Shown in pieces: positions 1 through 64,000 of a stretch of 64,000 nt of DNA. Numbering within the stretch: the first letter of the stretch is position 1; each line of letters begins with the position of its first letter. Under the pieces are notes generated by a model. It worked only from the letters and a program-made list of their open reading frames with translations, did no database searches and had not been told where the DNA came from. A program made the translations under genes and the position numbers. Origin of the DNA: Bacteroidota bacterium (lineage in GTDB: Bacteria; Bacteroidota; Bacteroidia; B-17B0; Aurantibacillaceae); contig CAUJCR010000006.1 of assembly GCA_963169355.1 (NCBI GenBank), positions 124,001-188,000 on the forward strand. Reading direction: 5' to 3'.

Positions 1-1
1 T

Positions 2-238
2 CAAGTAAAACAATATGTATTTGGTTTTAGTGGCTTAGCAGTTTCAATTGTAGCGCCTTTTGTAGGAATAATGACTTCGTTTCTTATTGGCGCAACCTCT
101 CAGGAAAATTACACGCCAGCTGCGGTAGGTTTTGGCGTTGGTGCTGCTGCTGGAGTTACAGGCTTAACCCTTTCTGTTATTAATAAGAAGAAAAGAACAC
201 AAAAGAAAATTGAAATTGCTGAAACGTACAATAAATAA
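2..238 (+). CDS. C-terminal part of a membrane-anchored hypothetical protein (cut by window start)
   Basis: An open frame enters from the left edge and ends at TAA 236-238, leaving 78 residues and no visible start. The fragment holds two hydrophobic stretches (about residues 7-32 and 41-60) separated by a short polar loop, then a strongly basic segment (NKKKRTQKK) and the tail IAETYNK. The next gene, which starts 3 bases later, has the same C-terminal plan: two hydrophobic segments, a Lys/Arg-rich stretch, then an acidic/Tyr tail. I infer that the two are tandem paralogues in one transcript. Function unknown; the upstream domain is outside the window. Confidence 0.6.
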   Translation, partial: QVKQYVFGFSGLAVSIVAPFVGIMTSFLIGATSQENYTPAAVGFGVGAAAGVTGLTLSVINKKKRTQKKIEIAETYNK

Positions 239-241
239 AGC

Positions 242-895
242 ATGAAAAAGAGGCTTTGGTTCATAATTTCCTTTTTTTGTATAACGTTTTTTATAAAAGC
301 CCAAGACACTATTTTTACCACTACCCAACAAACACTTTTGGTGCGTGTTATGGAGATTTCTCAAACCGAAGTGTCGTATAAAAATTTTTATAACCCCGAT
401 GGCATCATCAGAAAAATAGGTAATTACCAAGTTGCTAAAATTATTTACGAAAACGGAAAAATAGAATCTCGATTTCAATTAAGAGCCAAAACATCGGATA
501 CGCTTATAAAGGAACATTTATTTGTTGTAGAAGATAATCATATTGCCTTACGTAATAAAGATATTACACATGCGGCTGCATTAAAACTAATGATGAAAAA
601 AGATCCGCAAACAAATTCCTATGAATTAAATGATGCCTTAATAACGGCGGAAGGTAGAAAAAACGGACAAATTGCATTTAATATCTTAGCACCTGTTTCG
701 GCGGTTGGCGGTGCTTATTTTGCTTTGCGACACCGCTATAATACGCCAGAAGAAATGGCTTTAAAAAGAACATTTTTTATTGGCGGTTTGGCTACTTGTG
801 CAACATCTATTATTGTAGCGCAAATTTACAAGTCCTTAAAAAATAAACAGATTAGAAAAGCCGCTATCATATTTAATAAAGAATATTACGAATAA
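242..895 (+). CDS. exported hypothetical protein with C-terminal transmembrane hairpin
   Basis: 217 residues. The N-terminus (MKKRLWFIISFFCITFFIKAQ) is a clear signal peptide ending AQ. Residues ~25-135 are polar and beta-rich, with a segment (VAKIIYENGKIE) resembling short beta-sandwich modules common in exported Bacteroidota proteins. Two hydrophobic segments follow at ~143-162 and ~178-196, then KSLKNKQIRK and a tail ending KEYYE. The start is only 3 bases after the preceding stop, and the downstream amidase begins 7 bases after this stop, so co-transcription is likely. I do not recognise a named family. It is probably an inner-membrane-anchored periplasmic protein. Confidence 0.65.
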   Translation: MKKRLWFIISFFCITFFIKAQDTIFTTTQQTLLVRVMEISQTEVSYKNFYNPDGIIRKIGNYQVAKIIYENGKIESRFQLRAKTSDTLIKEHLFVVEDNHIALRNKDITHAAALKLMMKKDPQTNSYELNDALITAEGRKNGQIAFNILAPVSAVGGAYFALRHRYNTPEEMALKRTFFIGGLATCATSIIVAQIYKSLKNKQIRKAAIIFNKEYYE

Positions 896-902
896 TTATA
901 AA

Positions 903-1691
903 ATGAATTCAGACATTACGATTAGCATTATCCAAACTTCCTTGTATTGGGAAAATACACCAAAAAACTTGCATCATTTTTCGGAAAAAATTCATGCTAT
1001 CACTACGCCCACAGATATCATCGTGTTGCCCGAAATGTTTAGCACGGGATTTACTATGAATCCAAAACAACTGGCAGAGCTTAATGGTGGCGAGGCTTTG
1101 CAATGGATGTTACAAATGGCGAAGACTAAAAATTGTGTGATAGTAGGAAGTGTTGCAGTTAAAGAAAACGAAGTGTTTTATAACCGATTATATTGGGTGT
1201 TACCCGATGGAGAAGTTTACCATTATGATAAACGACATTTGTTTCAAATGGGAAAAGAACATCAACACTATTCGGCTGGTAACAAAAAATTAATGATTAC
1301 TTATAAAGGCTGGCGTATTTGTCCATTAATTTGTTACGATTTGCGATTTCCTGTTTGGTCGCGCAATACAGAAAGCGAAACTTACGATTTGTTGATGTAC
1401 GTGGCTAATTGGCCAGAGGCTCGTAGCTATCATTGGAAACAATTATTAATTGCAAGAGCCATTGAAAATCAAACTTATGTCGTAGGCGTTAATCGTATTG
1501 GCTTAGATGGCAATAATATCAATCATTCGGGAGATTCTATGATGATAAATCCTCGTGGAGAAATAATGAGCTCGATACAAGTACATGAAGATAAAACAGA
1601 AACTCTAACTCTTTCTTACCAATATCTGCACGAATACCGAACGGCTTTTCCTGCTTTATCAGATGCAGATGAATTTAAAATTATAGAATAA
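903..1691 (+). CDS. yafV: omega-amidase, YafV/Nit2-type carbon-nitrogen hydrolase
   Basis: 262 residues, the full length of this nitrilase-superfamily branch. The Glu-Lys-Cys catalytic triad is visible: E44 in VLPEMFSTGF, K110 in YDKRHLF and C144 in ICYDLRFPVWSRN. The motifs YVANWP and ARAIENQTYV, and the C-terminal DADEF, match E. coli YafV closely as I remember it. YafV and Nit2 enzymes hydrolyse alpha-ketoglutaramate or alpha-ketosuccinamate to the 2-oxoacid and ammonia, which repairs or salvages transamination products in the cytoplasm. No signal peptide is present. It sits 7 bases after the preceding membrane protein gene and converges on the nucleotidyltransferase gene, with 16 bases between stops. 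Confidence 0.9.
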   Translation: MNSDITISIIQTSLYWENTPKNLHHFSEKIHAITTPTDIIVLPEMFSTGFTMNPKQLAELNGGEALQWMLQMAKTKNCVIVGSVAVKENEVFYNRLYWVLPDGEVYHYDKRHLFQMGKEHQHYSAGNKKLMITYKGWRICPLICYDLRFPVWSRNTESETYDLLMYVANWPEARSYHWKQLLIARAIENQTYVVGVNRIGLDGNNINHSGDSMMINPRGEIMSSIQVHEDKTETLTLSYQYLHEYRTAFPALSDADEFKIIE

Positions 1692-1707
1692 TAGTAAATA
1701 GTTAAAC

Positions 1708-2310
1708 TTACTCCAATAAATAATTTTGGTGCTTATTAAATTTCTCAAGGGTGCGAATACCTGATGAGCTAATGTGTTCAAACTCCTTATCGCAAAAAAT
1801 ATTTATAATTTTAATATCTGGTTTTAATTCTTGTAGATAACGATATTGATTTTGTTCGTAATTAAAATCGGTAGAGTTTCTTAATCCTCTAATAACGGTT
1901 ACTTCGTAAGGTAAAGAATCTATTAAGTCAGTAAGTAAACTGTTATATTCTACATGTTGTCGGTTACTTATCGTTTTTGGAATTGGCCAAGTACGTTGGT
2001 TTTTATCTGGGTTTTTTCCAAATGCAATAATCACCTTATCAAATAATTTTTCGGCTTTTTGCAATACATTAAAATGTCCTTTATGAAAAGGATTGAAACT
2101 TCCTGCAAACAAGCCAATTTTTGGAACAAAACTTTGGTTATAATCTATTAATGCTTGAACGGAAGCGCTTGTGTTTTGTGATTCCAAAAATACTAAGCGT
2201 TGTTCTTTATAAGTTGCAAAATCAATATGTTGATGTAAATGAAATTCTGTTTGCTCTAATTTCAATAATTCTGCAAAGGAATTAGTTGTATGTAAAGGTT
2301 TAAAATTCAT
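1708..2310 (-). CDS. CoaD-like nucleotidyltransferase with N-terminal extension
   Basis: 200 residues. Residues ~64-200 are a HIGH-type nucleotidyltransferase domain: GSFNPFHKGH at 70-79, the phosphopantetheine-adenylyltransferase-like signature RGLRNSTDFNYE, and ISSSGIR near the C-terminus. Those last two motifs favour CoaD (4'-phosphopantetheine + ATP to dephospho-CoA) over NadD, although GSFNP is also NadD-like. True CoaD is about 160 residues. The first ~60 residues here (His/Leu-rich) are an extension I do not recognise. It could be the cell's CoaD or a paralogue with another substrate; a second coaD elsewhere would decide. ATG start; 87 bases separate it from the upstream same-strand peptidase gene. 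Confidence 0.7.
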   Translation of the reverse strand: MNFKPLHTTNSFAELLKLEQTEFHLHQHIDFATYKEQRLVFLESQNTSASVQALIDYNQSFVPKIGLFAGSFNPFHKGHFNVLQKAEKLFDKVIIAFGKNPDKNQRTWPIPKTISNRQHVEYNSLLTDLIDSLPYEVTVIRGLRNSTDFNYEQNQYRYLQELKPDIKIINIFCDKEFEHISSSGIRTLEKFNKHQNYLLE

Positions 2311-2397
2311 TTAACGTGTTTATTACAAATTTAGCAAATAATCTGTATAAAATTACGAAGGTGTATTTAGTTCGGCCAATAAATTTCTAATGTTGGC

Positions 2398-3636
2398 TTA
2401 GTTTTTTTTAAGATAAAACAAAGTACTACAATTTTCCTTTCTAAGTATTTTTTGTGCTTGTTGTTGAATTTTTTCAGCAGTTACTTTAGCATAATTCTCA
2501 ATCTCTTGGTTAATTAAATTAGCATCGCCTAGTAACTCCGATATGGCTAAGTTAGTGGCTTTATTCAGTACATCCATCTCGCTATAAGTAACAGTTGATT
2601 CAATTTTATTTTTACACTTTTGTAATTCTTCTTCGCTAATAAGTTGAGTTTGTATTTTTATAATTTCTTCATCTATACCTTGTTCTGCTTGCTCAATACT
2701 CACGCCATCGTTTACTTTCCCCGAGATAACAAACAATCCTTTATCTATATCACCCATTACATAAGCATTAATGTCGCTAAAGAGCTGTTTGTCTTTTATC
2801 AAGTTTTTGTATAGTCTTGATGAGTTACCCCTTGATAAAATATCCGATAATAAATCTACCGTATGGTAATCAGCACTTCTTCTGTCGCACATGTGGTAGG
2901 CTCTGTAAATACTATTAACGGGCACATTACGTTCTACGGTTAAACTACGATATTCAGTTTGCTCGGGTTCTTCGGGTAAATTTCTTTGTGGCTTAACACC
3001 AGCTTCTATTGGTTCAAACCATTTTTCACACAGTTGTTTCACTTGTTCAAGTTCTACATTTCCAGCCACAACTAAAATGGCATTGCTTGGGTTATAATGT
3101 TTTTTAAAAAATGATTTTACATCATCCATTGTGGCGTCTTCAATATGTTTTATTTCTTTGCCAATCGTAGCCCATTTGTAAGGATGGTTTTTAAAGGCTA
3201 GTGGGCGAAGTAATAACCACACATCGCCGTAGGGCTGGTTAAGGTATCTTTGTTTAAATTCTTCAATCACCACATTTCTCTGCACCTCTAAGCTTTTATC
3301 TGTAAAGGCAAGACTTAACATTCTATCACTCTCTAACCAAAAAGCCGTTTCAATGTTTTCGGCAGGAACAGTGCAATAGTAATTTGTAATATCATTAGTA
3401 GTAAAAGCATTATTCTCTCCACCTACAATTTGCAGAGGCTCATCATAATTTGGGATGTTGATGCTTCCACCAAACATAAGGTGTTCAAATAAATGAGCAA
3501 ATCCTGTTTTGTTTTCATCTTCATCTCTTGCGCCCACATCGTACAAAATATTTAAACAAACCATGGGCGTGCTTTTATCAGGATGTACAATAACCGTTAA
3601 ATTATTTTTAAGTTTAAATTTTTGAAACTGAATCAT
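2398..3636 (-). CDS. M16-family zinc metallopeptidase (insulinase/pitrilysin type)
   Basis: 412 residues, the size of a half-length M16B peptidase. The inverted zinc motif is HLFEH at 48-52 (H48, E51, H52), and the distal ligand is in VVIEEF (E125 or E126). The N-terminal core (VCLNILYDVGARDED, FAHLFEHLMFGG) and the C-terminal domain with SRLYKNLIKDKQL are typical. No signal peptide is evident, so it may be cytoplasmic, or exported by an unrecognised route. Bacteroidota often carry an adjacent catalytically dead M16 partner; none is next to it here. It is divergent from hemE with 143 bases between starts. Confidence 0.88.
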   Translation of the reverse strand: MIQFQKFKLKNNLTVIVHPDKSTPMVCLNILYDVGARDEDENKTGFAHLFEHLMFGGSINIPNYDEPLQIVGGENNAFTTNDITNYYCTVPAENIETAFWLESDRMLSLAFTDKSLEVQRNVVIEEFKQRYLNQPYGDVWLLLRPLAFKNHPYKWATIGKEIKHIEDATMDDVKSFFKKHYNPSNAILVVAGNVELEQVKQLCEKWFEPIEAGVKPQRNLPEEPEQTEYRSLTVERNVPVNSIYRAYHMCDRRSADYHTVDLLSDILSRGNSSRLYKNLIKDKQLFSDINAYVMGDIDKGLFVISGKVNDGVSIEQAEQGIDEEIIKIQTQLISEEELQKCKNKIESTVTYSEMDVLNKATNLAISELLGDANLINQEIENYAKVTAEKIQQQAQKILRKENCSTLFYLKKN

Positions 3637-3707
3637 ACTTCTACTACTAACATTAAAAGATGGCTAAAGGTAATAAAAAGCAAGCAACTAAATCTTAAAA
3701 TATCGGC

Positions 3708-3738
3708 TTGTACCAACTTTAGTATTTTCATATATTTC
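3708..3738 (+). promoter_or_regulatory. possible hemE promoter
   Basis: TTG at 3708-3710, then 20 bases, then TATATTTC at 3731-3738. This is one base off the Bacteroidota -7 consensus TAnnTTTG with acceptable spacing. It lies 42 bases before the hemE ATG in the divergent region. An alternative -7, TACCTTTA, at 3742-3749 lacks a well-placed -33. Confidence 0.35.
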
Positions 3739-3779
3739 ACGTACCTTTACACCAATTTCAATTAGAATGATGAAGTAAT

Positions 3780-4802
3780 ATGAAGTACCAAAACGATATT
3801 ATATTAAGAGCCGCAAAAGGTGAGCAAGTAGAGCGAGTTCCTATTTGGTTGATGAGACAAGCAGGGAGAGTTTTACCTGAATATAAAGTAACTCGTAGCA
3901 GAGCGAAGAATTTTGTAGAGTTTGTTAAGAGCCCTGAGTTAGCGGCTGAGGTAACTATTCAGCCAGTTGATATTTTGGGTGTAGATGCCGCTATTATTTT
4001 TTCAGATATATTGGTTATTCCAGAGGCGATGGGCTTACCTTATCAAATGATTGAAGCAAAGGGTCCTTGGTTTGAAAAAACATTAACATCTAAAAAAGAT
4101 GTTGATGCCTTAAAAATTGCAGATGGAAATGATTTATCGTATGTAATAAAAGCCATAGAGCTTAGTAAAAAGGGATTAAATAACCGAGTGCCTTTAATTG
4201 GATTTGCAGGTGCGCCATGGACATTGTTTGCCTACATGGTAGAAGGAAGCGGAAGTAAAACCTTTAGTCAGGCTAAAAAATTTTTATATCAGCAACCTGC
4301 ATTAGCACACGAAGCATTAGAAAAAATTACACAAAGCACCATAAATTACCTAAAGGCACAAGTTGTAGCAGGCGCCGATATGATTCAAATTTTTGATAGT
4401 TGGGCGGGAGTTTTAGGGCAAGAACAGTACAACACCTTTTCGTTACATTATATTTCAAAAATTTGTAACGAATTATCGCCACTAGTACCTGTTACTGTAT
4501 TTGCTAAAGATGCGCATTTTGCCCTTGCCGATATGGCGACATTAAGTTGTAATACCATTGGCATTGATTGGACGATTAATCCACAAGATGCACGCATCAT
4601 CGTTGGGCATCAAAAAACGTTGCAAGGCAACGCCGACCCATGTTTGTTATACGCCGATGAGCCTGTTATTGAACAGGAAGCTAAAAAAATGATTCAGGCA
4701 TTTGGTAAGCAACGCTATATTGCTAACTTGGGTCATGGTTTATATCCAGATACCGAAAAACATAAAGTTAAATTCTTTATTGATTGTATAAAGAGTTTGT
4801 AA
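3780..4802 (+). CDS. hemE: uroporphyrinogen decarboxylase
   Basis: 340 residues, normal for HemE. It decarboxylates the four acetate side chains of uroporphyrinogen III to give coproporphyrinogen III in haem synthesis; cytoplasmic. Signature [15 protein letters not shown] at 21-35 carries the substrate-binding arginines R26 and R30. D76 lies in IIFSD, Y151 in [13 protein letters not shown]206 in FDSWAG and H318 in [11 protein letters not shown], all matching the known active-site set. ATG at 3780 gives the family-standard N-terminus. No other hem gene is in the window, so it appears to be a lone gene. Confidence 0.97.
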
Positions 4803-4896
4803 TTATACTGTTTTAGGCATTTAATTTTTAAATTTTGCTTTAACATCTATATTTTTTATTAATTTTAGTTTTACATTTTTGTTAATTAAAATTATT

Positions 4897-7344
4897 ATGA
4901 AGCGTTTTTACCGTTTTACTATTTTATTTCTTTTTACAAGTATTTTTGTTAAATCAGCAGTTATAACCAATTCTATAAGTGGAGTATGGTCTTCTGCTTC
5001 TACATGGTCTGGTGGAACAGTACCTGGTGCAGGCGATGATGTAGTAATAAAAAATGGGAGCACAGTAACCTTAGATGCTAATTTTACTTGTTTATCTATT
5101 ACAATAGCTACTGGTGTTAATAATTCAACCTTAGATTTAAGTGGTTTTACCTTAAATGTAACAAATACCATAACTATTAATGCACCAACAGTTAATAATA
5201 ATGTAAAACGAATTGTTGTAGGATCAGGTATATTAAATTGTGGATCAGTATATATGACCGATTCTGGTATATCAAGCCGTGATTGTTTTATAAGTATATC
5301 AACAGGAACAGTAAATGTTACTGGAGATATTACTATGCCTGGCGCTGCAGATAGAAACTACATTTTTTTTAATGGATCTGGCATCTTAAATATTACTGGT
5401 GGGTTTATTAGTTCTGGTGGTCTTACACTTTCAGGAACTTCTACTGTAAATTATAATGCTTCAGGTAGTCAATCTATTAAAGGGTTTACTTATGATAACC
5501 TAACTTTATCTAATTCAGGCGTTAAAACTTTATTAGCAAATACCACCATATTAGGTAATTTAGAAATTACAGGTACTGCACAATTAGATGTTAGTGCAAC
5601 ACCTAAAAATTTAACTATAGGCGGTAATTGGGTTGTATCTAGTACAAATGCCGACCCTTTTATTGAAAGAACCTCTAGTACTACATTTTTGTCTTCAACA
5701 ACAACTCAATCCATTATAACAGCCTTAGCTTCAGGCGAAACATTTTACAATCTTACAGTTAATAATACCGCAGCTTCAAGCCCTCAACTTACATTAAATA
5801 AAAATTTAACTATCTCAAATGATATTGATTGGGTTTCGGGAACTATGGACATCGTTGGAAATAACTTACAAATAAATGGAGGAACTGCTACATCTGCATT
5901 AAGTAATGGCACTATTTTAACGACAGTTCCTGGTTCATCTATAACAATTACTGATCCTTCCGATACATATACCGTAAATTTTAATAATTTCACAGTAGGT
6001 ACAAATACAACCTCGGGAGCAATTACCCTTTCTTTAACCTCAAATAGTAGCACATGGAAGGGCTCTCAATTTTATGGTAATACGTATTTTGTAAAAACTG
6101 GAATAAGTGATGGTTCCTTTGCTGGAGGAAATATCTTCTACGGACCAAGTTGTTATTTTAAAACCACTGCAACTGCTTCACGGTGGCGTATGGGAGATGA
6201 CAATCCAAGTCCGGATATTTTTTATAATGCAACGTTTGATGCCAATGGCAAAGGCGGAAGTAATAATAATTTTATTGTAGGAGCAAATTCTGTTGGTAAT
6301 GAATATTATGGCACAACTAATATCATTAGTACTACATCAGGAGGTTTTTTTATTGGAAGAAATAATGGTACAGGAAATAGTACACATACCTTTCATGGCC
6401 CAATTATTATAAACGTTGCAGATAGTGGTAATGTAACGATTGGAGATGCTGATGTTACTAATACAACATCTGTAACAATCGAAAACACCATTCAATTAAA
6501 TTCATTGGCTACTTCAGTTGGAGATATTTACATAGGTTCATTAACTGGATACTCCGCAATAGAATTTAATACAAATGCACAGGTTATTGATGGAAGTATT
6601 TTAGGTGCCACTAATATTTATTTTAATAGTGTGAATCAAACGAATAGCTTTTCAAATAGTATTGTAAGTGGAGCACTAACCAATTCTACTATTTTTGTTG
6701 GTAATAAAGCTACTTCGGCAGTTACAACTTGCACATTTAATGGTAATGTAAGTTTTTCATCGCCTAATATAAATTTAAGAGGTGGTGTATTTAATGGCAC
6801 TAACTCTTTTACAGTTACAGGTTCGTCTAGTTTATCAAGTTATGGAGGAAATATCTTTAATGGCTCTACACGTTTTATAAATAATGGTACTGGATATTGG
6901 AGGCTTTCTAATGTATTATCAGATGATTTTAACGCCAATGTTGTGTTTAATCAACTTTCTACTGGAGCGTTGGCGCCTGCCTTTGCTACAAACTGCACTT
7001 TTTCTAAAGACATTAGTACAGTAGGAACAACTTCTCCTATTACGTTTTGTGGATCAGCAACTAGCGGTACTGTTACAATTGATGGTAATGGAACTCAAAA
7101 TATTTTTGCCTCATCAGCAGCAATACCTACTATTCGTACTCTTGTATTAAATACCACATCGGGTGGTAGTTTAACCTTAAACGCTCCATTAAATATTTCA
7201 TCTAGTTTATTGATGACCTCAGGAAATATAATTTCTACTTCATCAAACAGTTTAACATTAACAGATGAAACGGTCTCAGCAAATTTAGGTAATACAAACT
7301 CCTATGTGGATGGACCTTTAGCATATAATGTTACAAGTGCCTAA
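4897..7344 (+). CDS. N-terminal part of a large T9SS-exported beta-repeat surface protein (frameshifted)
   Basis: 815 residues from ATG 4897. The frame also runs up to a TTG at 4879, but the signal peptide MKRFYRFTILFLFTSIFVKS fits the ATG. After it comes a G8-like start (GVWSSASTWSGGTVPGAGDDVVI) and then hundreds of Ser/Thr/Asn/Gly-rich short beta repeats. These include several GGNIF(Y/N)G-type turns, as expected for a beta-helix or adhesin-like stalk. The frame stops at TAA 7342-7344 right after VDGPLAYNVTSA. The homologous continuation (LNNNLNFPIGKG..WRPV) is in the -1 frame from base 7341, so this is one gene broken by a one-base deletion or a sequencing error. It would be a cell-surface or secreted protein; ligand unknown. 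Confidence 0.8.
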   Translation: MKRFYRFTILFLFTSIFVKSAVITNSISGVWSSASTWSGGTVPGAGDDVVIKNGSTVTLDANFTCLSITIATGVNNSTLDLSGFTLNVTNTITINAPTVNNNVKRIVVGSGILNCGSVYMTDSGISSRDCFISISTGTVNVTGDITMPGAADRNYIFFNGSGILNITGGFISSGGLTLSGTSTVNYNASGSQSIKGFTYDNLTLSNSGVKTLLANTTILGNLEITGTAQLDVSATPKNLTIGGNWVVSSTNADPFIERTSSTTFLSSTTTQSIITALASGETFYNLTVNNTAASSPQLTLNKNLTISNDIDWVSGTMDIVGNNLQINGGTATSALSNGTILTTVPGSSITITDPSDTYTVNFNNFTVGTNTTSGAITLSLTSNSSTWKGSQFYGNTYFVKTGISDGSFAGGNIFYGPSCYFKTTATASRWRMGDDNPSPDIFYNATFDANGKGGSNNNFIVGANSVGNEYYGTTNIISTTSGGFFIGRNNGTGNSTHTFHGPIIINVADSGNVTIGDADVTNTTSVTIENTIQLNSLATSVGDIYIGSLTGYSAIEFNTNAQVIDGSILGATNIYFNSVNQTNSFSNSIVSGALTNSTIFVGNKATSAVTTCTFNGNVSFSSPNINLRGGVFNGTNSFTVTGSSSLSSYGGNIFNGSTRFINNGTGYWRLSNVLSDDFNANVVFNQLSTGALAPAFATNCTFSKDISTVGTTSPITFCGSATSGTVTIDGNGTQNIFASSAAIPTIRTLVLNTTSGGSLTLNAPLNISSSLLMTSGNIISTSSNSLTLTDETVSANLGNTNSYVDGPLAYNVTSA

Positions 7345-8366
7345 ATAATAATCTAAATTTCCCAATTGGTAAGGGAGCCGAGTGGAGACCAGTGCAATTA
7401 TCAGAAAGAAATAGCGTTTCTACTTCTATAACATATAAAGCAGAGTCCTTTAATGCGTCTGCAAGATCTTTTTCGTGGACAGTACCACCAACAGTTAGTC
7501 ATGTTTCTGATGTGAGTTATTGGGATATTGAAAGAACACAAACAAGCAACGGAGCAGCTCTTCCAACACAATCATTAACTGGAAATCAATCAATCACTCT
7601 ATATTATAACACAAATGATGTAGTAACAGATCCTACCAATTTAACTATCTGTAAAAATACATCAACAGCTACCACAACATGGATTGACATTGGCGGAACA
7701 GGGGCAACTGCTGGAACTGGAAGTGTAACATCTACTTCATCACCTTCTCCATTTAACTCGTATAGTCGATTTACACTTGCTAATAAAATTACAGGAACTA
7801 ATCCATTACCTATTGAATTAATATATTTTAATGCCTCAATTAATAATGCTGTGGTAGATTTAACTTGGGAAACTGCTACAGAAATAAATAATGACTATTT
7901 TTTAATTGAGAAATCAAAAGACGCCATCTATTTTGAACCTTTAGAGATAGTGGATGCAGCAGGAAATAGTACAACTCGCTTAAAATATATGACGAAAGAT
8001 AGAAACCCTTTTAGTAATGTTACTTATTACAGACTATGCCAAGTTGATTTTGATGGCAAGAAAACGTATTCACAAATTCAGTCGGTTGAAGTTAAAAATA
8101 ACGAATCTGTTAATTATTTAATTTATCCTAATCCATCAGATAAGAATGGATTTAACATTGTTTATAAAGGAAATAAAAAACAAACAGTTGAAATTGAATT
8201 AAGTGATTTGACTGGAAAGGTAATATATACTGATAAAATTACTTTTGATGACACAACAACAAGTATCAAGTTGCAGGATCAAATCTTAATGTCTCAAGGA
8301 ATTTATTTTCTAAGAATTTACTCTGATGAAGATGTTTACTGTAAAAAAATGGTAGTTGAGAAGTAG
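7341..8366 (+). pseudogene. C-terminal part of the same frameshifted protein, with T9SS type A sorting domain
   Basis: In frame 3 the sequence reads LNNNLNFPIGKGAEWRPVQLSERN directly from 7341, which is the usual continuation of this protein type. No ATG precedes the conserved part; the first start-like codon is GTG 7392. The open stretch ends at TAG 8364-8366. It contains the standard linker LPIELIYFNASINNAVVDLTWETA.EINNDYF (a fibronectin-like module of T9SS cargo) and a C-terminal sorting domain of about 75 residues: YPNPS, DLTGKVIY, GIYFLRI, KKMVVEK. Without this domain the upstream product could not be recognised by the T9SS. A repaired protein would be about 1156 residues. Stops are convergent with the next gene, 1 base apart. 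Confidence 0.8.
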
Positions 8367-8367
8367 T

Positions 8368-8835
8368 TTATAACCTCTCAAGCTGATGATTAGTTAATTT
8401 ACAGTTAATCCATTCATCGTCTAAAATGGTTTCGTATTTCTTGTAAAACTCTATGGCAGGTGTATTCCAGTTTAATACTTGCCACTCCATTCGCCTTACT
8501 TTTTGCGCTTTACTCACTTCTACAACTTGGTTGAATAATAATTTACCTAAACCTTTTCCTCTATAACTTTCTGTAACAATAATATCTTCTAAAAATAAAC
8601 ATTTACCCTTCCACGTGCTATATTTATAATAATATAAGGCTATGCCTACAATAGTGTTATTTTCTTCAGCTACAAAAAAATCAAATTGTTTATCCTTGCC
8701 AAATCCCCAATTAGTCATTTCTTCTACGGTTACTTCTACTTCGTTTGGCGCTTTTTCGTAAACAGCTAATTCCTTTACTAAATTTAGAGCTTGTGCTATA
8801 TCGTCTGGCGTTCCAATTCTAATAATTACTGACAT
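8368..8835 (-). CDS. GNAT-family N-acetyltransferase (SSAT-like)
   Basis: 155 residues, a single GNAT domain. The acetyl-CoA pyrophosphate loop is YRGKGLGKLLF at about 92-102, preceded by the beta4 strand CLFLEDIIVT. EWQVLNWNTPAIEFYKKY is the usual beta5/alpha4 region. The LFLEDI..R..G.G and WNTPAI.FY pattern resembles diamine (spermidine/spermine) N1-acetyltransferases, but the substrate cannot be read from sequence. Its ATG overlaps the preceding gene's 3' end by 10 bases, so it is likely translationally coupled in the glmS-led minus-strand operon. Confidence 0.85.
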   Translation of the reverse strand: MSVIIRIGTPDDIAQALNLVKELAVYEKAPNEVEVTVEEMTNWGFGKDKQFDFFVAEENNTIVGIALYYYKYSTWKGKCLFLEDIIVTESYRGKGLGKLLFNQVVEVSKAQKVRRMEWQVLNWNTPAIEFYKKYETILDDEWINCKLTNHQLERL

Positions 8836-9182
8836 GATGAAGAATAATTTTGTTTTAAAATAACTTTTTGTAAGATGCGTTTAATGATTAACTCCGTAAT
8901 AACTTCTTGATAAGAACGATTAGGTGTTTTATTTAGCGCCTCTCTAATTTGTTGTTCAGATAAATCAATTCTATACAATAAATTTTTTAATGCAAAGGTG
9001 TCTCTGTTCTCAATGCTTGTAATGGAATTTAAAATAGATTGAAAAATGTGTTCTAGTTGGTTGTTATTTATTTTAGGAACATCATTAATTAAACCAGTAA
9101 GTTCAAAATCTTTAAATACTTGTTCCTTAAACTTCTCAAATAGATTAGGCTTTTGTAGTTGTTCAATATTATTTATTTCCAT
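8826..9182 (-). CDS. conserved hypothetical small helical protein
   Basis: 118 residues, not recognised. There is no signal peptide or membrane segment. The sequence alternates hydrophobic and charged residues in a way that predicts an all-helical soluble protein (LFEKFKEQVFKDF, LEHIFQSILNSI, VITELIIKRILQKVI). The last residues include a lone Cys in SSSCQ. It overlaps the ferredoxin gene upstream by 10 bases and the GNAT gene downstream by 10 bases. Being wedged in this way argues that it is a real translated gene coupled to both neighbours. Nothing in the sequence suggests a catalytic function. Confidence 0.6.
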   Translation of the reverse strand: MEINNIEQLQKPNLFEKFKEQVFKDFELTGLINDVPKINNNQLEHIFQSILNSITSIENRDTFALKNLLYRIDLSEQQIREALNKTPNRSYQEVITELIIKRILQKVILKQNYSSSCQ

Positions 9183-9493
9183 TCTTTCAGTAATAATCTT
9201 TCTACAGGCATTTTGCCTATCAGATGAGATTCAATAATTTCACGCACATCATTTTTTGTAACGCCTACATAAAACACGCCTTCGGGATAAATTGCAATGG
9301 TTGGTCCTAAATCACAAATCCCTAAACACCCACTTTTATTGGTTCTAATTTTTAAATCGAGGTGTAAATTTTTTATTTGTTTTTTAAACTCAGCAACCAA
9401 TTCTAAGCCGTGTATCTCGCCACAACTTAACTTTTCGGTACCGCTTCGTTGATTTGTGCAAACAAAAATATGAATATCAAAAATAAGCGACAT
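9173..9493 (-). CDS. thioredoxin-like [2Fe-2S] ferredoxin
   Basis: 106 residues with the four-cysteine pattern of the thioredoxin-fold 2Fe-2S family: C12 (FVCTNQR), C24 (LSCG), C56 and C60 (GCLGICDLGP). IYPEGVFYVGV and the acidic C-terminal helix (DVREIIESHL) follow the same family (Aquifex-type ferredoxin, NuoE C-terminal half). It is likely a cytoplasmic electron carrier or cluster-binding regulator; the partner is unknown. It starts 3 bases after glmS ends and overlaps the next gene by 10 bases, so it is in the glmS transcript. It is not part of complex I, whose own NuoE is present elsewhere in the window. Confidence 0.85.
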   Translation of the reverse strand: MSLIFDIHIFVCTNQRSGTEKLSCGEIHGLELVAEFKKQIKNLHLDLKIRTNKSGCLGICDLGPTIAIYPEGVFYVGVTKNDVREIIESHLIGKMPVERLLLKEWK

Positions 9494-9496
9494 GAA

Positions 9497-11344
9497 TTAT
9501 TCAACTGTTACGCTCTTGGCTAAGTTTCTTGGTTGATCAACATTACAACCACGCATAACCGCAATGTGGTAAGATAATAATTGTAATGGCACCACCGAAA
9601 CTAATGGCACTAACGACTCGTCGGTTTCTGGAATTTCAATAACATGTTCGGCCATTTTTTTCACATCCGTATCACCAGCTGTTACAATAGCAATAATTTT
9701 ACCTTTTCGGGCTTTTACTTCTTGTATATTGCTTACTACTTTTTCGTAGTTAGGTCCTTTAGTTGCAATTACAAATACAGGCATTGCCTCATCAATTAAT
9801 GCAATAGGGCCGTGTTTCATTTCTGCTGCAGGATAACCCTCAGCATGTATGTATGAAATTTCTTTTAGTTTTAATGCACCCTCTAAAGCCACTGGAAAAG
9901 AGTAACCTCTACCTAAATACAAAGCATTGCTGGCATCTTTATATTCCGCAGCTATTTTTTTAATAGCATCATTTAATTTTAAAACTTCTTCAACTTTAGC
10001 AGGAATAGATTCAATCTCATAAAGTAATTGACGATACTTGCTCTCTGCCATTGTTCCTCTCACTTTAGCAATATGTAAAGCCATTAATGTAAGCACAGTT
10101 ACTTGAGCAGTAAAGGCTTTTGTAGAAGCAACACCTATTTCGGGGCCTGCATGGGTATAAGAACCAGCGTGGGTGGCGCGTGCAATGGATGAACCTACAA
10201 CATTACACACTCCAAAGATAGTAGCACCCTTAGATTTTGCTAATTCAATAGCCGCTAATGTGTCAGCGGTTTCGCCACTTTGTGAAATGGCAATAACAAT
10301 ATCGTCTGAATAAATAATAGGGTTGCGGTATCTAAACTCGGATGCGTATTCTACTTCAACGGGTATGCGAGCATATTCTTCAAATAAATACTCAGCAACC
10401 ATGCCAGCATGCCACGATGTACCGCAAGCAATAATTAAAATACGTTTAATGTTTTTAAATTTCCCTTCATGCTCTTCAATTCCCCCCATCTTTAAATGAC
10501 CAGTTTCGGAGTTCAAACGACCACGCATACTGTCGAAGATAGAACGAGGTTGTTCGTATATCTCCTTCAACATAAAATGGTCGTATCCACCTTTTTCAAT
10601 GGCTTCTAATTCCATTTCTAATTGTTGAACATAAGGAGTAATTTCTTTATCTCTGATGGTTCTAATTTTCAGCTCATCATTTCTTCTAATAATGGCTACA
10701 TGTTCGTCTTCTATATACACCACATTTTTAGTGTACTCAACAATTGGCGAAGCATCGGAAGCAATAAAAAATTCATCTTTTCCAACACCAATAACCATCG
10801 GACTTCCTTTTTTAGCCGCAATCAATGTGTTAGGGTCATTCTTATCTAAGATTACAATGGCATAAGCTCCACTTACTTGTTTAAGGGCGCCCATAACAGC
10901 GTGACTAAGTTTAAGTGTAGGTTCGTTTTTGCGAATATCCTCAATTAAATGGATTAAAACTTCTGTATCTGTTTCTGATAAAAAAGTATGACCACGTTTT
11001 TGTAATCCTTCTTTTATAGAAGCATAGTTCTCAATAATCCCGTTATGAATGATGACTAAATCTTTTGTTTGAGAATAGTGCGGATGAGAATTAACATCAT
11101 TCGGTTCACCATGAGTTGCCCAGCGGGTATGCCCTATACCGATATTGCCAGCTCTGTCTTTTGATTTACTATAATCTAATAAGTCAGAAACTTTCCCTTT
11201 CTTTTTATAAACATTTAAAGCGCCCTCTGGAGAAATTAGAGCAATACCTGCGCTATCATAACCTCTGTATTCTAGGCGTTGAAGTCCTTTTATAAGAATT
11301 GGAAACGCATCACGGTTCCCTATATATCCAACAATTCCACACAT
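9497..11344 (-). CDS. glmS: glutamine-fructose-6-phosphate aminotransferase (isomerizing)
   Basis: 615 residues, full length. It converts fructose-6-P and glutamine to glucosamine-6-P and glutamate, the entry step to UDP-GlcNAc for peptidoglycan and LPS. The N-terminal glutaminase begins MCGIVGYIG with nucleophile Cys2 after Met removal. GHTRWATHG and HNGIIENY are the glutamine-site motifs. Two SIS sugar-isomerase domains follow (~290-420 with GTSWHAG and SQSGETADTL; ~460-605 with GRGYSFPVALEGALKLKEISY), ending DQPRNLAKSVTVE. A weak -7-like TATATTAG lies at 11370-11377 on the minus strand. No ribozyme-like leader is visible. The three genes downstream follow with a 3-base gap or overlaps. Confidence 0.97.
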   Translation of the reverse strand: MCGIVGYIGNRDAFPILIKGLQRLEYRGYDSAGIALISPEGALNVYKKKGKVSDLLDYSKSKDRAGNIGIGHTRWATHGEPNDVNSHPHYSQTKDLVIIHNGIIENYASIKEGLQKRGHTFLSETDTEVLIHLIEDIRKNEPTLKLSHAVMGALKQVSGAYAIVILDKNDPNTLIAAKKGSPMVIGVGKDEFFIASDASPIVEYTKNVVYIEDEHVAIIRRNDELKIRTIRDKEITPYVQQLEMELEAIEKGGYDHFMLKEIYEQPRSIFDSMRGRLNSETGHLKMGGIEEHEGKFKNIKRILIIACGTSWHAGMVAEYLFEEYARIPVEVEYASEFRYRNPIIYSDDIVIAISQSGETADTLAAIELAKSKGATIFGVCNVVGSSIARATHAGSYTHAGPEIGVASTKAFTAQVTVLTLMALHIAKVRGTMAESKYRQLLYEIESIPAKVEEVLKLNDAIKKIAAEYKDASNALYLGRGYSFPVALEGALKLKEISYIHAEGYPAAEMKHGPIALIDEAMPVFVIATKGPNYEKVVSNIQEVKARKGKIIAIVTAGDTDVKKMAEHVIEIPETDESLVPLVSVVPLQLLSYHIAVMRGCNVDQPRNLAKSVTVE

Positions 11345-11457
11345 AAAAATCTAATTAAAATATAACAAGCTAATATACGACTTTTTTAAATATTTATTGT
11401 AACAATTTAAAAGTGTATGGATAGATAAAATCTGACAATAATTTAAAGAAAGTACGA

Positions 11458-12888
11458 TTAAGAAATGTAGCTTAATTTAAGCATATTGGTACGCCCTTTC
11501 TCTTTCATTGGCATACTTGCTAAATTAATTACTAGGTCATCGGCTTTTACAAAACCAGCCTTTTTTATGTATTCTTTTAAGTCGGCAATGGTTTGGTCGG
11601 TACTTTCATATTTATCATAATAAAAACCTCTTACGCCCCATACTAAACTTAGTGCATTAAGTAAGCTTTTGTTATCAGTAAATATAAATACGTTAGCTTT
11701 TGGACGATGGCTACTTAGTTCAAAAGCTGTGTAACCAGAGTTGGTAATGGAAATGATAGCTTTTGCTCCAGCTTGTTTCGACATGATACAAGCGTTATAA
11801 CAAATACTATCTGCTATATAGGTTACTGTTTTTAGTTCAGGTTCATGTTCTCTATGATAAATAGAGCCGCTATCTTCTATTTGTGTGATAATGCGTTTCA
11901 TGTATTCAATCACTTTTACAGGATAACGTCCTACAGAGGTTTCGGCACTTAACATAACGGCATCGGCGCCATCTAACACAGCATTAGCCACATCGTTTAC
12001 TTCGGCACGGGTAGGAGTATAGGCTGTAATCATACTTTCCATCATTTGCGTAGCAATAATTACAGGCTTAGAGGCTTGCATACATTTTTGCACTATCATC
12101 TTTTGTAGGAGTGGTACTTTCTCCATTGGTAACTCTACTCCTAGATCTCCTCTTGCTACCATAATACCATCGGCTAAATCTATAATGTTATCTATTTCTT
12201 TAATAGCTTCGGGCTTTTCAATTTTGGCAACTACTCTACTATTTTTCTTTTTAGAACGGATAATTTCTTTAAGTTCTACAATATCAGTGGCACTTCTTAC
12301 AAAGGATAAACCTATCCATTCAAAATCATTTTCTAGAGCAAAGTCTAAATCACGTAAATCTTTTAAGGTAAGACAAGGCAAAGAAATTTTAGTATTTGGT
12401 AAGTTCACCCCTTTTTTAGAAGAAAGTGTACCACCCGCAATAATAACACAACGAACCTCTTCTTTTCTGTCAGATTCTATTACTTTTAAAGTTATTTTCC
12501 CATCATCTATTAGCACATGCTCGTTAGGCGTAACATCTTGAGGAAATTGCGGATAAGTGATAAATAAACGTTCGGCAGTTCCTTCGCATTCTTTAGTTGT
12601 AATAATTATTTCTTGTCCATTAACAAGTTCAACGGCGTTATCTTTTACTTTACCAATGCGTAATTTGGGTCCTTGTAAATCACCTAAAATACCCACATGG
12701 CGATTTAATTTTTTATTTAATGTTCTGATATTATCTACTACATGTTTAATGGCTTCATAATCGCCATGCGAAAAGTTAATACGACAAATATCTAACCCCG
12801 CATTAAATAGTTGTTCAAGTACTGCAATGTTTTCGGTAGATGGCCCCATGGTAGCCACAATTTTAGTTCTATTATAGTTCGTATTCAT
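11458..12888 (-). CDS. pyk: pyruvate kinase
   Basis: 476 residues, full-length bacterial PK. It converts phosphoenolpyruvate + ADP to pyruvate + ATP, the last step of glycolysis. Substrate and ATP residues are in RINFSHG (R36, N38, S40, H41). K222 and E224 are in AKIEKPE and D248 in VARGDLGVE (catalytic Lys and metal ligands). NVILDGADAVMLSAETSVGRYPV-type sequence follows (seen here as NAVLDGADAVMLSAETS). The C-terminal domain is complete (~340-476). The start is preceded by a real GGAGGT, rare among the genes here. It is divergent from the KASIII operon; glmS lies 113 bases downstream on the same strand. Confidence 0.97.
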   Translation of the reverse strand: MNTNYNRTKIVATMGPSTENIAVLEQLFNAGLDICRINFSHGDYEAIKHVVDNIRTLNKKLNRHVGILGDLQGPKLRIGKVKDNAVELVNGQEIIITTKECEGTAERLFITYPQFPQDVTPNEHVLIDDGKITLKVIESDRKEEVRCVIIAGGTLSSKKGVNLPNTKISLPCLTLKDLRDLDFALENDFEWIGLSFVRSATDIVELKEIIRSKKKNSRVVAKIEKPEAIKEIDNIIDLADGIMVARGDLGVELPMEKVPLLQKMIVQKCMQASKPVIIATQMMESMITAYTPTRAEVNDVANAVLDGADAVMLSAETSVGRYPVKVIEYMKRIITQIEDSGSIYHREHEPELKTVTYIADSICYNACIMSKQAGAKAIISITNSGYTAFELSSHRPKANVFIFTDNKSLLNALSLVWGVRGFYYDKYESTDQTIADLKEYIKKAGFVKADDLVINLASMPMKEKGRTNMLKLSYIS

Positions 12889-12891
12889 ATT

Positions 12892-12897
12892 ACCTCC
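12892..12897 (-). promoter_or_regulatory. Shine-Dalgarno site of pyk
   Basis: On the minus strand GGAGGT is followed by AAT and the ATG at 12888. Almost every other gene in the window has only an A/T-rich leader, as is usual for Bacteroidota, so this strong anti-16S match stands out. The spacing is short (3-4 bases). Confidence 0.6.
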
Positions 12898-12908
12898 AAA
12901 TCTTACTA

Positions 12909-12916
12909 CGAATGTA
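12909..12916 (-). promoter_or_regulatory. possible pyk -7 element
   Basis: Minus-strand TACATTCG, matching the TAnnTTYG form of the Bacteroidota -7 box, about 20 bases before the pyk start. No good TTTG is seen at the right distance upstream, so confidence is low. Transcription from it would leave a very short leader carrying the GGAGGT site. Confidence 0.3.
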
Positions 12917-13056
12917 AGTATTTGAATTTGATTTACGACTTGTTTTGTGTTTTTTTAATTTTATGATAATATTCATGATTTCAAAAATAAAGGTCAAAAA
13001 AATTGAATAAAACATTCTGTATTACAGTATTATTCTTTAAATTTACCTAATACACT

Positions 13057-14034
13057 ATGGCCATTTCAATAGATAACATTTCGGTTTATTTACCTAAGAA
13101 ACAAAGAACCAATGAAGAGTTGGCTACTGAATTTAGTAAAAGTGCCGAACAGATATTTAAAAACACAGGCATAAAAACACGTTATGTGTCTGCCGAAGGT
13201 GAATTAGCCTCGGATATGGCCGTGAAAGCTGCTGAAAAATTATTTACCGAACAACATATTGATAAAAACCATATTGATTTTTTAATCTTTTGCTCAGAAG
13301 GATTTGATTTCAAAGCTCCTGCAACATCGTGTATTATTCAAGAGCGGTTGGGATTAAAAAATGAAATTGGATGTATTGATCTTCCTTATGGTTGTTCGGG
13401 TTATATTTATGGATTGGGTATTGCAAACGGAATGATTGTAAGTGGGGTTGCACGTAGAGTGTTGTTTTTAACGGCAGATATGGCTACTACAGTAATTCAT
13501 AAAAATGATTTAGAATTAAAAAGTATTTTTAGCGATATTGCTACTGCTAGTTTAATATCTGGAAATGATAAAGCTCTACCGTTTGTTTTTGGAACAGATG
13601 GAAAAGGCCATCAAAATTTAATTGTAAGATATAGTTCCACCAGAGACTTAAATGCAGATTTCTTAAAATCGGAAACACTGCCTTATGGACACATGACCAT
13701 GAATAGTACGGAAGTTTTTTTATTTGCTGTAAAACGTGTACCAACACTCATACAATCTATTTTAGAACAACATAATACCACCATTGATGAGGTTGATTTG
13801 TTTATTTTTCATCAGGCTAGTTTCTTTATGTTGGATGTAGTGAGGCGAAAGTGTAAAATACCTAAAGAGAAATTTTTTGTAAATATTGAAGAATATGGCA
13901 ATTCGGTGTCTTCCACAATTCCTGTGGCCTTGTACGATGCTGAGAAGAAAGGCGTTTTAAAACGCGGCATGAAAGTGTTATTGGCGGGGTTTGGTATTGG
14001 ATACAGCTGGGGCGCAACTATTATTGATTATTAA
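13057..14034 (+). CDS. 3-oxoacyl-ACP synthase III-like ketosynthase (first of two)
   Basis: 325 residues, the length of FabH-type KASIII. The Cys-His-Asn triad is intact: C113 in LPYGCSGYIYGL, H252 in FIFHQAS and N282 in EYGNSVSSTIP. KASIII enzymes condense an acyl-CoA starter with malonyl-ACP. This is the first gene of a tightly packed operon with an ACP, a second KASIII, an SDR reductase, a GT2 glycosyltransferase and a GNAT. That context points to a dedicated short hydroxyacyl group, not general fatty-acid synthesis. It is divergent from pyk (168 bases). The primary fabH role cannot be excluded, but the neighbours make it less likely. Confidence 0.85.
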   Translation: MAISIDNISVYLPKKQRTNEELATEFSKSAEQIFKNTGIKTRYVSAEGELASDMAVKAAEKLFTEQHIDKNHIDFLIFCSEGFDFKAPATSCIIQERLGLKNEIGCIDLPYGCSGYIYGLGIANGMIVSGVARRVLFLTADMATTVIHKNDLELKSIFSDIATASLISGNDKALPFVFGTDGKGHQNLIVRYSSTRDLNADFLKSETLPYGHMTMNSTEVFLFAVKRVPTLIQSILEQHNTTIDEVDLFIFHQASFFMLDVVRRKCKIPKEKFFVNIEEYGNSVSSTIPVALYDAEKKGVLKRGMKVLLAGFGIGYSWGATIIDY

Positions 14035-14065
14035 AATTAAAAGTGTATTTTTATAAAAAAAGAGT

Positions 14066-14305
14066 ATGATATCATTAGATGAATTTACAAAACAATTAGC
14101 TGCAGAGTTTGAGGACGTAGATCCTAACACCATTACACCAAGTACTAATTATCGTGACATTAAGAATTGGAGTTCGATGTACGCGCTTATTGTTATTGCA
14201 TTTGTAGATGCTAATTTTGATGTGCAATTAAATGCAGATAACTTAAGAAACTCTCAAACCATTAAAGATATTTATGATATTGTGGTAGCTAAACAAGCAA
14301 ATTAA
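14066..14305 (+). CDS. acyl carrier protein (dedicated)
   Basis: 79 residues, acidic, with a four-helix ACP pattern. The prosthetic-group serine is S37 in NWSSMYAL; the common DSL is replaced by WSSM, a variant I associate with specialised ACPs of surface-polysaccharide clusters. The tail LRNSQTIKDIYDIV is the helix III/IV region typical of ACPs. It would carry the growing acyl chain as a 4'-phosphopantetheine thioester. The stop codon overlaps the next start (TAATG), so it is translationally coupled to the second KASIII. Confidence 0.85.
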   Translation: MISLDEFTKQLAAEFEDVDPNTITPSTNYRDIKNWSSMYALIVIAFVDANFDVQLNADNLRNSQTIKDIYDIVVAKQAN

Positions 14306-15360
14306 TGGCATTATTATCGGTTCAAAATATTTTAATAGAAGGTATTGCGGCTTGTGTTCCACAACAAAAGGAATACACCAACAATTATTCACTCTTTACC
14401 GAAGAAGAGAAAGAGTTGTTTGTAAAAAGTGTTGGTATTATTGAAAGACGTGTAGCACCATTTGAAATTACAACTTCAGATATGTGTTATCATGCTGCTG
14501 AAAAATTAATAGCAGATTTAAAATGGAATAAAGAAGATATTGGTTGTTTGATTTTTGTTTCTCAATCAACTGATTATTTGCTGCCTGCTACAAGTATTAT
14601 TTTGCAGCATCGCTTACAATTACCCAACACCACAATGGCTTTTGATGTAGGACTTGGCTGTTCGGGTTATGTATATGGGTTACAATTAATGGCCAGTTTG
14701 CTAACAAGTGGACAAATTAAAAAAGGATTATTATTAGTTGGCGATAAATCAACTTTATCTACCCATTTTGAAGATAAAAGCACTTATCCTTTATTTGGTG
14801 ATGCTGGTTGTGCAACAGCTATGGCGTATGATTCAACCGCTACGCCAATATACTTTAATTCGCAAAGCGATGGCGCAGGCGAAGATGCCATTAAAATATT
14901 AGATGGTGCTGCTAGAAATACGGTGAGAGATGATACGTTTGATATTATAGAAGTTGAACCTGGGGTAAAACGCAGCAGAAGACATTTAGCATTAAAAGGT
15001 ATTGATATTTTTAATTTTGCATTAAAAGAAGTAACGCCTAATGTTCATGAGCTACTAAAATTTGCAGCTATTGATAAAGAGCAGGTGAATTACTTTGTGT
15101 TTCATCAGGCCAACAGATTAATAAACGAAAGCGTAAGAAAAAAATTAAAAGTATTAGATATCTCAAAAGTACCATATTCTATTCAGCATTTTGGTAATAC
15201 AAGTTCTGCGTCTATCCCTCTTACAATGGTTACCCAATTAAAACAAAAATTGCAGGAGCAGAATACGCTTTTATTATCAGGCTTTGGAGTTGGTTATTCT
15301 TGGTCGTCTTGTGTTTTTAATTCTAAATCTATCTATTGTTCAGACTTAATTGAAATATAA
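14305..15360 (+). CDS. 3-oxoacyl-ACP synthase III-like ketosynthase (second of two)
   Basis: 351 residues. The KASIII triad is complete: C119 in GLGCSGYVYGL, H267 in FVFHQANRL and N298 in HFGNTSSASIP. It is clearly diverged from the first KASIII of the operon (different N-terminus, longer central region), so this is not a recent duplication. Two ketosynthases serving one ACP and one ketoreductase suggest either two successive condensations or one condensation and one acyl-transfer role. KASIII-fold proteins can also work as acyltransferases, and this copy is a candidate for that. It overlaps the ACP stop by one base and is 3 bases before the SDR gene. Confidence 0.85.
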   Translation: MALLSVQNILIEGIAACVPQQKEYTNNYSLFTEEEKELFVKSVGIIERRVAPFEITTSDMCYHAAEKLIADLKWNKEDIGCLIFVSQSTDYLLPATSIILQHRLQLPNTTMAFDVGLGCSGYVYGLQLMASLLTSGQIKKGLLLVGDKSTLSTHFEDKSTYPLFGDAGCATAMAYDSTATPIYFNSQSDGAGEDAIKILDGAARNTVRDDTFDIIEVEPGVKRSRRHLALKGIDIFNFALKEVTPNVHELLKFAAIDKEQVNYFVFHQANRLINESVRKKLKVLDISKVPYSIQHFGNTSSASIPLTMVTQLKQKLQEQNTLLLSGFGVGYSWSSCVFNSKSIYCSDLIEI

Positions 15361-15363
15361 ACT

Positions 15364-16128
15364 ATGCAAGATTTTTTGCTAACAAATAAAACTATTTTAA
15401 TTACAGGAGCAAGCTCTGGTATTGGTAAAGCGGCTGCAATATTAGCTTCACAAATGGGAGCAAATGTTATTATTCATGGTCGAGATATTAACAAATTAAA
15501 CGACACATTTAGTCAATTAAATTCAACTGGAAAACATTTGTTATTACAAGCCGATTTAACTAAACAAGAGGATATTTATAATTTAGTAAGCCAATGTCCT
15601 AACGTAGATGGCATTGTGCATTGTGCAGGAATTGTAAAACCTGTACCTGCTAAGTTTATTCAACAGAAACATATAGATGAGATGTTTTCTATTAATTACA
15701 ATGCAGTGGTGTTAATTAACTCTCGTTTACTACAATTAAAAAAGATAAATGATAAAGCCTCTATTGTTTTAATTTCTACAATTAGTACACAGCATAGTTA
15801 TTTTGGAGGCGCTTTATACATTAGCTCCAAAGGAGCTCTTGAAACCTATGCACGAGCTTTAGGATTAGAAACCGTTGCAAAAGGAATAAGAGTAAATACA
15901 TTATCACCCGCTATGGTACATACCGAGATTTATGAAAACACTTTAAAGACAGTATTAAATCCAGCTCATGCTGATAAGTATGTGAGCACCTATCCTTTGG
16001 GTATAGGTGAACCAATAGATGTTGCAAATAGTATTGTGTTTTTATTATCTAATGCCTCAAAATGGATTACAGGCACTGTTATTAAAATGGATGGAGGATT
16101 AACCCTTGGATATCAAAAAATTGAGTAA
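15364..16128 (+). CDS. SDR-family oxidoreductase, probable 3-oxoacyl-ACP reductase
   Basis: 254 residues, classical short-chain dehydrogenase. The cofactor loop is TGASSGIG (G15, G19, G21), HGRD near 38-41 suggests NADP(H), and the catalytic set is S138/T139 with YISSK (Y152, K156). The C-terminus (SKWITGTVIKMDGGLTLG) is FabG-like. Next to two ketosynthases and an ACP, it most likely reduces the beta-keto group to a 3-hydroxyacyl-ACP. No dehydratase or enoyl reductase gene is present in the cluster, so the product should keep its hydroxyl. It lies between genes 3 and 2 bases away. Confidence 0.88.
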   Translation: MQDFLLTNKTILITGASSGIGKAAAILASQMGANVIIHGRDINKLNDTFSQLNSTGKHLLLQADLTKQEDIYNLVSQCPNVDGIVHCAGIVKPVPAKFIQQKHIDEMFSINYNAVVLINSRLLQLKKINDKASIVLISTISTQHSYFGGALYISSKGALETYARALGLETVAKGIRVNTLSPAMVHTEIYENTLKTVLNPAHADKYVSTYPLGIGEPIDVANSIVFLLSNASKWITGTVIKMDGGLTLGYQKIE

Positions 16129-16130
16129 TA

Positions 16131-17042
16131 ATGAAAGAGCTTTCGGTTTTAATACCCGTATATAACTCAGCTTCTTGTATAGAACAAACTATACACAAAA
16201 CTATTGAGGCACTCAAGCAGCTCAATATTTCCTATGAGTTAATTTTAATAGATGATGCTAGCGAAGATAATTCGTGGCAGATTATTAAACAATTAAAACA
16301 AACAAATGAGCATGTTTTAGGCATAAAATTTAGTAAAAATTACGGGCAACATAACGCCTTATTATGCGGATTAAAATTAGCTACGGGTAATTTTATTGTA
16401 ACAATGGATGATGATTTAGAGCAAAATCCTGAGGATATATCGTTACTTTATAATACGATTAAACAAAATGATTATGATTTGGTTTATGGTTCGCCAGTCA
16501 ATATCAAAAAAGGATTTGTTAGAAGAATTGCAACTCGAATTTATAAGAAAATATCTCAAGTTGAAAACAAAAGAGCAGGCGAAGGAAGCCCTTTTAGAAT
16601 TATTAATAAAACTTTAAAAGATAATTTATTATTACATGATAGTTCTTTATTTTTTATAGATGAAATAGCCTTGTGGTACACCGACAAAATTGGATATGAA
16701 CCAGTAAAGTTTTTACCATCAGCTAAGAGAGGTTCAAGATATAGTTTTGGTAGCTTGTTTACATTATCATTACGTGTGCTCTCACTTAGTTCTACCATGC
16801 CATTGCGTTTTGTAAGAGTATTAGGGATTTATATGTCTGTTACAAGTATTATTTTAGCCTTATATTTTATTTTACGTAAGCTAATTTTTCAAGTGCCATC
16901 AGGTTTTACAGCCATAATTGTAGCGGTATTATTAAGTGCGGGTATTATTACTTTTAGTTTAGGTGTTATTGGCGAATATTTAGGCAACTTAATTTCGTTA
17001 TCAAACAAAAAACCTTCATATCACATTAAAGAAAAAATATGA
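16131..17042 (+). CDS. GT2 glycosyltransferase, polyprenyl-phosphate type, with C-terminal TM segments
   Basis: 303 residues. The GT-A domain (1-~215) begins SVLIPVYNSA, has LIDDASEDNS (D41, D42) and the metal-binding MDDDLEQNP (92-100). Two strong transmembrane segments follow (~225-255 and ~262-292), then a short basic tail. This plan matches DPM1/ArnC/GtrB-like enzymes that transfer a sugar from a nucleotide to undecaprenyl phosphate on the cytoplasmic face. It ends in an ATGA overlap with the GNAT gene. Donor sugar and acceptor are not readable. Its place suggests that it handles the sugar that receives, or already carries, the acyl group made by the upstream genes. Confidence 0.85.
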   Translation: MKELSVLIPVYNSASCIEQTIHKTIEALKQLNISYELILIDDASEDNSWQIIKQLKQTNEHVLGIKFSKNYGQHNALLCGLKLATGNFIVTMDDDLEQNPEDISLLYNTIKQNDYDLVYGSPVNIKKGFVRRIATRIYKKISQVENKRAGEGSPFRIINKTLKDNLLLHDSSLFFIDEIALWYTDKIGYEPVKFLPSAKRGSRYSFGSLFTLSLRVLSLSSTMPLRFVRVLGIYMSVTSIILALYFILRKLIFQVPSGFTAIIVAVLLSAGIITFSLGVIGEYLGNLISLSNKKPSYHIKEKI

Positions 17043-17665
17043 TTGTACAGCAATACGGATTAACTTATACACGCATCACTGCTGATGACATTGAGTTAGT
17101 TAGGTATTGGCGAAACCAAGAATTTATTAGAAACACCATGCAGTTTAAAGAGTACATTACACCTCTTATGCAGCAACAATGGTTTAATAATATAGATAAT
17201 AAGTATAATTATTATTTCATAATTTATTTTCAAAATAAAAAAATTGGCTTAATAAACTGTAAAGATTCTACAAAAGAAAAAGTAGCTGAAGGTGGTATAT
17301 TTATTTGGGATAAAAGCTTTTGGGGAACTTCGGTGCCTGCATTCGCCTCGTTGGCTATGCTGCAAGCGGTGTTTGACGAATTTCAATCGGGCGAAGCCTC
17401 TATTGCAACAATTTCAAAAGAGAATACTTTGGCCTTAGATTTTAATTTAAAATTAGGGTATCAGATTATTGGTGAGACAGATGATAAGCAATGCTATAAA
17501 TTATATTTAACCAAAAAAGATTACGATACTAAAACCAAAAAATTAATTAGAGCTGCTGCTATTATGACTGGACAACCTCATTTTAAATTGTGGGCAAGTG
17601 TAAGCGATAAACAATCTGATGAAATTAATGCCTACATTGTAAAGCACCAAATTACTCCTGCTTAG
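17039..17665 (+). CDS. GNAT-family acyltransferase, RimL/PseH-like
   Basis: 208 residues. The first ~160 form a GNAT domain of the Acetyltransf_3 type: RYWRNQEFIRNTM, IGLINCKDS, then ISKENTLALDFNLKLGYQIIGE. This subfamily includes sugar N-acyltransferases such as PseH as well as ribosomal-protein acetylases. The last ~45 residues (KKLIRAAAIMTGQPHFKLW) are an unusual extension. The 4-base overlap with the GT2 gene and the ACP/KASIII genes upstream suggest that it moves an acyl group, perhaps from the dedicated ACP, onto an amino sugar. The 3' end overlaps the convergent dioxygenase gene by 14 bases. Confidence 0.75.
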   Translation: MIVQQYGLTYTRITADDIELVRYWRNQEFIRNTMQFKEYITPLMQQQWFNNIDNKYNYYFIIYFQNKKIGLINCKDSTKEKVAEGGIFIWDKSFWGTSVPAFASLAMLQAVFDEFQSGEASIATISKENTLALDFNLKLGYQIIGETDDKQCYKLYLTKKDYDTKTKKLIRAAAIMTGQPHFKLWASVSDKQSDEINAYIVKHQITPA

Positions 17666-18332
17666 CTGGAAAGATATCAAATTCTCCTTTTTCCAAAAAT
17701 TCGAGCCATCTTTCTTTAGGCATCATGCTTAACATAAACTCATCCCTCAAAGTTTCAATCTTATAACGTCCAATTTCTTTAGCACTATATTCCCATCTTG
17801 GGTTCGCAATATCCAACATCAGTACAAATCTATCTTCCTCACTATCATTCCAGGCTTCATGTTCAAATGAGTCATCAAAAATCAACATTTTTCCTTCCTG
17901 CCAAGTTTTAGTCTCTTCTCCAACTCTAATGAAACAATTAGGAGGCACCACTAGTCCCAAGTGTGCTCTTAAAACCATTTTAGTAAATCCTTTGTGAGGT
18001 AATATTTTAGTTTTAGCTGGTAAATAAGAAAAATCTGCTGAAACTAAACTAGGAATTTGTTTTAATACTTCATAGGTCTTAGGGCATAAACTACAATTTA
18101 AGGGATGCTTGATACCAAAAAATTGAAAAGTAAATACTTTCCAAATGTTTTTACTATTAGGGTGTAAGTAACTTGGAAAAGTATTTAGCCAATAACCATT
18201 TTCGGAATTTTTACGCAGATGATTTAGCTCTTCTAAAATAACAGTATAGTTATCCTCTAAAACTTTTAATTCAGGCGTTTCGTTGATATTATAAAACCAT
18301 TTCGGGTTTTTTTCAGTAAATTCATCTTGCAT
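17652..18332 (-). CDS. aspartyl/asparaginyl beta-hydroxylase-family 2-oxoglutarate dioxygenase
   Basis: 226 residues, PF05118-type Fe(II)/2OG dioxygenase. Fe ligands and the 2OG arginine are visible: H113 in LPHKGF, R122/H124 in LRAHLGL, H158 in FDDSFEHEAWN and R168 in DRFVLML. The family covers peptidyl Asp/Asn hydroxylases and also lipid hydroxylases (LpxO on lipid A, OlsC/OlsD on ornithine lipids). With no protein substrate obvious here, a lipid or small-molecule hydroxylase is as likely. It is soluble, without a membrane segment, unlike LpxO. Divergent from a sulfotransferase gene (127 bases between starts) and convergent with the GNAT (14-base overlap). Confidence 0.85.
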   Translation of the reverse strand: MQDEFTEKNPKWFYNINETPELKVLEDNYTVILEELNHLRKNSENGYWLNTFPSYLHPNSKNIWKVFTFQFFGIKHPLNCSLCPKTYEVLKQIPSLVSADFSYLPAKTKILPHKGFTKMVLRAHLGLVVPPNCFIRVGEETKTWQEGKMLIFDDSFEHEAWNDSEEDRFVLMLDIANPRWEYSAKEIGRYKIETLRDEFMLSMMPKERWLEFLEKGEFDIFPAKQE

Positions 18333-18388
18333 ATCGTGATGTGTTATAAATAAATTTCAATTATCAATAAAGATAGTATAATTATTTA

Positions 18389-18396
18389 TATCTTAG
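18389..18396 (+). promoter_or_regulatory. possible -7 element of the first sulfotransferase gene
   Basis: TATCTTAG, a TAnnTTAG variant of the Bacteroidota -7 box, 63 bases before ATG 18460 in a very AT-rich divergent gap. No TTTG at the expected -33 distance. Confidence 0.3.
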
Positions 18397-18459
18397 TAAT
18401 GATATATGTCATAATCATTTTAAGATTTTGGAAAATGTTATACCTTGTATTTTAATTTT

Positions 18460-19545
18460 ATGAAAGACTGGAGCCGAGAACGAATTAACGCACTAAAGAT
18501 ACATTTTATTTTTTGTATGGAACGTACAGGAAGTTCAATGTTAACATCTATGCTAAATAGAAATGAGCATATTTTATCAAGTTCCGAAGAGCCATTTGTG
18601 CTTTATCTTTACAAGAAATACAAAGACAAAAAAACATACACAAAAGCGGAGATAGATACGTTAGTGGAAGAGTTTTGGTTAACATCCGAAAGAATGTTGG
18701 TGTTTTATTATGAATCAAAAGAGAATTTAAAACAACTACTTTACACTTTTTTACCAAACTTAGATTACCGTTTTTTATGCAAAGTATTATATCTTAATTT
18801 TATTCCATTAAAGAGCAAAGATAAGGTAGAGGTTATTGTAGATAAACAAATGAAATACATGTATTATATTGAGGTAATACGTGAAATATTTCCAGATGCT
18901 AAAATTCTTTTTCTTGTAAGGAATCCTAAAGGAGTTGTTACGAGTTGGCGTAAACGAAAATGGGGATTAAATCAAACCGCAGCGTATTTAGCTACACTTT
19001 ATAAATTTAATTATACGTTTGCTAAAAGGGCATTTGAGTCGAAGGTTCCAAATATAGATTTGTTGCGGTACGAAGATCTGGTGTCGAACCCTGCAAAAGA
19101 ACTTGAGCGCATCTGTAAGTTTTATCAAGTGCCTTTTAATATTGAGATGGTAGAGCATCACACAGCCTACAATGCCTATGTAAATAAAATGGAAGAATAT
19201 GTAGATGATGATAGAATAAAACACGTGCGTAAATTTCAAGGTAACACCTTAAAACCAGTAACTACCGAGTTGATTGATGAATGGCAGGGCGTACTTTCAA
19301 CTGATGAGATATGTACCATTGATAAGATTAACGAAAAATTAAATCAATTTTTTAATTATACTTCGCATATAGGTAATTATAAATTTACCTTTAGTAATCG
19401 GAAAAATATGATTCTAGGCTCGGTTGAAAAGGGCTGGTATCACATTGCGTACATCAATTCGCCACTATGGGTAAAGGTATTAATCAAGAAAATAAAATAT
19501 GACATTTTTAAAGGAAAGAAACGTTGGGAGAAGAATAATGCTTAA
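18460..19545 (+). CDS. sulfotransferase-family protein (first of a convergent pair)
   Basis: 361 residues from ATG 18460; a TTG 15 bases upstream is in frame but less likely. The PAPS 5'-phosphosulfate loop is FIFCMERTGSSMLTSML (about 16-32), followed by SSEEPFVLYL. The 3'-phosphate motif is ILFLVRNPKGVVTSWRKRKWG. RYEDLVSNPAKELERICKF is the usual later helix. It would move sulfate from PAPS to a hydroxyl or amine of a carbohydrate, lipid or small molecule. There is no signal peptide, so it acts in the cytoplasm. It overlaps the convergent paralogue by 4 bases at the stop codons. The acceptor is unknown. Confidence 0.82.
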   Translation: MKDWSRERINALKIHFIFCMERTGSSMLTSMLNRNEHILSSSEEPFVLYLYKKYKDKKTYTKAEIDTLVEEFWLTSERMLVFYYESKENLKQLLYTFLPNLDYRFLCKVLYLNFIPLKSKDKVEVIVDKQMKYMYYIEVIREIFPDAKILFLVRNPKGVVTSWRKRKWGLNQTAAYLATLYKFNYTFAKRAFESKVPNIDLLRYEDLVSNPAKELERICKFYQVPFNIEMVEHHTAYNAYVNKMEEYVDDDRIKHVRKFQGNTLKPVTTELIDEWQGVLSTDEICTIDKINEKLNQFFNYTSHIGNYKFTFSNRKNMILGSVEKGWYHIAYINSPLWVKVLIKKIKYDIFKGKKRWEKNNA

Positions 19546-20666
19546 TTGTTTATTGCGTGAACTTTAGTATTTACTTTCTCAAAATGATTGGTTAGAGCGT
19601 ATGTTGTTTCTTTTACCCTTTTACTATAAAGGGTTTTTCTAATTCGATACCTAACAAAATAAGGTAATAAATGATACGCCTTAGTGTATAAATGAATAAT
19701 AAAAAGGAACTTTAAGAACTCCAGTATCATTTTAGGTTTAAAATAAAATGTAGCCGTACATGCTTCGCGCTGATAATTTAATTGTTGCGCTGTTTTTTGG
19801 CACATATACCAAATTAAATTTTTATCCTCAACACTTAATTCTTTTTGCCAAATCCCAACTTTATCCGTACTTACTTTTTGACCTAACCCAGCGTGAAAAC
19901 CCTCTAAATGAGATATTGTTTTAGGGTTTAGCGTCTCTTTACCAGAAGAAAGTCGTTCATTAAAAGTTGAATCGTAATTCAACATATTAGAGTTGTAAGT
20001 TAAAGATAAAAACTGCGTAATGCGACTTAATGTTTTTTCGGGTTCGGATACTAAATCTTCGTATTTTACGATAATATATCTTTTCGAATCTATTCTTGCT
20101 AATTTTTTTAGCAAGGAGGCGTATTCATAATCCCAAATCTTAGATAAAAGATAATAAGTTCTTTTTTGGTTTTTCTTTAAATCTCTTTTTCGTTTTACTA
20201 AAGCATTATCTCTTGGATCTCTTGTTAATACAATAAACTTAGCCTGCGGATAATACTGGCTTAATTGTTTAACAATAAAATGAGATTTTAGTTCTTTATC
20301 TACAATGGTATTAACTTGCGATTTATCCTTAAAGGGCATAAATGCTAAATAACTCAATTTGATAGCCAATTCCCCAGTAAGAAAAGCTTGATGCTCTTTA
20401 AGAATTTGATATAAATCGTCTTTCTTACCAAATTGTGGTTCTAGTTTTCCGGCGCTAAACAGAAAGAAATCAAAACAATATTCACGAATCGTTTGGTCTG
20501 TCCAATTTGTTTTGTTTTTATATTTCGGAAATAAATTATAGGCGAATGGTTCTTCGGAAGTTGAAATAATATTGGGATGCATATTAAGCATGGTGCTTAA
20601 TAAAGTGCTACCTGTTCTACCAGTTGATAGAATAAAGTTTAAAGAAAGTGAATTGGGTTGGGACAT
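19542..20666 (-). CDS. sulfotransferase-family protein (second of a convergent pair)
   Basis: 374 residues from ATG at 20666; an in-frame TTG at 20687 is weaker. It shares with its neighbour the PAPS loop (FILSTGRTGSTLLSTMLN), the unusual STSEEPFAYNL that follows it, a KYKNKTNWT segment, the 3'-phosphate motif VLTRDPRDNALVKRKRD and VKYEDLVSEPEKTLSRI. The two are paralogues despite the inverted arrangement. The C-terminus has a long basic, hydrophobic region (FLKFLFIIHLYTKAYHLL) that may sit on the membrane surface. It follows acs on the same strand after 75 bases. Acceptor unknown. Confidence 0.82.
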   Translation of the reverse strand: MSQPNSLSLNFILSTGRTGSTLLSTMLNMHPNIISTSEEPFAYNLFPKYKNKTNWTDQTIREYCFDFFLFSAGKLEPQFGKKDDLYQILKEHQAFLTGELAIKLSYLAFMPFKDKSQVNTIVDKELKSHFIVKQLSQYYPQAKFIVLTRDPRDNALVKRKRDLKKNQKRTYYLLSKIWDYEYASLLKKLARIDSKRYIIVKYEDLVSEPEKTLSRITQFLSLTYNSNMLNYDSTFNERLSSGKETLNPKTISHLEGFHAGLGQKVSTDKVGIWQKELSVEDKNLIWYMCQKTAQQLNYQREACTATFYFKPKMILEFLKFLFIIHLYTKAYHLLPYFVRYRIRKTLYSKRVKETTYALTNHFEKVNTKVHAINN

Positions 20667-20741
20667 TTGTTGCTTATATGCAAGCAAATGTAATTACTAA
20701 ACGCATTTAAAATTATTTTACAATAATCTTACAATATTTTT

Positions 20742-22643
20742 TTAATTAATTCTACCACTTACAATTTCATCTACAACAGTTGGGTCAAGCAGAGTAGAAG
20801 TGTCACCTAAGTTACTTGTATCGCCCTCGGCTACTTTTCTTAAAATACGACGCATAATTTTACCACTTCTGGTTTTAGGCAAGGCACTTACTATCTGTAT
20901 TTTGTCAGGCTTTGCAATTGGGCCAATAATTTTAGTTACCTCTGCTAAAATTTCTAATTTTAATTGTGCATCTTCTTTTTGAGTTGTTGGAACAATTACA
21001 TAAGCATAAATACCCTGCCCTTTAATAGTATGTGGAAAAGCCACAACAGCACTTTCTACCACATCTTCATGCGCATTAATAGCACTTTCTACTTCGGCAG
21101 TACCTATGCGATGCCCTGAAACATTTATTACATCATCTACCCTCCCAGTTATTCTGTAGTAGCCATCTTTATCTCTACGACAACCATCGCCTGTAAAATA
21201 TAAGCCAGGATAGGTACTAAAATAAGCTTGCTTGCATCGTTCATGATCGCCATAGGTTGTTCTTATCATCGATGGCCATGGAAATTTTATGCATAAATTA
21301 CCTTCAATAAAATCGCCAACAACTTCGTTCCCTTTTTCATCTACTATAATTGGCTGTATGCCTGGCAAAGGCAAAGTAGCGTAACTTGGTTTTGGAGTTA
21401 TGATTCCAGCCATTGGCGAAATCAATATGCCTCCTGTTTCGGTTTGCCACCAGGTATCTACAATAGGGCATTTTTCTTTCCCAATATTTTTATGATACCA
21501 TTGCCATGCTTCTTCATTAATGGGTTCGCCTACACTACCCAACACTTTTAATGAGGCTAATGAATAGGGTTTAACATAATCTAATCCTGCAGCTTCTAAT
21601 GATCGAATAGCAGTTGGTGCCGTATAAAAATGTGTTACCTTAAGTTTATCAATAATTTCCCAAAACCTACTGGCATTAGGATAAGTAGGAATACCTTCAA
21701 ATATTACAGAACTTACACCTGCTAGTAAAGGGCCATACGTGATATATGAATGTCCTGTTACCCAGCCAATATCAGCTGTACACCAAAATAAGTCATTTGA
21801 TTGCGCAGATAAATCCATCTGAAAAACATTAGTAAAACTATAATGCATATAAACCATATAGCCTCCACAAGTATGCACTACTCCTTTTGGTTTTCCGGTA
21901 GAACCTGATGTATAAAGTATAAATAAAATATCTTCGCTGTCCATTGCCTCAGCAACGCAGGTCGTTTTTGCAGTTGGAACAAGTTCATTCCATATATAGT
22001 CTCGTCCTTGCTTCAGTGTAATGTCTGTTTGTGTGTGTTTAAAGACTAATACATGCGAAACATTTGGGCATTGCTCCAGTGCTTCATCTACTACGGCTTT
22101 AATGGCTATTTTCTTATTTCCTCTGTTTGCGCCATCAGTTGTTAGTATCACTTTACAATCACAATCTTGAATTCGTCCAATAAGCGAAGATGCCGAGAAG
22201 CCTGCAAACACAACGGAGTGAGCTGCACCAATTCTAGCACATGCCAACATAGCAAAAATGGCCTCAGGAATCATAGGCATATAAATACACACTCTATCGC
22301 CTTTTTTTACACCGATAGATTTGAGCGTGTTGGCAACTTTACACACTTCATCATGTAAGTTCTGATAGGTGATAATTCTATTTGGCTGGTTAGACTCATT
22401 GGCTTCCCAAATAAAAGCAGGTTTATTTGCACGATGTGGTAAATGCCTATCAATACAATTTTCAGTAATATTTAATTTTCCATCTATAAACCATTTTATG
22501 TTTGGTTCATCAAAATTCCATTCCAATGTTTTTTTCCAAGGTTGTTGCCAAGTAAATGTTTTGGCTATTTCATTCCAAAACTCTTCAGGATTTTCAATAG
22601 ATTTTTGATATGCTTGCTGATATTGTTCAAATGATTTTATCAT
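20742..22643 (-). CDS. acs: acetyl-CoA synthetase
   Basis: 633 residues, full-length AMP-forming Acs. It activates acetate with ATP and CoA through acetyl-AMP. The N-terminal ACAS domain is present (WNEIAKTFTW..PWKKTLEWNF). The adenylation P-loop is LYTSGSTGKPKGVVHT, followed by WCTADIGWVTGHSY, VDTWWQTETGG and YFTGDGCRRDKDGYYRITGRVDD. The C-terminal PKTRSGKIMRRILRK contains the lysine that is acetylated in regulated Acs enzymes. It is divergent from the phosphate transporter. It could feed acetyl-CoA to many pathways and is not obviously tied to the nearby acyl cluster. Confidence 0.97.
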   Translation of the reverse strand: MIKSFEQYQQAYQKSIENPEEFWNEIAKTFTWQQPWKKTLEWNFDEPNIKWFIDGKLNITENCIDRHLPHRANKPAFIWEANESNQPNRIITYQNLHDEVCKVANTLKSIGVKKGDRVCIYMPMIPEAIFAMLACARIGAAHSVVFAGFSASSLIGRIQDCDCKVILTTDGANRGNKKIAIKAVVDEALEQCPNVSHVLVFKHTQTDITLKQGRDYIWNELVPTAKTTCVAEAMDSEDILFILYTSGSTGKPKGVVHTCGGYMVYMHYSFTNVFQMDLSAQSNDLFWCTADIGWVTGHSYITYGPLLAGVSSVIFEGIPTYPNASRFWEIIDKLKVTHFYTAPTAIRSLEAAGLDYVKPYSLASLKVLGSVGEPINEEAWQWYHKNIGKEKCPIVDTWWQTETGGILISPMAGIITPKPSYATLPLPGIQPIIVDEKGNEVVGDFIEGNLCIKFPWPSMIRTTYGDHERCKQAYFSTYPGLYFTGDGCRRDKDGYYRITGRVDDVINVSGHRIGTAEVESAINAHEDVVESAVVAFPHTIKGQGIYAYVIVPTTQKEDAQLKLEILAEVTKIIGPIAKPDKIQIVSALPKTRSGKIMRRILRKVAEGDTSNLGDTSTLLDPTVVDEIVSGRIN

Positions 22644-22713
22644 AATTGGATAAGCTAGATTTATACAAAGTAAATAAAAATAAGTGCTTTATTTTTAATT
22701 AGATGTGTTACTT

Positions 22714-22721
22714 TATCTTAA
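22714..22721 (+). promoter_or_regulatory. possible -7 element for the phosphate transporter
   Basis: TATCTTAA, one or two bases from TAnnTTTG, 75 bases before ATG 22796. Transcription would start near 22728, inside the longest possible reading frame, which argues for the downstream ATG. No clear -33. Confidence 0.28.
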
Positions 22722-22795
22722 AATAGATGTCCTTTCTTAACAATTCCTTAACATTGGATGTGGTTACATCCTGTATTTTTATCCAAAATAGTTTA

Positions 22796-24190
22796 ATGAC
22801 AACATCTCTAACCATTTTTCTAGTAATCTGTATTTTATTAGCCTGTGCTTTCGAGTTTATAAATGGCTTTCATGATACCGCAAATGCCGTAGCTACGGTT
22901 ATATATAATAATTCTTTAAAACCAACAACAGCCGTAGTTTATAGCGGTATTATGAATTTTGTTGGGGTGCTTACGGGTGGTATTGGTGTAGCCATGGGAA
23001 TTGTAAATTTATTGCCAATGGAAGTATTGGTAGATAGCAATGTTTACCATGGTATTGCTATGATTATGGCTTTATTATTATCTTCTATTATTTGGAATTT
23101 AGGAACTTGGCTTTTAGGATTACCGGCTTCTAGCTCTCACACATTAATAGGTTCCATTTTAGGTATTGGCTTAGCGTTTTATTTTATCCCAGGGTATGAT
23201 GGAAACAATACAGTAAATTGGGCTAAAGCTAAAGAAACTGGCTGGGCTTTATTATTATCGCCATTTGCAGGTTTTGCTATGGCTATTGTAATTATGTTTA
23301 TATTTAAGCGAATTGTAAAAAACAATATCTTTTATAAAGAACCTATTCCAGGAAAACGTCCGCCAATTTGGATTAGAATGTTATCGTGGTGTACTTGTGG
23401 AATGGTAAGCTTCTTTCATGGTCAAAACGACGGACAAAAAGGTGTAGGTGTAGTAATGATGATATTGATTGCTATTATGCCAGCTTATTATGCCGTTGAT
23501 AAAGGCGTTAACTTACAAAGTATTAATGCTAATATAGCAACAATCGAAAAAATTATTTCAGCTACAGATACAACTCAGTTTGGGAAAGAAGAATATAAAG
23601 ATTTTCGTACAATAAAAACTCATGTTAAACATTTTGCAACCACTATTTCACATCATACACATGCTGATGAGGTGGAGCTTGATAAACGATTTGATTTAAG
23701 AAGCGATGTAATGCAAGTGCTGAAAAGCACAGAAAAATTACTAAATAGTAATAATTTGGCTATTTCAAAAAATAACGCCACTCTCGTTAAAAATGAAATT
23801 GCAGCATCAAAAAAATTAGTAGAATATGCGCCTCGTTGGGTTATTATTATGATTTCAATATGCTTAGGCTTAGGGACAATGATAGGTTGGAAGCGCATTG
23901 TGCGAACCTTAGGAGAAAAAATTGGTAAACAACACATGAGTTATGCTCAAGGTGCTTCGGCTGAATTAGTAACAGCATTAGGAATTGGAGTGGCTACAGG
24001 CTACAAAGTTCCAGTTAGCACTACTCACATATTAAGTTCCAGTATTATGGGAAGTATGGTAGCTAAAAAAGGATTAAAGAATTTACAACGAAAAACCATC
24101 CTCAACATTTTTATGGCTTGGGTTTTAACCTTACCTGTAACAATTATACTTTCTGGAGCTCTGTTCTTATTATTCAGAACTTTATTGTAA
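22796..24190 (+). CDS. inorganic phosphate transporter, PiT family
   Basis: 464 residues from ATG 22796; the frame is open to an ATG at 22727, but the extra 23 residues are polar and not family-like. N-terminal membrane segments lead to FEFINGFHDTANAVATVIYN, the PiT signature. A second repeat contains HGQNDGQKGVGVVMM, and the C-terminal half has AELVTALGIGVATGYKVPVSTTHIL. PiT proteins are proton- or cation-coupled low-affinity phosphate carriers in the inner membrane. An insert of about 130 residues (~245-375), partly helical and charged, separates the two membrane halves, as in many bacterial PiT proteins. Divergent from acs. Confidence 0.92.
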   Translation: MTTSLTIFLVICILLACAFEFINGFHDTANAVATVIYNNSLKPTTAVVYSGIMNFVGVLTGGIGVAMGIVNLLPMEVLVDSNVYHGIAMIMALLLSSIIWNLGTWLLGLPASSSHTLIGSILGIGLAFYFIPGYDGNNTVNWAKAKETGWALLLSPFAGFAMAIVIMFIFKRIVKNNIFYKEPIPGKRPPIWIRMLSWCTCGMVSFFHGQNDGQKGVGVVMMILIAIMPAYYAVDKGVNLQSINANIATIEKIISATDTTQFGKEEYKDFRTIKTHVKHFATTISHHTHADEVELDKRFDLRSDVMQVLKSTEKLLNSNNLAISKNNATLVKNEIAASKKLVEYAPRWVIIMISICLGLGTMIGWKRIVRTLGEKIGKQHMSYAQGASAELVTALGIGVATGYKVPVSTTHILSSSIMGSMVAKKGLKNLQRKTILNIFMAWVLTLPVTIILSGALFLLFRTLL

Positions 24191-24230
24191 TGGACTAGGC
24201 GTTAAATTTCTCATTCTCACAATTTTTCAC

Positions 24231-24238
24231 TAATTTCG
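24231..24238 (+). promoter_or_regulatory. typA -7 promoter element
   Basis: TAATTTCG, the TAnnTTYG form of the -7 box, 19 bases before the typA ATG. The -33 is not a clear TTTG. The transcript would have a very short leader. Confidence 0.4.
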
Positions 24239-24257
24239 CCCCCTCAAAAAAAATCAC

Positions 24258-26069
24258 ATGTCAGAAATTAGAAACATTGCTATTATTGCACACGTTGACC
24301 ACGGTAAAACAACTTTGGTTGATAAAATTCTTCACACCTGTAAACTTTTCCGCGAAAATCAAGCCACTGGCGAGTTAATCCTAGATAATAACGACTTAGA
24401 GCGTGAAAGAGGAATTACTATTTTAGCAAAAAATGTTTCGGTTACTTATAAAGGAACAAAAATTAATATTATTGATACTCCTGGTCACGCCGATTTTGGT
24501 GGCGAAGTAGAGCGTGTACTCAATATGGCCGATGGTGTTATTTTACTAGTAGATGCGTTTGAAGGACCAATGCCTCAAACTCGTTTCGTAACTCAAAAAG
24601 CGATTCAAGCGGGTAAAAAAGCCATTTTAGTAATTAATAAAGTAGATAAGCCAAATTGCCGCCCTGAAGAAGTACACGACAGCGTGTTTGATTTGTTTTT
24701 TAATTTAGATGCTACCGAAGAGCAATTAAATTTCCCTACGGTGTATGGTTCTGGAAAAGGAGGTTGGATGGGACCTGATTATAAAACACCTACTGCAGAT
24801 ATTACTTATTTGTTAGATACTATTCTCGAGAACATTCCTTTAGCACCAAAACGCGAAGGAACACTTCAATTACAAATTACTTCTTTAGATTATTCTTCTT
24901 TCATTGGTCGTATAGCTATTGGCCGTGTGTATCGTGGAACTATTAAAGAAAACATGCCAGTAAGTGTTGTAAAACGCGATGGCTCTACCCAAAAATCAAG
25001 GGTAAAAGAGTTGTTTGTATTTGATGGATTAGGTAAAACTAAAGTAACCGAGGTAGGCGCTGGCGATATTTGTGCGTTTACTGGTATCGAAGGTTTTGAG
25101 ATTGGTGATACCGTTTCTGATTTTGAAAATCCTGAAGGATTACCGCTTATTTCTATTGATGAGCCAACGATGAGCATGTTGTTTACTATTAATAACTCAC
25201 CTTTTTATGGTAAAGATGGTAAGTTTGTAACATCTCGTCATTTACGTGATAGATTGTATAAGGAACTTGAAAAAAATTTAGCACTTCGTGTAGAGGAAAC
25301 ACCTTCTCCCGATTCTTATTTAGTGTATGGTAGAGGTATTCTTCACTTATCGGTATTAGTAGAAACCATGCGCCGCGAAGGTTACGAGTTGCAATTAGGA
25401 CAACCTCAAGTTATTATTAAAGAAATTGATGGTGTAAAATGCGAACCAGTAGAGGTGTTAACCGTTGATGTTCCAGGCGATTCAGCATCTAAAGTAATTG
25501 ATTTGGTAACACAACGTAAAGGCGATTTATTAATCATGGAACCAAAAGGCGATTTAACGCATATTGAGTTCGAAATTCCTTCTCGTGGTATTATTGGGTT
25601 ACGTAATAACGTGCTTACGGCTACCGCAGGCGAAGCCATCATGGCACACCGTTTTAAATCGTACGAGCCTTGGAAAGGCGCTATTCCGAGCCGAATTGCA
25701 GGTGTTTTAATAAGTAAAGATAAAGGACAAGCAGTAGCCTATTCCATTGATAAATTACAAGACAGAGGAAAGTTTTTTGTAGAAGCTGGCGAAGAAATTT
25801 ATCCAGGAATGATTATTGGTGAGCATATTCGCCCAGATGACTTGGTTGTAAATATTTGTGCAGAGAAGAAATTAACCAATATGCGTGCAAGTGGTTCGGA
25901 TGAGAAACTACGTATTGCTCCAAAAATTAAATTCAGTCTCGAAGAATCTATGGAATACATCCAAGGTGATGAATATGTTGAAATTACGCCTAACTTCATC
26001 CGTTTACGTAAAATTTACTTAGATGAAAATGAGCGCAAACGTATGGCTAAATCGGTAGAACAAGCTTAA
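24258..26069 (+). CDS. typA: translational GTPase TypA/BipA
   Basis: 603 residues, the standard TypA length. GTPase motifs in order: AHVDHGKTTLVD (G1), ERGITI (G2), DTPGHADFGGEVERVL (G3) and INKVDK (G4). EF-G-like domains follow, then the TypA-specific C-terminal part (IRPDDLVVNICAEKKLTNMRASGSDE). TypA binds 70S ribosomes and assists ribosome assembly and translation under stress, especially at low temperature. A deaminase gene follows 13 bases downstream and is probably co-transcribed. Confidence 0.97.
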   Translation: MSEIRNIAIIAHVDHGKTTLVDKILHTCKLFRENQATGELILDNNDLERERGITILAKNVSVTYKGTKINIIDTPGHADFGGEVERVLNMADGVILLVDAFEGPMPQTRFVTQKAIQAGKKAILVINKVDKPNCRPEEVHDSVFDLFFNLDATEEQLNFPTVYGSGKGGWMGPDYKTPTADITYLLDTILENIPLAPKREGTLQLQITSLDYSSFIGRIAIGRVYRGTIKENMPVSVVKRDGSTQKSRVKELFVFDGLGKTKVTEVGAGDICAFTGIEGFEIGDTVSDFENPEGLPLISIDEPTMSMLFTINNSPFYGKDGKFVTSRHLRDRLYKELEKNLALRVEETPSPDSYLVYGRGILHLSVLVETMRREGYELQLGQPQVIIKEIDGVKCEPVEVLTVDVPGDSASKVIDLVTQRKGDLLIMEPKGDLTHIEFEIPSRGIIGLRNNVLTATAGEAIMAHRFKSYEPWKGAIPSRIAGVLISKDKGQAVAYSIDKLQDRGKFFVEAGEEIYPGMIIGEHIRPDDLVVNICAEKKLTNMRASGSDEKLRIAPKIKFSLEESMEYIQGDEYVEITPNFIRLRKIYLDENERKRMAKSVEQA

Positions 26070-26082
26070 AATTTGTAAACAC

Positions 26083-26550
26083 ATGTCAAAACCCTCGTTT
26101 GATGATATTTACATGGAACTTGCCGAAAAATTGGCCTTACGTTCACATTGTGTAAAAGCTCAAGTGGGAGCGGTGTTAACAAAAGATACGCGAATAGTTT
26201 CGTTAGGATATAACGGTCCGCCTGCTGGTACACACAATTGCGATGAGGAGTGGCCTGAACATGGTTGTCCGCGTGATAGTAAAGGGAGTTGTTCTTTAGC
26301 TTTGCACGCCGAACAAAACGCTATTTTATATGCTGTGAAAAATAACATGGCTATTGAGGGCACTACTCTGTATGTTACCTTATCGCCTTGCATTGCTTGT
26401 GCTCGTGTGATTTATACAACGGGTATAAAGCGAGTGTATTATAAAAACAGTTATGCTGAGTATAAAAAAATACCAAGTGATGAAGGCGTTGATTTTTTAA
26501 GAAAATTTGGAGTGGAGGTAATTCGTTATATAGATCCTAAAACCCTTTAA
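26083..26550 (+). CDS. dCMP/cytidine deaminase-family protein (ComEB-like)
   Basis: 155 residues. Zinc deaminase motifs are HAEQNA (H75, E77) and PCIACA (C103, C106). A second Cys/His-rich insert (HNCDEEWPEHGCPRD, up to SLALHAE) and GYNGPPAGT are typical of deoxycytidylate deaminases, which make dUMP for thymidylate synthesis. It is cytoplasmic. It sits between typA (13 bases) and a small exported protein gene (10 bases), so a three-gene transcript is likely. Close relatives in competence operons are called ComEB, but no competence context is visible. Confidence 0.9.
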   Translation: MSKPSFDDIYMELAEKLALRSHCVKAQVGAVLTKDTRIVSLGYNGPPAGTHNCDEEWPEHGCPRDSKGSCSLALHAEQNAILYAVKNNMAIEGTTLYVTLSPCIACARVIYTTGIKRVYYKNSYAEYKKIPSDEGVDFLRKFGVEVIRYIDPKTL

Positions 26551-26560
26551 AAGCTTAGAC

Positions 26561-26929
26561 ATGCAGATTAAAAGTTTAATATTAACCTTTGTAATGTGTG
26601 TGTTTTTTTTCGCATTAAAATCTCAATCTAAAGGTGATAATAAACCACACGAAAAATCTTTTAAAAGCGAACGTAAACTACGCAAAGAAGATAGAAAAGC
26701 AGCTCGTGAAAAGCGGAAAGAAGAAAAGGCAGAAGCAAAACGAATAAAAGAACATCATAAACGCATACAAACAAAAGAAGTACGTAAGCGCATGAAACGC
26801 AGCAGAGCAAAGGCTCAGCGTAATCACGATCATAAAAGAGATCCGTTTTTTCAACGTGTATTCCGAAAAAAAGGTAAAAAAGCCTCTAAAAAATCGGGAG
26901 AGAAAGCGCCAAAAGTACAACAGTATTAA
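26561..26929 (+). CDS. small, very basic exported hypothetical protein
   Basis: 122 residues. A signal peptide (MQIKSLILTFVMCVFFFALKSQS) is followed by about 100 residues that are mostly Lys, Arg, Glu and His in long charged helices (RKLRKEDRKAAREKRKEEKAEAKR, in overlapping repeats), then KKGKKASKKSGEK and a short tail. No catalytic motif. I do not recognise a family. It could bind polyanions such as LPS, DNA or polyphosphate in the periplasm, or be a short coiled-coil protein; this is inference only. It is last in the typA transcript. Confidence 0.6.
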   Translation: MQIKSLILTFVMCVFFFALKSQSKGDNKPHEKSFKSERKLRKEDRKAAREKRKEEKAEAKRIKEHHKRIQTKEVRKRMKRSRAKAQRNHDHKRDPFFQRVFRKKGKKASKKSGEKAPKVQQY

Positions 26930-26980
26930 ACCACTTATTGGTAAAATCTAACCACTTATTAATTACCTTTTAACACTTAT
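26929..26980 (+). repeat. three direct repeats of CACTTAT at exact 21-bp spacing
   Basis: AACCACTTATT occurs at 26929-26939 and again at 26950-26960, and AACACTTAT at 26972-26980. The shared core CACTTAT starts at 26932, 26953 and 26974, so each step is exactly 21 bp, two turns of the helix. The repeats begin at the stop of the small basic protein gene and lie about 140-190 bp upstream of the promoter for the TonB/PorV operon. The geometry resembles sites for regulators that bind one face of DNA as tandem units, such as LytTR-domain proteins (9-bp sites with 12-bp spacers). Confidence 0.5.
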
Positions 26981-27009
26981 CGAGTTTTCTTAAAAAATGT
27001 GAAATTAAC

Positions 27010-27040
27010 AACTTAACTTCGTGTTAATTCTTGTTAAGTT
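27010..27040. promoter_or_regulatory. inverted repeat AACTTAAC / GTTAAGTT, possible operator
   Basis: AACTTAAC at 27010-27017 and its perfect complement GTTAAGTT at 27033-27040, separated by 15 bases. The centre-to-centre distance (23 bp) is near two helical turns, as for a dimeric regulator. No U-tract follows, so it is not a terminator. It is AT-rich, so chance is possible. Confidence 0.35.
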
Positions 27041-27116
27041 ATAACGGCAATTAACACTAAAAATTTGGAAAATAACAATCACATAATCAGTATTTTACAA
27101 AAAAACAAGATAAAAA

Positions 27117-27148
27117 TTTGCAGTAGTAGCTTATCATTTATATATTTA
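27117..27148 (+). promoter_or_regulatory. promoter of the TonB receptor/PorV operon
   Basis: TTTG at 27117-27120, a 20-base spacer, then TATATTTA at 27141-27148. This is the Bacteroidota -33/-7 pattern with one mismatch (final A for G). It ends 41 bases before ATG 27190. The 260-base gap upstream of this gene also holds the direct and inverted repeats listed separately. Confidence 0.5.
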
Positions 27149-27189
27149 TCGGCTCATAATAACGGGTGTGTAACGCAAAAATTAAAGAT

Positions 27190-30100
27190 ATGTTAAAAAA
27201 AATTTACCTATCACTTGTAACAATTTTAGTAGCTGGGTCGTCTTTATTGGCTCAAAACAACGGTGGTGCAATTAAAGTAACCTTAAAAGACAAGAATAGT
27301 GGAGAAACAATTCCATTTGCAAACGTCGTAGCTTATCAAAACGGCGTACAGGTTGGTGTTGCTACTACCGATATGGATGGTGTTGCAATTATCAAGCCTT
27401 TAAGTCCAGGTAAATACGATGTAAAAGGTATTTATGTTGGATACAAAGCCAAAGAATTTAAAGGCGTTGTTGTTGGTGAAGCAAAAACAGCTTACGTAGA
27501 AATTCCATTAGAAAATGGTGATGGTGTGGATTTAGGTCAGGTAGATGTTGTAGCATACCAAGAGCCATTAATTGATGGTGATATGAAATCAGGAGGTACT
27601 GTAACTCGTGAAGAATACCAAAACATGGCTACTAAAAACATTAACTCGGTAGCAGCTACTACAGCTGGTGTTTATCAAGCTGATGAAGGCTCTTCGTTAA
27701 ATGTACGTGGTGGTCGTTCTTCTTCAACAATTTATTTTGTAGATGGTGTGAAAGTAATAGGTGGTTTAGGCGTTCCTCAACAAGGTGTTGAACAATTAAA
27801 TGTTATCACTGGTGGTGTGCCTGCTCAATATGGTGATGCTACTTCTGGTATTATCTCTGTTACAACCCGCGGCCCTCAAAGTAAATTTTCAGGAGGTGTT
27901 GAGTTAATATCTTCTCAATTAACTGATAAATTTGGATACAACTCTTTAGGTTTTTCTTTAGGAGGACCCATTTTACAAAAGAGAGACTCTACAGGTCAAA
28001 AGAAACCAGTTATTGGTTTCTTCTTAGCAGGACAAGGTACTTATGAAAAAGACCCAATTCCTTCATCCATTAATTTATGGAAAGTAAAAGATGATAAATT
28101 AGCTGAATTAGAGAAAACTCCTTTACGTATAATTACTGTTGGTAACGAAGATAAATTTTATCCTGAATTAAGATGGTTAACTAAAGATGATATGCAACAA
28201 ATTAGAACACATCAAAATATCGCATCTCGTTCTGTACAATTAAATGGTAATATTAAAATTAAAGTAGCTCCTAATACCGATTTACAAATTGGTGGTGCTT
28301 TTGATTATGGAAATGGTCATAGTTTTGTTTATGATTATTCGTTATTTAATCCACAAAACAATCCACAATATATTAATACAACATGGAGAACTTATGCAAA
28401 GGTTAATCAAAAATTTGGTACTACACAATCTTCGTCAGACAAAGAAAAATCACAAGCATTAGTATCTAACGCTTTCTTTACCTTTTTAGCAAGTTACGAA
28501 AAGTCAAAATCAAAAACTCAAGATGATACTCATAAAGATAATTTGTTCAATTATGGATATCAAGGTAAATACTTATATAACATAGATACAGTTAGTAATT
28601 ATGCTTATAAATATAACGCTACCGAAAACAAATATTATCTAGATTATCTAGGTCCAATTTCAGGTCCAGTAACATTTGAGCGTAGTGAGTTAAATCCAAC
28701 TACAGCAAACTACTCTTCACAAGTGTTCAATTACATGGGTTCTTTACCTAATATTTATGCGGCTCAAACTAATAATGCTTACATTAATGGAGATCGTCCT
28801 GCAAACGTAAATAGTTTATTTTATCCTACAGGTCGTCAATATAACGGTTATTCTTATAGTGAATATACTCAATTACGTTTTGCATCTAGTTTCTCAGCCG
28901 ATTTTAAAAATCATGCTATCATGGTAGGGGTTGAGTTCGATCAACGCGAACAACGTTCATTCTCAGTAAATCCAATTGGATTATGGGAGCGTATGCGTTT
29001 CTTAACAAATTCTCACTTAGTGTCTTTAGATACGAGTGCAGCAGGAACCACTATTTTACCTGGTATTCCTGAAACTGGCGGATTAGAAAGATACTACCAC
29101 AGATACGTTTATAACGAAGCAAGTCAAACACAAATTGATAAATCTATCAGAGAATTGTTAGGGTACTCTAAAGACAACCAAACAATTATTAATACAGATG
29201 CTTTAACACCTGATCAAATGAAATTAGACATGTTTAGTGCTCTTGATTTATTAAGTGAAACAGGTATGCAACCTTTAGTAGATTATTATGGTTATGATTA
29301 TTTAGGTAATAAAGATAAATCAGCTACTAATCTTGAAAAATTCTTAACAGAAAAAGATAAAAATGGTAATTTAATGTTACGTTCTGGAGCGTATAAACCT
29401 ATTTATGTAGCAGGTTATATTCAAGATAAATTTGATTTCCGTGATTTAAGATTTAATATCGGGGTGCGTGTTGACCGTTTTGACGCTAACCAAAAAGTAT
29501 TAAAAGATCCTTATGTATTCCAAGAAGTTTATACCGCAGGAGAGAAAGCACCTAATCGCCCTGAAAACATTAAGAGTGATTATGTAGTTTATGTAGATGA
29601 TCCTTCATCTTCTAATCCACAGATAGTAGGATATCGTTATACTGATGTTAAAACAGCTGCAACTACTTGGTATAATAGCGAAGGTAAAGAAATCTCTGAC
29701 CCTAAATTATTAGCCGTAGATGGTAAATTAGCACCATATTTAAAAGATCCAAATTATGCTTCTAAAAATCCATTTAGCGTTAATGCTTTTAAAGATTACA
29801 AGCCACAAATTAATGTAATGCCTCGTGCAGCATTCTCTTTCCCTATTTCAGACGTTGCTAATTTCTTTGCACACTACGATGTGTTAACTCAGCGTCCTAA
29901 TGATGGATTTATGAGATTTGACCCTAAAGATTATTATTTTATTAATTCACAAAGTCAACCACTTATCGTAAACTCTAACTTAAAACCAGAAAAAACAATT
30001 GATTACGAAATTGGTTACCAACAAATTTTAAATCAAAAGAAAAACGCATCTTTAAAATTAACAGCGTTCTATCGTGAATTAAGAGATCAAATTACAATTG

Positions 30101-30897
30101 TGTCTTTATCTAATGCGTATCCTAAAACATATATCACTTACCAAAATAGAGATTTTGGAACTGTAAAAGGCTTAACTGCTGAGTTCGATTTACGTCGTAC
30201 AAATGGTTTTGCAATTACTGCTAACTATATGTTACAGTTTGCTGAGGGTTCTGGTTCTAATGCTAACTCGGGTGCTAGCCTAGCACAATCTAATCAACCT
30301 AACTTACGTATTACCTTACCTTTAGATTACGACCAACGTCATACTATTACCCTTAACTTAGATTACCGTTTTGGAAATGGTAAAGATTACAAAGGACCTC
30401 AATTTAACCGTAAGAAAAAAGGAGAAGAGCAAACTGTTCAGTTATTACAAGATGTGGGTGCTAACTTAATCTTCCGTATTGGTTCTGGTACACCTTATAC
30501 ACGTTACGCTGTAGCTAGCCCAGTAGGAGGAAAAACTCAAATTAATGGTACTGTAAATGGTTCTAGCAAGCCTTGGCAGTTTAGAACTGATTTAAGAGTT
30601 GATAAAAATATTGAGTTAACTTGGGGTAAAGATGATAGTGAAAACAAGAAAAAAGCTAACCTAAATGTTTATGTACAAGTATTAAATTTATTTAATACAC
30701 GTAATGTGTTAAATGTGTATGGTTATACAGGTAACCCAGAAGATGATGGCTATTTAGCATCTGCACAAGGACAAGCATATGCTTCAACCCTTAATAACTA
30801 TTCTGCTTACGTGGATCAATATAACATTTATATCAACAATCCTGCGAATTTTGGTCGCCCTCGTACTATCAGAATTGGTGTAATGTTAGACTTTTAA
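27190..30897 (+). CDS. TonB-dependent outer-membrane receptor with CarboxypepD_reg-like N-terminus
   Basis: 1235 residues from ATG 27190; a GTG 24 bases upstream is in frame but lies before the signal peptide. Signal peptide 1-22 (ends SLLAQ). A beta-sandwich of the CarboxypepD_reg type covers ~26-110 (ETIPFANVVAYQNGVQVG, GKYDVKGIYVGYK). A plug domain follows at ~135-235 (LNVRGGRSSSTIYFVDGVKV, GVPAQYGDATSGIISVTTRG). The remainder is a beta-barrel ending in an aromatic strand (RIGVMLDF). Such proteins import ligands or act in T9SS-linked envelope processes. It is the first gene of an operon with a large secreted protein (25 bases later) and a PorV/PorQ-like barrel. No SusD gene follows, so a polysaccharide-uptake pair is unlikely. 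Ligand unknown. Confidence 0.88.
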   Translation: MLKKIYLSLVTILVAGSSLLAQNNGGAIKVTLKDKNSGETIPFANVVAYQNGVQVGVATTDMDGVAIIKPLSPGKYDVKGIYVGYKAKEFKGVVVGEAKTAYVEIPLENGDGVDLGQVDVVAYQEPLIDGDMKSGGTVTREEYQNMATKNINSVAATTAGVYQADEGSSLNVRGGRSSSTIYFVDGVKVIGGLGVPQQGVEQLNVITGGVPAQYGDATSGIISVTTRGPQSKFSGGVELISSQLTDKFGYNSLGFSLGGPILQKRDSTGQKKPVIGFFLAGQGTYEKDPIPSSINLWKVKDDKLAELEKTPLRIITVGNEDKFYPELRWLTKDDMQQIRTHQNIASRSVQLNGNIKIKVAPNTDLQIGGAFDYGNGHSFVYDYSLFNPQNNPQYINTTWRTYAKVNQKFGTTQSSSDKEKSQALVSNAFFTFLASYEKSKSKTQDDTHKDNLFNYGYQGKYLYNIDTVSNYAYKYNATENKYYLDYLGPISGPVTFERSELNPTTANYSSQVFNYMGSLPNIYAAQTNNAYINGDRPANVNSLFYPTGRQYNGYSYSEYTQLRFASSFSADFKNHAIMVGVEFDQREQRSFSVNPIGLWERMRFLTNSHLVSLDTSAAGTTILPGIPETGGLERYYHRYVYNEASQTQIDKSIRELLGYSKDNQTIINTDALTPDQMKLDMFSALDLLSETGMQPLVDYYGYDYLGNKDKSATNLEKFLTEKDKNGNLMLRSGAYKPIYVAGYIQDKFDFRDLRFNIGVRVDRFDANQKVLKDPYVFQEVYTAGEKAPNRPENIKSDYVVYVDDPSSSNPQIVGYRYTDVKTAATTWYNSEGKEISDPKLLAVDGKLAPYLKDPNYASKNPFSVNAFKDYKPQINVMPRAAFSFPISDVANFFAHYDVLTQRPNDGFMRFDPKDYYFINSQSQPLIVNSNLKPEKTIDYEIGYQQILNQKKNASLKLTAFYRELRDQITIVSLSNAYPKTYITYQNRDFGTVKGLTAEFDLRRTNGFAITANYMLQFAEGSGSNANSGASLAQSNQPNLRITLPLDYDQRHTITLNLDYRFGNGKDYKGPQFNRKKKGEEQTVQLLQDVGANLIFRIGSGTPYTRYAVASPVGGKTQINGTVNGSSKPWQFRTDLRVDKNIELTWGKDDSENKKKANLNVYVQVLNLFNTRNVLNVYGYTGNPEDDGYLASAQGQAYASTLNNYSAYVDQYNIYINNPANFGRPRTIRIGVMLDF

Positions 30898-30922
30898 TTA
30901 TTTAATATAAAGACTTTATAAT

Positions 30923-33900
30923 ATGGAAACGATGAATAAGTTGAATAAAAGTTTGGTAATGGCTACTTTAGCATTATCAGCCTTGTCAGTAGATGCTAGA
31001 GAAAGAGTAGGTTCTACTTTTAAAACAGCATCACCCGAAAAAGTAATGGCTGGATGTACTCCGGCTCAATCTTCGGCTGAATTAGCGGTAAACAACGTGA
31101 GAACTATTGTGTTTGCATCGGCAGACATGTGGTGGGATTTATTTGGTACTCAAAATGCTTGGTACTATGTGCCAAAAGTAGAAGACCGTTCTTTAGGAGC
31201 GTCATCTAACTTTGCAGGTAGTGTATGGTTTGGAGGATTAGATGCTGGTAACCAGTTAAAATTAGCGGCGCAAACATATCGTCAAACTCAATCTGGAGGT
31301 GTTAGTTTTTGGCCAGGTCCTTTAACTACGGGTGATGCCACTGTTTCAAGCGATGTGTGTTTGAAATATGATAAAATATTTAAAATGACTCGTACTGAGG
31401 TTGATAACTTTGTACTTGCTGGCGGCGCTATTACTGATAATATTAAAAATTGGCCAGGTAATGGAGATATTACTTTAAATCAAGATTTAAATTTAGCGCC
31501 ATTTGTGGATGTGAATGGTGATGGGTATTATCGTCCTGAAACGGATGGTGATTATCCGTATTATGATGTATATAACCAAGGTTTAAGAGATAACTTAGGA
31601 ATTTGTAAAGCAAGAGTTTTTGGTGATGAAACCTTATGGTGGGTATACAATGATGCAGGTAACACCCATGGTAATGGAGGTAAAATAATTGGTATGGAAA
31701 TTCGAGCTCAAGCTTTTGCCTTTAAAACAACCGATGAAATTAATAATATGACCTTTTACAACTATCAATTAGTAAACCGTTCTTCTTTCCCATTATATCA
31801 AACATATATGACTGTTTGGACAGACGCTGATATGGGTTATTACGGTGATGACTATATCGGTTGTGATGTACAAAGAGGTATGGGATATTTATATAATGGA
31901 GATTCTTATGATGAATCTACTGCTGGTATCCCAGGCTACCATAATTCAATTCCTGCTATTGGTTGCGACTTCTTCCAAGGTCCAATTCCTCCTCCAGATG
32001 GAATTGATAATGATGGTGATGGTAATTTTGATGAGCTAGGTGAGCAAATGGGGATGACTAAATTTATGTACTTTAATAATGGCTATGGTTCACCTCCTCC
32101 AGGCACTTTAGACCCTGATAATGCAGCGCAATATTATCAATATATGACTGGTTATTGGAAAGATGGCGCTCCTCTTACTTGTGGTGGAAGTGGATATGGT
32201 GGAACAATTCCTACAGATTATGCATACCCTGCTGATACCTATACGAGTGGTCCATGTGGTGTGTGGGAAGAATCTGGTGCACCTGGCGATAGACGATTCT
32301 TACAATCAGCTGGTCCTTTTGTATTACAACCTGGTGCCGTTAACTATGTAACCTTTGGTTTACCATGGGCACGTACAACATCTACTGATCCTAAAGCATC
32401 TATTCCTTTATTAAAAGTAGCAGATGATAAAGCTCAAGCTTTATTCGATAACTGTTTCCGAGTATTATCTGGTCCTGAAGCTCCAGATATGACTATTCAA
32501 GAACTAGAAAATGAACTGATTATTTACTTTACTAATAAACCTGGTTCGAACAATTATTTGAATCAATATAAAGAAGAAGACGTAACTATTCAAGTAGATC
32601 CTGCTCATTTTCCAAACGTAGATCGTTTCTACCGTTTCGAAGGATTTAAATTATATCAATTAAAAAACAACTCGATTATTCAAGAAGAGTTAGATGATCC
32701 ATCAAAAGCTAAGTTAATATTTAATTGCGACGTAGCTAATGGTATCACTCGTATTGTGAATTATGAATACGATGCTATTGTGGGTGGAGATGTACCAAAA
32801 GTAAAAGTGGATAAGAACGACATGAGTGATATGGGTGTTAAATCTTCGTTCCGCTTTACAGAAGATGCTTTCTCAACTACGAGTGATAAAAAAGTAATTA
32901 ATCATAAGGAGTATTACTTCTTCTGTGTGGCTTATGGCTATAACCAATATGGTGAGTATAAGCAAGATCAAGTATTTACAGTTGCTGGTGTTCCAAGTAT
33001 GGAAGGTCAAAAGAAACCTTATTTAGAGGGTCGTAAGTCTAAAAAAGCAATTGGTGTACCGCATAATCCAGCTTCTGAAAAAGATGGAACTGTTGCAAAT
33101 TCAACTTATGGTTATGGTCCTAAAGTAACTCGCTTAGAGGGTCAAGGTAATGGTGGTAATTACTTAGATTTAACTGCTGCATCAGTAAATGATATTTTAG
33201 CGAGTAGCACAGGTCGTGCAGATATTATCACTTATGAAAATGGTCGTGGTCCAATTAACATTAAGGTAGTTGACCCATTAAATGTACCAAATTCAGAATT
33301 TACATTAGCTTTTATAAATAGAAACTGGTTCTACAATTCTTCTTTAACAATGGCTCAGATTAATGATACAATTAATTCAGATCCATGTAGAACAGATAAC
33401 TATCATAAAACTATGCCATATCCTCAGTTATCATTAACCAAAAATGTTACTAAAGGCTATGTTAATATGGATACAACTACTTGGGTATTAAAAGACTTAA
33501 GCACTTCTAAAGAGTATTATCCTTGTAAGTCAATTAAAATAGGAGAAGAATATTACTTTAGTGATTTAGGACTTTCAATTAATATTGGTGGCGGAACAGA
33601 TGTAGCGGGTGTTTCTCCTAAAGCTAACTCTGCAACAGATAAGATTATACACCAGTCTGATATTATTGGAGCCAATATTTTTTATTCAGTTGAAGGTCAA
33701 AACTGGTTATCGGGTGTAGCTGATGTGGATGGAGCTTCGGCAGGCGCATTTAACTGGATTCGTTCAGGTAATTATGTAGATGCAACAGATGGTACCTTAA
33801 ATGATTATAAAGCAGTTAATGATTCATTAAATAGTTCAGGAACTATTTTTGCAGATGAAGCACAATACTTTGAAAATGTATTAGGTGGAACTTGGGCTCC

Positions 33901-35353
33901 TTATGCCTTAGTAGCAACTGCTAAACAAACAAATGATTTTGCAGCACCTGGTTATGCAAATATGACAAGTGCGGCTGGCGTTCTTCAGAATGTATTTGAT
34001 TTAAGAACCTTAGCAAGTGTGGATATTGTATTAACTAAAGACAAGAGTAAATGGACCCGTTGTTTAGTTTTAGAACAAAATGGTGAACCTGCTTCTACAT
34101 CTACACACGCTACTAAGTTAGAACCAAGAAGAAGAAAATCGGTTGATAAACAAGGTATTGGTTTAGGTGAGCCTGGCTGTAATACTGCAGAAGCTCAGTT
34201 GGATACATTTACAACTGGTTTAGGTTGGTTCCCAGGCTACGCAATTAATTTAGAAACTGGTGAGCGATTAAATATTGCCTTTGGTGAAGATTCGTATCAA
34301 ACCACTAATAATGGTGATGATATGATGTGGAATCCAACTAATGTAACGTCAACATCTACTTATCCTTACGCATTTGGTGGAAGACATTACATTTATGTGT
34401 TTGGTAATAATAGAAGTGGATCTACTTATAATAGTCCAAATGCAGCTGCTCCATTTAAAGATAAATTAATTGGTGCTGGACCATACAATATGGCTGCATT
34501 TACAGATATGGTACATGTGTATAAATGGGCAAATAACACTATTAATACTACAGGAGCTACATCTTCTCAAAAAAATAGTGCAAACGTTGTATTAACTAAC
34601 TTGTGGGCAGATGCTATGTGGACAAGTATGCCAGTAACCATAGATGCAAAATATAACTTTAAACACCCAGAAGATATGTCGTGTGATGCAAGAGTGGCAT
34701 TACGTGTTAAGAAAGCATATCGTCCAGGTATGGCATCAAATACATATATTAATGCTTCGGCTTATACAGCAGGTGGTTATGTAAATCCAAGTACTGCTTT
34801 AAACATTAACTATGCACCTACAATACAACCTTTCTATGGAAGTGGTTCAGCTACTATAAATGGCTTCTTATCAGTAGCAACAACAAATACACTTTCATCA
34901 CCAGTAAATAATAACTTTGGATTGTATAAATTCAGCACAAGTGATATTTATACTGAGATAAATAATGCAGAAAAAATGAAATCTGCTTTAGATTTAATCA
35001 ACATTGTTCCAAACCCTTATTATGCTTACTCTAAATACGAAACTAATCGTATTGATAATAGAGTAAGAATAACGAACTTACCAAATAAATGTAGAATAAA
35101 AATATTTACCTTAAATGGTACTTTAGTTCGTACATTTAATCGTGATGTAAGTGGACAAGAAGACCTTGAAACTACTGAATCTGATTATACCCGCAACAGA
35201 CGCTTAGCATACCAAGATTGGGATTTGAAAAACCAAAGCGGAATTACAGTGGCTAGCGGATTATATATCATTCATGTAGATGTACCAGGTGTAGGTGAGA
35301 AAATCTTAAAATGGTTTGGTGTAATGCGCCCTCTAGATTTACAAAGTTATTAA
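30923..35353 (+). CDS. very large secreted protein with T9SS-like C-terminal domain
   Basis: 1476 residues. Signal peptide within 1-26 (KSLVMATLALSALSVDA). The N-terminal region has WWDLFGTQNAWYYVP and AGSVWFGGLDAGN, features I have seen in large exported Bacteroidota proteins. Asp-rich loops of the calcium-binding thrombospondin-3/EF type occur at DVNGDGYY and DGIDNDGDGNFDE. The C-terminus (from about 1355: NIVPNPYYAYSKYE, RIKIFTLNGTLVRTF, GITVASGLYIIHVDVPG) is a sorting-type beta-sandwich related to T9SS/FlgD-like domains, with the extra tail KWFGVMRPLDLQSY. It lies between a TonB receptor and a PorV-like protein, which may escort it to the surface. Function unknown; not frameshifted. Confidence 0.78.
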   Translation: METMNKLNKSLVMATLALSALSVDARERVGSTFKTASPEKVMAGCTPAQSSAELAVNNVRTIVFASADMWWDLFGTQNAWYYVPKVEDRSLGASSNFAGSVWFGGLDAGNQLKLAAQTYRQTQSGGVSFWPGPLTTGDATVSSDVCLKYDKIFKMTRTEVDNFVLAGGAITDNIKNWPGNGDITLNQDLNLAPFVDVNGDGYYRPETDGDYPYYDVYNQGLRDNLGICKARVFGDETLWWVYNDAGNTHGNGGKIIGMEIRAQAFAFKTTDEINNMTFYNYQLVNRSSFPLYQTYMTVWTDADMGYYGDDYIGCDVQRGMGYLYNGDSYDESTAGIPGYHNSIPAIGCDFFQGPIPPPDGIDNDGDGNFDELGEQMGMTKFMYFNNGYGSPPPGTLDPDNAAQYYQYMTGYWKDGAPLTCGGSGYGGTIPTDYAYPADTYTSGPCGVWEESGAPGDRRFLQSAGPFVLQPGAVNYVTFGLPWARTTSTDPKASIPLLKVADDKAQALFDNCFRVLSGPEAPDMTIQELENELIIYFTNKPGSNNYLNQYKEEDVTIQVDPAHFPNVDRFYRFEGFKLYQLKNNSIIQEELDDPSKAKLIFNCDVANGITRIVNYEYDAIVGGDVPKVKVDKNDMSDMGVKSSFRFTEDAFSTTSDKKVINHKEYYFFCVAYGYNQYGEYKQDQVFTVAGVPSMEGQKKPYLEGRKSKKAIGVPHNPASEKDGTVANSTYGYGPKVTRLEGQGNGGNYLDLTAASVNDILASSTGRADIITYENGRGPINIKVVDPLNVPNSEFTLAFINRNWFYNSSLTMAQINDTINSDPCRTDNYHKTMPYPQLSLTKNVTKGYVNMDTTTWVLKDLSTSKEYYPCKSIKIGEEYYFSDLGLSINIGGGTDVAGVSPKANSATDKIIHQSDIIGANIFYSVEGQNWLSGVADVDGASAGAFNWIRSGNYVDATDGTLNDYKAVNDSLNSSGTIFADEAQYFENVLGGTWAPYALVATAKQTNDFAAPGYANMTSAAGVLQNVFDLRTLASVDIVLTKDKSKWTRCLVLEQNGEPASTSTHATKLEPRRRKSVDKQGIGLGEPGCNTAEAQLDTFTTGLGWFPGYAINLETGERLNIAFGEDSYQTTNNGDDMMWNPTNVTSTSTYPYAFGGRHYIYVFGNNRSGSTYNSPNAAAPFKDKLIGAGPYNMAAFTDMVHVYKWANNTINTTGATSSQKNSANVVLTNLWADAMWTSMPVTIDAKYNFKHPEDMSCDARVALRVKKAYRPGMASNTYINASAYTAGGYVNPSTALNINYAPTIQPFYGSGSATINGFLSVATTNTLSSPVNNNFGLYKFSTSDIYTEINNAEKMKSALDLINIVPNPYYAYSKYETNRIDNRVRITNLPNKCRIKIFTLNGTLVRTFNRDVSGQEDLETTESDYTRNRRLAYQDWDLKNQSGITVASGLYIIHVDVPGVGEKILKWFGVMRPLDLQSY

Positions 35354-35382
35354 TCGTTTAATTGAATTAAATACAACAAGAT

Positions 35383-36474
35383 ATGAAGTCGTTTTTAAAA
35401 GTATCATTAAGTGCAGTGTTAACTGGAGGGCTTTTAGCCACAGGTTTTCAAGCTCAAGCTGGAAATCCTGAGCGTGCTGGTCAAGCAGGAGCAACACAAC
35501 TTTTAATAAACCCTTATGCTCGTTCTGCTGGATGGGCAGCCGCTAACGGAGCATTTTCAAGAGGCTTAGAGTCTCAATATACTAACGTGGCTGGTATTGC
35601 TTATACTAAGCGCACAGAGGTAATGTTTATGCGTTCGGCTTGGTTGGTAGGAACAGGTATTAATATTAATGCTTTTGGGGTGTCTCAGCGTGTGGGAGAA
35701 ACTGGCGCTATAGGCTTAGGTATTACGTCTATTAATGCTGGAAAAATTGAGCGTACTACCGAAGACCAACCAGAAGGAGGTTTAGGGACTTTTACACCTC
35801 GTTTTACTAATATTGCTTTATCGTATGCTAAATGCTTTTCTGATAATATTTATGGTGGTATTACCGTAAGAGCTATTTCAGAAGGAATTGATAACGTAAA
35901 AGCCCAAGGTGTTTCAATTGATGCAGGCGTACAATATCATACTGGAAAGCAAGAACAAATGCACTTAGGCGTAGCTTTAAAAAACATCGGACCTAAAATG
36001 CAATATAAGGGTGATGGTCTTTCTACTCAAGGAACTGTTACTAATGCGTATGGTAACGAATATCAATTAACATTAAACAATCGTTCAGGAGCTTTTGAAT
36101 TACCAGCGCTTTTAAATATATCTTTAGGATATGATTTGTATTTCTTAAAAGATACAGCTGGAAAAGCAGATAAAACGCACCGCGTTACTGTAGCAGGTAA
36201 TTATACCTCAAACTCATTTACTAAAGATAACTATATGTTTGGTTTAGAGTACGGTTGGAGAAATATTGTGATGGTACGCGGAGGTTTAACTGTAGAAAAA
36301 GGTATTTTTAAAGGTGAAGGAAACCGCACAACAGCATTTACTGGTCCTTCTTGCGGTGCTACCGTAGAAATTCCATTTACAGAGAAAAAATCAACTGTAG
36401 CAGTTGATTATTCTTACCGATTCACAAATCCATTTGGTGGTGTACACACATTTGGATTACGTGTGAACTTGTAA
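35383..36474 (+). CDS. PorV/PorQ-family outer-membrane beta-barrel protein
   Basis: 363 residues. Signal peptide 1-26 (VLTGGLLATGFQAQA). The mature start GATQLLINPYARSAGWAAANGAF and then TNVAGIAYTKRTEVMFMRSAWL match the PorV/PorQ (UPF0164/FadL-like) pattern. Repeated amphipathic strands run to a C-terminal FGLRVNL. PorV is the T9SS shuttle that takes cargo from the translocon to the attachment complex; PorQ is a related accessory. This may be an operon-specific PorV-like shuttle for the 1476-residue protein encoded 29 bases upstream. The general T9SS porV may be elsewhere. Confidence 0.8.
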   Translation: MKSFLKVSLSAVLTGGLLATGFQAQAGNPERAGQAGATQLLINPYARSAGWAAANGAFSRGLESQYTNVAGIAYTKRTEVMFMRSAWLVGTGININAFGVSQRVGETGAIGLGITSINAGKIERTTEDQPEGGLGTFTPRFTNIALSYAKCFSDNIYGGITVRAISEGIDNVKAQGVSIDAGVQYHTGKQEQMHLGVALKNIGPKMQYKGDGLSTQGTVTNAYGNEYQLTLNNRSGAFELPALLNISLGYDLYFLKDTAGKADKTHRVTVAGNYTSNSFTKDNYMFGLEYGWRNIVMVRGGLTVEKGIFKGEGNRTTAFTGPSCGATVEIPFTEKKSTVAVDYSYRFTNPFGGVHTFGLRVNL

Positions 36475-36499
36475 AATCAAAATAAATTATATATCTTTG
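36469..36499 (+). promoter_or_regulatory. greA promoter
   Basis: TTG at 36469-36471 (overlapping the end of the previous gene), a 20-base spacer, then TATCTTTG at 36492-36499, a perfect -7 TAnnTTTG. Transcription would begin near 36506, right at the base of the hairpin listed next. Confidence 0.55.
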
Positions 36500-36506
36500 C
36501 TTTATT

Positions 36507-36537
36507 GAATCCCGAAAACACTTTCGGGATTCTTTTT
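36507..36537 (+). terminator. hairpin with U-tract between the PorV-like gene and greA
   Basis: An 11-bp perfect stem, GAATCCCGAAA at 36507-36517 with TTTCGGGATTC at 36522-36532, loop ACAC, followed by five more T (TTTTT) at 36533-36537. It has the form of an intrinsic terminator for the TonB/PorV operon. It lies downstream of the greA promoter as well, so greA transcripts would begin with it. Confidence 0.75.
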
Positions 36538-36559
36538 ATTTTATTAAATTTTTAATACA

Positions 36560-37033
36560 ATGGCTACAGTTGCTTATTACACCGAAGAAGGCTTGCAAAA
36601 ATTAAAAGATGAGTTGCAACAGTTAAAAACAGTTGAACGCAAAAGCGTCATTAAACAGATTGCCGAAGCTCGTGATAAAGGCGATTTATCAGAAAATGCT
36701 GAATACGATGCTGCTAAAGAAGCTCAAGGCATCTTAGAATTAAAAATTGCTAAACTAGAAGAGATAGTTGCCAATGCTCGTATTATTGATAGTTCAAAAT
36801 TAGACACCTCTAAAGTGAGCATCTTAACTACGGTGCGTATAAAGAATTTGAAAGTAAATAAGGAGATGACTTATACATTAGTAGCCGAAAACGAAGCAGA
36901 TTTAAAAACAGGTAAAATATCTGTGGATTCGCCTATTGGAAAAGGGTTACTTGGTAAAAGTGTAGGCGACAAAGTAGATGTTACAGTGCCTGCAGGCGTT
37001 ATTCCATTTGAAATTATAGAAATTACCATTTAA
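36560..37033 (+). CDS. greA: transcription elongation factor GreA
   Basis: 157 residues, the standard GreA length. The N-terminal coiled coil (YYTEEGLQKLKDELQQLK, then ARDKGDLSENAEYDAAKE) carries the conserved acidic tip D..ENAEY that enters the RNA polymerase secondary channel and stimulates cleavage of backtracked RNA. The C-terminal FKBP-like domain has SPIGKGLLGKSVGD. It is followed after 1 base by a HIT gene, so the two are co-transcribed. The hairpin in its leader could reduce or time its expression. Confidence 0.96.
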   Translation: MATVAYYTEEGLQKLKDELQQLKTVERKSVIKQIAEARDKGDLSENAEYDAAKEAQGILELKIAKLEEIVANARIIDSSKLDTSKVSILTTVRIKNLKVNKEMTYTLVAENEADLKTGKISVDSPIGKGLLGKSVGDKVDVTVPAGVIPFEIIEITI

Positions 37034-37034
37034 T

Positions 37035-37430
37035 ATGGCAAGTATATTTTCAAAAATTATTGCTGGCGAGATACCATGCTATAAAATTGCCGAAAACGAA
37101 AACTATTTAGCTTTTTTAGACATCTTTCCGCTTCGTAAGGGACATACGCTAGTTATCCCTAAAAAGGAAATAGATTATATTTTTGACTTAGATAATGAAA
37201 CTTACCTAGGCTTAATGAGTTTTTCTAAAACAGTTGCTGAAGCTATTAAGAAAGCAATTCCGTGTCAGCGCATCTCAATGGGTGTATTTGGTCTTGAAGT
37301 GCCTCACGCACATGTTCATTTAATACCAATGAATACAATGAATGACGTGAATTTTGATAACGAGAAATTAAAATTATCAAAAGAGGAATTTGAGCAAATT
37401 GCTGCTCAAATCCGTCAATACTTATCGTAA
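37035..37430 (+). CDS. HIT-family nucleotide-binding protein
   Basis: 131 residues. The histidine triad HAHVHLIPM has H91, H93 and H95; FSKIIAGEIPCYKIAE is the HINT/Hit N-terminal signature. Members hydrolyse nucleotide phosphoramidates or dinucleoside polyphosphates. The conserved LVIPKKE-type strand is present. It is coupled to greA by a 1-base gap, an arrangement I recall in other Bacteroidota, but the reason for the pairing is unknown. Cytoplasmic. Confidence 0.93.
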   Translation: MASIFSKIIAGEIPCYKIAENENYLAFLDIFPLRKGHTLVIPKKEIDYIFDLDNETYLGLMSFSKTVAEAIKKAIPCQRISMGVFGLEVPHAHVHLIPMNTMNDVNFDNEKLKLSKEEFEQIAAQIRQYLS

Positions 37431-37492
37431 TAGTAGCGTGATTTAAGCGCTTATTTTATGATTTTTTGAGGCTGTTCCGTTAATAAAACACG

Positions 37493-37500
37493 TATATTTG
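37493..37500 (+). promoter_or_regulatory. yidC -7 promoter element
   Basis: TATATTTG, a perfect -7 box, 20 bases before ATG 37521. A TTTG-like -33 ends at 37468, 24 bases away, slightly long. It sits in the 90-base gap after the HIT gene. Confidence 0.5.
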
Positions 37501-37520
37501 CAACCTAAATTTTGAACCTT

Positions 37521-39413
37521 ATGGATAAGAACTCATTTATTGGATTAGGATTAATTGCCACTATACTCATTGTATGGTTGTCGTTGTCTGGTCCAAGTAA
37601 AGAACAAATCGCTCGAAATAAGCATATCAAAGATTCGGTGGAGCAGGCAATGAAAGCTGAAGAATTGGCTCAAAAAGTAAAAGAACAAAAAGCAAAACAA
37701 GCTAAATTATTGGAGGCAAATAACAACATGCCTCTTAGCGATTCTTTATTGTCAATTCAAAAACAAAACCAATATAAAGACTTTGCAATAGCAACAAGCG
37801 GAACGAAAGAATTGGTTACACTTGAGAACGAAAATATTAAAGTGTATATTTCAACTAAAGGCGCAGCGGTACAAAAGGTAGAATTAAAAAACTATCACCG
37901 CTATGCTCAGAATGAAAATTTAGTATTGTTTGATAGCGATTCCTCTTATCAGAATATTGAATTTGATGCGTATAATACCTTACGTTTTAATACAGATAGT
38001 TTTTATTTTAAACCCTCATCTTTAACCGAAACAGTAACGGGTGCAAATAGTAAAACAATTAGTTTAAAGCTTCTAACATCAAATCCATCTAGCTATATCG
38101 AGTATGTTTATACTTTAAAAGGTAATGATTATATGCTCGATTTTGATATCAACTTTGTTGGAATGCAAAGTATCATTACGCCAAAAAATAATCGAATTAC
38201 TTTAAATTGGGTTCAAGCGTTGCCGTCTCAAGAAAAGCATATTACTAAGGAAAGAGAGGCGGCAACAGTTTACTATAATCAAACAAAGGAAGGTGTAGAT
38301 TATATAAACCCTCATACATTTGAAGAAAAAAACTTAAATGAAGACAACATAAAATGGCTTTGTTTTAAACAACAATTTTTTAACTCTACATTAATTGCCG
38401 ATTCTGAATTTCAAAAGGAGGGAAGCGTAATAGTAACAAGTCAAAATGATAAATCAATTAAGTATGTAAAATCAATACAGGCTCAATTAAGTATTCCATT
38501 TAATCATTCATCTTCCGAAAAATTTGGAATGGCTTATTACTTTGGCCCTACACAATATTCGGTATTAAAGAATTATGACTTAGATATAGAAAAAATTATA
38601 CCATTAGGTTGGAGTATCTTTAGTTACATAAATAAATGGATGATTATTCCTTTATTCGATTTATTCTCTGGATTAAATAGCGGAATTGTTATTTTAATAA
38701 TTACATTAATTATTAAAACACTTTTATTTCCAGTGGCCTACAAAACTTATATGAGTAGTGCTAAGATGCGTGTTTTAAAACCTGAAATAGAAGAAATTAA
38801 TAAAAAATATGAGAAAAACGATAATCCAATGGCAAAGCAACAAGAGCAAATGTCGTTGTATCGTAGAGCAGGAGCAAATCCACTTTCAGGATGTTTACCA
38901 ATGTTGTTGCAGTTTCCTATTTTAATTGCTTTATTCGGATTTTTTCCAGCTGCTATTGAGTTAAGACAAAAACCATTTTTATGGGCAGATGACTTATCTA
39001 CTTACGATTCTATCTACGATTTCGGTTTTAATATTTGGGGATATGGAGATCACATCAGTTTATTTGCTTTGTTAATGTTTATCTCTACCATTATTTACAC
39101 ATGGATGAGCCAAGAGATGTTACAACCTCAGCAAACACAACAAATGCCAGGTATGAAGTATATGATGTATTTAATGCCTGTTATCTTTTTGGCTGTAATG
39201 AATAGCTATGCGGCTGGTTTAAGTTGGTATTACTTTTTAGCTAACATTATTACTTTTGCTCAAACGTGGATAATGCGTAAAGTAATTGATGATAACAAAA
39301 TACGCGAACAGCTTTTAGCTAACATGAAAAAACCTGAGAAAAAATCGGCATTCCAACAAAAATTAGAGGAAATGGCCAAGCAACAACAAGCCTTACAAAA
39401 AGGGAAAAAATAA
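37521..39413 (+). CDS. yidC: membrane protein insertase YidC
   Basis: 630 residues from ATG 37521; a TTG at 37512 is in frame but not needed. N-terminal membrane anchor (GLGLIATILIVWLSLSG). A coiled, Lys/Gln-rich linker leads into a large periplasmic beta-supersandwich (~100-360). The five-helix insertase core follows: WSIFSYINKWMIIPLF, SGIVILIITLIIKTLLFPV with KMRVLKPEI, NPLSGCLPMLLQFPILIALF, and the last pair including MYLMPVIFLAVMNSYAAGL. The basic C-terminal tail suits ribosome contact. It inserts proteins into the inner membrane alone or with SecYEG. It ends at a strong terminator. Confidence 0.97.
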   Translation: MDKNSFIGLGLIATILIVWLSLSGPSKEQIARNKHIKDSVEQAMKAEELAQKVKEQKAKQAKLLEANNNMPLSDSLLSIQKQNQYKDFAIATSGTKELVTLENENIKVYISTKGAAVQKVELKNYHRYAQNENLVLFDSDSSYQNIEFDAYNTLRFNTDSFYFKPSSLTETVTGANSKTISLKLLTSNPSSYIEYVYTLKGNDYMLDFDINFVGMQSIITPKNNRITLNWVQALPSQEKHITKEREAATVYYNQTKEGVDYINPHTFEEKNLNEDNIKWLCFKQQFFNSTLIADSEFQKEGSVIVTSQNDKSIKYVKSIQAQLSIPFNHSSSEKFGMAYYFGPTQYSVLKNYDLDIEKIIPLGWSIFSYINKWMIIPLFDLFSGLNSGIVILIITLIIKTLLFPVAYKTYMSSAKMRVLKPEIEEINKKYEKNDNPMAKQQEQMSLYRRAGANPLSGCLPMLLQFPILIALFGFFPAAIELRQKPFLWADDLSTYDSIYDFGFNIWGYGDHISLFALLMFISTIIYTWMSQEMLQPQQTQQMPGMKYMMYLMPVIFLAVMNSYAAGLSWYYFLANIITFAQTWIMRKVIDDNKIREQLLANMKKPEKKSAFQQKLEEMAKQQQALQKGKK

Positions 39414-39414
39414 C

Positions 39415-39446
39415 TAAAAAAGCGGTTCATTTGAGCCGCTTTTTTT
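39415..39446 (+). terminator. intrinsic terminator after yidC
   Basis: AAAAAAGCGGTTC..GAGCCGCTTTTTT: a stem with one G-U pair around a short loop, followed by a T-run to 39446. It separates yidC from the complex I operon. A-rich on its 5' side, so it might also terminate weakly on the minus strand. Confidence 0.8.
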
Positions 39447-39558
39447 ATTCAATCATTTCTTGTTATTTAGACTTAATTTAAATAGTAAAAAATAGACTGA
39501 ATGCTTGATGATTTAAGTAAAAATGGCTAAAATTACATCAGATATTTAATGAATTATC

Positions 39559-39933
39559 ATGAACACTCCATCCTCTCCAATTGACTATTTACCAATAGTC
39601 ATTATGTTTCTTATTGCATTAGGTTTTGTTGTTGTAACAATGATTGCATCACATAATTTAGGTCCTAAGCGAAAAACAAAGATTAAATTAGATTCATTTG
39701 AATGTGGTATCGAATCACAAGGAAATGCCCGTATTCCCTTTGCTGTAAAATATTTTTTAGTGGCTATTTTATTTGTGTTATTCGATATCGAGGTTATTTT
39801 TATGTACCCTTGGGCTGTAAATTTTAAGGAGTTAGGTATGCTAGGTGTTATTGAAGTGTTTTCGTTTATTGCCTTATTGTTAGTAGGATTTTACTACATG
39901 ATATCTAAAAAAGCCCTTAAATGGGAAGACTAA
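39559..39933 (+). CDS. nuoA: NADH-quinone oxidoreductase subunit A
   Basis: 124 residues, three transmembrane helices (~10-30, ~68-88, ~95-115). The conserved segment LDSFECGIESQGNARIPFAVKYF carries the Cys-loop between TM1 and TM2 that lines the quinone-site gate of complex I, and FDIEVIFMYPWA is the family signature. Encoded first in the nuo operon. No strong promoter is visible in the 112 bases between the yidC terminator and this gene. Confidence 0.95.
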   Translation: MNTPSSPIDYLPIVIMFLIALGFVVVTMIASHNLGPKRKTKIKLDSFECGIESQGNARIPFAVKYFLVAILFVLFDIEVIFMYPWAVNFKELGMLGVIEVFSFIALLLVGFYYMISKKALKWED

Positions 39934-39988
39934 GAAAACCTATGTCTTTATAAGACTTTAAGGTGTTAATATTAAAAATTTTAAAATA

Positions 39989-40552
39989 ATGTCAAAACAA
40001 ATTACAAAACGTACAAAAGTAGAAATGGCTAAGAGTCCGCAAGGTATTGAAGGACCTGGTTTTTTTGCTACTAAAATGGAAGAAGTAATTGGCTTAGCAC
40101 GTGCCAATTCATTATGGCCTTTGCCTTTTGCTACATCTTGCTGTGGAATTGAGTTTATGGCTACAATGGCTTCTCATTACGACTTAGGACGTTTTGGTGC
40201 AGAGCGTTTAAGTTTCTCGCCTCGTCAAGCAGATATGTTAATGGTGATGGGAACTATTGCTAAAAAAATGGGACCTACCTTACGCCAAGTGTATGAACAA
40301 ATGGCGGAGCCACGTTGGGTACTTGCTGTTGGAGCTTGTGCAACAAGTGGTGGTATTTTCGATTCGTATTCTGTTTTACAAGGTATTGATCGCATCATTC
40401 CTGTTGATGTTTACGTGCCAGGCTGTCCTCCACGTCCTGAACAAATATTAGAGGGCGTTTTAAAAATACAAGAGTTAGCTAAAAACGAATCATTGCGTCG
40501 TAGAAACTCACCAGAGTATAAAAAATTATTAGCTAGTTACGGAATAGAATAA
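39989..40552 (+). CDS. nuoB: NADH-quinone oxidoreductase subunit B
   Basis: 187 residues. It ligates the terminal 4Fe-4S cluster N2: C51/C52 in TSCCGIEFMA, C117 in GACATSGG and C146 in PGCPPRPEQ, the complete ligand set. GRFGAERLSFSPRQADMLMV is a hallmark. Electrons pass from N2 to quinone, probably menaquinone in this phylum. It lies 55 bases after nuoA and 24 before nuoC. Confidence 0.97.
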   Translation: MSKQITKRTKVEMAKSPQGIEGPGFFATKMEEVIGLARANSLWPLPFATSCCGIEFMATMASHYDLGRFGAERLSFSPRQADMLMVMGTIAKKMGPTLRQVYEQMAEPRWVLAVGACATSGGIFDSYSVLQGIDRIIPVDVYVPGCPPRPEQILEGVLKIQELAKNESLRRRNSPEYKKLLASYGIE

Positions 40553-40576
40553 GTTAGGTAAATCAATCACATTAAA

Positions 40577-41071
40577 ATGGAATTATTAAACATAGTAAAT
40601 GAAAAGCTAAATGCACAATTTCCTGGGGCTGTACTCACCGCAGAGATGTTGTATGATTTTCCAGTATTTGTAATTAGCAAAGATAAAATTCATGACGTAC
40701 TAAAATTCTTAAAAGAAGATGAAGCATTAAATTTTCATTTTCTAACAGATTTAACGGGTATGCAAACACCAGACGAGAAACAATTAGGCGTTATTTATCA
40801 TTTGCATAACATGCCAAAAAATTATCGTATTCGTGTAAAAACTTTTATGGATATTAATAAGCCAGAAATACCAACTGTTACAAATTTATGGTTAACGGCT
40901 AATTGGATGGAAAGAGAAACCTATGATTTTTTTGGTGTAAAATTCTTAGGACATCCAAATTTAAAACGCATTTTAAATGTTGATGAAATGAACATCTTCC
41001 CATTAAGAAAAGAATATCCAATGGAAGATCAAACACGCGAAGATAAGGACGATACCATGTTTGGTAGATAA
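40577..41071 (+). CDS. nuoC: NADH-quinone oxidoreductase subunit C (30 kDa-type)
   Basis: 164 residues, short but complete for a stand-alone NuoC that is not fused to NuoD. The 30-kDa signature is NWMERETYDFFGVKFLGHPN followed by LKRIL and the C-terminal FPLRKEYPMEDQ. It is a peripheral-arm structural subunit packing against NuoD and NuoB. No cofactor. Confidence 0.95.
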   Translation: MELLNIVNEKLNAQFPGAVLTAEMLYDFPVFVISKDKIHDVLKFLKEDEALNFHFLTDLTGMQTPDEKQLGVIYHLHNMPKNYRIRVKTFMDINKPEIPTVTNLWLTANWMERETYDFFGVKFLGHPNLKRILNVDEMNIFPLRKEYPMEDQTREDKDDTMFGR

Positions 41072-41122
41072 TAACAAAACAACTGATTGAAATTTTAGAC
41101 GCATTAAATCTTAAATTAAAGC

Positions 41123-42337
41123 ATGAGTAAGAAAGATAATAAACACACAGAAAGTAACGATATTCTTGATGAAAAGATATTTTCTACACTTAATTTAGGA
41201 CCCACACATCCAGCCACTCACGGTATTTTTCAAAACGTATTAAAAATGGATGGTGAGGTAATTCACGAAGCTACTTCTACTATTGGATATATTCATCGTG
41301 CTTTCGAAAAAATTGCTGAACGCAGACCTTATGCACAAATTACACCTTTAACCGATCGTTTAAATTATTGTTCAGCGCCTATTAATAACTTAGGTTGGCA
41401 CATGGCTGTTGAGAAATTATTAGGAGCTAAAATTCCAAAACGTGCCGAGTATCATCGCGTTATCATTATGGAACTTTCGCGTATTGCCGATCACATTATT
41501 TGTAACTCTGTAATAGGTGTAGATACTGGTGCTATGACAGGGTTCTTATACATTTTTCAATGGCGTGAAAAAATTTATGAAATATTTGAAGACATTTGTG
41601 GAGCACGATTAACTACTAATATTGGTCGTATTGGAGGATTTGACCAAGAGTGGAAAAAAGAAACTTGGGATAAGATACATGCATTTATTAAAGAGTTTCC
41701 AGCGGCTTTACAGGAGTTTACAAACTTACTTGAACGTAACCGTATTTTTATGGATAGAACCATTGGTTGCGGGCCTATTAGTGCCGAAAAAGCTTTGTCG
41801 TATGGATTTACAGGGCCAAACTTACGTGCTACGGGAATTGATTATGATGTGCGTGTGATGAATCCTTACTGTTCTTACGAAGACTTTACATTTACGGTTC
41901 CAGTGGGTACACAAGGTGATACGTTCGATCGTTTTATGGTGCGCCAACATGAAATGTGGCAAAGTTTAGAAATTATTAAACAGGCCATCAACAAAATGCC
42001 TGAGGGCGCTATGCACGCTGATTTGCCAGAATTCTTTTTACCACCTAAAGAACAAGTTTATAATAATATGGAAGCCTTAATCTATCACTTTAAAATTGTG
42101 ATGGGCGAAACAGATATTCCAAAAGGCGAAATATATCATTGTATTGAGGCAGGAAACGGAGAGTTAGGTTTTTATTTAATAAGTGATGGAGGAAGAACGC
42201 CATATCGTTTACATTTCCGTCGTCCTTGTTTTATATACTATCAAGCCTATGCCGAAATGGTAAAAGGAATTATGTTATCAGATGCAATTATAACTATGAG
42301 TAGTATGAATGTAATTGCAGGAGAGTTAGATGCTTAG
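41123..42337 (+). CDS. nuoD: NADH-quinone oxidoreductase subunit D (49 kDa-type)
   Basis: 404 residues. LNLGPTHPATHG near the N-terminus carries the quinone-site histidine loop. GYIHRAFEKIAE, RIADHI, GFDQEWKK and the C-terminal VIAGELDA-type end are standard. It forms the quinone pocket with NuoB. A 94-base gap to nuoE contains AT-rich repeated tracts (see 42402-42431). Confidence 0.97.
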   Translation: MSKKDNKHTESNDILDEKIFSTLNLGPTHPATHGIFQNVLKMDGEVIHEATSTIGYIHRAFEKIAERRPYAQITPLTDRLNYCSAPINNLGWHMAVEKLLGAKIPKRAEYHRVIIMELSRIADHIICNSVIGVDTGAMTGFLYIFQWREKIYEIFEDICGARLTTNIGRIGGFDQEWKKETWDKIHAFIKEFPAALQEFTNLLERNRIFMDRTIGCGPISAEKALSYGFTGPNLRATGIDYDVRVMNPYCSYEDFTFTVPVGTQGDTFDRFMVRQHEMWQSLEIIKQAINKMPEGAMHADLPEFFLPPKEQVYNNMEALIYHFKIVMGETDIPKGEIYHCIEAGNGELGFYLISDGGRTPYRLHFRRPCFIYYQAYAEMVKGIMLSDAIITMSSMNVIAGELDA

Positions 42338-42401
42338 TTTAAGTTAACAAGATGAAAGTAAAAAATTAAAAGAAGATAATAATATAAGAGGGTAAACCTT
42401 T

Positions 42402-42431
42402 TTAAATTATAAATTATAAATTATTAATTAA
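42402..42431. repeat. short AT-rich tandem repeat before nuoE
   Basis: The sequence just before nuoE reads as two to three near-copies of AAATTATA / AAATTATTAATTA. It fills part of the 94-base nuoD-nuoE gap, the largest gap in the operon apart from the inserted toxin-antitoxin genes. It may simply be an unstructured, A/T-rich ribosome-loading leader. Confidence 0.4.
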
Positions 42432-43013
42432 ATGGGAGCACAAGTTCACGGAGCACAAAAATTTGATCAAGCTAAACGAGCCGATATAAAGTTTAGTGAA
42501 GAAGCAATGAAAACGGTTGAGCTAATCATCAGTCGTTATCCGCAAGGTAAACAAAAATCAGCTTTATTGCCTGTACTACACGTAGCACAAGCAGAATTTG
42601 GCGGCTGGTTAAGTCCAGAGGTAATGGATTATGTAGCTTCTGTATTAAATATTAAACCAATAGAGGTTTTTGAAGTAGCTTCTTTTTATACCATGTTTAA
42701 TTTAAAACCAGTAGGTAAATGTGTGTTAGAAGTTTGCCAAACAAGTTCATGTTGGTTAAATGGAGCAGAAGACATAGTAAAATACATTGAGAAAAAATTA
42801 AACATTAAAGTTGGCGAAACCACTAAAGATGGCATGTTTACTTTAAAGGTAGCTGAGTGTTTAGGTTCTTGTGGTACCGCACCTATGTTACAATGTGGTG
42901 CAAGTTTTCATGAAAATTTAACCTATGAAAAAGTAGATGCTATTATTGATAACTACAAAGCTGAAGGCAGATTAAGAAGTTACACCGACTTAGATTATAA
43001 AAATACTTTATAA
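42432..43013 (+). CDS. nuoE: NADH-quinone oxidoreductase subunit E (24 kDa-type)
   Basis: 193 residues. The thioredoxin-fold 2Fe-2S cluster N1a ligands are C102 and C107 (VCQTSSCWL) and C143 and C147 (CLGSCGTAP). The helical N-terminal half (YPQGKQKSALLPVLHVAQ) is typical. It works with NuoF in the NADH dehydrogenase module. 36 bases before nuoF. Confidence 0.96.
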   Translation: MGAQVHGAQKFDQAKRADIKFSEEAMKTVELIISRYPQGKQKSALLPVLHVAQAEFGGWLSPEVMDYVASVLNIKPIEVFEVASFYTMFNLKPVGKCVLEVCQTSSCWLNGAEDIVKYIEKKLNIKVGETTKDGMFTLKVAECLGSCGTAPMLQCGASFHENLTYEKVDAIIDNYKAEGRLRSYTDLDYKNTL

Positions 43014-43049
43014 GATGTTATCTCTTTAGAGATTGTAAAAAGATTAAAA

Positions 43050-44387
43050 ATGGGAAGAAAATTATTAATACATAACGATAAAGTACCTAACATTCACACG
43101 TTAGAAGTATATCGTGCACACGGAGGTTATGCTTCTGTTGAGAAAGCATTAAAAACAATGACTCCCGATCAAGTAACCGAGGAGGTAAAAAAATCTGGTT
43201 TACGTGGTCGTGGTGGAGCAGGTTTCCCTACAGGAATGAAGTGGAGCTTTTTAGCAAAACCAGAAGGTATTCCTCGTTATTTAGTTTGTAATGCAGATGA
43301 ATCGGAGCCTGGAACGTTCAAAGACCGTTACTTGATGGAGAAAATTCCTCATGCTTTAATTGAAGGAATGATTACTTCTTCGTATGCATTAGGTGCTCGT
43401 CAATCATATATTTACATACGAGGAGAATATTTTTATGTGTCGCGTATTTTAGAACAAGCTATTCGTGAGGCTTATGCCGCAGGATGGTTGGGAAAAAATA
43501 TTTTAGGAACCGATTACTCTTTAGATTTATCGGTTCAAGTAGGTGGTGGAGCTTATATTTGTGGCGAAGAAACTGCCTTATTAGAATCATTAGAAGGTAA
43601 GCGTGGAAACCCACGTATTAAACCGCCATTTCCTGCTGTAGCAGGTTTGTGGGGCTGCCCAACAGTAGTAAATAATGTTGAAACTATTGCCGCCGTTTGT
43701 CCAATAGTAAATATGGGTGGCGAAGAATATGCTAAAATTGGTATTGGAAAATCAACTGGAACAAAATTAATTTCGGCATCAGGTCATATTAATAAACCAG
43801 GTGTGTATGAAATTGAACTAGGCGTACCAGTTGAAGAATTTATTTTTTCAGATGAATATTGTGGAGGAATTAGAAACGGAAAGAAATTAAAAGCCGTAGT
43901 AGCGGGTGGTTCATCAGTGCCAATTTTACCAACGGAGTTAATTTTAAAAACCGCCAAGGGCGAACCACGTTTAATGACTTACGAAAGTTTATCGGATGGT
44001 GGGTTTCAAACTGGAACTATGCTTGGGTCGGGTGGTTTTATTGTTATGGATGAAGATACAAGCATTGTAAAAAATTTATTTACCTTTTCTCGTTTTTATC
44101 ATCATGAAAGTTGTGGACAGTGTTCGCCTTGTCGTGAAGGAACAGGTTGGATAGAAAAAGTATTAAAGAAATTTTTAGATGGTACGGCTAAAGAAAGTGA
44201 TGTGGAATTGTTGTGGGATATACAAAGTAAAATAGAAGGAAAAACTATTTGCCCATTAGGAGAAGCAGCAGCATGGCCTGTAGCAGCCGCCATTCGTCAT
44301 TTTAAACATGAATTTTTAGAAATAGCACGCAATAAAAAATTTGTAGATATTTCTCATTACGACAGATTAAATAAAATTAGAGTTTAA
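43050..44387 (+). CDS. nuoF: NADH-quinone oxidoreductase subunit F (51 kDa-type)
   Basis: 445 residues. It binds NADH, FMN and cluster N3. [17 protein letters not shown] is the nucleotide loop, [13 protein letters not shown] and [17 protein letters not shown] are FMN-site motifs, and [15 protein letters not shown] plus [12 protein letters not shown] give the four cysteines of N3. It ends 7 bases before an MNT-domain gene, not directly before nuoG as is usual for this operon. Confidence 0.97.
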
Positions 44388-44394
44388 GTAAACA

Positions 44395-44709
44395 ATGTTA
44401 GCGCCAGTGATAACAAATAATATAAATCGTATCAAAGCCATTTGCAAAGAGCATAAGGTAAAGGAGTTATATGTATTTGGGTCGGCAGCTAGAAATGAAA
44501 TGAATGATAAAAGTGATGTTGATTTTATTATAAAGTTTAATAATGATGTGCCAGTTGAAGATTATGTAGATTTATATTTTGATTTTGCAGAATCAATGGA
44601 AATGATTTTAAATACAAAAGTTGACGTTTTACTTGATAAACCAATAAGAAATAGAATTTTACAAAGAGAATTAGACGAAACTAAACAAATTGTATATGTC
44701 GCAGCATAA
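44395..44709 (+). CDS. mntA: MntA-like nucleotidyltransferase antitoxin (MNT domain)
   Basis: 104 residues, minimal nucleotidyltransferase. The catalytic signature is exactly GS-X10-DXD: G29-S30 in YVFGSAARNE, D41 and D43 in SDVDFII, with a third acidic residue D77 in KVDVLLD. In studied MntA-HepT pairs this enzyme AMPylates a tyrosine of the HEPN toxin and neutralises it. It starts 7 bases after nuoF, and its last 14 bases overlap the HEPN gene, the usual layout of such modules. Codon use and base composition look like the neighbours by eye. The embedded position means it is read from the complex I promoter unless it has its own. Confidence 0.88.
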   Translation: MLAPVITNNINRIKAICKEHKVKELYVFGSAARNEMNDKSDVDFIIKFNNDVPVEDYVDLYFDFAESMEMILNTKVDVLLDKPIRNRILQRELDETKQIVYVAA

Positions 44710-45040
44710 AGAGATAGAGAAATATTTACAAGATATTCTGATTTCAATAGAAGATGCGAAGACATTTACAAAAGATATTAAAAGATTTGCAGATTTTACT
44801 GCAGATAAAAAGACATACAGAGCAGTTGAGCGTTGTATTGAAATTATTGCCGAAGCAATAAGCAGAGTAAGGAAGATTGACGATAAAATTGAAATAGCGA
44901 ATGCTCAAAGAATAGTAGGAATGCGTAACAGAGTTATTCATACTTACGACAATGTAAACGAAGAGTTGATTTGGGGTGTAGTTGTAAAACATCTTGATGA
45001 GTTAAAAAATGAAGTGGAAGAATTGATAAAAACATTTTGA
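44696..45040 (+). CDS. hepT: HepT-like HEPN-domain toxin
   Basis: 114 residues from ATG 44696; a TTG at 44690 is in frame. All-helical HEPN fold. The RNase motif R-X4-H-X-Y is intact: R77, H82 and Y84 in GMRNRVIHTYDN. Y84 is the position AMPylated by MntA in characterised pairs. HEPN toxins of this type act as RNases, with tRNA as a reported target. It is translated in overlap with the MNT gene and ends 12 bases before nuoG. All visible key residues are present, so the toxin is predicted to be active and not degenerate. Confidence 0.88.
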   Translation: MSQHKEIEKYLQDILISIEDAKTFTKDIKRFADFTADKKTYRAVERCIEIIAEAISRVRKIDDKIEIANAQRIVGMRNRVIHTYDNVNEELIWGVVVKHLDELKNEVEELIKTF

Positions 45041-45052
45041 AATAATTAAAAA

Positions 45053-46036
45053 ATGAAAGTAACAATAGATGGAATAACAATTGATGTGCCTAAGGGTACT
45101 ACAATTTTACAGGCAGCGCGAATGATTGGCCCAGAAGTGGCTCCGCCAACCATGTGCTACTATTCTTCATTAAAAACAAGTGGTGGCTATTGCCGTACTT
45201 GTATTGTAAAGGTTACGCAAGGTAGTGCAGCTAATCCTAATCCTATGCCAAAGCCAGTAGCTAGTTGCCGTACCGAGGTAATGGATGGAATGGTTGTAGA
45301 AAACGTAACTAATAATGATGTACTCGAAGCTCGTAAAGGTGTGGTAGAGTTTTTATTAATTAATCATCCGCTAGATTGTCCAGTGTGCGACCAAGCTGGT
45401 GAGTGTCATTTACAAGACTTAGGATATGAGCATGGATTAGCCACAACACGTTACGAGTTTCCAAGAAGAGAATTTGATAAAATAGATATTGGTAAATACA
45501 TTAAATTACACATGACACGTTGTATCTTATGTTATCGTTGTGTAAAGGTTGCCGATCAATTAACGGATAAACGTGTACATGGCGTCATACATCGTGGTGA
45601 TGCTGCTGAAATTTCAACCTATATTGAAAATGTAATTGAGAATGATTTCTCGGGTAACGTAATTGATGTGTGTCCTGTTGGCGCATTAACCGATAAAACA
45701 TTCCGCTTTAAAACGCGTGTGTGGTTTACAAAGCCAGTTGAAGCTAGTCGTGAGTGTAAGAAATGTACAGGGCGTGTTCGCTTATGGTACAAAGGAGATG
45801 AAATATTAAGAGTAACAGGTCGCAAAGACCAATGGGGCGAAGTAGAAGATTTTATTTGTAATGAGTGCCGATTTGAAAAGAAAAAAACATCAGATTGGAA
45901 AATTGAAGGCCCTACGAATGTGAACAGACATTCAGTAATATCACAAAATCATTACAATAATCTTAATGAATTAAAACTTCAGGTTTTAAAACAACAAAAA
46001 GCTTTAGGATTTATTCAAATAGATAAAAGACCATAA
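45053..46036 (+). CDS. nuoG: NADH-quinone oxidoreductase subunit G, short form
   Basis: 327 residues, against ~700-900 in proteobacteria. Ferredoxin-type 2Fe-2S ligands C35, C47, C50 and C72. His-Cys3 cluster H105, C109, C112, C118 (HPLDCPVCDQAGEC). 4Fe-4S set C157, C160, C163 and C207. A further Cys cluster (ECKKCTGRVRLWY ... FICNECRF) resembles the Fe4S4 entry domain of molybdopterin enzymes, but the large molybdopterin-like domain is absent. I recall this truncated form as normal in Bacteroidota, so it should still wire NuoF to NuoI/NuoB. 12 bases downstream of hepT, 5 upstream of nuoH. Confidence 0.93.
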   Translation: MKVTIDGITIDVPKGTTILQAARMIGPEVAPPTMCYYSSLKTSGGYCRTCIVKVTQGSAANPNPMPKPVASCRTEVMDGMVVENVTNNDVLEARKGVVEFLLINHPLDCPVCDQAGECHLQDLGYEHGLATTRYEFPRREFDKIDIGKYIKLHMTRCILCYRCVKVADQLTDKRVHGVIHRGDAAEISTYIENVIENDFSGNVIDVCPVGALTDKTFRFKTRVWFTKPVEASRECKKCTGRVRLWYKGDEILRVTGRKDQWGEVEDFICNECRFEKKKTSDWKIEGPTNVNRHSVISQNHYNNLNELKLQVLKQQKALGFIQIDKRP

Positions 46037-46041
46037 AATTT

Positions 46042-47097
46042 ATGATAGCATTATTAATATATAAAGGAATTATGTGTGTGGCAGTATTCGGCATCTCATT
46101 AGGTGTGGCTGCTTATTCTACATTATGGGAACGTAAATTTGCAGCGTTTCTTCAAGACCGAAAAGGACCTAATCGTGCAGGATGGGGTGGCATTTTACAA
46201 CCGTTAGCCGATGGTGGTAAAATGTTTTTTAAAGAAGAAATTATTCCAAATGTTTCAAATCGTGCTTTATTCATTTTAGGTCCTAGTATGTTCATGGTTA
46301 CAGCTTTAATGACGGGTGCTGTTATTCCTTGGGGCAAACCATTAATGATAAATGGTGTAACTTACGATTTACAAATTACGGATATTAACATTGGTGCTAT
46401 TTATATTTTAGGTGTGGCTTCGGTAGGTGTTTACGGCATTATGATAGGTGGTTGGGCATCTAATAATAAATATAGTTTACTAGGAGCTGTTCGTGCTTCG
46501 TCGCAAATGATTAGTTACGAAATAGCAATGGGTATTTCACTTATTGCTTTAATTATTTCGGCAGGCGGTTCTTTAAGTGTAAAAGATATTCTCGAGTCTC
46601 AAGACCAAGGTGTTGCTAATATTGTGTGGCAACCTTTAGGTTTTATCATATTTTTTGTGTGTGCACTTGCCGAAACAAATCGCGCACCATTTGATATGGC
46701 CGAGTGTGAAACTGAATTAGTAGGTGGGTTTCATACCGAGTACTCTGCTATGAAATTAGGTTTATTTTTATTTGCTGAGTACATTAATATGTTTATCTCA
46801 TCAGCAATTATGGCGGGTTTTTATTTTGGTGGCTATAATTTTCCTTTTGCAAATGAGTTGTACTCTGCATTAGGATTAGAACAAGGTTCTTGGTTAATTT
46901 CATTAATTGGTTTTGGAGCCTACTTCACTAAAATTGTTTTATTCATTTGTTTATTTATGTGGGTGCGTTGGACGTTACCACGCTTCCGCTACGATCAATT
47001 AATGAATTTAGGTTGGAAAGGCTTGTTGCCTCTATCATTATTAAACTTAGCAATAACTATAGTTATAGAGTATTTTAGAGGAAACATTCAGTTTTAA
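46042..47097 (+). CDS. nuoH: NADH-quinone oxidoreductase subunit H
   Basis: 351 residues, about eight transmembrane helices. WERKFAAFLQDRKGPNRAG and AETNRAPFDMAECETELV are the two family signatures; the second borders the quinone chamber and the E-channel. SLLGAVRASSQMISYE is also conserved. It links the hydrophilic arm to the proton-pumping arm in the inner membrane. 5 bases after nuoG. Confidence 0.97.
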   Translation: MIALLIYKGIMCVAVFGISLGVAAYSTLWERKFAAFLQDRKGPNRAGWGGILQPLADGGKMFFKEEIIPNVSNRALFILGPSMFMVTALMTGAVIPWGKPLMINGVTYDLQITDINIGAIYILGVASVGVYGIMIGGWASNNKYSLLGAVRASSQMISYEIAMGISLIALIISAGGSLSVKDILESQDQGVANIVWQPLGFIIFFVCALAETNRAPFDMAECETELVGGFHTEYSAMKLGLFLFAEYINMFISSAIMAGFYFGGYNFPFANELYSALGLEQGSWLISLIGFGAYFTKIVLFICLFMWVRWTLPRFRYDQLMNLGWKGLLPLSLLNLAITIVIEYFRGNIQF

Positions 47098-47141
47098 TTT
47101 ATTACAAATGACCATTGCTAAAAACTAAAAATATTTAAGAT

Positions 47142-47738
47142 ATGCAATTAACAAATAGAAAAGTAGTCGTATCGCATAAAGAGTTAAGCTTTGCTGAAAG
47201 AATGTATTTACCAGCAGTAGCAAAAGGGATGGCGATTACACTAAGTCATTTATTTAAAAAATCTCCAACAATAGATTATCCTAAAAAAACAAGACCTATG
47301 TCGGCTACGTATCGTGGTCGCCACGTGTTAAAGCGTGACGAAAACGGAGCAGAACGTTGTGTGGCTTGCGGGATGTGTGCAGTAGCCTGCCCAGCCGAAG
47401 CAATTACTATTGTAGCAGCTGAGCGTAAAAAAGGCGAAGAGCATTTATATCGCGAAGAAAAATATGCCTCATCATTTGAGATAAATATGTTGCGTTGTAT
47501 TTTTTGTGGATTATGTGAAGACGCTTGCCCTAAAGAAGCTATCTTCTTAACCGATCGTTTAGTAGATGCAGAATTTGAACGCGAAGATTTTATTTATGGT
47601 AAAGAAAAATTAGTTGAGAAAATAGATAAACGCATTGATATCACTAAACGTCAAACTCAGGCGGTGTTAGATTTTAAAAAGATACCAGGCTTAAGACATA
47701 ACACCTTATTTGACCCTAAGAAACAAGTAAAACATTAA
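47142..47738 (+). CDS. nuoI: NADH-quinone oxidoreductase subunit I
   Basis: 198 residues. Two 4Fe-4S clusters (N6a/N6b): C73, C76, C79, C83 in RCVACGMCAVACP and C119, C122, C125, C129 in RCIFCGLCEDACP. The latter cysteine of each set crosses to the other cluster. YRGRHVLKRDENGAERCV-type lead-in is standard. It sits between nuoH and nuoJ with gaps of 44 and 21 bases. Confidence 0.97.
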   Translation: MQLTNRKVVVSHKELSFAERMYLPAVAKGMAITLSHLFKKSPTIDYPKKTRPMSATYRGRHVLKRDENGAERCVACGMCAVACPAEAITIVAAERKKGEEHLYREEKYASSFEINMLRCIFCGLCEDACPKEAIFLTDRLVDAEFEREDFIYGKEKLVEKIDKRIDITKRQTQAVLDFKKIPGLRHNTLFDPKKQVKH

Positions 47739-47759
47739 TATTAATAGAATAGATTAAAT

Positions 47760-48293
47760 ATGCTAGGACTTACAATTACTCAATGGCTTTTTGGAATACT
47801 ATCGCTGATGGCAATTATGTTTGCACTGATGGTAGTGTTTACGCGCAATCCTGTTAACTCTGTATTATATTTAGTATTAACTTTCTTTTGTATTGCCGGA
47901 CATTATTTACTACTTAATGCACAATTTTTAGCGGTGGTACATATCGTTGTGTATGCTGGTGCTATTATGGTGTTATTCTTATTTATTATCATGTTAATGA
48001 ATTTGAATCCGGATACAGAACCGCGCAAACACATTATGACACGATTAATTGCAGGAGTTATTGGAGGTGTATTATTATTCGTTTTTGTAGGTGCTTTAAA
48101 AGGTGCCGAGCAATTACAATTAACTCAGTCGGGAGCTTCGCAAATAGGCTTAATTAAAAACTTAGGTCATGTGTTATTTACAGAGTATTTATTCCCATTC
48201 GAAATAACCTCGGTGTTATTATTGGCAGCCTTAGTAGGTGCTATTATGATAGGTAAAAAAGATACCAATATTAATGTTTCAAGAAATTCATAA
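47760..48293 (+). CDS. nuoJ: NADH-quinone oxidoreductase subunit J
   Basis: 177 residues, five predicted transmembrane helices. FTRNPVNSVLYLVLTFF and VYAGAIMVLFLFIIMLMN are the conserved stretches; the pi-bulge region in TM3 is within the second. A small periplasm-proximal part of the membrane arm. 18 bases before nuoK. Confidence 0.95.
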   Translation: MLGLTITQWLFGILSLMAIMFALMVVFTRNPVNSVLYLVLTFFCIAGHYLLLNAQFLAVVHIVVYAGAIMVLFLFIIMLMNLNPDTEPRKHIMTRLIAGVIGGVLLFVFVGALKGAEQLQLTQSGASQIGLIKNLGHVLFTEYLFPFEITSVLLLAALVGAIMIGKKDTNINVSRNS

Positions 48294-48311
48294 ACTTTAA
48301 AAAATCATTAT

Positions 48312-48623
48312 ATGTTAAACGGAATTCCAATTAATTATTACATCATGTTAAGTGCCATCTTATTTATTATAGGAGTGGTTGGTGTTATGGCACGTAGAAA
48401 TGCTATTATTATTTTTATGTGCATAGAGTTGATGTTAAACGCGGTAAACTTATTGCTTGTATCTTTCTCAACTTTACATAACGATGCTAGCGGACAAGTA
48501 TTTGTTTTCTTTATTATGGCGGTTGCTGCTGCCGAGGTAGCTGTTGGTTTGGCTATTTTATCAATGGTATATCGTCATTTAAAAACAGTAGATATAGATT
48601 TATTAAACAGATTAAAAAATTAA
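48312..48623 (+). CDS. nuoK: NADH-quinone oxidoreductase subunit K
   Basis: 103 residues, three transmembrane helices, MrpC-like. [18 protein letters not shown] contains the conserved membrane glutamate (E39 region) used in proton transfer; [18 protein letters not shown] carries the second. The C-terminal [13 protein letters not shown] is typical. 56 bases before nuoL. Confidence 0.96.
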
Positions 48624-48679
48624 ATTAATTACTCAACTATAAATAAGTTAAGTAAAAAAACTGCAAATAAAAACAGAAT

Positions 48680-50560
48680 ATGATTCAATTAGTCGCACTT
48701 GTACCGTTATTTCCATTGATAGGATTTTTGATTAACGGTTTTTTTGGTAAAAAAATTAGTAAATCTCTGGCAGGGCTTATTGCTACGTTAGCCGTAGCGG
48801 CTTCGTTTGTGGTATCTTTGCTCATATTTTTTGAGTTAGAACATGCTGAGGTTAAATCTCATGTTGTTACTATTTTTTCTTGGTTTAATTCCGATACTTT
48901 AAAAATTCCATTTGAATTTGTAGTTGATCCATTATCGTCTTGGTTTTTATTAATTATTACAGGTATTGGCTCTCTTATTCATTTATATTCTACTGGATAC
49001 ATGCACGATGATGAAGGGTTTGCTCGCTTCTTTACTTACTTAAATCTTTTCGTGTTCTTTATGTTATTATTAGTATTAGGTAATAATTACTTAATTATGT
49101 TTGTAGGTTGGGAAGGCGTAGGATTATGTTCGTATTTATTAATTGGTTTTTGGTTTAAAAACACCGAATATAATAATGCTGCTAAAAAAGCATTTATTAT
49201 GAATCGTATTGGTGATTTAGGTTTTCTGTTAGGCATTATTTTAATTTTCATCACATTTGGTAGTATTAGTTATAACCAGGTATTCCCAATAGCATCAGGC
49301 GCTAATGGAACAACTGTTACGGCTATTGCACTGTTGTTGTTTATTGGGGCTATGGGTAAATCAGCTCAATTGCCTTTATATACTTGGTTACCTGATGCTA
49401 TGGCAGGACCAACACCTGTTTCGGCATTAATTCACGCTGCTACTATGGTAACGGCAGGTATTTATATGATTGTGCGTTCTAATATTTTTTACTCTATGTC
49501 CGAAATTGCCTCGGAGTTTGTTGCAGTTATTGGTGTTATTACAGCCTTGTTTGCCGCAGTTATCGGCTTATTTCAAAATGATATTAAAAAGGTGTTGGCT
49601 TATTCAACGGTTTCTCAATTAGGTTTAATGTTTTTAGGATTAGGTGTCGGCGCTTATAGTTCTTCGGTATTTCATGTAACCACACATGCTTTCTTTAAGG
49701 CTTTATTATTCTTAGGAGCAGGTTCTGTTATTCATGCTATGGGTGGCGAACAAGACATGCGTAAAATGGGTGGCTTATCAAAACACTTAAAAATTACCTA
49801 CGCCACTATGGCTATTGCAACTTTAGCTATAAGTGGTTTTCCTGGTTTATCGGGATTCTTCTCTAAAGATGAAATTTTAGCGCACACGTATGAGCATAGC
49901 CCTGTGTTGTGGTTTGTGGGGCAGGTAGCCTCTATGCTAACAGCATTTTATATGTTCCGTTTATTGTTCCTTACTTTCTTTGGTAGTTTTAGAGGCACTC
50001 ACGAACAAGAACATCATTTACACGAATCACCAAGTTCAATGACTATTCCATTGATAGTATTAGCGGTGTTATCTTTAGTAGGTGGTGTTTTAGGTTTACC
50101 AGAATTTTGGGGTATGACTAATTGGATGCACCATCACTTAGATGTTTTAATTTTACATAAAAACCCAAGCACGATGCCACATGATACAGAGTGGATGTTG
50201 ATGGGAATAGCAGTAGCCTCGGCTTTAGCAACCATTTATGTAGCTTATGTTATCTATCGTCAAAAACATATTGTTCCTTTACCTGAAGGTGAGAAAATGC
50301 CTACATTACAACGCATCATTTATCATAAATTTTATGTTGATGAAATTTACGATGCCTTAGTACGCAAACCGTTAGATGCAATGTCGGCTGCTTTTAAATT
50401 TATTGATACTAAATTTATTGATGCTGTAGTGAATGGAGTAGGCGATGCGGTGAATGGTGGTAGCGGATTGGTTCGTAAATTACAAACTGGTCATATTGGG
50501 TTCTACATTTTTGCCATGGTAATTGGTATTATATCAATTTTATTTTTTGTGTTTAATTAA
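48680..50560 (+). CDS. nuoL: NADH-quinone oxidoreductase subunit L
   Basis: 626 residues, antiporter-like pump subunit with ~14-16 transmembrane helices and a C-terminal lateral helix. Conserved GWEGVGLCSYLLIGFW, MGKSAQLPLYTWLPDAMAGP and VSALIHAATMVTAGIYMI are present, with the pumping lysine and glutamate inside these helices. It is at the distal end of the membrane arm. It is shorter and His-rich around 450-470 (HEQEHHLHE), a loop feature and not a motif. Confidence 0.97.
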   Translation: MIQLVALVPLFPLIGFLINGFFGKKISKSLAGLIATLAVAASFVVSLLIFFELEHAEVKSHVVTIFSWFNSDTLKIPFEFVVDPLSSWFLLIITGIGSLIHLYSTGYMHDDEGFARFFTYLNLFVFFMLLLVLGNNYLIMFVGWEGVGLCSYLLIGFWFKNTEYNNAAKKAFIMNRIGDLGFLLGIILIFITFGSISYNQVFPIASGANGTTVTAIALLLFIGAMGKSAQLPLYTWLPDAMAGPTPVSALIHAATMVTAGIYMIVRSNIFYSMSEIASEFVAVIGVITALFAAVIGLFQNDIKKVLAYSTVSQLGLMFLGLGVGAYSSSVFHVTTHAFFKALLFLGAGSVIHAMGGEQDMRKMGGLSKHLKITYATMAIATLAISGFPGLSGFFSKDEILAHTYEHSPVLWFVGQVASMLTAFYMFRLLFLTFFGSFRGTHEQEHHLHESPSSMTIPLIVLAVLSLVGGVLGLPEFWGMTNWMHHHLDVLILHKNPSTMPHDTEWMLMGIAVASALATIYVAYVIYRQKHIVPLPEGEKMPTLQRIIYHKFYVDEIYDALVRKPLDAMSAAFKFIDTKFIDAVVNGVGDAVNGGSGLVRKLQTGHIGFYIFAMVIGIISILFFVFN

Positions 50561-50580
50561 AATTTGAAAATTAAAAATAT

Positions 50581-52044
50581 ATGTTAGTTGGATTATTAAT
50601 TTTTGTACCACTTATAGCAAGTTTATTGGTACTGTTTACTAAAGGAAAAGCATCGCGAACTGCTGCTTTAGGGTTGTCTATAATTGAGCTTGTAATTGCA
50701 GCTGTTGTGTTTTTTCAATTCAAGCACAATCCAGATAATGCAGCCCTTACTTTAAATTACTCATGGATTGAATCAATGGGCATTCATTTTTCGGTAAGTA
50801 TTAATGCTTTATCATTGTTAATGGTGTTGTTAACGGCATTTTTAACACCATTAATTATTTTATCATCATTTAATACAGAGTATGAAAATCCACATTCATT
50901 TTATAGTCTTATTTTATTTATGCAAATGGCATTAGTGGGTGTGTTTACTACTAATGACGGATTTTTATTTTACATATTCTGGGAGTTAGCGTTAATTCCT
51001 ATTTATTTTATTTGTTTGTTGTGGGGTGGCGAAAACAGAGGCAGAATAACCTTCAAGTTTTTTGTTTATACCTTATTTGGTTCATTATTTATGTTAATAG
51101 GATTAGTTTATTTATATAATCATACAGGCATTGATACAGGCATTAAATCGTGGGCGGTGAATGATTTATATGTTGCTGGAAAATCGTTATCACTTAATCA
51201 GCAGTCTTTTGTGTTTTGGGCTATTTTCTTAGCCTTTGCGGTTAAGATGCCTGTTTTTCCATTACACACATGGCAGCCAGATACTTATGTTAATGCGCCT
51301 ACACAAGGCACCATGTTGCTTTCGGGTATTATGCTTAAAATGGGAACATTTGGTGCTATAAAATGGTTATTGCCTATTACACCACTTGCACTTGAAAGAT
51401 GGGGTTATTTAGTAATTGCCTTATCTATTATTGGTATTATATACGCATCATGTATAGCAATTGTTCAAAAAGATTATAAACGATTAATTGCTTATTCTTC
51501 TATTGCACACGTTGGTTTAATTTCGGCTGGTATTTTTACAGCCAATCAGCAAGGTATTCAGGGTAGCTTGGTGCAAATGTTAGCGCATGGTGTTAATGTG
51601 GTAGGATTGTTTTTAATAGCAGATATTTTAATGCGTCACACTGGAACTCGTGAGTTAAATAAATTAGGTGGCATCAGAAATATGAATGGCAATTTTGCGG
51701 TGCTATTTCTTATTATTATGATGGGAGCAGTTGCTCTTCCTTTAACTAATGGTTTTATTGGTGAGTTTTTATTAATAAATTCAGTTTTTCAATACCATGC
51801 TATTGCAGGAGCCTTTGCGGGGTTAACCATTATTTTAGGAGCAGTGTATATGTTGCGTAGTTACCAAGCCATTATGTTGGGCGAGCGCCATGATTCGGCA
51901 GTAGCTTTTGGATCACTTGCTTCATCAGATAAATGGGCGTTGTATATTATTTGTGCTACGGTTATTGTTTTAGGTGTTTATCCAAAACCAATTAGCGATT
52001 TAGCTGAAGAAGGTGCTAAACTCATCATAATGAATTTAAAGTAA
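50581..52044 (+). CDS. nuoM: NADH-quinone oxidoreductase subunit M
   Basis: 487 residues, antiporter-like with ~14 helices. FYIFWELALIPIYF, FLAFAVKMPVFPLHTWQPDTY and LIAYSSIAHVGLISAGI are the family motifs; the E, K and H proton-path residues lie in these. 20 bases after nuoL and 55 before nuoN. Confidence 0.97.
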   Translation: MLVGLLIFVPLIASLLVLFTKGKASRTAALGLSIIELVIAAVVFFQFKHNPDNAALTLNYSWIESMGIHFSVSINALSLLMVLLTAFLTPLIILSSFNTEYENPHSFYSLILFMQMALVGVFTTNDGFLFYIFWELALIPIYFICLLWGGENRGRITFKFFVYTLFGSLFMLIGLVYLYNHTGIDTGIKSWAVNDLYVAGKSLSLNQQSFVFWAIFLAFAVKMPVFPLHTWQPDTYVNAPTQGTMLLSGIMLKMGTFGAIKWLLPITPLALERWGYLVIALSIIGIIYASCIAIVQKDYKRLIAYSSIAHVGLISAGIFTANQQGIQGSLVQMLAHGVNVVGLFLIADILMRHTGTRELNKLGGIRNMNGNFAVLFLIIMMGAVALPLTNGFIGEFLLINSVFQYHAIAGAFAGLTIILGAVYMLRSYQAIMLGERHDSAVAFGSLASSDKWALYIICATVIVLGVYPKPISDLAEEGAKLIIMNLK

Positions 52045-52099
52045 TAGATAATTAATTATAAAACGTAGAAGAATAAAATTTTCAAATAGTTAAAGTAAT

Positions 52100-53488
52100 A
52101 TGAAAGGTCTTTTTATTATAGCTGCACTCGGAATTTTAGCCATGTTAGCCGAAATTTTTAAATTTAAAAAAGTATTATATCCTTTGGTATTAGTGGGTAT
52201 TTTAGGTGCTTATGCCGCTAATTTCACGGAGTGGAATAATACCTTAAACATTCCTGCTTTTTCAAACATGATTATGTTTGATAATGTAGCATTGGTGTTT
52301 AGTGGTGTGATTTTAATTACAGCATTCTTTTGGTTCATATTAGCTAACGATTATTTTGAACACGATCATATTACAGATCATTTTGCCTTAGTGTTATTTT
52401 CTTTAGTGGGCGCATTAATGCTTACATCATTTAGTAATATGACAACTTTGTTTTTAGGTGTTGAGATTTTATCAATTCCTATGTATGTGTTAGCAGCAAG
52501 TCAAAAAAGATTGGTGGTATCCAACGAGGCTGGCTTTAAGTATTTAATTATGGGTTCGTTTGCAAGTGGGTTTTTATTATTTGGAATTGCGTTAATTTAT
52601 GGTGCTACTGGTAGTTTTGATTTGATGGAGATTCGTTCATACATCACTCAGTCTAATGGTAATATGCCCGCATTTTTTTACGCAGGTGTAGTTGTTATAT
52701 TAGCGGCTATGAGTTTTAAAGTTAGTGCAGCCCCTTTCCACTTTTGGGCACCCGATGTGTACGAGGGCTCGCCAACCGTAATTACTACTTTAATGATTAC
52801 AATTGTAAAAACAGCAGCTTTTGCAGCCTTTATGCATTTATTCTTAGTAGTGTTTGGTAAGGTAAATGATGTGTGGGGAATGGTTTTAGCTTGCATTATT
52901 GCGCTTTCATTAGTTATTTCTAATGTTACTGCGGCTACACAAACTAATGTAAAACGCTTGTTAGCATATTCAAGTATTAGCCATGCTGCTTTTATGTTAA
53001 TGGCCATTTTAGCCAATAGCCGTCCTTGGGGAAGCATTAACTCCGTTTTATATTATACTTTAGCGTATTCTATTAGTTCTATTACGGCTTTTACAGTGCT
53101 TTATAATGTGGCAAAAAATAAAAATAGCGAAGAAATTAGTGCATTTAATGGCTTAGGTAAAAAGCATCCATTAATGGCATTGTGTATGGTAATTGCGTTA
53201 TTTTCGTTAGCTGGTATTCCTGTAACTGCTGGCTTCTTTGCTAAGTATTATGTGTTCTCAGTTTTAGTAGGCACCACTTATAAATGGTTAATGGTTATTG
53301 CAATTTTAGCTTCGTTAGTCGGCGTGTATTATTATTTTAAAATCATTATTGCTATGTATTTTAAACATGATGAATCTCATGAACCAATTAAGATCGAATT
53401 TTCACATGTGTTGTTAATGATTATTACAACATTAATTACACTGGCAATAGGTATTGTACCTGGTTATATTGTTGAAATTTTTGGCTAG
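52100..53488 (+). CDS. nuoN: NADH-quinone oxidoreductase subunit N
   Basis: 462 residues, third antiporter-like subunit. EILSIPMYVLAASQK, FKVSAAPFHFWAPDVYEGSPT and RLLAYSSISHAAFMLMA are characteristic. Last gene of the operon. A 95-base gap with its own promoter separates it from the stress-protein gene. No convincing terminator hairpin is visible after it. Confidence 0.97.
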   Translation: MKGLFIIAALGILAMLAEIFKFKKVLYPLVLVGILGAYAANFTEWNNTLNIPAFSNMIMFDNVALVFSGVILITAFFWFILANDYFEHDHITDHFALVLFSLVGALMLTSFSNMTTLFLGVEILSIPMYVLAASQKRLVVSNEAGFKYLIMGSFASGFLLFGIALIYGATGSFDLMEIRSYITQSNGNMPAFFYAGVVVILAAMSFKVSAAPFHFWAPDVYEGSPTVITTLMITIVKTAAFAAFMHLFLVVFGKVNDVWGMVLACIIALSLVISNVTAATQTNVKRLLAYSSISHAAFMLMAILANSRPWGSINSVLYYTLAYSISSITAFTVLYNVAKNKNSEEISAFNGLGKKHPLMALCMVIALFSLAGIPVTAGFFAKYYVFSVLVGTTYKWLMVIAILASLVGVYYYFKIIIAMYFKHDESHEPIKIEFSHVLLMIITTLITLAIGIVPGYIVEIFG

Positions 53489-53559
53489 TCTCAAAGATTT
53501 TAACATTGATTTATATCATAACTCGTCTATTTTGAATCTAAATTTATCGATTTTTTTGC

Positions 53560-53567
53560 TATATTTG
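53560..53567 (+). promoter_or_regulatory. -7 promoter element of the universal stress protein gene
   Basis: TATATTTG, a perfect -7 box, 17 bases before ATG 53584. A TTTG at 53531-53534 is 25 bases upstream, longer than the usual 19-20. The transcript would be almost leaderless. Confidence 0.45.
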
Positions 53568-53583
53568 TCAAAAAACAGACAAT

Positions 53584-54408
53584 ATGGCGATTCATGAAAA
53601 TGGTTCAATCTTAATCCCGATTGATTTTTCCAAGCAATCATTAATAGCAATAGAGCAGTCTTATAATTTGGCTAAATACACCAAATCTAAAATTATATTA
53701 ATGTATGCTTCGCCTAGTGGAGGTACAGAACATGCAACTGAAATAAAAGCATTAGCCGAAAAAACACAACAACAATCTGGGCAACAAACCGAATACATTT
53801 TACTTAAAGGCAATATTTTTGACTTAATAGATGACAAAGCAGAGGAACTAAAATCATCCTTAATCGTTATAGGATTAGATACGCAAACACGGTTTAGAAG
53901 TTTTATTGGTGTAACTAATGTTGGGAAATTTTTAAAGAATGCGCCATGCCCTGTAATTACGATAAGAGGAGTTGATAATAGAAACAGTTGTAAAAATATT
54001 TTAATGCCTATTGATTTAAGTGCCGAGAGTAGAGAAAAAGTAGGAACGGCTGTTCAGGTAGCAAAATATTATGGTGCAACCGTAAGAATTATTTCAATTT
54101 TTAGCCCGAGTGATGAGAAATTTGAAAATGAAATTTTACCTTATATCAATCAAATTAAAAAATTTATAAAAGATAGAGGCGTAGAGTGTACCAATAAATT
54201 AATTCCATCTAAGAATGCAGTAGAAGCTATTATTTCGTATGCTAATAATAACGAATGTGATATGATTATTCAAATGAATAAACCTTCATTAAGCTTAGGA
54301 GAATTATTTGTGGGTGCAGCAGCACAAAACATTGCCGAATCGAGTAACATACCAGTACTTTCTATTAAGCCAATGAAACGTGAAAGTTTAAGTACGGGCA
54401 TTCACTAA
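53584..54408 (+). CDS. universal stress protein, tandem Usp domains
   Basis: 274 residues as two UspA-type domains (1-~135 and ~138-270). Each begins with a hydrophobic strand and Asp (ILIPIDFSKQS and ILMPIDLSAES) and ends in a strand (PCPVITI, NIPVLSI). The nucleotide loop G-X2-G-X9-G-S/T of ATP-binding Usp proteins is not seen in either half (first half IGVTNVGKFL, second GELFVGAAAQN), so it may be of the non-ATP-binding class. Cytoplasmic stress function, otherwise unspecified. Its stop overlaps the convergent lnt stop by 4 bases. Confidence 0.85.
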   Translation: MAIHENGSILIPIDFSKQSLIAIEQSYNLAKYTKSKIILMYASPSGGTEHATEIKALAEKTQQQSGQQTEYILLKGNIFDLIDDKAEELKSSLIVIGLDTQTRFRSFIGVTNVGKFLKNAPCPVITIRGVDNRNSCKNILMPIDLSAESREKVGTAVQVAKYYGATVRIISIFSPSDEKFENEILPYINQIKKFIKDRGVECTNKLIPSKNAVEAIISYANNNECDMIIQMNKPSLSLGELFVGAAAQNIAESSNIPVLSIKPMKRESLSTGIH

Positions 54409-55988
54409 GCAACTTTCTTTTTAAATCGTAGTATCTGACTTAACAGAAAGAGTAGAATGGCAATTATAGAACTGGTATAAGAAATTATATCACCAAATTT
54501 CACAAAAAATGTGTGATTGTTTTGTACGCCTACTTTTTTAGAAATGGTTGCTTTTTCCCAATAGGGCGTGGCTTGTTCAACTTCTCCAAGAGGTGTAATA
54601 AAACAAGATATTCCAGTATTAGCACATCTTACAATTTCATTTCGAGTTTCAATAGCTCGTAGTTTAGCGTAAGCTAAATGCTGACGATGACCTGGTGTGT
54701 TTTCCCACCAACCATCATTAGTAATAATAAAAATGATATTTGCTCCACGTCTAATATAATCAGCTACGTAATCAGAATAAACACTCTCATAACAAATAAC
54801 AGGCGCAATTCCAACTTGTTTGTTATGACTAAAAAACACACCTCGATCATCTTGTGTGCCTAAACTACCCATGGTTCCACCCATATCAATAGCAAGACTT
54901 TCAAGAGGTTTAAATAGAGCAGGAAACGGCATTCTTTCTACGCCTGGTACTAACTTAGATTTATGATAATAACTGTATGGAGTATTTAAAGATAATTGTA
55001 ATCCTGTATTATAATAATCAAAATAAGTGTCAGAGTTGCCATTTCTTCGCGCTGTAGAACTTAAAGGCTCTCCTGGCTTAAATACTTTAAATGTACTGGC
55101 ACCAGTTACTATCGTTAAGTTGGGGTAAAATTTCAAAATACTGTCTCTTAAAAATGGAATTGAAAATGTTTCGTTTTCATAGCCCTCAGTATAATCTTCG
55201 GTTAAGAATGTTTCTGGTAAAACTAAAAAATCAGTTGTGCTATCAAGTTTATCTTTTATTTGAATCAGTAAGTTTTGGAGTTGGATTTCTGGAGAGTAAT
55301 AAAATTTTTCATTATACGGATCAACATTGGGCTGAACAATAAGTGTATTATAGGTTGAAGCATTGTTTTTTTCTTGACCTCTTATATATAGTAAACTATA
55401 AGAGATTATAATTGGAATAATAATAGTAGTTAATGGAAATAAAACTTTTTTTAATGATAGAGTTGAGGTTTTTAATACTTGAAACAAAAGAATATTGATA
55501 ATTAATATCCAAAGGCTTCCTCCTGATGTGCCTGTAAACTCATACCATTGTACCCAGTTATGTGTAAAGGCAAAAACATTACCAAGTGTAAGCCAAGTCC
55601 ATGTTAAATCCCATAGGGTGTGTCCGTATTCAAAGCCTAACCATATTGGAATTAGTAACCAAATTCCCCAAGGTTTATTAAGCCGTTGTTTTAGACGATG
55701 CCAAATCATAAAAACAACACACATTAAAATAGCATTACAAACAATAGCTAATGCGGCACCACCAAAAGATGCAAAATAAATCCACCATGTAACCAAAAGA
55801 TTCCATAAGAAAAACGTAAAATAACTTAAACCGATGAGTTTAAGTTTATTTTCAGATATTCTATCTTCAATGATTAGTAACGGTATCCACGCAATGAAAA
55901 TGAGGAATGTAAAAGGAGAAAACCAACTTGCGCTTAATAGTACAGCACTAAGTATGGCTAAAACAAAATTTGGAATGCGATTAAACAT
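54405..55988 (-). CDS. lnt: apolipoprotein N-acyltransferase
   Basis: 527 residues. About seven N-terminal transmembrane helices (1-~200), then a nitrilase-fold periplasmic domain with the Glu-Lys-Cys triad: E259 in VLPETFLTED, K343 in YYHKSKLVPGVE and C399 in PVICYESVY; TNDGWW is also typical. A last helix (SIIAILLFLLSQILRF) anchors the C-terminus. It adds the third acyl chain to the N-terminal Cys of lipoproteins. The motif after LVP reads GVERMPF, slightly different from the usual FGE. It is encoded downstream of the SpoIIE gene on the same strand (27-base gap). Confidence 0.93.
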   Translation of the reverse strand: MFNRIPNFVLAILSAVLLSASWFSPFTFLIFIAWIPLLIIEDRISENKLKLIGLSYFTFFLWNLLVTWWIYFASFGGAALAIVCNAILMCVVFMIWHRLKQRLNKPWGIWLLIPIWLGFEYGHTLWDLTWTWLTLGNVFAFTHNWVQWYEFTGTSGGSLWILIINILLFQVLKTSTLSLKKVLFPLTTIIIPIIISYSLLYIRGQEKNNASTYNTLIVQPNVDPYNEKFYYSPEIQLQNLLIQIKDKLDSTTDFLVLPETFLTEDYTEGYENETFSIPFLRDSILKFYPNLTIVTGASTFKVFKPGEPLSSTARRNGNSDTYFDYYNTGLQLSLNTPYSYYHKSKLVPGVERMPFPALFKPLESLAIDMGGTMGSLGTQDDRGVFFSHNKQVGIAPVICYESVYSDYVADYIRRGANIIFIITNDGWWENTPGHRQHLAYAKLRAIETRNEIVRCANTGISCFITPLGEVEQATPYWEKATISKKVGVQNNHTFFVKFGDIISYTSSIIAILLFLLSQILRFKKKVA

Positions 55989-56015
55989 TGCATAAAGATA
56001 GGAGAAATTTTTTGC

Positions 56016-58112
56016 TTAAAGTTTAAATCCAATAACACATACATCATCTACTTGCTCTAGTTTACCTTTCCAATTATCAAATGATTGTTCGATGATGGTT
56101 TTTTGGATTGCAATGGACTCAGTATGTGAGTTTAATAAGATTTGTTCTAATTGTTTGTATTTATATTTCTTTCCATCTGGTCCTCCGAATTGATCGGCAA
56201 AACCATCGGTAAAGAGGTAAAAACAAGTACCAATTTCGTATTTTACTCTGTGTGTTGTAAAAGGCTTAGGATTGTCAATTTTCCCAATAGGTTGCTTATC
56301 TGGTTTTATCTTTATTAACTCATTATTATAAATATACCATAATGGATTGTTTGCACCACTCCAGTTAATCTCAGTACTTATTTCGCCAGATTGTGGATGA
56401 GTTGTTTTTTTAATATGTATAAGCGAAATATCCATACCATCTTTCACATCCGCATCACTTTTTTCAAACGTTTCTATTACTAGTTCTCTTGTTTTGTTTA
56501 AGATTTCTCCTGGCATTTGTAATTCAAATTCCTTTACTGAACGAAATAAAGCATTAGAACACACAATAGATACAAGGGCGCCTGGCACACCATGCCCTGT
56601 ACTATCCGCAGCTGCTATATAGTAGTGTGTAGTATTGTCTAGAGTAAACGAATAAGACCAATAAAAATCACCTGCTACAATGTCTTTAGGTTTGTATATT
56701 ATAAAATTTTGAGGCAAATGTTTATCTATAAATTTTTTAGGAGGCAATATAGCTTCTTGTAAACGCTTAGCATAAGTAATAGAATCTAAAATCTCTTTTT
56801 GTTTTTCTTCGAGGGTTAATTTTTGCTCATTAATTTGTTGCGTTCTAACTCTTACTTTTTCTTCTAGTTCTTGATTAGTGATGTTCTGTAATTTTTGAAT
56901 CTCTTCTAGGTTTTCAATAATTTTTTGTTGGGCTAATTCGCTGGTTGCTTTAAAACGGTTGTACTTATCAGCTAAACCTAGCGATAATAAAATCATTTCA
57001 ATTCCTGATCCAAAGTGCATAACATATTCAGTAAAAGAATTAGATGGTAACATGCCCAAATCTTTTAAAACATAAATGATTACACTTGCAAGCACAAAGG
57101 TATAGGCAATGGAATAAAACTTAGCTGATTTATTTCCTCTTATCCAAGAAGTTACACCCACTAAAATACCGATGAGAGAAACTAATGCTGCAAAAATTGA
57201 GCAAGCAATGTCATGAAATATAATATCTGGATAAATGAATAATAGAACTATAAATACATATACAGGAATATTAAACCCTAATATTAATTTGTAACCAAAC
57301 AACCAAGTGCGTTTTAATTCTAAGAATGAAACGGCAAACCAGGTTCCGAAAATAGTAGAAGCATAAATCCAAAAGTATAAAGCAAGATTATTAAGCTGAG
57401 GCGAATTAGGTAACATGTACTTAAACATGTAACCATCAAAATTAAATAAACTCATGCCGTAGCAGAAAAGAAAGGAGATATAAAACAGGTAAGATTTATC
57501 TTTTAAACGCGTATATAAAAAGAAATTAAATAAAAAGATAAAAAGCAAAGCACCATAATACAGGCCAGTTCCCCACGACAACTCAGTAAATGTTTTAATT
57601 AATGCCGACTCGCTATATAGCTTAACAGGAGCTAATAAACTAATTTCGCATTTTATTTTTAAATACACATCTACTACTTTATTAGCGTTAGGAGGCAGCT
57701 TAACTAAAAAATCGGGCAGGTTGTAGTTTCGAGTATTAAATGTAAAATGATCACCAAAAACATATTTTTCAATCACATGATTGTCTTGTACAAAATATAC
57801 TTCAATAGAATCAATTAATGGATTTTCAAAATGTAGATAATAATTTTCTTGTGTGTTTTCGTTATAATATGAAAATGCAAACCAGTGGGGTAATTTAGTG
57901 TAAGTAAGATTTACAGCAGATACAGTAAACTTCTCAAAATCCAACAACTGTATATCTTTTATCGTTTTAGTTTCGGTAGAATCGCAAAAATGCGAAAGTT
58001 TTATTTCCTGAATTGGTTTTTGTTTTTGTAACAAATAAATATTATGAGCATAGGTGCCAATGGAGTGTCCTGCAATAAAAAGTATGAGCCAATATTTAAT
58101 AGTACCTAGCAT
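56016..58112 (-). CDS. 7TM sensor with SpoIIE/PP2C serine phosphatase output
   Basis: 698 residues from Met at 58112, chosen because MLGTIKYWLILFIAGHSIGTYA is a good signal peptide; the frame extends to an ATG at 58151. Domains: periplasmic 7TMR-DISM-like beta domain (~25-165), seven transmembrane helices (~175-390), coiled coil (~395-455, EELEEKVRVRTQQINEQ), then an RsbU-type phosphatase (~470-698). Its metal ligands are visible in AGDFYWSY, ADSTGHGVPGA, KDGMDIS, FTDGFADQFGG and DDVCVIGF. Such proteins dephosphorylate anti-anti-sigma-type partners on an external cue. No partner anti-sigma or STAS gene is in the window. Confidence 0.88.
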   Translation of the reverse strand: MLGTIKYWLILFIAGHSIGTYAHNIYLLQKQKPIQEIKLSHFCDSTETKTIKDIQLLDFEKFTVSAVNLTYTKLPHWFAFSYYNENTQENYYLHFENPLIDSIEVYFVQDNHVIEKYVFGDHFTFNTRNYNLPDFLVKLPPNANKVVDVYLKIKCEISLLAPVKLYSESALIKTFTELSWGTGLYYGALLFIFLFNFFLYTRLKDKSYLFYISFLFCYGMSLFNFDGYMFKYMLPNSPQLNNLALYFWIYASTIFGTWFAVSFLELKRTWLFGYKLILGFNIPVYVFIVLLFIYPDIIFHDIACSIFAALVSLIGILVGVTSWIRGNKSAKFYSIAYTFVLASVIIYVLKDLGMLPSNSFTEYVMHFGSGIEMILLSLGLADKYNRFKATSELAQQKIIENLEEIQKLQNITNQELEEKVRVRTQQINEQKLTLEEKQKEILDSITYAKRLQEAILPPKKFIDKHLPQNFIIYKPKDIVAGDFYWSYSFTLDNTTHYYIAAADSTGHGVPGALVSIVCSNALFRSVKEFELQMPGEILNKTRELVIETFEKSDADVKDGMDISLIHIKKTTHPQSGEISTEINWSGANNPLWYIYNNELIKIKPDKQPIGKIDNPKPFTTHRVKYEIGTCFYLFTDGFADQFGGPDGKKYKYKQLEQILLNSHTESIAIQKTIIEQSFDNWKGKLEQVDDVCVIGFKL

Positions 58113-58171
58113 TCCCGCCCTTAATATACAACAATTTAAGGATACAGACATTGAAAATTGCCATTTATCAT

Positions 58172-58314
58172 CTTTTTATGAAGTAGGGGGATATCTTTAG
58201 CGCCTTGATAGTATTTTTTAATAAAAGTACTTTTTTATGTGGTACCCCCCCCATTTTTTTATAGTTTATTAAAAAAAATATACTTTTTTTATTTGTACCC
58301 CCTATTTTTTTATA
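58172..58314. repeat. repeated poly-T/TAC-poly-C units upstream of glnN
   Basis: Two near-identical units: 58228-58263 (TACTTTTTTATGTGGTACCC..., then C's and seven T's) and 58281-58314 (TACTTTTTTTATTTGTACCC..., then TATTTTTTTATA). Their GTACCC cores start 53 bases apart. A third, partial unit at 58172-58190 has CTTTTTATGAAGTA followed by GGGGG where the others have C's. The units fill the 211-base glnN/phosphatase divergent gap, and the last overlaps the glnN promoter. Confidence 0.6.
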
Positions 58315-58322
58315 TATATTTG
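58292..58322 (+). promoter_or_regulatory. glnN promoter
   Basis: TTTG at 58292-58295, a 19-base spacer, then TATATTTG at 58315-58322. This is a full match to the Bacteroidota -33/-7 consensus. It ends 40 bases before the glnN ATG. The second poly-C repeat lies between the two boxes, so a protein bound there would block polymerase. Confidence 0.65.
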
Positions 58323-58362
58323 CCAAAAAAATTATTTTTTAAATTTTAAGATATAAAAAAAT

Positions 58363-60558
58363 ATGAGCACAAGACGAATTTTAGCAATGCAAGACGTTGT
58401 AAAACGCACTCCAGTTGAGTTTTCAAAACCAAAAAACCAACAAGTATCGCAATACTATGGTTCAAAAGTATTTGGCATAGATGCTATGCGCGAATTTTTA
58501 TCCGAAGAAGCGTTTAATAGCATTCAGCAATCTATGAACCAAGGCGTTACTGTAGATAGAAAAATTGCTGATCAAGTGGCAGCTTGCATGAAAGCTTGGG
58601 CGCAAAGTCATGGTGTTACTCACTTTACACATTGGTTTCAACCATTATCTGGCGCAACTGCCGAAAAACACGATGGTTTTTTTGAACCTATTGAAGGTGG
58701 AAGAGCTATTGAGCGCTTTAGTGGAAATGCCTTAGTGCAACAAGAACCCGATGCGTCTTCTTTCCCAAATGGTGGTATTCGTAATACATTTGAAGCACGC
58801 GGATACACTGCTTGGGACCCTACTTCTCCAGCATTTATTTGGGGAGAAACCTTATGTATTCCTACTATTTTTATTTCCTATACTGGCGAGTCGCTTGATT
58901 TTAAAACGCCTTTATTAAGATCACTAAGTGCTTTAGATAAAGCGGCTACCGATGTTTGCCAAAGTTATTTTGATAAAAACGTAACCAAAGTGATTGCTAC
59001 ATTAGGCTGGGAACAAGAGTATTTTTTAATTGACACAGCTTTACATAATATTCGTTACGATTTACAACAAACAGGGCGTACCTTATTTGGCCATATTCCT
59101 GCCAAAGGGCAACAATTAGAAGATCATTACTGGGGTTCAATTCCTGAGCGTGTGGCGGCATTTATGAAAGACTTTGAATACGAATCACATTTATTAGGAA
59201 TTCCTGTGCGTACTCGTCATAACGAGGTGGCTCCTGCCCAGTTTGAATGCGCGCCAATGTTTGAAGAGATGAATTTAGCAGTTGATCATAATTTATTATT
59301 AATGGACGTGATGGAAAAAGTAGCTATGCGTCATAATTTTAGAGTGCTATTTCATGAAAAACCTTATGCCCGTGTAAATGGTAGCGGAAAACATAATAAT
59401 TGGAGCTTAGCAACCAACACAGGAAAAAATTTATTATCGCCAGGTAAAACACCTAAAACTAACTTACAGTTCTTAGCGTTTTTTATTAATACAGTAAAAG
59501 CTGTGTATGAACATGGTGATTTATTAAGAGCATCTATTGCATCGGCTAATAACGATCACCGTTTGGGAGCAAATGAAGCACCACCAGCTATTATGTCGGT
59601 ATTTTTAGGTGAACAACTATCTAAGGTGTTAGATGATTTAGAAAAATCGGTACACAGCGGTAAGATGAGTCCAGAGGAAAAAACAGCACTTAAATTAAAC
59701 ATTGGAAAAATTCCGGATATTTTATTAGATAATACCGATAGAAATAGAACCTCGCCATTTGCCTTTACTGGAAATAAATTTGAGTTTAGAGCGGTAGGAT
59801 CTTCGGCAAATTGCGGTTGGCCAATGACGGTTTTAAATTCTATTATGGCCGAGCAATTAGTGGCTTTTAAAAAAGACGTTGATGCATTAATTGAGAAAAA
59901 TATTGATAAAGACGAGGCTATTTTCCAAATCTTGAAGAAATACATTATTGAAAGTAAAAAAATTCGTTTTGAAGGTAATGGTTATGGCGACGAATGGAAG
60001 GCTGAGGCAAAGAAAAGAGGATTAAATAATTTTCCTACTACACCATCGGCACTAGACGCAATGGTTTCTAAAAAGTCGCAAAAATTGTTTGAAAACATGG
60101 CAATTTTAAACCATAGAGAGTTGGATGCGCGTTATGAAATAGCATTAGAAACCTACACTAAAAAGATACAAATTGAGAGCCGTATTTTTGCCGACTTAGT
60201 TAATAACCACATTATACCTACAGCGTTGAATTATCAGAAAGCTTTAATTGAAAATGTAACAGGACTAAAAACTATTTTATCTGCTACCGAGTTTAAAACA
60301 GCTGCTGAAACTCAAATCAATTTGATTAAAGAAATTAGCGAGCGTGTAGCCATTATTCGAAATGCCGCTATTGACATGACTGAGGAAAGAAAAAAAGCAA
60401 ATAAATTAGATAATGCTAAGAAGCAGGCTCATGCGTATTGCGAAAAAGTAAAGCCATTTTTTGAAACTATTCGCTATAATGTAGATAAACTTGAAATTAT
60501 AGTAGATGACGCTACATGGCCTTTGCCAAAATATCGTGAAATGTTGAACTTGCGATAA
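58363..60558 (+). CDS. glnN: glutamine synthetase type III
   Basis: 731 residues, the GSIII length (GSI is about 470). It makes glutamine from glutamate, ammonia and ATP. The GSIII N-terminal VFGIDAMREFLSEEAF, the catalytic motifs GWEQEYFLID, RHNEVAPAQFECAPMFEE, HEKPYARVNGSGKHNNWSL and RNRTSPFAFTGNKFEFRAVGSS are all present. The extra C-terminal helical region (~600-700) is GSIII-specific. The hexamer-of-two-rings family is common in Bacteroidota and cyanobacteria. GSIII lacks the adenylylation tyrosine loop, so regulation is probably transcriptional, consistent with the structured promoter region. Confidence 0.96.
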   Translation: MSTRRILAMQDVVKRTPVEFSKPKNQQVSQYYGSKVFGIDAMREFLSEEAFNSIQQSMNQGVTVDRKIADQVAACMKAWAQSHGVTHFTHWFQPLSGATAEKHDGFFEPIEGGRAIERFSGNALVQQEPDASSFPNGGIRNTFEARGYTAWDPTSPAFIWGETLCIPTIFISYTGESLDFKTPLLRSLSALDKAATDVCQSYFDKNVTKVIATLGWEQEYFLIDTALHNIRYDLQQTGRTLFGHIPAKGQQLEDHYWGSIPERVAAFMKDFEYESHLLGIPVRTRHNEVAPAQFECAPMFEEMNLAVDHNLLLMDVMEKVAMRHNFRVLFHEKPYARVNGSGKHNNWSLATNTGKNLLSPGKTPKTNLQFLAFFINTVKAVYEHGDLLRASIASANNDHRLGANEAPPAIMSVFLGEQLSKVLDDLEKSVHSGKMSPEEKTALKLNIGKIPDILLDNTDRNRTSPFAFTGNKFEFRAVGSSANCGWPMTVLNSIMAEQLVAFKKDVDALIEKNIDKDEAIFQILKKYIIESKKIRFEGNGYGDEWKAEAKKRGLNNFPTTPSALDAMVSKKSQKLFENMAILNHRELDARYEIALETYTKKIQIESRIFADLVNNHIIPTALNYQKALIENVTGLKTILSATEFKTAAETQINLIKEISERVAIIRNAAIDMTEERKKANKLDNAKKQAHAYCEKVKPFFETIRYNVDKLEIIVDDATWPLPKYREMLNLR

Positions 60559-60588
60559 ACGATATCTTCCAATCGTTTGATTATCAGG

Positions 60589-60635
60589 TTCTTTAAGTAC
60601 TTTGAGGTATGAAATATTTCCTTAAACTTTAAGAA
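60589..60635 (+). other. imperfect hairpin downstream of glnN
   Basis: TTCTTTAAGT..TTGAGG (60589-60607) can pair with CCTTAAACTTTAAGAA (60620-60635) with one T-T mismatch, a three-base bulge and one G-U pair; the loop is 12 bases. No T-run follows, so it is not a standard terminator. It may protect the glnN 3' end or slow transcription. The rest of the 179-base gap holds only the promoter for the next gene. Confidence 0.35.
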
Positions 60636-60681
60636 TATGATTTAGCTGAAATTTATCATAGTGAAAAAAATGTTCAAAATT

Positions 60682-60711
60682 TTTGCAGTTTTAAAAAAAT
60701 ATATATCTTAG
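60682..60711 (+). promoter_or_regulatory. promoter of the OmpA/PD40 gene
   Basis: TTTG at 60682-60685, an 18-base spacer, then TATCTTAG at 60704-60711 (one base off TAnnTTTG). It ends 26 bases before ATG 60738. Confidence 0.5.
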
Positions 60712-60737
60712 CACCTTACAAAGTTTAAATTTTAACT

Positions 60738-62861
60738 ATGAAAAACTTAAGAAGATTATTTCTATCCACTACAGCTATTTTAGCTTTTGTTGTTTCTGCT
60801 TCTGCACAAAAAAATTATTTAAAAGATGCAGATAATGCGTATGCTCATAACCAATACTTTAATGCTATTGAGTTGTATAAGCAAGCTTATACAAAAGTAA
60901 AAAAAGCAGATGCTAAATCTAAAATTTTATACAGAACTGGTGATTCATACCATAAAATTAATGATTTAAAAGGGGCTGAGACTTATTACCAAAAAGCTAT
61001 TAAAGCGAAATATGCTGATCCAATTGTGTATTTAAACTTAGCAGATGTTTTAAAAGCTCAACAAAAATATCCTGAGGCTATTATTGAGTATAATAACTAT
61101 AAGAAGTTGGCACCATCAGATGTTCGTGGAGAAAATGGTGTGAAATCATGTGAGTTGGCTCAACAATGGAAAGACGCTAAAAACACGCCTGAAACTCGTT
61201 TAAAGGTAGAAAACATGGTTTTATTAAACTCTAAAGAGTCTGATTTTAGCCCTGCGTATGCAGATAAAAAATATACTACTTTAATTTTCACCTCTACCCG
61301 TCAAGGAGCTACAGGTTCAATTGATGTTACTAATGGTCAAAATCACTCTGATTTATATGAAGCAAAATTAGATAAAAACGGAAAATGGAGCACACCAGCT
61401 CAATTAGCGACTACAATTGTTTCTAAAATGAATGAAGCTTCTGTTTCTGTATCTAGAAAGGGAGATGTTATGTTTATGACACGTTGTCCTGAGGCTAAAG
61501 GAAAACAGTTAAAATGCCAAATTTATGTTTGTAAAAAACAAGGGCCATCTTGGGCAGAACCTGAATTATTGAATTTTAATATAGATACAGTAGCTTTCGC
61601 TCACCCATCAATTAATGTTAAAGGAGATGTATTATACTTTACTTCTAAAATGCCTGGTGGATATGGTGGAGCTGATATATGGATGAGTACTTATGACAAA
61701 AAATCTAAATCTTGGGGACAACCTGTAAATTTAGGTCCTACTGTTAATACTCAAGGAGACGAGATGTATCCGTATATTCATGAGGACGATAAAACTTTAT
61801 ACTTCTCTTCTAACTATCATTTAGGAATGGGAGGTTTGGATATTTTTAAAGTGGAAAAAGATGCGAGTGGTAAATTTAGCAAAGCACCTGAGAATTTAAA
61901 ATTCCCAATGAACTCAGCAGGAGATGATTTTGGTATTGTTTACGAAGGCAAAAAAGTTAAAGGATATTTTACTTCTAATCGTGAGGGTGGTAAAGGAAGT
62001 GATGATATTTATTCATTTATTCTACCTCCACTTTTCTTTAACTTAAATGGTACTGTAGTGAGTGCCGAGTTTAATGAGCCTGTGAAAAACGCATATATTC
62101 ACTTAAAAGGTTCAAATGGTGATATGTTTGAATTTAAAACGGGAGATGATGGTAAATATAACTTTAAACTAAAAGAAAATACTACTTATGAAGTAACTGT
62201 AGGAACAGATAAAAATACAGTTTCTAAAACATTTGTTTTAGGTTTCTTAGCTAACAAGGACATGGGTAAATTAACTACAGTAGATGAAAACGAATCAAAA
62301 GACTTTGTGAAAGATTTCGTTCTTACACCTGTAAAAGCAGAAATTCGTTTCCCTGCGGTATTATATGCCTTAGGTAAAGCTGATTTATTAGTTGACCCAA
62401 CTGGAACTGATAAATCAAACGATACTCGTAAACCATTAAACTCTAAAGACTCTTTAAATTTCTTATATCAAACTTTAATGGATAACCCAACCATTATTGT
62501 AGAATTACAATCGCATACAGATAGCCGTGGTTCAGATGCAAAAAACCAAATCTTATCAGAGGCTCGTGCTAAGTCTTGTGTGGATTACTTAGTAAATGAG
62601 AAAAAAGTGCCTATTGAGCGTTTGAAATTTAAAGGATGGGGCGAGAAAAAATTATTAATTACTGATGCTCAAATTGCAAAAGCTAAAACAAAAGAAGAAA
62701 AAGAAGCATTACACCAAAAGAATCGTCGTACGGTATTCCGTATTGTAAGTTGGGATTACGTAGACCCTAATGCGCCAAAAACTAATAAATCAGTTTACAA
62801 ACCTCAAGTATCAGGTGAAGAGAACTCTGAGGAGTTACCTGATAGTGAAACTGCTGAGTAA
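60738..62861 (+). CDS. OmpA-family protein with TPR, PD40 and CarboxypepD domains (PorE-like)
   Basis: 707 residues. Signal peptide 1-24 (VVSASAQ), without a lipobox Cys. TPR-like helices at ~25-150 (NQYFNAIELYKQAY, AETYYQKAIKAKYADPIVYLNLAD). PD40/WD40-like propeller repeats at ~165-430 (LYFTSKMPGGYGGADIWMS, LYFSSNYHLGMGGLDIFKV, YFTSNREGGKGSDDIY). A CarboxypepD-like sandwich at ~440-520. OmpA C-terminal peptidoglycan-binding domain at ~545-680 (QSHTDSRGSDAKNQILSEARAKSC). This order is that described for T9SS component PorE, though PorE is a lipoprotein; related OmpA proteins exist. It probably tethers an outer-membrane machine to peptidoglycan. Confidence 0.85.
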   Translation: MKNLRRLFLSTTAILAFVVSASAQKNYLKDADNAYAHNQYFNAIELYKQAYTKVKKADAKSKILYRTGDSYHKINDLKGAETYYQKAIKAKYADPIVYLNLADVLKAQQKYPEAIIEYNNYKKLAPSDVRGENGVKSCELAQQWKDAKNTPETRLKVENMVLLNSKESDFSPAYADKKYTTLIFTSTRQGATGSIDVTNGQNHSDLYEAKLDKNGKWSTPAQLATTIVSKMNEASVSVSRKGDVMFMTRCPEAKGKQLKCQIYVCKKQGPSWAEPELLNFNIDTVAFAHPSINVKGDVLYFTSKMPGGYGGADIWMSTYDKKSKSWGQPVNLGPTVNTQGDEMYPYIHEDDKTLYFSSNYHLGMGGLDIFKVEKDASGKFSKAPENLKFPMNSAGDDFGIVYEGKKVKGYFTSNREGGKGSDDIYSFILPPLFFNLNGTVVSAEFNEPVKNAYIHLKGSNGDMFEFKTGDDGKYNFKLKENTTYEVTVGTDKNTVSKTFVLGFLANKDMGKLTTVDENESKDFVKDFVLTPVKAEIRFPAVLYALGKADLLVDPTGTDKSNDTRKPLNSKDSLNFLYQTLMDNPTIIVELQSHTDSRGSDAKNQILSEARAKSCVDYLVNEKKVPIERLKFKGWGEKKLLITDAQIAKAKTKEEKEALHQKNRRTVFRIVSWDYVDPNAPKTNKSVYKPQVSGEENSEELPDSETAE

Positions 62862-62877
62862 TAGATAATAAGTATTT

Positions 62878-62908
62878 AAAAACCCTTTCAAATTTGAAAG
62901 GGTTTTTT
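62878..62908. terminator. perfect-palindrome terminator after the OmpA gene
   Basis: A 15-bp perfect inverted repeat with no loop bases of its own (arms 62878-62892 and 62893-62907; core CCCTTTCAAATTTGAAAGGG), flanked by A's on the left and T's on the right. It should work in both directions, but only the + strand has an upstream gene to end. Confidence 0.85.
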
Positions 62909-62955
62909 GTTTTCCTCAATTATTGTTAATTATAATGAGTAAGGTATAAATCATG

Positions 62956-62963
62956 TATCTTTG
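62956..62963 (+). promoter_or_regulatory. -7 promoter element of the two small envelope genes
   Basis: TATCTTTG, a perfect -7 box, 18 bases before ATG 62982. The nearest upstream TTG is 30 bases away, so the -33 is not convincing. Confidence 0.45.
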
Positions 62964-62981
62964 TAATTCATTTAGACACTA

Positions 62982-63197
62982 ATGAGAGATATAATATGGA
63001 CTATAATTGTAATTTGGTTGGTTTGGAAAATTTACAATCTATTTAAGTCTAGTTCACAAAAAAAGACCTATCACAACCCTAATACAAACCAATATCATAA
63101 AAAAGGAAAAACGGTTATAAATTATTCCAATTCTCAAAAAACTACGTATAATCCAAGGGATGCTGAATACGTGGACTATGAAGAAATAAAAGAATGA
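62982..63197 (+). CDS. small membrane-anchored protein, DUF4834-like
   Basis: 71 residues. One N-terminal transmembrane helix (IIWTIIVIWLVWKIYNLF), then a basic, Asn/Tyr-rich soluble tail and the acidic end NPRDAEYVDYEEIKE. The helix, the basic NP.TNQY.KKG stretch and a terminal EYVDYEE match what I remember of DUF4834 proteins of Bacteroidota. Function unknown. The stop overlaps the next start (ATGA), so the two genes are translationally coupled. Confidence 0.7.
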   Translation: MRDIIWTIIVIWLVWKIYNLFKSSSQKKTYHNPNTNQYHKKGKTVINYSNSQKTTYNPRDAEYVDYEEIKE

Positions 63198-63781
63198 AGA
63201 AAAGAGGCTTGTTTACCATATTTACGTTGTTTGTTGTAATAATGAATGCACAAGAAACGCCTGCAGCTGCACCATTATCACCTTCACACAATAATAATTT
63301 ACCCGAACAAAGAAACGTAAATGCTGAGTTTCCATCGTTCAAAGAAAGATTGTATTTAGGCGGTAACTTTGGGGCATGGTTTGGTAATACTACTTATGTA
63401 AACGTATCACCATTACTGGGTTGTAGAATTACCAAAAAATTCTCGCTTGGCGTAACAGGTACTTATAACTATTATAGTTATAAGGCTTATAATCAAAAAT
63501 ATGTTAGTACGGTATATGGCGGAGGTGCATTTGCTAGGTATTTAATTCTTGAATATCTATTTGCGCAAGTAGCATGGGACAGATTAAGTGTGCCCGATTA
63601 CCGTTCGGTATTACCAGAAGCTAGAGTTTATGTAGATAATATATTGGTAGGCGGAGGATTTAGACAGCAATTTTCGGACAGAGGCAGTTTTGTTGCTGCA
63701 ATTTTTTATAACATAAATCAAACGCCTTTATCGCCTTACCAAAACCCAATTATACAGATTGGGCTTAATGTTGGCTTATAA
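63194..63781 (+). CDS. small outer-membrane beta-barrel protein, hypothetical
   Basis: 195 residues. Signal peptide 1-20 (GLFTIFTLFVVIMNAQ). A Pro/Ala/Asn-rich linker (~21-45) leads into short amphipathic strands with Gly and aromatic residues (LYLGGNFGAWFGNTTYVNVSP, FSLGVTGTYNYYSY, TVYGGGAFARYLIL, ILVGGGFRQQF). The C-terminal strand is IIQIGLNVGL, as in eight-stranded outer-membrane barrels. Specific function unknown. Coupled to the small DUF4834-like gene by a 4-base overlap. Confidence 0.75.
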   Translation: MKKRGLFTIFTLFVVIMNAQETPAAAPLSPSHNNNLPEQRNVNAEFPSFKERLYLGGNFGAWFGNTTYVNVSPLLGCRITKKFSLGVTGTYNYYSYKAYNQKYVSTVYGGGAFARYLILEYLFAQVAWDRLSVPDYRSVLPEARVYVDNILVGGGFRQQFSDRGSFVAAIFYNINQTPLSPYQNPIIQIGLNVGL

Positions 63782-63879
63782 TATTTTGCTGAAATAATGA
63801 ATGCTAATTGAAAAATTATCAGCATTTTTGTTGTAAGTTAATTACTCAAGTGTTTGTTCTTGCTGTTGCAAGAAAGTAT

Positions 63880-63961
63880 GCCCGGATGTTGGAATTGGTA
63901 TACAAGTACGCTTGAGGTGCGTATGCCGCAAGGCTTAGGGGTTCGAGTCCCCTTTCGGGTA
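63880..63961 (+). tRNA. tRNA-Leu (anticodon GAG)
   Basis: 82 bases fold as a class II tRNA. Acceptor GCCCGGA pairs with TTCGGGT (two G-U pairs), discriminator A. D arm TTG/CAA. Anticodon stem TACGC/GCGTA around loop TTGAGGT, so the anticodon is GAG (Leu CUC/CUU). Long variable arm GCC-GCAA-GGC. T arm AGGGG-TTCGAGT-CCCCT. CCA is not encoded (CAA follows). The 98 bases between the barrel gene and the tRNA hold nothing else I can identify, nor do the last 39 bases of the window. Confidence 0.95.
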
Positions 63962-64000
63962 CAAAACAGAGTGAGAATGAAAGCTCATGCAAACATTTGA

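Follow-up and report, generated by a model that had tools for sequence, protein, structure and literature searches.

Organization of the operon

The window, a 64,000-nucleotide stretch from the draft genome of a Bacteroidota bacterium (3.2 Mb, 61 contigs), contains an operon of six plus-strand open reading frames at positions 13057–17665. The gaps between consecutive frames are 31, −1, 3, 2, and −4 bases, and a re-check of the frames reproduced exactly the six genes and five gaps of the initial annotation. The genes of the operon, followed by its downstream neighbours, are:

13057..14034, + strand: KASIII-A, beta-ketoacyl-ACP synthase III-like, with complete Cys/His/Asn and without the CoA-binding Trp/Arg of FabH
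14066..14305, + strand: ACP, 79 aa, with the phosphopantetheine Ser in a WSSM motif
14305..15360, + strand: KASIII-B, a second ketosynthase III-like enzyme, with complete Cys/His/Asn
15364..16128, + strand: SDR ketoreductase, with TGASSGIG and YISSK motifs read from the sequence
16131..17042, + strand: GT2, an ArnC/GtrB-like polyprenyl-phosphate glycosyltransferase with two C-terminal transmembrane segments
17039..17665, + strand: GNAT, a predicted sugar N-acyltransferase with an FdhC/PseH-like fold
17652..18332, − strand: 2OG-Fe hydroxylase (Asp_Arg_Hydrox, LpxO/OlsC-like), a convergent and conserved neighbour, probable tailoring enzyme
18445..19545, + strand: sulfotransferase (Sulfotransfer_3), a recurring neighbour, probable tailoring enzyme
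19542..20687, − strand: second sulfotransferase (Sulfotransfer_3), a recurring neighbour

The six proteins of the operon match the Pfam families ACP_syn_III (twice), PP-binding_2, adh_short_C2, Glycos_transf_2, and Acetyltransf_3, and taken together Pfam and NCBIfam bear out the KASIII identity of two of them and the assignment of the others as ACP, SDR, GT2, and GNAT. The operon encodes neither a dehydratase nor an enoyl reductase, in agreement with the initial annotation. Scans for promoters and terminators performed no better than chance level. Just upstream, on the minus strand (9497–12888), are glmS-like and pyruvate-kinase-like genes, an arrangement otherwise seen only in a close relative (L052) whose KASIII-B is 95% identical.

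Ketosynthases and acyl carrier protein

Both ketosynthases had been described as triad-complete, and the catalytic Cys, His, and Asn are indeed present in KASIII-A, KASIII-B, and all aligned relatives except fragments. The CoA-binding residues of FabH, W32 and R36 in the numbering of the E. coli enzyme, are replaced in the alignment by Q and N in KASIII-A and by L and S in KASIII-B. The loss of these residues hints at the use of acyl-ACP rather than ordinary acyl-CoA primers. Against the fabH model TIGR00747 (cut-off 292.1 bits), the two enzymes score 228.6 and 196.4 bits, and KASIII-A barely exceeds the NCBIfam cut-off for a generic beta-ketoacyl-ACP synthase 3. A separate canonical FabH containing both CoA-binding residues adjoins a plsX-like gene on contig C30 of the same genome, and KASIII-A and KASIII-B are therefore not needed for bulk fatty-acid initiation. 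We rejected this housekeeping role for them on the basis of the TIGR00747 scores, the absent Trp and Arg, and the FabH encoded elsewhere.

In a quick tree, KASIII-A and KASIII-B form two groups, each spanning GNAT and LbH-type architectures, and both ketosynthases of the operon group with those from LbH-type amino-sugar loci in Flavobacterium. The chain-building half of the operon has orthologous cassettes in that genus, located next to amino-sugar genes.

The ACP scores 24.7 bits against PP-binding_2, which is under the Pfam cut-off of 32. Its WSSM position reads WDSM, WNSM, or WTSM in relatives, and the conserved serine is thus assigned as the phosphopantetheine attachment site, as originally proposed. 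The genome has one ACPS-type PPTase match.

Glycosyltransferase and N-acyltransferase

The GT2 protein matches ArnC (E 1.4e-37) and sll0501 over its full length and has two hydrophobic segments at its C-terminus. This combination of a GT2 domain and two C-terminal transmembrane segments is that of polyprenyl-phosphate glycosyltransferases, and bears out the earlier description of a membrane-anchored enzyme of this type. An ArnC-like GT2 implies, from sequence similarity, a polyprenyl-phosphate-linked sugar. The score against the ArnC equivalog PRK10714 is 147.3 bits, far below the cut-off of 529, and the sugar may therefore differ from that of ArnC.

The best profile match of the GNAT is FdhC (E 1e-14), followed by PseH. 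Its predicted structure (pLDDT 92) aligns to PseH with a Z-score of 19.0 and to FdhC with a Z-score of 18.6 (170 residues, rmsd 2.5). Spermidine acetyltransferases are equally close in the fold search, and aminoglycoside acetyltransferases are also near; the assignment to sugar N-acyltransferases combines the GNAT fold, for which other GNATs score similarly, with the best sequence-profile similarity. The score against the PseH equivalog TIGR03585 is 46.4 bits (cut-off 93.1). The protein is probably a nucleotide-sugar N-acyltransferase of the FdhC/PseH-like kind. The gene linkage suggests that the ACP of the operon may be its acyl donor.

Conservation and co-occurrence in the bacterial family

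Within the bacterial family to which the window belongs, 39 of 87 genomes contain a KASIII-B match with an E-value of 1e-60 or lower. Of the 32 family loci that hold the GNAT, 22 show the strict order KASIII-ACP-KASIII-SDR-GT2-GNAT with comparably close spacing, and so the six-gene arrangement is beyond chance. Several of the remaining loci are truncated at contig ends, contain insertions, or have ORFs missed in gene calling; six represent a reduced variant. The reduced version, observed in family genomes (L042, L044, L047, L048, and L049), has a single ketosynthase together with GT2, GNAT, and a small ACP-like ORF; it lacks the SDR and adjoins a GT-C/TPR gene. In another locus (L062:10826-12986), ORFs that by eye resemble cupin/JmjC-type dioxygenases are located between KASIII-A and the ACP.

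The GNAT is present in 38 of the 39 ketosynthase-bearing genomes and in 2 of the 48 genomes that lack the ketosynthase (87 genomes; Fisher p 4e-21, calculated over related genomes that are not independent). Five genomes (G002, G043, G044, G045, and G046) carry the GNAT away from the cassette; the GNAT still adjoins its GT2 in the first four, and in G046 it is alone on its short contig. This co-occurrence, including the five genomes with separated genes, argues more strongly than any other result that the acyl-building genes and the GNAT act in one pathway.

Neighbouring GT-C/TPR protein and probable tailoring enzymes

A membrane protein of about 650 aa with C-terminal TPR repeats is encoded in 24 of the 32 loci, mostly divergently from the operon. 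In the genome studied here it is found away from the operon, on contig C28, and is 47% identical to the protein of a relative. On that contig (L088:182-12734), two tandem GT-C/TPR genes are near sprA and a ruvA-like gene and are followed by a gene for a choice-of-anchor L protein. In the predicted structure (pLDDT 88), residues 2–433, approximately, align to the yeast oligosaccharyltransferase STT3 (Z 19.9, 331 residues, rmsd 4.4) and to Pmt4 (Z 18.1, 346 residues, rmsd 4.5), and the C-terminus resembles TPR proteins. Because of these alignments, the protein is a probable GT-C glycosyltransferase, the TPR domain of which would be periplasmic, judging from the superposition on STT3.

Asp_Arg_Hydrox proteins are encoded in 25 and sulfotransferases in 15 of the 32 loci; these enzymes probably tailor the product. 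A few of the loci carry MBOAT, Acyl_transf_3, or carbamoyltransferase genes. In 15 of 50 cases, GT-C genes had type IX cargo genes nearby, which gives a hint of enrichment that is circular, as the search seeds were drawn from such neighbours.

Candidate sources of the amino sugar

No aminotransferase or dehydratase gene is located near the operon in the family. WecE is present in 27 of 40 genomes with the GNAT and in 15 of 47 without it (p 0.001), an association that disappears when genus g3 is set aside (p 0.47). WecE was therefore rejected as the specific supplier of the amino sugar and kept as a candidate. The distribution of a second aminotransferase (L086) does not follow that of the GNAT, and a PseC/ArnB-like aminotransferase (L079), found in 78 of 87 genomes, is nearly universal and thus uninformative. 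One cassette-bearing genome, 85% complete, has no DegT match at E 1e-30. The amino sugar could be supplied by WecE, by the near-universal PseC/ArnB-like enzyme, or by another.

Outside the family, the cassette and a GNAT occur together with amino-sugar genes in three loci. That of Mucilaginibacter (L129) has two FdtA-like genes and one FdtB-like gene, named by eye, and its GNAT is weakly similar to that of the operon (34 bits). The locus of an Alcanivoracaceae MAG (L134) contains WecE (514 bits, cut-off 375), and that of F. fluviatile (L174) a DegT aminotransferase under the WecE cut-off. Synteny with amino-sugar genes, which the initial annotation suggested looking for, exists in these loci and in the LbH-type loci of Flavobacterium, but no such gene adjoins the operon.

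Proposed pathway and alternatives

We propose, with a probability of about 72%, that the operon builds a short hydroxyacyl group on its own ACP, places it on an amino sugar, and loads this sugar onto a membrane lipid for use at the cell surface. The genes, catalytic residues, synteny, co-occurrence, and orthology are seen directly, and the folds are predicted. In the first step, KASIII-A would condense an acetyl unit with ACP-bound malonyl, and the SDR would reduce the resulting 3-oxo group. KASIII-B would then catalyse one more extension, followed by a second reduction by the SDR. Because the operon has no dehydratase, the chain would stay hydroxylated, most likely as 3,5-dihydroxyhexanoyl-ACP, or as 3-hydroxybutyryl if only one cycle takes place. 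The GNAT would acylate a nucleotide-linked amino sugar at its amino group, and the ArnC-like GT2 would load the product onto polyprenyl phosphate. Once this has been flipped, the GT-C/TPR glycosyltransferase, the gene of which is beside the operon in relatives and on another contig here, could deliver the sugar to a periplasmic acceptor. The most likely product is an amino sugar that is linked to polyprenyl phosphate and bears an amide of the 3,5-dihydroxyhexanoyl type; we infer its chain length and sugar, as well as the lipid carrier, the order of the steps, and the final acceptor. The setting of GT2 and GT-C genes is more suggestive of a polyprenyl-phosphate sugar than of the sugar that initiates an O-antigen. 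Of the minimal polyketide-like pathway for a surface sugar or glycolipid suggested initially, the polyketide-like cassette is supported by its match to the wfp genes discussed below. Unlike in the wfp set, the acyltransferase is a GNAT instead of a PglD-type enzyme and no amino-sugar gene adjoins the operon.

The main competing possibility, which we consider clearly less probable, is that only one cycle is useful, so that a C4 3-hydroxybutyryl group is delivered and the second ketosynthase serves for priming or for another starter. The 3-hydroxy-1-oxobutyl group of Pseudomonas viosamine is attributed to one KASIII, an ACP, and a ketoreductase (PMC3927599), and FdhC carries 3-hydroxybutanoyl. 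However, both ketosynthases retain full triads throughout and belong to separate clades, and the two-KASIII set of F. psychrophilum goes with a C6 dihydroxy chain (PMC6519341). We prefer 3,5-dihydroxyhexanoyl because one ketosynthase goes with C4 and two with C6 in these two cases.

It is unlikely that the acyl group is placed on a lipid or polyamine instead of an amino sugar, for example to give a membrane lipid with a hydroxyacyl group, akin to ornithine lipids and tailored by the LpxO/OlsC-like hydroxylases. The conserved OlsC/LpxO-like neighbours and the high rank of SpeG-type GNATs in the fold search would fit such a product, but the GT2 and GNAT genes stay adjacent even away from the cassette, the best profile matches of the GNAT are FdhC and PseH, and amino-sugar genes accompany the cassette and GNAT in L129, L134, and L174. 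Least probable is a function of the ketosynthases in bulk fatty-acid initiation or another acyl pathway, with the sugar genes as mere neighbours: the score of KASIII-A just over the generic synthase cut-off is outweighed by the canonical FabH elsewhere in the genome, by the TIGR00747 scores and lost CoA-binding residues of both enzymes, and by their near-perfect co-occurrence with the GNAT.

If the proposed route to a lipid-linked acylated amino sugar is right, many aquatic Bacteroidota make this compound in an undescribed way, and the targets of the GT-C/TPR enzyme could be surface proteins. A version of the genes is present in a named strain, Flavobacterium fluviatile TAPY14 (L174). A more speculative and rather doubtful extension is a widespread, undescribed protein-glycosylation pathway of Bacteroidota, in which a polyketide-like N-acyl amino sugar on polyprenyl phosphate is transferred by the enzyme with GT-C and periplasmic TPR domains to surface proteins that are exported, for instance as type IX secretion cargo, and then hydroxylated, sulfated, or O-acetylated. 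A limited literature search found no paper on the combination of GT-C, TPR, and sulfotransferase, and a study of the F. psychrophilum glycosyltransferase fpgA (PMC4293000) provided no usable link to the operon.

Comparison with known systems

The wider comparison comprised 80 named loci, of which roughly 25 encode this GNAT and roughly 26 an acyltransferase of the NeuD/PglB/VioB type; these two sets show no clear overlap. The latter group, for example L166 and L144 of Flavobacterium, includes PglC-, PglE-, and PglF-like genes, labelled by sequence similarity and reading by eye, and looks like the wfp type. In four other Flavobacterium loci (L115, L116, L120, and L140), the cassette contains, next to the SDR and KASIII-A, a gene for a protein of about 361 aa that by eye is Rieske-oxygenase-like.

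In F. psychrophilum, the ketosynthases wfpC and wfpE, the ACP wfpD, the reductase wfpF, and the acyltransferase wfpG were proposed by Cisar et al. (2019) for the 3,5-dihydroxyhexanoyl group on Qui2NAc4N (PMC6519341). The initial annotation had pointed to a dihydroxyhexanamido sugar from this species, and both the wfp set and the grouping of the ketosynthases with Flavobacterium amino-sugar loci support the parallel. Like wfpCDEFG, the operon combines two KASIII enzymes, an ACP, and a ketoreductase with a subsequent acyltransferase. That of the wfp locus is a PglD-type left-handed beta-helix enzyme, whereas the operon has a GNAT. Furthermore, the wfp genes belong to an O-antigen locus that also contains pglE, pglF, and a gene for a PglC-like transferase, whereas the operon has an ArnC-like GT2 and no adjoining amino-sugar genes; its neighbours are glmS- and pyruvate-kinase-like genes, a hydroxylase, and sulfotransferases.

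The viosamine island of P. syringae, vioS-acp-vioR-vioB, also encodes a KASIII, an ACP, and a ketoreductase, to which the N-(3-hydroxy-1-oxobutyl) group of Pseudomonas viosamine is attributed, and flagellin lacks the modified viosamine when vioR is lost (PMC3927599). The hydroxyacyl group there goes to a 4-amino sugar, and the one proposed here would likewise go to an amino sugar, but the island has one ketosynthase, a C4 chain, VioB in place of a GNAT, and flagellin as the acceptor. The GNAT of the operon shares its predicted fold with FdhC (PDB: 5KTA, 5KTC), the structure of which contains the product 3-[(R)-3-hydroxybutanoylamino]-3,6-dideoxy-D-galactose named in the title of 5KTC. The two proteins are about 21% identical, and FdhC was solved with CoA, whereas the operon encodes its own ACP. 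The GT2 has the GT2 domain and two C-terminal membrane segments of the GtrB-type enzymes ArnC and sll0501.

Hydroxyacyl-making cassettes are thus portable modules, used in different sugar pathways through a PglD-type enzyme or a GNAT. The chain-building half of the operon is of a known type, but its combination with transfer genes of this kind across aquatic Bacteroidota appears to be undescribed. The difference lies at the outlet: a GNAT in place of the PglD-type acyltransferase, an ArnC-like GT2, and, in relatives, the GT-C/TPR protein together with 2OG hydroxylases and sulfotransferases.
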